Source of the DNA: a virus
Reading direction: 5' to 3' (one strand)
Virus record (IMG/VR): IMGVR_UViG_3300025701_000679
Coordinates: 1-20,078 of that record
Length of the DNA: 20,078 nucleotides
The notes beneath the pieces were generated by a model. The model ran no database searches. It was given only the letters and a program-made list of their open reading frames with translations, and was not told where the DNA came from. The position numbers were made by a program, and so were the translations under genes. This document shows, piece by piece, positions 1 through 20,078 of the stretch (position 1 is its first letter; every line of letters begins with the position of its first letter).

Positions 1-1
1 T

Positions 2-1006
2 ACTGATTGGATTTCAACAGGATCATATGCACTAAACTATCTTATCTCAGGAGACTTTCACAAAGGTGTTCCGCTAGGTAAGGTTACTGTGTTTGCAGGT
101 GAATCAGGAGCAGGCAAATCATATTTCTGTTCAGGAAACATTGTAAAACACGCACAAGATCAAGGCATCTTTGTAGTACTAATTGACTCAGAGAACGCAC
201 TTGATGAGAGCTGGCTACAGGCTCTACAAGTTGACACTAGTGAAGACAAACTTCTTAAACTTAACATGTCAATGATTGACGATGTCGCAAAAACTATCTC
301 AACTTTTATTGCAGATTATAAGTCTATGGACGAAGATGATCGACCTAAGGTATTGTTTGTAGTTGATTCGTTGGGTATGTTGCTAACACCTACTGATGTT
401 GATCAGTTTAACAAGGGTGACATGAAAGGTGATATGGGTCGTAAGCCTAAAGCACTGACATCACTTGTACGTAACACAGTTAACATGATTGGTTCGCTTA
501 ACGTAGGATTAGTATGTACTAACCACACTTATGCATCGCAGGATATGTTTGATCCAGATGACAAGATCAGCGGTGGTAGTGGCTTTATCTATGCATCAAG
601 TATTGTTGTTGCAATGAAGAAGTTGAAACTAAAGGAAGACGAAGACGGCAATAAGATCTCAGAAGTTATGGGTATTAGAGCTGGTTGTAAAGTAATGAAA
701 ACACGCTATGCAAAACCGTTTGAAGGTGTGCAGGTTAAGATTCCTTATGAGACTGGTATGAACCCGTACAGTGGTTTAGTTGAATTGTTTGAGAAGAAAG
801 GCTTGTTGACTAAACAAGGTAATAGACTCAAGTATGTAAACTTGGCAGGTGAAGAAGTTCTTGAATATCGTAAAGCATGGATGCAAGACGGTAAACTTGA
901 TTTAATCATGTCAGAATACAACGAAAAAATGGCTCCTGTGGTAAATACCGACGATGCAGAAGAAGTTGATGCTGATTTAATTGACGAAAATATGGTCGAG
1001 GAGTAA
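2..1006 (+). CDS. uvsX: UvsX RecA-like recombinase, 5' truncated
   Basis: This is the strand-exchange recombinase of T4-like phages. It coats ssDNA with ATP and drives recombination-dependent replication and repair. The frame is open from base 2, so the true start lies left of the window and about 334 residues are visible. The first codons read TDWISTGSYALNYLISG, the usual RecA/UvsX lead-in to the Walker A motif GESGAGKS (bases 95-118). The Walker B-like strand LFVVDSLG follows, then a region with CTNHTY and SGGSGFIYASS typical of the RecA core. The C-terminus is strongly acidic (DDAEEVDADLIDENMVEE), as in many UvsX proteins, where such tails modulate ssDNA binding. A GTG at 89 could be misread as a start, but it falls just before the P-loop and would delete the N-terminal domain. 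The gene is followed at 4 bp by a small ORF and then by its mediator uvsY. Confidence 0.95.
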   Translation, partial: TDWISTGSYALNYLISGDFHKGVPLGKVTVFAGESGAGKSYFCSGNIVKHAQDQGIFVVLIDSENALDESWLQALQVDTSEDKLLKLNMSMIDDVAKTISTFIADYKSMDEDDRPKVLFVVDSLGMLLTPTDVDQFNKGDMKGDMGRKPKALTSLVRNTVNMIGSLNVGLVCTNHTYASQDMFDPDDKISGGSGFIYASSIVVAMKKLKLKEDEDGNKISEVMGIRAGCKVMKTRYAKPFEGVQVKIPYETGMNPYSGLVELFEKKGLLTKQGNRLKYVNLAGEEVLEYRKAWMQDGKLDLIMSEYNEKMAPVVNTDDAEEVDADLIDENMVEE

Positions 1007-1010
1007 ATGA

Positions 1011-1241
1011 ATGGACGAAAGTCAAGTAATAGATTTATGGATGATGTTTAAAGAATATCTTGATAAAAAACACGTTGATATGGCAGCAGAACGCTATATT
1101 GACTTGTGCGCCGACTATGGCGTTAGTGATATGGCACTTAAAGATGCATTAGGAAATGATGCAGTATTGGACAATGCTATTAATTATTATCTCGACCTTG
1201 ACGACGAAGATGTATTAGAAGAAGAAGTAGATTGGGATTAA
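1011..1241 (+). CDS. Small acidic protein between uvsX and uvsY
   Basis: A 76-residue protein of unknown function, very acidic at its C-terminus (DLDDEDVLEEEVDWD) and predicted mainly helical. The start at 1011 is preceded by a good Shine-Dalgarno (GAGGAG, 998-1003) overlapping the uvsX stop. An out-of-frame ATG at 1007 is ignored. It lies 4 bp after uvsX and 3 bp before uvsY, so the three genes are surely co-transcribed. That position suggests a role in recombination or replication, for example as an acidic partner of a DNA-binding protein, but this is inference from context only. No catalytic motif or membrane segment is visible. Confidence 0.8.
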   Translation: MDESQVIDLWMMFKEYLDKKHVDMAAERYIDLCADYGVSDMALKDALGNDAVLDNAINYYLDLDDEDVLEEEVDWD

Positions 1242-1244
1242 ATT

Positions 1245-1700
1245 ATGGGATGGTATAGCGAAGTATCTAGAGACATTTCTAAAATACCTAGTGCTGTACA
1301 GTTCTTTGAAGACGAGTTAATTAATGCTCGTGTCGAAGTAAAGCTTAAAGGCAATGTTGAACGTGCCGCGGCAGAAATGCCAGGCATTGTTGAACATCGA
1401 TTTAATCAGCTTCAAGAGATTGAAGCAATCCTAAACTATTTAAATATAGAGTTGCGCAGATTGCGCAGCTCTTATTTTAAGAAATATCTCGAAAACTACC
1501 AACGAGCTCTGTCAAGCCGTGACGTTGAAAAATACGTAGACGGTGAGGCAGACGTTGTTGACTACGAAAAAATTATTAACGAGTTTGCGCTAATGCGTAA
1601 CAAATGGTTAGGACTATTAAAGGGTCTTGATCAAAAGCAATGGCAGATTACAAATGTTGTTAAACTACGTGTAGCAGGAATGGAAGATGCAAGTTTGTAA
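1245..1700 (+). CDS. uvsY: UvsY recombination mediator
   Basis: A 151-residue protein that fits UvsY, the mediator that loads UvsX onto ssDNA covered by the single-strand-binding protein gp32. T4 UvsY is 137 residues. The protein is almost entirely helical and charged. Its central stretch LRRLRSSYFKKYLENYQRAL, followed by a block around DVEKYVDGEADVVDY and a C-terminal helical segment, matches the arrangement in marine T4-like phages. Its place directly downstream of uvsX supports the call. The ATG at 1245 follows the upstream stop by 3 bp. The stop codon overlaps the ATG of the next gene as TAATG, which suggests translational coupling to the glycan cassette. Recognition rests on overall pattern and context, since UvsY has no catalytic motif. 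Confidence 0.82.
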   Translation: MGWYSEVSRDISKIPSAVQFFEDELINARVEVKLKGNVERAAAEMPGIVEHRFNQLQEIEAILNYLNIELRRLRSSYFKKYLENYQRALSSRDVEKYVDGEADVVDYEKIINEFALMRNKWLGLLKGLDQKQWQITNVVKLRVAGMEDASL

Positions 1701-2383
1701 TGAAAGAAAATAATAATGTTATTTTAATAAGTTGCGATTCTCTCTACTACAAAGATTGGGGGATCGCATTATTAACTAGTATGCAAGTCCATATACCGTG
1801 GATAAATTTACATTGTCATATTGTAAATCCTGACAAACATTATCAAAAAATTGCCGGAGTAACTTATACTACTGAAGAACGCACTTTTGTTAACGAAGAA
1901 TCTAAAATAAGTTATTTGCAAGCAGCTAGATTCTTAGCCGTTCAAAAATATTGTAATGCTGACGATTTTGTAATGACAATAGATTGTGATTCTATATGCG
2001 TTACTCCTTTTGAAGAAAAAGATTTTCGACAATTATTTACAACCAACGAAATACCAGTTTTGCAACATCCAAAACACAAAGGGTGGCTTGCAGGTTTAGT
2101 AACTTTTAATAAATCTAATTTTAGAAATGACTTTGCTAATATGTTACTCTCTATACCTATCGACGAATGGAAAATTGGTAGAGATCAAGTAATACTAGCA
2201 CAACTAGCTAACAACTATAATTTTTCTCCTGTTCAGCGTCCTTGGATGAACATAGGAAAACTTAGATTAGGAACTCGATTTTTAACTCTAAAAGGTGCAC
2301 AAAAAACGTCACCTAAATATTTGCCCGGGTATGAAAAGTCTAAAGAAAATATTAATCTGTATATTAAGAATAAAAATAAATGA
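1700..2383 (+). CDS. GT8-like glycosyltransferase (GT-A fold)
   Basis: A 227-residue protein that looks like a small GT-A glycosyltransferase using a nucleotide-sugar donor. The N-terminal strand VILISCDSLYYKDWG is followed by helix/strand alternation. The sequence FVMTIDCDSICV (about residues 90-101) carries a DxD motif (D95, D97) that would bind metal and the donor diphosphate. After it come a GWLAGLVTFN segment, expected near the acceptor site, and GRDQVILAQL. It is shorter than classic GT8 enzymes, as phage versions often are. It is the first gene of an AT-rich stretch (1700-4270), coupled to uvsY by TAATG and to the next gene by ATGA. Donor and acceptor cannot be inferred. It resembles the protein at 5082-5756 in type but is not a close copy. 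Confidence 0.7.
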   Translation: MKENNNVILISCDSLYYKDWGIALLTSMQVHIPWINLHCHIVNPDKHYQKIAGVTYTTEERTFVNEESKISYLQAARFLAVQKYCNADDFVMTIDCDSICVTPFEEKDFRQLFTTNEIPVLQHPKHKGWLAGLVTFNKSNFRNDFANMLLSIPIDEWKIGRDQVILAQLANNYNFSPVQRPWMNIGKLRLGTRFLTLKGAQKTSPKYLPGYEKSKENINLYIKNKNK

Positions 2384-2955
2384 AAAGCTTTATTATTCGA
2401 TTGAGTGCATTTAATAACAGCGTGAAATGGGCTGAACAAGCATACAATTCTGGAAAAAAACATAATTGGGATATAAATTATTATGAAGGTATTAATGGTC
2501 AATTAATGTCTTTAGAAGATTTTAATTTATTCTCAAATACGCAATTTAAAAAAGGCGCCAAGAGATTACAACGTGCTGGTGTTCGAGGATGTTTTTTAAG
2601 TCACTTTTCTCTTTGGAAAAAATGCATAGATCTTAACGTTCCAATATGCATACTAGAACATGATGTAACTATTCAACAACATTTTCCAAAAATTAAATTT
2701 AATGATGTAATGAAGCTTGCTACAGGGCCACAAGGAAAATCACTATATTTAGGTGAATGGTATGCAGGAGCAATGGCATATTGTATTACACCATTAGGTG
2801 CATCTAAATTAATAAATTTTGTAGAAAAATATGGCGCAATGCCTGCAGATGTTATGCTATGTACAGGTATAATCAATTTAGAATTTTATGATCCTATAGG
2901 GTCTGTTGTAACATACGTTACTGATGAATTTAGCTTCACAGAGGATTTCTTATGA
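2380..2955 (+). CDS. Glycosyltransferase family 25-like protein
   Basis: A 191-residue protein resembling family GT25 (LPS beta-1,4-galactosyltransferase-like). The family signature is visible: a short N-terminal strand with Arg (SFIIRLSA), the segment GVRGCFLSHFSLWKKCI (67-83), then PICILEHDV (88-96), where the family carries its acidic donor-binding motif. A later GAMAYCITPLGASKLI segment also matches the GT25 pattern. GT25 enzymes act in lipo-oligosaccharide or capsule assembly. It starts on an ATGA overlap with the upstream glycosyltransferase and ends on ATGA with the FkbM methyltransferase, so the three form one translational unit. It is shorter than typical bacterial members (about 250 residues), with the C-terminal part reduced. 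The real substrate is unknown. Confidence 0.78.
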   Translation: MKSFIIRLSAFNNSVKWAEQAYNSGKKHNWDINYYEGINGQLMSLEDFNLFSNTQFKKGAKRLQRAGVRGCFLSHFSLWKKCIDLNVPICILEHDVTIQQHFPKIKFNDVMKLATGPQGKSLYLGEWYAGAMAYCITPLGASKLINFVEKYGAMPADVMLCTGIINLEFYDPIGSVVTYVTDEFSFTEDFL

Positions 2956-3614
2956 GTAGTAAGCAACAATATGGATATCGTTCAGCATTAAATAAAGAAT
3001 GGCTATGGCCGATAAAAGATAAAAAAGCATGGCCGTATCTTACAAAAGAGGAAAATATTTTATTTCCTAAAGTTATTAGTAACATGATACCCAATCATCG
3101 AGCTGTAATACAAGCAGGCGGACACTGTGGCTTATATCCTTATCAATACTCTTCACTATTTGAAAATGTTTATACATTTGAACCTGAATATAAAAATTAT
3201 AATTGTTTAGTTACTAATTTAAAAGATTGTCAAAACACTGTTACTTATAATCTCGGTTTAGGCAATAAATTAGAAAAAATGGGCATTAAATTAGATAGAA
3301 AAAATTCAGGCAAACATATGATTACTGATACAAATGAGAATGCAGTATCAATAATTACTATTGATAGTTTAAATCTAAGTGATGTTGATTTAATACATTT
3401 AGATTTGGAAGGATACGAATTGTTTGCATTACAAGGTGCAATAGAAACAATTAAAAGATATAAACCTCTTATTGTATTAGAAACTAATGATTTATGTAAT
3501 GAGTTTGGGTATACTATTAATGAGTTAGAATCTTGGATTTATTCCGTTGGTTATAAGAAAACTAAAGCATGGGCCGACGACTGTGCATATGAATATGATA
3601 CTACAGTTCTGTAA
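2952..3614 (+). CDS. FkbM-family SAM-dependent methyltransferase
   Basis: A 220-residue methyltransferase of the FkbM family, enzymes that O-methylate sugars or polyketides using S-adenosylmethionine. The SAM-binding motif I appears as AVIQAGGHCGLYPYQYS (51-67). It is followed by the acidic strand-2 end VYTFEPEYKNY (73-83) and the family hallmark LIHLDLEGYELFALQGA (147-163), then IVLETND (174-180). In motif I the usual Asp-x-Gly is replaced by Gln-Ala-Gly, as seen in divergent family members. Given the neighbouring glycosyltransferases and sulfotransferase, the likely role is methylation of a surface sugar. The stop lies inside the 3' end of the convergent sulfotransferase gene (14-bp tail-to-tail overlap), so no terminator separates them. 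Composition is AT-rich. Confidence 0.86.
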   Translation: MSSKQQYGYRSALNKEWLWPIKDKKAWPYLTKEENILFPKVISNMIPNHRAVIQAGGHCGLYPYQYSSLFENVYTFEPEYKNYNCLVTNLKDCQNTVTYNLGLGNKLEKMGIKLDRKNSGKHMITDTNENAVSIITIDSLNLSDVDLIHLDLEGYELFALQGAIETIKRYKPLIVLETNDLCNEFGYTINELESWIYSVGYKKTKAWADDCAYEYDTTVL

Positions 3615-4269
3615 AGCTGTATTTAAAAGTATCTATATCTTCTTCGTAAAGAGTCCTAACTAGTTGAGTTGAATAACTATTAAAAATATTTCTATATGGA
3701 TTGGTATTTGGTCCCTTGTTTGTTATTGGGAGTTTCATACCTTTAAAAATATCTATATCCGCTATTTCGGTATTGATATGTTCAAATTTAATAATCTTAT
3801 CAATAGTAAATATATCAGATTTTAACCATGATACTTGATTATCAGATGCACAAAACCAAGTATAATCCCAAGGTTGGTTATGATAATATGTCAACCATTT
3901 ATCAAAACTATGATTCATCATTTCGTATTCTTTTAAAATAATATCATAATCTCTAATTGTTTTATTAGTTTTTCTACCGTATTTAAGTCTTGGCAATACT
4001 GTTTTTAATATGTTTTTCCTAAAGAAAAACCAACTAGCGATTCTAGACCAGGGATTTCTAACAATTGTAAATGAAGTAAATGTACTTATTGGACAAATAA
4101 AATTTTCAACGTCTTGAAGTGTACTATGGTAGTTATAATTGTTTGTTCTTAAATTAGGTATGTGTGTATAATCATAATTATTATTAATTAACGTATATAT
4201 ACTTCTTCCTGCGGTTTTTGGAATGTGTATAAAGATATGAGGTTCATCTGATTGTATATAATAACTCAT
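3601..4269 (-). CDS. Sulfotransferase (carbohydrate type), minus strand
   Basis: A 222-residue sulfotransferase-family protein (Sulfotransfer_2-like) that would transfer sulfate from PAPS to a hydroxyl, probably on a sugar. The 5'-phosphosulfate loop is HIFIHIPKTAGRSIY (11-25). The 3'-phosphate site is FTIVRNPWSRIASWFFFR (67-84), with the conserved Arg and Ser residues. It is one of only two minus-strand genes here. It is read from its own late-type promoter (AATAAATA on the minus strand, 4282-4275), with only 5 nt between box and ATG and no room for a ribosome binding site. It overlaps the FkbM gene tail-to-tail. AT-rich composition and the opposite strand suggest insertion as a separate module. 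PAPS would have to come from the host. Confidence 0.85.
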   Translation of the reverse strand: MSYYIQSDEPHIFIHIPKTAGRSIYTLINNNYDYTHIPNLRTNNYNYHSTLQDVENFICPISTFTSFTIVRNPWSRIASWFFFRKNILKTVLPRLKYGRKTNKTIRDYDIILKEYEMMNHSFDKWLTYYHNQPWDYTWFCASDNQVSWLKSDIFTIDKIIKFEHINTEIADIDIFKGMKLPITNKGPNTNPYRNIFNSYSTQLVRTLYEEDIDTFKYSFTEL

Positions 4270-4274
4270 AAAAC

Positions 4275-4282
4275 TATTTATT
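4275..4282 (-). promoter_or_regulatory. Late-type promoter box for the sulfotransferase gene
   Basis: The minus strand reads AATAAATA, then GTTTT, then the ATG of the sulfotransferase at 4269. The T4 late-promoter consensus is TATAAATA at about -13 to -6, and NATAAATA is the form reported for cyanophages. A 5-nt gap places the A of ATG at about +1. Confidence 0.6.
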
Positions 4283-4295
4283 AATAAACTGCGTA

Positions 4296-4303
4296 CATAA
4301 ATA
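4296..4303 (+). promoter_or_regulatory. Late-type promoter box for the cytidylyltransferase-cupin gene
   Basis: CATAAATA followed by TATCT and the ATG at 4309. It matches the late box NATAAATA and has the same 5-nt gap to the start codon as the divergent copy at 4282-4275. The two boxes sit back to back in a 39-bp spacer. Confidence 0.6.
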
Positions 4304-4308
4304 TCTAT

Positions 4309-5082
4309 ATGAACAAAGTAGTATTAGTAACAGGCGGTTTTGATCCCTTACACTCAGGGCACATTGCCTACTTTAAAGCGGCACGAGAACTAGGTGATCA
4401 CTTGGTAGTTGGCGTTAACTCAGACGAATGGCTTACACGTAAAAAGGGCAGACCGTTTATGTCATTTGAAGAACGTACTGCAATCATTAAAGAACTTGCA
4501 TGTGTTGACGAAGTTATTGGATTTACTGATACAGACGATACAGCACTAAACGCTATAGGACAAGTACTGCAAACTAAAGGCAGTAGCTGGCGTGTTATAT
4601 TTGCCAACGGCGGAGATAGAACAAATACTACAACTCCGGAATATGCTACATACGGTGAACATCAAGATGTAGATTTTGCATGGAAGGTCGGCGGCAGTAA
4701 TAAAGCCAACAGTAGCAGTTGGATACTCGACGAGTGGAAAACACAAAAGACAGAACGTGATTGGGGCTACTGGCGTGTGTTAGACGACAACCCTAAAAAA
4801 GGTTATAAGGTAAAAGAACTTGTAATTTATCCTAGCAAGAGTCTTAGCGATCAACGCCACTTTGAACGTTCTGAAGATTGGAATATACTTCAAGGTACTG
4901 TTAACATGACTACTGAGTACAACAATAATAAACACAGTGTGATGCTAACATCTTCAAGTGTTAACTATAATGTAGGCAAAGAAGTCTGGCACAAAGCATC
5001 AAACCCCGGCATAGAAAATGCACATATACTAGAAGTACAATGGGGCAAGTGCTATGAAGAAGATATAGAAAGAAGAGACTAA
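4309..5082 (+). CDS. Cytidylyltransferase-cupin fusion (sugar nucleotide enzyme)
   Basis: A 257-residue two-domain protein. Residues 1 to about 130 form a nucleotidyltransferase of the HldE/TagD (cytidylyltransferase-like) superfamily. It has the signature GGFDPLHSGH (9-18), the RPFMSFEER segment (48-56) and a GGDR motif (101-104). This domain normally joins CTP or ATP to a sugar or polyol phosphate. From about residue 150 comes a cupin resembling the C-terminal domain of type II phosphomannose isomerase/ManC: GYKVKELVIYPSKSLSDQRHFERSEDW spans 165-191, with G196 after it. In that motif one of the usual histidine ligands is replaced by Glu (HFERSE, where HHHRAE is typical), so metal binding or isomerase activity may differ. 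It begins on its own late-type promoter and ends TAATG with the next glycosyltransferase. Exact substrate unknown. Confidence 0.8.
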   Translation: MNKVVLVTGGFDPLHSGHIAYFKAARELGDHLVVGVNSDEWLTRKKGRPFMSFEERTAIIKELACVDEVIGFTDTDDTALNAIGQVLQTKGSSWRVIFANGGDRTNTTTPEYATYGEHQDVDFAWKVGGSNKANSSSWILDEWKTQKTERDWGYWRVLDDNPKKGYKVKELVIYPSKSLSDQRHFERSEDWNILQGTVNMTTEYNNNKHSVMLTSSSVNYNVGKEVWHKASNPGIENAHILEVQWGKCYEEDIERRD

Positions 5083-5756
5083 TGAAAGTATTTGTAGGAT
5101 ATGACCCAAGAGAAGACATTGCATATCAAGTATGTAAGCATAGTATACTAACTAGACAACCAAACGCAAATGTACGTCCACTAGTGCAAAAAGAGCTACG
5201 TGATGCAGGATGGTACACTCGTCCTGTAGATAAACTTGCAAGTACAGAGTTTACATTTACACGCTTCTTAGTACCAGAACTTGCAAACTTTGAAGGCTGG
5301 GCAGTGTTTATGGATTGTGATATGATCCTTACTACAGATATTAAAGAACTATTTGATCAAGCAGACGACAAGTATGCTGTTATGTGTGTGCAACATGATT
5401 ACACGCCTAAAGAAGGCATGAAGATGGATGGACAGAAACAAACTATCTATCCACGCAAGAACTGGTCAAGTGTTGTATTGTTTAACTGTGCGCATCCTAG
5501 TAATGCTAGACTTACACAAGACATGGTAAATGATCCAGAACTTAATGGTGCATACTTTCATAGATTTAGTTGGTTAAAAGATGAAGAAATTGGCGCACTA
5601 GATCATACATGGAACTACTTAGTGGGCGTGTATGATGATATCGAAACACCAAAACTAATACACTACACCGAAGGCGGACCGTGGTTTGAAAATTATAGAA
5701 ACGGCGAGTTTAGTTTACGTTGGAAGGAAGAACTACAGGCGATGATGAATGGATAA
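5082..5756 (+). CDS. GT-A-type glycosyltransferase
   Basis: A 224-residue probable glycosyltransferase with a GT-A fold. The N-terminal strand KVFVGYDPREDIAY is followed by a helix. The segment FTRFLVPEL (59-67), just before WAVFMDCDMILT (73-84), carries the DxD motif (D78, D80). The C-terminal part has a DHTWNYL segment and HYTEGGPWF, which in related GT8-like proteins supplies the last metal-binding His and the sugar-phosphate site. It is coupled by TAATG to the cytidylyltransferase-cupin gene and overlaps the next gene by 8 bp. Its base composition is clearly less AT-rich than the genes at 1700-4270, suggesting a different history. Acceptor unknown. Confidence 0.8.
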   Translation: MKVFVGYDPREDIAYQVCKHSILTRQPNANVRPLVQKELRDAGWYTRPVDKLASTEFTFTRFLVPELANFEGWAVFMDCDMILTTDIKELFDQADDKYAVMCVQHDYTPKEGMKMDGQKQTIYPRKNWSSVVLFNCAHPSNARLTQDMVNDPELNGAYFHRFSWLKDEEIGALDHTWNYLVGVYDDIETPKLIHYTEGGPWFENYRNGEFSLRWKEELQAMMNG

Positions 5757-6558
5757 TTATATAGCTCTTGACGCTACTGATAGAATAGTATCACCTCTGG
5801 CAATCGGAACTAATGCAACATTTATAGAAGATGGATGGAAAGGATTAATAACTCGTCCTGTTAACGAAACTGTTATTTTTAGGAGTATGACACAACGAAA
5901 GACAGTAAACGTATGTCAAGAACAAGGCAGAAACTATTTGTATATCGATACTGGATATATCGGCAATATGCAAAAAAGAAAAGACTGGCATAGAATTGTT
6001 TATAATGGTATGCAACATTCTAATATTAAATGGGATCTTCCCAGTGATAGGTTTGAATACATTTCTTATAGTAAATCATACTTAAAATTTCCAGGTTGGA
6101 AAAAACAAGGTAAGGCAATTTTACTAGTTACTCCTAGTGATAAGCCTTGTAAATTTTACGGTATTGATAGAAATGAATTTGTTAAAACTACAATAGAGGC
6201 ATTAAAAAAATATACTGATAGACCTATTATTATAAGAGATAAAGTTATTAGACGAGACAGAGTAGGCGGCGGAAGCATATATAACCAATTAGACGACGAT
6301 AATATTTTTGCAGTTGTTACTTATAATAGTATTGCTGCTACTGAAGCAATTGGGTATGGAATACCATGTTTTACCCTTGCTCCTAATGCAGCAGACGAAT
6401 TTTGCGAAAAGGACCTATCATTAATAGAAACTCCAAAATATGAAGATAACGATAAAGTGAGCAAATGGCAACACTGGTTAGCTTATTGCCAATATACTCC
6501 TGCAGAAATGCAAGATGGCAAAGCAATTACGTTAATTAAGGATTACAATTTATCATGA
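5749..6558 (+). CDS. GT-B-like glycan transferase, paralogue A (His-Pro motif lost)
   Basis: A 269-residue protein, the first and most divergent of three paralogues (with 6555-7487 and 8319-9164). Shared blocks are FPGWKKQGKAILLVTPS (114-130), YTDRPIIIRDK (155-165), VVTYNSIAATEAIGYGIPCF (189-208) and the tail W-x3-YCQYT-x2-E (243-253). The pattern resembles the C-terminal Rossmann half of GT-B enzymes of the capsule or Kdo-transferase kind (KpsC/KpsS-like), where an N-S-x-x-x-x-E-A-x-x-x-G-x-P block contacts the donor. Paralogues B and C have RFHP or RPHP after the third strand. This copy has IIRDK instead, so it may be inactive or use another mechanism. ATG at 5749 follows a GGAAGGAAG ribosome site upstream; the end is ATGA with paralogue B. 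Function is inferred, not demonstrated. Confidence 0.68.
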   Translation: MDNYIALDATDRIVSPLAIGTNATFIEDGWKGLITRPVNETVIFRSMTQRKTVNVCQEQGRNYLYIDTGYIGNMQKRKDWHRIVYNGMQHSNIKWDLPSDRFEYISYSKSYLKFPGWKKQGKAILLVTPSDKPCKFYGIDRNEFVKTTIEALKKYTDRPIIIRDKVIRRDRVGGGSIYNQLDDDNIFAVVTYNSIAATEAIGYGIPCFTLAPNAADEFCEKDLSLIETPKYEDNDKVSKWQHWLAYCQYTPAEMQDGKAITLIKDYNLS

Positions 6559-7487
6559 CAATAACAGTAGCCAGTTATTTAATGGGTATCCCCCCAGGAA
6601 ATACTAACACAGAAAAGCCTCAAATTATTGTAAATTTTATTGAAGGTGTTTGGGCGTCTGGTGATAAGGGTCAGATTATTTGTGATTATACCCCAGTTGA
6701 TTCAGATGTTGCTGTAGTTCAGGGGTTTGTTCATCCAGGAAGTAAAAATAGCAATCATTTAAAATTACGTAAAGACGTATTTGATAAACAATGTCGCGAC
6801 GGCAAACGTAGTATCATTGTTGATAGTAATTTATTCTTATATGCAGATCCAGGAAATTCTAAGAAATTTTTAAGGTATAGTTACGATGGCATATTTCCTA
6901 ATACCGGCGAGTATTGTAACGAAACTCCTAATCCTGAAAGATGGGAATTTCTTAGTAAGCAATTAAACATATCATTAAAGCCATGGCGCAAGGCAGGAAA
7001 TGCAATTGTTGTTTGTTGTCAACGAGATGGTGGATGGAGTATGAATGGACAACCGTTAATGTCGTGGGTTATACAAACAGTTACTAAAATTAGAAAACAT
7101 AGCGATAGGCACATTATTATTAGATTTCACCCCGGTGATAAAAATCAACTTGCCCATAAAAGAGCAATGTCAAGATACAAACTTAAGAATGTTTCTATAT
7201 CTAATTCAAAACATATTTTAGATGATTTAAAAACTGCTCATGCTGTTATAAATCACAATTCTAGTCCCGGAGTTGTAGCAGCAATCGAAGGTGTTCCATT
7301 ATTTCTAACAGATCCGGACCGTAGTCAAGCGGGCGCCGTTGGACATCACAATTTTGATAATTTAGAAAATACGTTGCAGTTTGATAGAGAAATTTGGATA
7401 CAGAAGATGGCACAAATGCATTGGACACTAAGCGAACTTAAAGATGGTACTGCATGGAAACATTTACGGAACTGGGCAATAAAATGA
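6555..7487 (+). CDS. GT-B-like glycan transferase, paralogue B
   Basis: A 310-residue protein and the longest of the three paralogues. It has an extra N-terminal part with SDVAVVQGFVHPGSKNS, followed by IIVDSNLFLYADPG. The shared C-terminal half contains LKPWRKAGNAIVVCCQRDGG, SDRHIIIRFHPGDKNQ, AVINHNSSPGVVAAIEGVPLFLTD and the tail MHWTLSELKDG. The RFHP motif and the N-S-S-P-G-V-x-x-x-x-E-G-x-P block are what one expects of a GT-B fold nucleotide-sugar-dependent transferase of the capsular-polysaccharide type. It overlaps paralogue A and the next glycosyltransferase by ATGA on both sides. With kdsA and kdsB in the same window, transfer of Kdo from CMP-Kdo is a reasonable hypothesis, but donor specificity cannot be read from these motifs. 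Confidence 0.7.
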   Translation: MTITVASYLMGIPPGNTNTEKPQIIVNFIEGVWASGDKGQIICDYTPVDSDVAVVQGFVHPGSKNSNHLKLRKDVFDKQCRDGKRSIIVDSNLFLYADPGNSKKFLRYSYDGIFPNTGEYCNETPNPERWEFLSKQLNISLKPWRKAGNAIVVCCQRDGGWSMNGQPLMSWVIQTVTKIRKHSDRHIIIRFHPGDKNQLAHKRAMSRYKLKNVSISNSKHILDDLKTAHAVINHNSSPGVVAAIEGVPLFLTDPDRSQAGAVGHHNFDNLENTLQFDREIWIQKMAQMHWTLSELKDGTAWKHLRNWAIK

Positions 7488-8329
7488 GCAAACAAATAAC
7501 AGTAGTAACTACATTTCATCCGGCAGGATATACAAAATACGGCGAGCGTTTTTTAGAAAGCTTCGCAAAAAGAGTAGACAAGCGTATTAAATTACTAGTG
7601 TACGCAGAAGATTGCAAACCTCACAATCCTGATCCTACACGTATTGAAATATTAGATGCAACGCAAGTATTGCCTAAACTAAATGCATTTAAAGCAAAAT
7701 GGAAAGATGTTCCTAAGGCTAACGGTGATATTAGTCAAGACCCTGTACGCAGTAAACGCAAGGATTGGAACAAAGAGTTTAAATGGGATGCTATACGGTT
7801 CGCTAATAAGACATACGCTGTGTATGACGCTTGTACACGCTCTAAGGACTGGTGTGTGTGGATGGACGCGGATACATTTGTACACAGTACATGGACATAC
7901 GAAGACTTTATAGAACTACTTCCTAACAATGCGTATATTACATATGTAGGTAGAGGTAAAGGATCGCAAACATGGCCAGAGTGCGGATTCTACGGCATGA
8001 ACTTAAATCATCCTGTGTGTCACGAGTTTCTTAAAGAATTTGAGCGCATGTACGAAGATGCAGAGAACGGAATGTTCTTGCTAGATGAATGGCATGACAG
8101 TTACATCTTTGGCGAGATACTGAAGCAGTATAAGGAATTTCCATCTCACGATTATAGCGCAGACATGTATTTGCGTGAAGCTAAAAGCGGAGGAGGCGGA
8201 CATCCGCTTATCAACGGACCACTTGGCAAATGGATAGACCATATGAAAGGTGGCCGCAAAGACACAGGAAGAAGCCTTAAGAAAGATATTATGGTTAACA
8301 GAACAGAAGCATATTGGAATGAAATTTAG
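7484..8329 (+). CDS. GT-A-like glycosyltransferase or related protein
   Basis: A 281-residue protein, probably a GT-A glycosyltransferase. I chose the ATG at 7484 because it makes an ATGA overlap with the upstream stop; an in-frame ATG at 7454 would overlap the preceding gene by 34 bp. The N-terminus ITVVTTFHPAGYTKYGERFL reads as a first beta strand and helix. The segment WCVWMDADTFV (123-133) carries the D-x-D motif (D128, D130). Later segments are CGFYGMNLNHPVCHEFL, LLDEWHDSYIF and a glycine/histidine-rich stretch near GGGGHPLINGPLG. This arrangement of strand, DxD, then a D-E-W-H-D-S block is consistent with retaining GT-A enzymes, but I cannot name the family. It overlaps paralogue C by 11 bp. 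Confidence 0.68.
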   Translation: MSKQITVVTTFHPAGYTKYGERFLESFAKRVDKRIKLLVYAEDCKPHNPDPTRIEILDATQVLPKLNAFKAKWKDVPKANGDISQDPVRSKRKDWNKEFKWDAIRFANKTYAVYDACTRSKDWCVWMDADTFVHSTWTYEDFIELLPNNAYITYVGRGKGSQTWPECGFYGMNLNHPVCHEFLKEFERMYEDAENGMFLLDEWHDSYIFGEILKQYKEFPSHDYSADMYLREAKSGGGGHPLINGPLGKWIDHMKGGRKDTGRSLKKDIMVNRTEAYWNEI

Positions 8330-9164
8330 TTTATGGACACACAACGGTGCGCTTAACAGTAGACCAGTTTTTGATGCCTTTAGTGACAGTCTTGTGGCTG
8401 CTGGGCATGATGTTAGTTATAATAATGTTGACGCTGACGTTAATGTTATTTGGAGCGTTCTTTGGAATGGTAGAATGGCTAGGAACGAAGTTGTATGGAA
8501 TCAAGACAAGCCGACTGTAGTATTAGAAGTAGGCGGAATAAAGAGGGGAACAACATGGAAGGTAGGATTAAATGGTATTAACAGAGATGCTTATTTTGGC
8601 GATTATATGGGGCACGATAACAACCGTAGTAATCTACTTGCACTCGAAGTAAAGCCTTGGCGTACTGCCGGTGAGTACATTTTAATATGTGGACAACATG
8701 ATAAGAGTTTACAGTGGAAAAACATGCCACGTATGAGCAATTGGTTTTTACAAACATATGACGAAATACGCAAGCACACAGAACGTCCTATAATATTTAG
8801 ACCTCATCCACGCTGTAGATTAGAACACATAGAACGTGGACTTAAACACGTATACAGACAGGAGCCACAACATGTTAGCGGCACTTATGACGATTTTGAT
8901 ATGCAGTTTAATAATATATGGGCTACTATTAGTCACTCGAGCAATCCTGGAATTCATTCTATCATTTCCGGCGTTCCTAGTTTTGTTAGTAATCACAGTC
9001 TTGCTTATGATGTAGCCAACGACATAGACTTTTTACACGACATAGAAAATCCACTAATGCCAGATAGACAAGAATGGCTCAACGACTATGCTTACACTGA
9101 ATGGACCGTTGAAGAAATTTCTCAAGGTTTGCCGCTTAAAAGATTGACAGATAAACTATTTTAA
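8319..9164 (+). CDS. GT-B-like glycan transferase, paralogue C
   Basis: A 281-residue protein and the third paralogue. I place the start at ATG 8319 (MKFSLWTHNG), which gives a short 11-bp overlap with the upstream gene. The in-frame ATG at 8250 would overlap it by 80 bp and add residues not found in the relatives. It shares VKPWRTAGEYILICGQHDKS, TERPIIFRPHPRCRLE, ATISHSSNPGIHSIISGVPSF and the tail WLNDYAYTEWTVEEISQG with paralogues A and B. The RPHP motif and S-N-P-G-I-x-x-x-x-S-G-x-P block match the donor half of GT-B capsule-type transferases. It closes the glycan cassette; 14 bp later the next gene starts from a promoter whose -35 box lies inside the 3' end of this gene. Confidence 0.7.
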   Translation: MKFSLWTHNGALNSRPVFDAFSDSLVAAGHDVSYNNVDADVNVIWSVLWNGRMARNEVVWNQDKPTVVLEVGGIKRGTTWKVGLNGINRDAYFGDYMGHDNNRSNLLALEVKPWRTAGEYILICGQHDKSLQWKNMPRMSNWFLQTYDEIRKHTERPIIFRPHPRCRLEHIERGLKHVYRQEPQHVSGTYDDFDMQFNNIWATISHSSNPGIHSIISGVPSFVSNHSLAYDVANDIDFLHDIENPLMPDRQEWLNDYAYTEWTVEEISQGLPLKRLTDKLF

Positions 9165-9172
9165 GTTATACT
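9144..9172 (+). promoter_or_regulatory. Sigma70-type promoter before the 391-aa gene
   Basis: TTGACA at 9144-9149, a 17-bp spacer, and TATACT at 9167-9172: one mismatch from the full consensus with ideal spacing. The ATG at 9179 lies after only 6 nt, where transcription should begin, so the transcript is predicted to be leaderless. It is likely read by host RNA polymerase early in infection. Confidence 0.72.
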
Positions 9173-9178
9173 GTATGT

Positions 9179-10354
9179 ATGATAAATGATATTGAAGATT
9201 GCTTAGAATACCTTGTAGGACTGCGCCAGTCATCTGTTAACTTTACTATCGAAAAAACCGACTATACTATTATAACTAGTATTGCACGGCAAGTTTATAA
9301 AGGTACAGCATTAACTGATAAACAATTCTTACTTATGCGCAACAAACTGCAATTTTATAGAGACCAATTTACTAATTTAGATTGGGACTTTGATTATGCA
9401 GTTAATCAATTGCGTCAGCCCTTGCGTCATATTGATCGCAGTAAATATATCAAACTTGTGGACAACGAAATCAAAATAAGATTTCCTTTTAGAAAAACTG
9501 AAATAATGTTGGTGCAGGAAGTTGCAAACACTGCACAAGATAATTATCATCATCAAAAAGGATCGCACACTCATTATTTTGGATGTAACGAAATTAATGT
9601 ATTAAACATTGTAGATAGATTTAAAGATAAACAATTTACTATTGATCAAGAAATTCTCGACTTGTATAAAGATATAAAGTCAATACACAATAATCCACAA
9701 GAATATCTAAGCGGTGTATCTTCGGATAATAAATTAATTAATATCAATCCTAGATTGTTGCCTATTATCAACAGTGAATTAGGTGAATTATCTAATGAAA
9801 CATTTACGCAATTTATTGACAGAAGATTTCGCTACGGATTTAATTATACTCAAACATTTGACTCAAAGAGTCTTGCAGATAAAATAGCATTGCGAAATGA
9901 CAACGCATATCAAAGTAAACCTAGTGAAGAATCGACAGATGATATTTTAGGCGCACTATGGCAGTTAGATAGATTTCCGTTGTTAGTAGTGTTAGAAGAC
10001 GATAAAGCAGAACAGCAGTTATATGAATTTGCAAATCATTATAGAGACATTTTAAATCCAGAACAGCAAAGCGTATTGTTTCGTTTAGAAGACAAGGACG
10101 CAGGGTTTAACCAATTGATTAGAGATCGCAAACTAAACAATTGGGTTGACAAAACTACAAAAGTAGTGTATATTAGTAAGAATAAATTACCTAAATTACT
10201 TGTGAATAATGAATGGAAGCCTAGTGCAGCCTTTAGTTTTACAAGTAGTTTAGATCGCTTTTTAGATAGTTATGTTTCATTTAACTGTGACTTAATTGTA
10301 TATAGAGAAGAACATATGAGTCCATTCAGGAGACATTCAAGATACTATGGCTAG
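9179..10354 (+). CDS. Conserved-looking protein of unknown function upstream of uvsW
   Basis: A 391-residue soluble protein I do not recognise. It is rich in charged and aromatic residues, without signal peptide or membrane segment. Notable parts are KGSHTHYFG, which contains a small His cluster, LDRFPLLVVLEDD-like strand segments around residues 264-276, and a C-terminal NCDLIVYREEHMSPFRRHSRYYG that ends very basic. It starts at ATG 9179; the next in-frame Met is about 50 residues on, so the promoter-proximal start is required for the full protein. It overlaps uvsW by 8 bp, and the two are surely co-expressed. A role in replication or recombination alongside the UvsW helicase is inferred from context only. 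Confidence 0.82.
   Translation: MINDIEDCLEYLVGLRQSSVNFTIEKTDYTIITSIARQVYKGTALTDKQFLLMRNKLQFYRDQFTNLDWDFDYAVNQLRQPLRHIDRSKYIKLVDNEIKIRFPFRKTEIMLVQEVANTAQDNYHHQKGSHTHYFGCNEINVLNIVDRFKDKQFTIDQEILDLYKDIKSIHNNPQEYLSGVSSDNKLININPRLLPIINSELGELSNETFTQFIDRRFRYGFNYTQTFDSKSLADKIALRNDNAYQSKPSEESTDDILGALWQLDRFPLLVVLEDDKAEQQLYEFANHYRDILNPEQQSVLFRLEDKDAGFNQLIRDRKLNNWVDKTTKVVYISKNKLPKLLVNNEWKPSAAFSFTSSLDRFLDSYVSFNCDLIVYREEHMSPFRRHSRYYG
10146..10174 (+). promoter_or_regulatory. Possible internal sigma70-type promoter upstream of uvsW
   Basis: TTGACA at 10146-10151, a 17-bp spacer and TATATT at 10169-10174 lie inside the 391-aa gene, about 170 bp before uvsW. Spacing and boxes are good, but in AT-rich coding DNA such matches arise by chance. 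It could give uvsW a separate transcript. Confidence 0.3.
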
Positions 10355-11810
10355 TTGCAAATTAATAATTGAAGATGAAGTAAACATTAAACTAGAAGGT
10401 CTTGATGTTGATGTACGCCGAAAGTTAGCAAACGCACTCAAGTTTGAAGTGCCGTATGCAAAGCATATGCCTCAGTATAAACTAGGTAGATGGGATGGCA
10501 AAGTTGCTTTCTTTGGCATCGGCGGCACAGGCTACGTTAATCATCTTGATGTTGTTAGTCAAGTGCTTGCAAAAAACAATGTTGAAATAGTTAGTATTGA
10601 AGACAAGCGGCATCCAATTAAATTAGAATTCAAACCAGTAACAGAAACGTACTGGAAAGATCAAGGTGTTGTATGGCCAGAAGGTCATCCAGCAGAAGGC
10701 GAAGATATTATTCTTCGTGACTATCAAGTTGAAGCAATCAACAACTTTATTGCTAATCCACAGAGTCTACAGCAAATTGCTACAGGCGCAGGCAAAACAA
10801 TTACAACTGCTACGTTATCACACATCAGTGAACCTTACGGGCGTAGTCTTGTTATTGTGCCTAATAAGTCCTTGGTTGAGCAGACAGAGGAAGACTATAT
10901 TAACTGTGGATTAGACGTAGGGGTGTACTTTGGAGACAGAAAGCAACTAGGTAAGACTCACACAATATGCACTTGGCAATCCTTAAATATTTTGGACAAG
11001 AAGCATAAAGATGGCTCAGCAGTGCTATCACTGGCTGAGTTTTTAGAAGGTGTAAGCACTGTTATTGTTGACGAAGTACACATGGCGAAAGCAGAAGTTC
11101 TTAAAAACTTGCTTACTCGCAACCTACGTAACGCTCCAATCCGCTGGGGACTAACTGGCACAGTGCCAAGAGAAAAGTTTGAATTTGAAAGTATTCACGC
11201 ATCACTTGGTCCTGTTATTGGAGCAATCACAGCAAAAGAACTACAGGACAAAGGTGTGTTATCAGCATGTCATGTTAATGTAGTACAACTAATTGATACA
11301 GTTGCACATCGTGATTATCAAAGCGAACTAAAGTATCTAACATCAGATACAGCACGTTTAGAATATATTGGTAAGATGATGAACACAGTATCTCAATCAG
11401 GCAATACTCTAATTCTTGTAGATAGAATTAGTGCAGGCGAAACATTAGCAGAACTTATTCCAGGCAGCACTTTTATTAGTGGAAGTGTAAAAGTAAAAGA
11501 TAGAAAAGAAACCTACGATACTATTCGTGAAGGAACTAATGAAGTAATTATTGCAACTTATGGTGTTGCAGCAGTTGGACTTAATATTCCTCGTATCTTT
11601 AATCTTGTGTTACTCGAACCTGGAAAAAGTTTTGTACGAGTAATCCAATCAATTGGTAGAGGCGTAAGAAAGGCAAAGGACAAAGACTTCGTGCAAATAT
11701 GGGATCTTACAAGTACGTGTAAGTTTGCGAAGCGACATCTGACTCAGCGTAAGAAATTTTACAAAGAAGCAGAGTATCCCTTTACTATTGAAAAAGTGGA
11801 TTGGAATTAA
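10347..11810 (+). CDS. uvsW: UvsW DNA helicase
   Basis: A 487-residue superfamily 2 helicase matching UvsW (T4: about 500 residues). UvsW unwinds branched DNA and R-loops, drives branch migration, and shifts T4 from origin- to recombination-dependent replication. The first 100 or so residues form the small substrate-binding domain, with the segment PQYKLGRWDGKVAFFGIGG (42-60). Helicase motifs follow in order: LRDYQVEAI (123-131), Walker A ATGAGKT (145-151), DEVH (242-245), LTGT (269-272), the motif V region TYGVAAVGLNI (404-414) and QSIGRGVRK (434-442). It overlaps the upstream gene by 8 bp. In this phage it lies about 8.6 kb from uvsY, with the glycan cassette between them. Confidence 0.95.
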   Translation: MASCKLIIEDEVNIKLEGLDVDVRRKLANALKFEVPYAKHMPQYKLGRWDGKVAFFGIGGTGYVNHLDVVSQVLAKNNVEIVSIEDKRHPIKLEFKPVTETYWKDQGVVWPEGHPAEGEDIILRDYQVEAINNFIANPQSLQQIATGAGKTITTATLSHISEPYGRSLVIVPNKSLVEQTEEDYINCGLDVGVYFGDRKQLGKTHTICTWQSLNILDKKHKDGSAVLSLAEFLEGVSTVIVDEVHMAKAEVLKNLLTRNLRNAPIRWGLTGTVPREKFEFESIHASLGPVIGAITAKELQDKGVLSACHVNVVQLIDTVAHRDYQSELKYLTSDTARLEYIGKMMNTVSQSGNTLILVDRISAGETLAELIPGSTFISGSVKVKDRKETYDTIREGTNEVIIATYGVAAVGLNIPRIFNLVLLEPGKSFVRVIQSIGRGVRKAKDKDFVQIWDLTSTCKFAKRHLTQRKKFYKEAEYPFTIEKVDWN

Positions 11811-11815
11811 CAAGT

Positions 11816-12322
11816 ATGAGAATATTAACTTTAGATAATAAATGTTATCATTTAGATAACTTACCTGAGACAATAGACGAAGATGTAAGATTTAGTGTAT
11901 TAGACAATAGTGATCCAAAGGATCCAGATTTCTTTTGGGTGCCTTTGATTTTCTTAGAATCATTTAGTGCACCGGCAATGGTTTTAGATATTGGTGGACA
12001 TGAAATAACTATGCCTGTTGATTGGAGCGTTGCAGTTGGTGACGCACAATCGGGACACGATTTAGAAATATTGCCTCTAACAAGCATTAATGATAGAGGA
12101 TTTGATGCGTTTTTAATTAATCCGTTAAAGGGATTTAAAAACAGTTTTGAAAAAATAAGCATTGTAAATTTCTATACAGATGTAAAATGGTATTTTCCTA
12201 AAATGAAAAACGGACAATTATTAAGTGTACCAATTACTGATGGCGACAATCCACTTTGTGCATTTTTTGTAAAAGATATAAGCAGGCAGTGTGAAATACT
12301 AGACTTTGGAAAATTAGTATAA
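11816..12322 (+). CDS. Unknown protein after uvsW
   Basis: A 168-residue protein not recognised. I start it at ATG 11816 (MRILTLDNKCY), 5 bp after the uvsW stop; a TTG at 11801 in the same frame would overlap uvsW. It has a beta-rich pattern with SAPAMVLDIGGHEITMPVDW (about 51-70), then DAFLINPLKGF, VKWYFPKMKNGQLLSVPI and DNPLCAFFVKDISRQ. The protein is acidic and soluble. The repeated strand-turn texture suggests a compact beta domain rather than an enzyme. Its stop overlaps the ATG of the cupin gene as TAATG, so it belongs to the uvsW-cupin transcription unit. No function is proposed. Confidence 0.75.
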   Translation: MRILTLDNKCYHLDNLPETIDEDVRFSVLDNSDPKDPDFFWVPLIFLESFSAPAMVLDIGGHEITMPVDWSVAVGDAQSGHDLEILPLTSINDRGFDAFLINPLKGFKNSFEKISIVNFYTDVKWYFPKMKNGQLLSVPITDGDNPLCAFFVKDISRQCEILDFGKLV

Positions 12323-12684
12323 TGGGAATTAAAGCAGGAAAAATCTGGGGTAACACAGAACTAATACATGCTAATGGAGTACTGGAGTTTCACCGTATTG
12401 AATACAAAGCAGGATACAAGTGTTCAGAGCACGAACATCAATTTAAATGGAATGGCTTCTTTGTAGAGTCGGGCAAGATGCTGGTGCGTGTATGGCAAGA
12501 TGATCAAGGCTTAGTTGACGAAACTATTCTTGAAGCAGGCGACTTTACACAAGTCAAGCCCGGTAAGATTCATCAGTTCGAAGGACTAGAAGACGGTGTC
12601 GCTTTTGAACTGTACTGGGCTGAATTTAATCACGATGATATTGTTCGTCGTACTAGCGGCACCGAAGTAAAAGGAAAGAAGTAA
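12322..12684 (+). CDS. Small single-domain cupin
   Basis: A 120-residue cupin. The first cupin motif is seen in KCSEHEHQFKWNGFFVESG (33-51), with the H-x-H pair at H37 and H39 but Asn where the usual Glu would stand. The second motif is AGDFTQVKPGKIHQFEG (72-88), with H84. Such proteins may be sugar epimerases or isomerases, or metal-bound regulators. Three of the four usual ligands are present, so metal binding is plausible but not certain. It is close to kdsA and kdsB, which makes a role in sugar metabolism attractive, although this is context only. It is coupled by TAATG to the upstream gene and followed after 1 bp by a gene with a TTG start. Confidence 0.82.
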   Translation: MGIKAGKIWGNTELIHANGVLEFHRIEYKAGYKCSEHEHQFKWNGFFVESGKMLVRVWQDDQGLVDETILEAGDFTQVKPGKIHQFEGLEDGVAFELYWAEFNHDDIVRRTSGTEVKGKK

Positions 12685-12685
12685 A

Positions 12686-12934
12686 TTGGATATTATTTTA
12701 ATCGCAGTAGTATTTTCAGCTCTAGTAGGCTATTGGGCTAACAACTGGGGCCGTAATGGATGGCTTTGGTTTGTAGTTGCACTACTCATCTCACCGTTAA
12801 TCACAGCAATCATTTTGATGGTAATGGGTCGCGACGGAACAGCAAAGGCAGAAAAGGATTCTGCTGACATCGAAGCAGAAGCTCAACGCCTTGCAGCTAT
12901 CGAGAAGCGCAAAGCAGAGTTAATGGACAAGTAA
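12686..12934 (+). CDS. Small membrane protein with two TM helices (TTG start)
   Basis: An 82-residue protein with two hydrophobic segments: about residues 2-15 (DIILIAVVFSALVGYW) and 26-46 (LWFVVALLISPLITAIILMVM). A charged, Ala/Glu/Lys-rich cytoplasmic-type tail follows (about 50-82) that may form a helix. The loop has NNWGRNGW. The start is TTG at 12686, preceded by a good AAGGAAAG ribosome site within the end of the cupin gene. No in-frame ATG is available before the second helix. It would sit in the host inner membrane. Small phage membrane proteins of this kind can act in lysis control, superinfection exclusion or envelope change; none can be chosen here. Confidence 0.72.
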   Translation: MDIILIAVVFSALVGYWANNWGRNGWLWFVVALLISPLITAIILMVMGRDGTAKAEKDSADIEAEAQRLAAIEKRKAELMDK

Positions 12935-12936
12935 TC

Positions 12937-13194
12937 TTGGCTAAGATGATTCCAGGCGAAGCATTGATATACGAGCGTAGCGACGGTGTTGTCTACGCTC
13001 ATTATCGAGATAAACCTGAGATACCTCGTTGGATTATAGGCGGCGATCCAGGTGCTGTTGCAAGAGCACAAGGTGAAATATTAGACTACGGTGAGTGGAA
13101 AAACTTATGCGAAGTAGCTTCAAAAAATCCAACACTTAAAAAAATAATGGACAAGTTAGTTACTACGTATTATATAGTAAAGGATGAGAAATGA
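12937..13194 (+). CDS. Small unknown protein
   Basis: An 85-residue soluble protein of unknown function (82 if read from the ATG at 12946, which gives MIPGEALIYERSDG). The TTG at 12937 lies 3 nt after the preceding stop codon; neither start has a strong ribosome site. Visible parts are GVVYAHYRDKPEIPRWIIGGD, a likely small beta domain, and a lysine-rich C-terminal helix. Its stop overlaps the ATG of kdsA (ATGA), so it is translated in the same unit as the Kdo genes. No motif points to a job. Confidence 0.68.
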   Translation: MAKMIPGEALIYERSDGVVYAHYRDKPEIPRWIIGGDPGAVARAQGEILDYGEWKNLCEVASKNPTLKKIMDKLVTTYYIVKDEK

Positions 13195-13964
13195 GAATTA
13201 TTGCAGGGCCGTGTCAGCACGAAACACTTGCACAGAGTTCAGAGATTGCACAAGAGTGTAAACGTGTGTGCGACAAGTATGGCATCGAATATTACTTCAA
13301 AGCAAGTTTTGACAAAGCCAACCGTACAAGTGCCAGTGGTAAACGTGGCATGGGCATAGATGCAACACTTACAGATTTTCTTGCACTTAAAGTTACACTG
13401 GGTGTAAAGACTCTAACAGATGTACATGATGCTGTACAAGTTAGACGTATTGAAAGACAGTTTAAAGATGCAGTTGACGTATATCAAATTCCTGCATTCC
13501 TTTGTCGACAGACTGATCTTATTCAAGCAGCATGTGCTACAGATAAGATTGTTAACATTAAGAAAGGTCAATTCCTTGCACCGTGGGACATGGCAGGAGT
13601 GCTAAGTAAGTGTGCAGACGCTAAAGAAGTCTGGATAACTGAGAGAGGTACAAGTTTTGGTTACAATACTTTGGTCGTGGACTATACTGGTATGCAGTAT
13701 ATGCTTGATAACTTTAACTGTCCTCTGGTATTTGACGCTACCCATAGCGTACAAAAGCCAGGCGGCAATGGAAGTAGTAGCGGCGGGAATCGTGCTTACG
13801 TTCCTGGCATGGCTCGTAGTGCCGCCGCTTTGGGTGTTACTAATTATTTCTTAGAAGTACACCCTGATCCGGACAACGCACCCAGCGATGGTCCTAACAT
13901 GCTACGTTTAGAAGATTTTGAAGGAGTAGTAGATGACATCCACCGCTATTCTTATACCGGCTAG
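13191..13964 (+). CDS. kdsA: 3-deoxy-8-phosphooctulonate (Kdo-8-P) synthase
   Basis: A 257-residue KdsA that condenses phosphoenolpyruvate with arabinose-5-phosphate to give Kdo-8-phosphate, the committed step to Kdo in LPS and some capsules. Recognised by IAGPCQHET (4-12), FKASFDKANRTSASGKRG (36-53), LTDVHD (75-80), the catalytic-barrel segment FDATHSVQKPGG (181-192), GGNRAYVPGMARSAAALG (198-215) and FLEVHPDPDNAPSDGPN (220-236). The Cys in GPC (C8), together with H185, E222 and D233, matches the ligands of the metal-dependent class, whereas E. coli KdsA has Asn in place of Cys. It is slightly shorter than bacterial KdsA (about 280). It overlaps kdsB by 32 bp and the preceding small gene by 4 bp. 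Confidence 0.95.
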   Translation: MRIIAGPCQHETLAQSSEIAQECKRVCDKYGIEYYFKASFDKANRTSASGKRGMGIDATLTDFLALKVTLGVKTLTDVHDAVQVRRIERQFKDAVDVYQIPAFLCRQTDLIQAACATDKIVNIKKGQFLAPWDMAGVLSKCADAKEVWITERGTSFGYNTLVVDYTGMQYMLDNFNCPLVFDATHSVQKPGGNGSSSGGNRAYVPGMARSAAALGVTNYFLEVHPDPDNAPSDGPNMLRLEDFEGVVDDIHRYSYTG

Positions 13965-14616
13965 ATACGGCAGCACACGCTATCCTGGAAAGCCGTTAGT
14001 TGCATTAGACAACGTTCCTATGATACGCAGAGTATACGAACGCTGCCGCAAGTCAGGGTATGATGTATACGTGCTTACAGATGACAAACGTATTGCAGAC
14101 AAGTTTGAACCACATCAAGTTATTATTGATTTAGAAGATTACGAAAACGGCACAGAACGATGCGCCGGCGCTGTGGCAATGCGCACACTTGATGACTACG
14201 ATCAGTTTATAAATGTACAGGGTGATATGCCAGATGTAACAGCAGAGCTAATTGAAAAATGCATTGCTAGTTTATCTCAATATGAAGTAAGCACAGTGTA
14301 CACAGCAATGCCGAGTAAAATGCAAAACGATCCTAATTCAGTTAAGATGGTACGTGCAGGCGATCAAGCTCTATGGTTTGGCAGAGGCATGACAGGTTAT
14401 GGAGAATGGCATTTAGGTGTTTATGGATATCGTAAACAAGCTCTGCAAGCATACCCGCACTTGCTTGTAGAAGCAGAAGAACGCATAGAGAAACTTGAAC
14501 AATTGCGTTGGCTAAAAAACGGTTGGCAAATTGGCTGTAAGAGTGTATACTTTAATGGAGTAGAGATTAATACCCCGGAGGATGTTGAAACATGGCAGCA
14601 GAAAAACTTGCAATAA
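13933..14616 (+). CDS. kdsB: CMP-Kdo synthetase (3-deoxy-manno-octulosonate cytidylyltransferase)
   Basis: A 227-residue KdsB that activates Kdo with CTP to give CMP-Kdo, the donor for Kdo transferases. The nucleotide-binding start AILIPARYGSTRYPGKPL (5-22) is diagnostic. It is followed by MIRRVYERC, VLTDDKRIAD, ENGTERCAGAVA (the family SGT-[DE]-R block), FINVQGDMPDV (the GD-x-P metal site, with Met where Glu is usual), HLGVYGYRKQAL and EINTPEDVE near the end. It is about 20 residues shorter than E. coli KdsB, with the loss between LWFGRG and HLGVYGYR. The start ATG at 13933 lies inside kdsA behind GAAGGAGTAGT, a strong ribosome site. KdsC phosphatase is not in the window; host enzymes would have to dephosphorylate Kdo-8-P. 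Confidence 0.94.
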   Translation: MTSTAILIPARYGSTRYPGKPLVALDNVPMIRRVYERCRKSGYDVYVLTDDKRIADKFEPHQVIIDLEDYENGTERCAGAVAMRTLDDYDQFINVQGDMPDVTAELIEKCIASLSQYEVSTVYTAMPSKMQNDPNSVKMVRAGDQALWFGRGMTGYGEWHLGVYGYRKQALQAYPHLLVEAEERIEKLEQLRWLKNGWQIGCKSVYFNGVEINTPEDVETWQQKNLQ

Positions 14617-15059
14617 AAGAAATCCTCAGTTGGATTGACAATGGTGAAAGTGACATCTGGAATCATCTTGAAGACGATCATAAGAAGCAGATTAGTTTTT
14701 GGTTATTAAATAGATACGTCAGTGGTATACAAGGTAGTCGTGAAAAGCAAGAACTTGCTGTGTTTAAAACTAACGAATACTACAACAAACACTTTAACGA
14801 CATTGGTGTTGGCAAAGACACTGGACATCAAAAACTAATGTGGCAGTTGTTGTGTATGTGTGGAAACACAGGCAAGAATGAGTTTCATCCGTGGATTGGT
14901 TTTAAGAAACGTGACGGCAGTACTGGCAAAGCAATGCAACTGCTGGAGAAAATATATCCACATTTAAAGACAGACGAGGTTGAAACACTTGCTAGAATAT
15001 CTACAAAAAAAGAACTCAAGCAACTTGCAGAAGAGCATGAAATTGCAGTCAAACTCTAA
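14592..15059 (+). CDS. Probable sliding-clamp loader small subunit (gp62-like)
   Basis: A 155-residue helical protein resembling the short clamp-loader subunit (gp62-like) of marine T4-like phages. With gp44, that subunit opens the gp45 clamp at primer ends. Supporting pattern: an N-terminal helix followed by ISFWLLNRYVSG (34-45), then LAVFKTNEYYNKHF (55-68), then HQKLMWQLLCMC (79-90). A lysine-rich stretch comes next, and the C-terminal KELKQLAEEHEI ends in a short charged helix. The F/W-x-x-N-R-x-x-S block is the best clue. Length fits small phage versions, though T4 gp62 is longer (187). It overlaps kdsB by 25 bp. The call is by texture and context; gp44 is not in the window to confirm it. 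Confidence 0.5.
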   Translation: MAAEKLAIKEILSWIDNGESDIWNHLEDDHKKQISFWLLNRYVSGIQGSREKQELAVFKTNEYYNKHFNDIGVGKDTGHQKLMWQLLCMCGNTGKNEFHPWIGFKKRDGSTGKAMQLLEKIYPHLKTDEVETLARISTKKELKQLAEEHEIAVKL

Positions 15060-15732
15060 GCCATACAAATGTGAATACTGCGGCAGTAGTTATGTAAGAG
15101 AGTCAACTCTTATGGCGCATTTGTGTGAAAAGAAACGTAGAGCATTACAAAAAGATGAGCGCCGAGTGCGACTAGGCTTTTATGCATTCAATCAATTCTA
15201 TAAACTAAGTGCTGGCGCAAAGAAAGATAAAACATACGAAGAATTTTGTAAAAGCAGTTACTACAATGCATTTGTAAAGTTCGGTAGCTTTGTATCAAAC
15301 GTAAAGCCGTTGTATCCTGAGAAGTATATTAACTATGTTGTTACTAGTGGAGTTAAATTAGATCATTGGTGCAGAGAAGAAATGTATGAAACATACGCTA
15401 CTGAACTTATTAAAAAAGAAGGTGTAGAAACTGCACTTGAACGTAGTATTAATACTATGGTAGAGTGGGCAGAAGAAAACAACAGTGTTTGGAATCATTA
15501 TTTTTTATATGCTAATCCTAACAGAGCAGTATGGCATATCAGAGATGGAAAGATTAGTCCATGGCTGATGCTTAATTGCAAAAGCGGAAAAGAAATGCTG
15601 GGCAATTTTAATGACGAACAGTTGAGCATGATATATAATATTGTAGATCCTAAACACTGGGGAGTACGATTTAAAAGACAAACAGCAGACGTACAATTAG
15701 TAAAAGACGTTGTAAAGGAAAGTAAATTATGA
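15037..15732 (+). CDS. Phage protein with N-terminal C2HC zinc finger
   Basis: A 231-residue protein with a single zinc finger near its start: YKCEYCGSSYVRESTLMAHLC (10-30), with C12, C15, H28 and C30 as presumptive ligands. The rest is an all-helical domain with no recognised catalytic motif. Its texture is FYAFNQFYKL, FVKFGSFVSNVKPLYPEKYINYV, KLDHWCREEMY. I start it at ATG 15037, which overlaps the upstream gene by 23 bp and follows GCAGAAGAGC; the in-frame ATG at 14980 would add residues in deep overlap with the upstream gene. It ends ATGA with the deformylase gene. A nucleic-acid-binding role is suggested by the finger and the basic region KKRRALQKDERRVR right after it. Confidence 0.82.
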   Translation: MKLQSNSKPYKCEYCGSSYVRESTLMAHLCEKKRRALQKDERRVRLGFYAFNQFYKLSAGAKKDKTYEEFCKSSYYNAFVKFGSFVSNVKPLYPEKYINYVVTSGVKLDHWCREEMYETYATELIKKEGVETALERSINTMVEWAEENNSVWNHYFLYANPNRAVWHIRDGKISPWLMLNCKSGKEMLGNFNDEQLSMIYNIVDPKHWGVRFKRQTADVQLVKDVVKESKL

Positions 15733-16226
15733 AACTAATTACATACCCAAATGAAATCTTAGAACGTGAAGTTAAAGATGTTGACTTAGAAAATCCAGGA
15801 TTTGATCCTGTCGAACTTAAAAAAGAAATGGTCGACTTTATGATAGCAAACAACGGCATCGGCCTAAGTGCAAATCAAGTCGGACTTGATGCAAAAGTGT
15901 TTGTTATGGGAGACAGTGTAGAAAATAGTACAATGTGTATTAATCCTACAGTACTACAATACACAGAAGAAACTGTAGACGATATCGAAGGTTGTTTGAG
16001 TTTTCCAAATGTGTTTGTTAAAATTAAACGTCCTAAAGAAATACTTGCAGAATGGTATAATGAAAAATTAGAAAAACAAACTGTAAAGATCGAAGGATAT
16101 AGTGCCAAGTGCTATTTGCATGAATTAGATCATTTGTTAGGTATTACATTTAAAGATCGTGCAAGCAAACTTAAATGGGACATGGCGCAAAAGAAAGCAC
16201 GTAAGTATGAAAAGCAACATGCGTAA
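15729..16226 (+). CDS. def: Peptide deformylase
   Basis: A 165-residue peptide deformylase, which removes the N-formyl group from nascent proteins. All three family motifs are present: GIGLSANQ (43-50), EGCLS (87-91, with C89 as the metal ligand) and HELDH (131-135, with both metal His and the catalytic Glu). The length fits the family, with a C-terminal charged tail rather than the long helix of some bacterial forms. Deformylase genes are known in marine T4-like cyanophages, where they are thought to support processing of phage or photosystem proteins. It is coupled to the zinc-finger gene by ATGA and overlaps the next small gene. The second motif has SFP after EGCL, slightly off the usual SVP, which is tolerated in the family. 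Confidence 0.96.
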   Translation: MKLITYPNEILEREVKDVDLENPGFDPVELKKEMVDFMIANNGIGLSANQVGLDAKVFVMGDSVENSTMCINPTVLQYTEETVDDIEGCLSFPNVFVKIKRPKEILAEWYNEKLEKQTVKIEGYSAKCYLHELDHLLGITFKDRASKLKWDMAQKKARKYEKQHA

Positions 16227-16389
16227 ATTACTAGATGGCACCGAAGTATATGAACTTGATCAAGCAGTTGATCTTGTAATTAAAACTAAAGTACCGATGA
16301 AATGGAAATTAATCGATCGAGAAACTGGTGAGGAATATATAGGACAAACTCCTAAAGAAGACAAGTTTCATTGGAATAAGATATTATGA
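16207..16389 (+). CDS. Small unknown protein after deformylase
   Basis: A 60-residue protein from ATG 16207, or 56 from ATG 16219, both overlapping the 3' end of the deformylase gene. A start at 16159 would overlap it by 68 bp and is less likely. The sequence has LDGTEVYELDQAVDLVIKT, then PMKWKLIDRETGEEYIGQTP and ends FHWNKIL. This suggests one small mixed alpha/beta domain. Its stop is in ATGA overlap with the oxygenase gene. Unknown function; the coupling to both neighbours argues that it is a real gene. Confidence 0.7.
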   Translation: MKSNMRKLLDGTEVYELDQAVDLVIKTKVPMKWKLIDRETGEEYIGQTPKEDKFHWNKIL

Positions 16390-16919
16390 GTGATATTAAA
16401 ATCTACGACAATTTTATTGATAAGACTGTTTTTGAAGAAATGAAAAAGCAAGTACTGAATATCAATTGGCAGTATGGCGATAAGATTGCCAACGATTTAA
16501 ATAATTCTCCTAATTGTGAGGAAAAATACGACTGGCAAATGGCTCATGTTTTTTACAAACATCCGTTTGAAATGTCTGATAATTTTTCTATTATAAATCC
16601 AATTGTACAAATAATACAGCCTGCTATTATGTATAGAGCAAAACTTAATCTTAATCCATGCACTGATAAGATTGTAGAACACGGTTATCATCAAGACTAC
16701 CAGCCAGAATCAGTTGGTAAAATATTTACATCAGCAATTTTCTATCTAAATACTAATAATGGTTATACAAAATTTGAAGACGGCACAATAATATCTAGTA
16801 TTGAAAACAGACTAGTAACATTCCCGTCAACTATGCTGCACACCGGAACTAGCTGTACTGACACAAAATATAGATTAGTTTTAAACTTAGTTTACGTTAA
16901 TGGAAGTTACTTTGCCTGA
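16386..16919 (+). CDS. 2-oxoglutarate/Fe(II)-dependent oxygenase
   Basis: A 177-residue protein of the 2OG-Fe(II) oxygenase superfamily (prolyl-4-hydroxylase-like), the type frequent in marine T4-like phages. The iron-binding HxD is in GYHQDYQP (H102, D104). The distal His is H152 in FPSTMLHTGTS, and R163 in KYRLVLNLVYV would bind 2-oxoglutarate. Between them IFYLNTNNGYTKFEDG is the usual core strand with its Gly/Phe turn. Substrate unknown: protein hydroxylation, nucleic-acid demethylation or small-molecule oxidation are all possible. It is coupled by ATGA to the small gene upstream and overlaps the polymerase-like gene downstream by 20 bp. Confidence 0.9.
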   Translation: MSDIKIYDNFIDKTVFEEMKKQVLNINWQYGDKIANDLNNSPNCEEKYDWQMAHVFYKHPFEMSDNFSIINPIVQIIQPAIMYRAKLNLNPCTDKIVEHGYHQDYQPESVGKIFTSAIFYLNTNNGYTKFEDGTIISSIENRLVTFPSTMLHTGTSCTDTKYRLVLNLVYVNGSYFA

Positions 16920-17472
16920 TATTGATATAGATTTTGCAGATAGAGACATTATACTATCGAAAATACAACACCGTGTAGCAAAGTTAAACACGGGAAAAAA
17001 ACATAATACTGGAGTCTATGCAACAGAGATTCCGCATAATCCTATTGACAACTTGGCCACAGTTGATCATAAGGCAGCAGACGAGCGTGGCTATTTTAAA
17101 CTAGATTTTCTTAATGTAAGCATATACAAAGACGTTAAGAACGAAATACATCTAATAGAACTAATGGAAAGGAAACCAATATGGGAACTACTGGAGCACG
17201 AAGACTTCAGCGAAAGCGTCTTTCATCTAAACGGGCACGGAGCACTGCTGAAGCAATTGAAGCCGCAATCGGTAGAACAATTAGCAGCGACACTAGCTAT
17301 CATTCGACCAGCGAAGAGGCATCTAGCGAACGAGACTTGGGAAACAATAATGAAGGAAGTATGGACAAAGCCGACTGATGGTGCATACTACTTTAAGAAG
17401 GCTCATTCAGTATCCTACGCAATGGCATGCGTAGTACATATGAATTTATTATGTGATCAACTCAGTCTTTAG
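16900..17472 (+). CDS. Miniature DNA polymerase III alpha (DnaE)-like protein
   Basis: A 190-residue protein whose segments follow, in order, short pieces of the bacterial C-family replicative polymerase. LPDIDIDF (5-12) corresponds to the LPDFDVDF motif that supplies two catalytic Asp residues (here D9 and D11). FKLDFLNVSIYKDV (67-80) corresponds to the strand with the third (D69). VFHLNGHGALLKQLKPQSVEQLAATLAIIRP (107-137) parallels the VFQLES..L..L.P..FEDIIALVALFRPG region. YYFKKAHSVSYAMACVVHMNLL (163-184) parallels FNKSHAAAYALVSYQ. The PHP, beta-clamp-binding and OB domains are absent, and the distance between catalytic motifs is far shorter than in DnaE (above 1100 residues). It could be a reduced polymerase, a nucleotidyl transferase or a decoy. 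It overlaps the minus-strand gene tail-to-tail by 11 bp. Confidence 0.75.
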   Translation: MEVTLPDIDIDFADRDIILSKIQHRVAKLNTGKKHNTGVYATEIPHNPIDNLATVDHKAADERGYFKLDFLNVSIYKDVKNEIHLIELMERKPIWELLEHEDFSESVFHLNGHGALLKQLKPQSVEQLAATLAIIRPAKRHLANETWETIMKEVWTKPTDGAYYFKKAHSVSYAMACVVHMNLLCDQLSL

Positions 17473-17833
17473 GTTTTCTTACTAGCTGAACGTTTTTTCT
17501 TTTTACACGCTTAATGGATAGATTGTTTAAGTTTACAACAGGACCTAGTGTTACATTTACATCTTTTGAATTCATTGTCATTATACAATACCGAAAACGT
17601 TCAAATTCTCCTTTTAAGAAAATGTTAATGGGAATCATCCGATTAGATTCCCACCACCAAATATCGCCGAGTTCTAAAAATAAACTTTTATCTTCTTCTG
17701 TGCGTATGCTTGTAAGAACATATACTGAAGTAACATATTGATCTTGATTAGATATGATACCTATATATTCGTTTCCGCCATACTGCAGAATACTTAAAAA
17801 AGGAAAATTTTCTTGTATATCTTTTATTAACAT
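17462..17833 (-). CDS. Unknown protein on the minus strand
   Basis: A 123-residue protein, the second minus-strand gene. It looks beta-rich with one striking conserved-looking core: LELGDIWWWESNRMIPINIF (53-72), then FRYCIMTMNSKDVNV, GPVVNLNNL and a basic C-terminal tail (SIKRVKRKNVQLVRKPKD). The tail is the sort that contacts nucleic acid or virion proteins. Unlike the other gene starts next to promoters here, it has a GGAA ribosome-site-like element 6-7 nt before its ATG on the minus strand, so it is probably translated in the ordinary way. It starts 20 bp from the divergent virion-like gene and overlaps the DnaE-like gene at its 3' end. Function unknown. Confidence 0.78.
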   Translation of the reverse strand: MLIKDIQENFPFLSILQYGGNEYIGIISNQDQYVTSVYVLTSIRTEEDKSLFLELGDIWWWESNRMIPINIFLKGEFERFRYCIMTMNSKDVNVTLGPVVNLNNLSIKRVKRKNVQLVRKPKD

Positions 17834-17841
17834 TAAATTCC

Positions 17842-17849
17842 GATAAATA
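17842..17849 (+). promoter_or_regulatory. Late-type promoter box for the virion-like gene
   Basis: GATAAATA followed by CTTT and the ATG at 17854. It matches NATAAATA, and the 4-nt gap would put the start codon at or next to +1. The gene it would drive looks structural, as expected for late transcription. Confidence 0.62.
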
Positions 17850-17853
17850 CTTT

Positions 17854-18639
17854 ATGCAATTGCTATCAAGATATTTAGTCAAAAATAGAATCACCATCAT
17901 AGCGGATGTGGCAGGATTCATTACGGAGTATAGACCAGTGTATAACAGACAAGTACAAGTATATAAAGGAATAGATAATATCCTAGAATTTAGATTATTA
18001 AACGCAGATCAAAAACCAATTAACACTGAAGGGTATACTCCAAAATTTAGAGCATTTGACGAAACTAATAATTTAGTCTTAGAAAAAGACGGAACAGTAT
18101 TAGATGACGGAAGTACAGCAACTAAAGGGTTGTTTACTGTTACTATCACTGAAAATGAGTTATTAAATTTAAAACAGCAATATTTAAGCTACAACATTTA
18201 TCTTATTGACAGTGCCGGTGATAACATACTAACATATACTGATACACATTTTGGTATGGATTCAATAATAAAAATAAGCACCGAAGCATTTCCTGGTCCA
18301 AAAAATTCTATTAATATCACCTCATTTACCGAAACCGGAGTCAACTCGGGTATATGGACTAGCAGTACATTAGATGCCCAACCTGCTATTAATGGCAATG
18401 AAGCATTACACACCGCAGCAGTGTATACAGCGTCATACAGCGGTGATGTTGTAGTACAGGCTACTCTTGATAACCAAGTAACAGAAAGCACACAGTGGGC
18501 TGATGTAGCTACGTTAACCTTTAGTGGCACAGAAACTACACCAACACCTGTAAACTTTAATGGTGTGTTCAGTCATATACGTTTCAAAACAGATGCCAAC
18601 CCGGCAGATAAAATTACTAAAGTTTTAATTAGAAACTAG
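17854..18639 (+). CDS. Probable virion structural protein, beta-sandwich type
   Basis: A 261-residue protein with the texture of a phage structural or adhesion protein: no catalytic motif, rich in Thr, Ser, Asn, Asp and alternating strands. The N-terminal part (about 1-135) includes FITEYRPVYNRQVQVYKGID, then LEFRLLNADQKPINTEGYTP and GLFTVTITENELLNL. This resembles the Ig-like N-terminal fold found in baseplate or fibre-associated proteins. The C-terminal part (about 150-261) has repeats of the type AAVYTASYSGDVVVQATLDN and TFSGTETTPTPVNFNGVFSHIRFK, suggesting a second jelly-roll-like domain. It starts directly after a late-type box. The next in-frame Met is more than 130 residues away, so this start is required. 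Where in the virion it sits is unknown. Confidence 0.68.
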   Translation: MQLLSRYLVKNRITIIADVAGFITEYRPVYNRQVQVYKGIDNILEFRLLNADQKPINTEGYTPKFRAFDETNNLVLEKDGTVLDDGSTATKGLFTVTITENELLNLKQQYLSYNIYLIDSAGDNILTYTDTHFGMDSIIKISTEAFPGPKNSINITSFTETGVNSGIWTSSTLDAQPAINGNEALHTAAVYTASYSGDVVVQATLDNQVTESTQWADVATLTFSGTETTPTPVNFNGVFSHIRFKTDANPADKITKVLIRN

Positions 18640-18667
18640 TTGACAAACTAAAATACTTTGCTATAAT
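18640..18667 (+). promoter_or_regulatory. Consensus sigma70-type promoter for the primase gene
   Basis: TTGACA at 18640-18645, a 16-bp spacer and TATAAT at 18662-18667: both hexamers match the consensus exactly. The primase ATG at 18674 follows after 6 nt, the same distance as at the 9144 promoter, so transcription should start at or next to the A of ATG. The -35 box begins one base after the end of the preceding gene. Confidence 0.8.
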
Positions 18668-18673
18668 AGTAGT

Positions 18674-19654
18674 ATGAGTATTGTATCCGACACAATTACA
18701 GCACACTTGCCAGCAAAGCGTAAGACTACTCCGAGTGGGTGGACTAGCTTCAATGCCCCCTGCTGTCAACACAACGGCAATACAGCAGACACTAGAGGAC
18801 GCGGTGGACTTATTAGTGAAGGTGATACTGTAAGCTATCATTGTTTTAACTGCGGATACAAAGCAAGCTGGCAACCAGGTAGACCGGTGTCTAACAAGCT
18901 GCGTAAGCTTCTACAGTGGCTCAACTGTACAGATGATACAATAACACGGCTGACCTTTGACGTCATGCGCTTAAACGAAGGCGTTGAGGTAGCAGAGCGC
19001 AAGATAGAACTGCCTACATTTGAAACTGTACCACTACCTCCTGATGCAATTAAAATTACTGATATTACTGATTTCAACAAATTTAGTTTAGCTATCCTTG
19101 AGTATATGGCAGCACGTCATTTAAACTTAGATGATACTGATTATTATTGGAGCCCTAGTCTAGCATATCGTGATAGACTTATCATTCCGTTTTACTATGA
19201 AAAACGTATTGTAGGATGGACTGCTAGAACTATTGCAGCAGATAAAAAGCCCAAGTATCTTATGGAAGTACAGCCTGGATTTGTTTATGGACTAGACGAA
19301 CAAGGATACAACAAAGTATTTGCTATTGTGTGTGAAGGACAGATAGATGCTATTCACGTAGATGGTTGCGCACTAGGCGGTTCAGAGATTAATGATGCAC
19401 AGGCAATGCTTATCAACAAACTCAATAAAGATGTGTTTGTTGTACCTGATAGAGATCATGCTGGTAAAAAATTAGTAGAGCAAGCTATCGAACAAGGCTG
19501 GGGCGTTAGCATGCCTGAATGGAGTCAGGAAATTAATGATATAGGCGATAGTGTTGATAAGTACGGAAGACTATATACACTATACAGCATTGCTAGTGCT
19601 GCTGAAACTAGCCCACTTAAAATTAGACTGAGAGCAAAAAAATGGTTCGTATGA
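18674..19654 (+). CDS. DNA primase, T4 gp61 type
   Basis: A 326-residue primase that makes RNA primers for lagging-strand synthesis with the replicative helicase. The N-terminal zinc-binding domain shows C30/C31-x-x-H (CCQH, 30-33) and C57-x-x-C60 (YHCFNCGYKASW). A TOPRIM catalytic domain follows: IVCEGQIDAI (218-227) with the conserved Glu E221, and VVPDRDHAG (256-264) with the D-x-D pair D259 and D261. The segment LIIPFYYEKRIVGWTARTI (169-187) before the TOPRIM is also typical. T4 gp61 is 342 residues, so the length fits. The gene has its own consensus promoter with no 5' leader. It ends ATGA with a very small gene. Confidence 0.93.
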   Translation: MSIVSDTITAHLPAKRKTTPSGWTSFNAPCCQHNGNTADTRGRGGLISEGDTVSYHCFNCGYKASWQPGRPVSNKLRKLLQWLNCTDDTITRLTFDVMRLNEGVEVAERKIELPTFETVPLPPDAIKITDITDFNKFSLAILEYMAARHLNLDDTDYYWSPSLAYRDRLIIPFYYEKRIVGWTARTIAADKKPKYLMEVQPGFVYGLDEQGYNKVFAIVCEGQIDAIHVDGCALGGSEINDAQAMLINKLNKDVFVVPDRDHAGKKLVEQAIEQGWGVSMPEWSQEINDIGDSVDKYGRLYTLYSIASAAETSPLKIRLRAKKWFV

Positions 19655-19779
19655 TAAAGAAGATATTAAAAAAGATATGGGAATGGATAACATGGCCCTA
19701 CTACAAAGTCAAAGAAGAAATTAAATTCCGTAAACGCATGAAAGAGCTACGGGAAAAAGACCCGTTTATCTATAAATGA
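19651..19779 (+). CDS. Tiny basic protein ending in DPFIYK
   Basis: A 42-residue protein (45 if read from ATG 19642). It begins MIKKILKKIWEWITWPYYK and ends KELREKDPFIYK. It is strongly basic and aromatic and would form an amphipathic helix that could lie on a membrane or bind nucleic acid. I prefer ATG 19651 because it gives an ATGA overlap with the primase stop. The stop in turn overlaps the ATG of the carbamoyltransferase gene as ATGA, so it is squeezed exactly between two coupled genes, which is good evidence that it is translated. No function assigned. Proteins of this look with a D-P-F-x-Y end seem familiar from marine T4-like phages, but I cannot verify that here. Confidence 0.72.
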   Translation: MIKKILKKIWEWITWPYYKVKEEIKFRKRMKELREKDPFIYK

Positions 19780-20078
19780 TAGTTTGGGGAATAGTCGGCA
19801 ATAGTCACGATGCCAGCTTAGCCGTATTTGATGACAACAAACTATTATGGGCGGGCCTTGCCAAAGACTTTAGCGGTGTACCTAATGACCCTGATCTAAA
19901 TGATGCCATTGTAGAACATGCACTGCAATATGGCAAGCCCAACAAAGTCATATGGTATGAACGTCCGTTCCTAAAGACACTGCGACAATGGCGTGCAGGA
20001 CAAGGTTGGTTAGGCAAAGAGAACAACATCAGAGCCTACCTTAAACAGTGGAACATCTCCTGCAAAATAGAGTATACC
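19776..20078 (+). CDS. NodU/CmcH-type carbamoyltransferase, 3' truncated by the window
   Basis: The first 101 residues of a carbamoyltransferase. The N-terminus IVWGIVGNSHDASLAVFDD is the hallmark of the family's ASKHA-type (actin-like) N-terminal domain: a strand, a Gly, then H-D-A-S-x-A. The next part ends in DPDLNDAIVEHALQYG, then KVIWYERPFLKTLRQW, where the family has E-x-P-x-x-K. Full-length members run to 500-600 residues and carbamoylate sugars such as Nod-factor or antibiotic glycosides from carbamoyl phosphate. The stretch is open to the end of the window. ATG at 19776 overlaps the tiny gene's stop by ATGA. It would add another tailoring activity to the glycan enzymes at 1700-9164. 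Confidence 0.88.
   Translation, partial: MIVWGIVGNSHDASLAVFDDNKLLWAGLAKDFSGVPNDPDLNDAIVEHALQYGKPNKVIWYERPFLKTLRQWRAGQGWLGKENNIRAYLKQWNISCKIEYT

Follow-up and report, generated by a model that had tools for sequence, protein, structure and literature searches.

Conserved promoter geometry points to a leaderless primase mRNA in uncultivated giant phages and in Pseudomonas phage PA5oct

The DNA analysed here (the window, 20,078 bases in its entirety) is a record of an uncultivated virus that carries uvsX, uvsY, uvsW and a gp61-type primase gene; it is a piece of an uncultivated T4-like phage genome. A megablast search with the window returned no near-identical phage in GenBank, and the nearest GenBank primases, at most 36% identical, come mostly from giant phages (PA5oct, Phosso, RaK2, 121Q). 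The window primase has both features of the gp61 type: an N-terminal zinc-binding CCxH...CFNC motif and a Toprim-type domain (PHROG 47 / Toprim_2). On its 5' side lies a virion structural-like gene (Table 1), and RaK2, PA5oct and others have the same structural neighbour beside their primase gene. The window and the giant phages have the order structural gene - primase in common, with a gp41-type helicase gene next in most of the latter. On the 3' side, a 42-aa ORF overlaps both the primase stop codon and the next start, at position 19776. The terminator-like site at 19749 was considered as a possible terminator of a primase-only transcript and rejected, since the 42-aa ORF spans it and the site thus lies in coding sequence. 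Further upstream in the window, a 190-aa piece (16900-17472) is related to the PHROG 11778 DNA polymerase; RaK2 and Atu_ph07 have a short polymerase-annotated ORF at a similar place near the primase. The regions 13191-14616 and 15729-16226 hold KdsA- and KdsB-like genes (read by eye) and a peptide deformylase gene (Pfam).

Table 1. Features of the primase and U400 loci, in window coordinates
Feature	Position	Strand	Basis or remark
Second promoter, TTGACA-N17-TATACT	9144..9172	+	TTGACA 9144-9149, N17, TATACT 9167-9172, GTATGT; same geometry, 6 nt before ATG 9179
Predicted leaderless ORF U400, 391 aa	9179..10354	+	C-terminal half helicase-lobe-like (model)
UvsW-type helicase	10347..11810	+	Overlaps U400 end
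Virion structural-like gene 5' of primase	17854..18639	+	PHROG 14467 E=3.8e-9; synteny
-35 TTGACA	18640..18645	+	Directly after upstream gene's TAG, 18637-18639
16-nt spacer, ending TGC (extended -10)	18646..18661	+	In relatives sequence drifts, length 16 or 17
-10 TATAAT	18662..18667	+	Hexamer match, conservation
Six-base discriminator AGTAGT	18668..18673	+	Length conserved; T just before ATG
Predicted transcription start, A of primase ATG	18674	+	7th base after -10; initiation step; lambda cI geometry
DnaG/gp61-like DNA primase, 326 aa	18674..19654	+	PHROG 47 E=4.7e-35, Toprim_2
42-aa ORF	19651..19779	+	ATGA overlap with primase stop; read by eye

The initial annotation described an exact TTGACA and an exact TATAAT upstream of the primase gene, separated by a 16-nt spacer and with the ATG 6 nt after the -10 box, and we confirm all of these positions. 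With 12 of 12 hexamer positions matching the sigma70 consensus, a spacer within the accepted 16-18 nt and a TGn extended -10, this site ranks first of the 82 promoter-like sites detected there and is the only 12/12 match. The exact pattern TTGACA-N14-19-TATAAT occurs once, versus 0.05 expected per shuffled window. As a sequence criterion for leaderless genes (after PMC3160421) we required about 8-14 bases from the A of the -10 box TATAAT to the start codon and no Shine-Dalgarno (SD) sequence; the primase ATG lies 11 bases from that A and is preceded by no SD. In bacterial leaderless genes the -10 box stands about 12 bp before the start (PMC3160421).

The ATG at 18674 had been regarded as obligatory because the zinc-binding CCQH begins at residue 30 with no Met in between. 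That observation holds, but a possible TTG start at codon 12 had been overlooked. We rejected the TTG as the true start: it has no SD and is not conserved among relatives. Protein alignment shows that Met1 and the N-terminus are conserved among relatives, and conservation of the protein from residue 1 supports the ATG. All scored primase loci start with ATG except PA5oct (GTG).

We fetched 80 IMG/VR relatives, laid out the regions upstream of their primase genes and dereplicated them to 55 loci (including PA5oct). The 6-nt box-to-start distance, put forward earlier as the property to compare in related phages, turned out to be conserved and so survives the refutation test set for it: it is 5-7 nt in 54 of the 55 loci and exactly 6 in 49. 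An SD is found in none of them, in line with the absence reported for the window. The 55th locus is that of the cultured PA5oct, whose first GTG, the one used for scoring, lies at 0 nt and is followed by another at 6 nt. When the loci are aligned at the ATG, values near 2 bits are reached by TTGAC and, within the -10, by T-A---T. The spacer columns mostly carry 0.1-0.7 bits and the discriminator 0.2-1.1 bits, its bases varying and their count constant. The -35 begins immediately after the upstream stop codon (zero gap) in 44 of 54 loci, and spacers of 16 nt are in the minority, 17 nt being the length in most distant relatives.

A second set of relatives, seeded separately from a distant primase, shows the same geometry at protein identities of 40-47% and of about 32%, with one weak exception that has no recognisable -35 (L364). 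In some loci of this set (the L345 group) the -35 lies within the coding sequence of the gene upstream, whose stop codon the -10 overlaps. On a tree of 67 primase proteins the predicted leaderless state extends over the uncultivated phages and PA5oct, and the RaK2/121Q/Vibrio and rhizobial branches have an SD and no promoter at a distance of 6 nt. We consider these comparisons strong grounds for an arrangement, predicted to be leaderless, that has persisted while the sequences diverged extensively, in a large, mostly marine group of uncultivated giant phages and in PA5oct. The SCTP2 and RAS14 primases also score at 6-7 nt, but with weaker boxes and uncertain tree positions. In these two phages (L211, L215) a terminator-like hairpin, identified by eye, overlaps the -35 of the possible leaderless primase promoter.

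A second gene of the window, U400, has the same box-to-ATG distance, a coincidence that had been taken to make chance less likely. Its conservation bears this out: the distance is 5-7 nt in 45 of 47 dereplicated U400 loci. No Pfam family matched U400, its PHROG matches were only marginal, and tblastn gave no counterpart in cultured phages. The predicted structure has a pLDDT of 91.7, and its C-terminal half resembles a helicase lobe, matching XPB with a Z of 9.9 and T4 UvsW with 8.8 (middling values). U400 adjoins uvsW on its 5' side, and the two are probably co-transcribed. ORF 8250-9164 has conserved last residues, and the -35 of the U400 promoter falls within its coding end (window 9144-9164); one DNA stretch appears to serve both.

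The gp41 helicase gene is mixed. The distance is 5-7 nt in 26 of 69 loci, and about 10 loci have the same boxes 22-27 nt away together with an AAGG or AAGGA SD. This switching between a leaderless form and a leadered one with SD suggests that short distance and SD are alternatives.

To place these genes in their genomic setting, we surveyed six large related contigs and the window (about 1.17 Mb; 1,316 ORFs from simple, uncurated ORF calling) for promoters with at least 11 of 12 matches near gene starts. There are 25 such promoters at 5-7 nt, where the genome-wide rate would give about 0.5, as well as 4 at 9-17 nt and 91 at 18-45 nt. An SD accompanies 90% of the 18-45 nt class and 1 of the 25 members of the 5-7 nt class, the background being 8%. 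The short-distance class consists mostly of primase, U400 and helicase genes, with about six more in a 357-kb contig; the other strong promoters mostly make predicted leaders of about 12-38 nt. In PA5oct, at the same threshold, the short geometry is found only at the primase (GTG, 6 nt) and at a putative exonuclease, EST35_0240 (ATG, 7 nt).

RNA polymerase prefers to begin transcription at a pyrimidine-purine step some seven bases past the -10 box. Among promoters with a distance of exactly 6 nt, such a step falls on the A of the ATG in 96% for primase, 100% for U400 and 50% for helicase (a small set). A pyrimidine just before the ATG is present in only 49% of leadered genes, and leadered promoters have two favoured steps, at position 7 (62%) and position 9 (65%). 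The first 45 nt of the predicted leaderless genes are less structured than internal stretches. A search of the open literature found no mapped 5' ends for PA5oct. For a 5' end at the primase start codon, the position of the initiation step is indirect evidence, as is the comparison with lambda cI; on the sequence evidence as a whole, a leaderless primase mRNA is strongly indicated.

Weak promoter matches are common in AT-rich DNA: the window has 82 promoter-like sites, against 75.7 expected on shuffling. For the primase promoter, the 12/12 match and its conservation across relatives refute a chance origin, to which we give practically no credence. The promoter might also fire and the primase nonetheless be translated mainly from mRNA reading through from upstream, by coupling or by 70S scanning across the ~34-nt gap. 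This would fit the upstream stop directly before the -35 in most primase loci and the lack of room for a terminator between the structural gene and the primase in the window. However, the stop-to-start distance is very different for primase and U400 and the -10-to-ATG distance is constant, remaining unchanged even in the L345 group, where the stop overlaps the -10. Re-initiation would have no SD to rely on, and coupling leaves both the conservation of the hexamers and the pyrimidine ahead of the ATG unexplained; we therefore regard readthrough as very unlikely to be the main source of primase. Transcription could, alternatively, start a few nucleotides before the ATG, giving a near-leaderless mRNA with a leader of 1-6 nt, and a pyrimidine-purine (TA) step is indeed present at position 4 in 80% of the primase promoters with a distance of 6 nt. 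Yet this position is unusually near the -10 and carries the step in only 27% of U400 promoters, whereas the step at the A of the ATG is near universal in both genes, which makes the upstream start unlikely.

A further alternative concerns purpose, not mechanism: leaderlessness may have no regulatory role and be merely the cheapest way of fitting a promoter into a tight junction. For the primase the -35 does begin right at the preceding stop codon, and for U400 it begins within the preceding gene. However, elsewhere in these compact genomes promoters retain leaders and SD, and the helicase gene switches forms among related phages; we give this explanation slightly less than an even chance.

The geometry, its conservation, the absence of SD and the two promoter classes are directly visible in the sequences, and from them we infer promoter activity, the exact 5' end and leaderless translation. 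In the reading that we hold to be very probable, this is a working sigma70-type promoter: host sigma70 RNA polymerase would use it and start at the A of the AUG, so that the primase mRNA would have neither a 5' leader nor an SD and would be translated by leaderless initiation at its 5'-terminal AUG, the codon that 70S ribosomes bind in this mode (PMC9031893). The arrangement would be both selected and old, being conserved for primase and U400 (upstream of uvsW) and partly for gp41 helicase. Counting against this reading, primase function does not need leaderlessness, since in the RaK2/121Q/Munch/Vibrio group and in rhizobial phages the same primase has an SD leader. In addition, GTG, which PA5oct uses, is less favourable than ATG for leaderless translation in E. 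coli. As a conjecture, leaderlessness may fit promoters into junctions that leave no space for a leader and also set replication genes apart translationally. A more far-reaching proposal, which we consider doubtful, is a distinct class of leaderless replication genes (primase, U400-uvsW, often gp41) that would bypass SD-dependent initiation, be controlled apart from SD-led genes and perhaps be favoured by ribosome changes during infection. A phage-encoded ribosomal protein bS21 is present in 3 of 8 large contigs tested (L297, L298, L299) and in PA5oct (170955-171161); as a hint to such ribosome changes it is suggestive at most.

The classical leaderless phage mRNA is that of lambda cI transcribed from PRM. 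As in the window primase, the -10 lies six bases before the ATG, a T precedes the ATG and there is no SD (checked in NC_001416). PRM differs in being an activated promoter serving a temperate repressor; the window has near-consensus -35 and -10 boxes, lytic replication genes and a layout conserved across the phage group. Bacterial TA-led leaderless genes (Zheng et al. 2011, PMC3160421) similarly lack an SD and have a Pribnow-like box some 11-12 bp ahead of the start, but these are host genes, whereas here we see a few phage genes amid SD-leadered genomes. RaK2, 121Q, GAP32, Munch and Vibrio phage 2.275 share with the window the primase family and the order structural gene - primase - gp41, but have an SD before the primase start in 5 of 5 cases; in RaK2 and 121Q a -10-like box lies about 26-29 nt before the start.

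Pseudomonas phage PA5oct resembles the window in its primase gene, EST35_0223: TTGACA-N17-TATAAT is followed 6 nt later by a start codon, an SD is absent, and the -35 comes shortly after the stop of the upstream gene. Unlike in the window, the codon at 6 nt is GTG, and the deposited start is a GTG at 0 nt, inside the stretch expected to be untranscribed. In this stretch (L206:2983-2989; MK797984.1 145884-145890) the deposited start is probably wrong, the GTG at 145890 fitting better. Only one viral contig came near the PA5oct primase, at 32% identity.

Leaderless phage genes are usually cited singly, lambda cI first. Leaderless replication genes in giant phages did not turn up in a search of the open literature, which is weak evidence of novelty: leaderless phage genes as such are known, and leaderless replication genes conserved group-wide, beside SD-led genes, are apparently unreported. 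Here a core replication gene would be leaderless as a conserved trait of a broad group of large phages, whose genomes also contain leadered, SD-led genes. The contrast within the same genomes would provide a natural comparison of two initiation modes, with PA5oct on P. aeruginosa PAO1 as a cultured test case. For gene callers it would mean that a start 6 nt after TATAAT is credible, the likely wrong primase start of PA5oct being an example.
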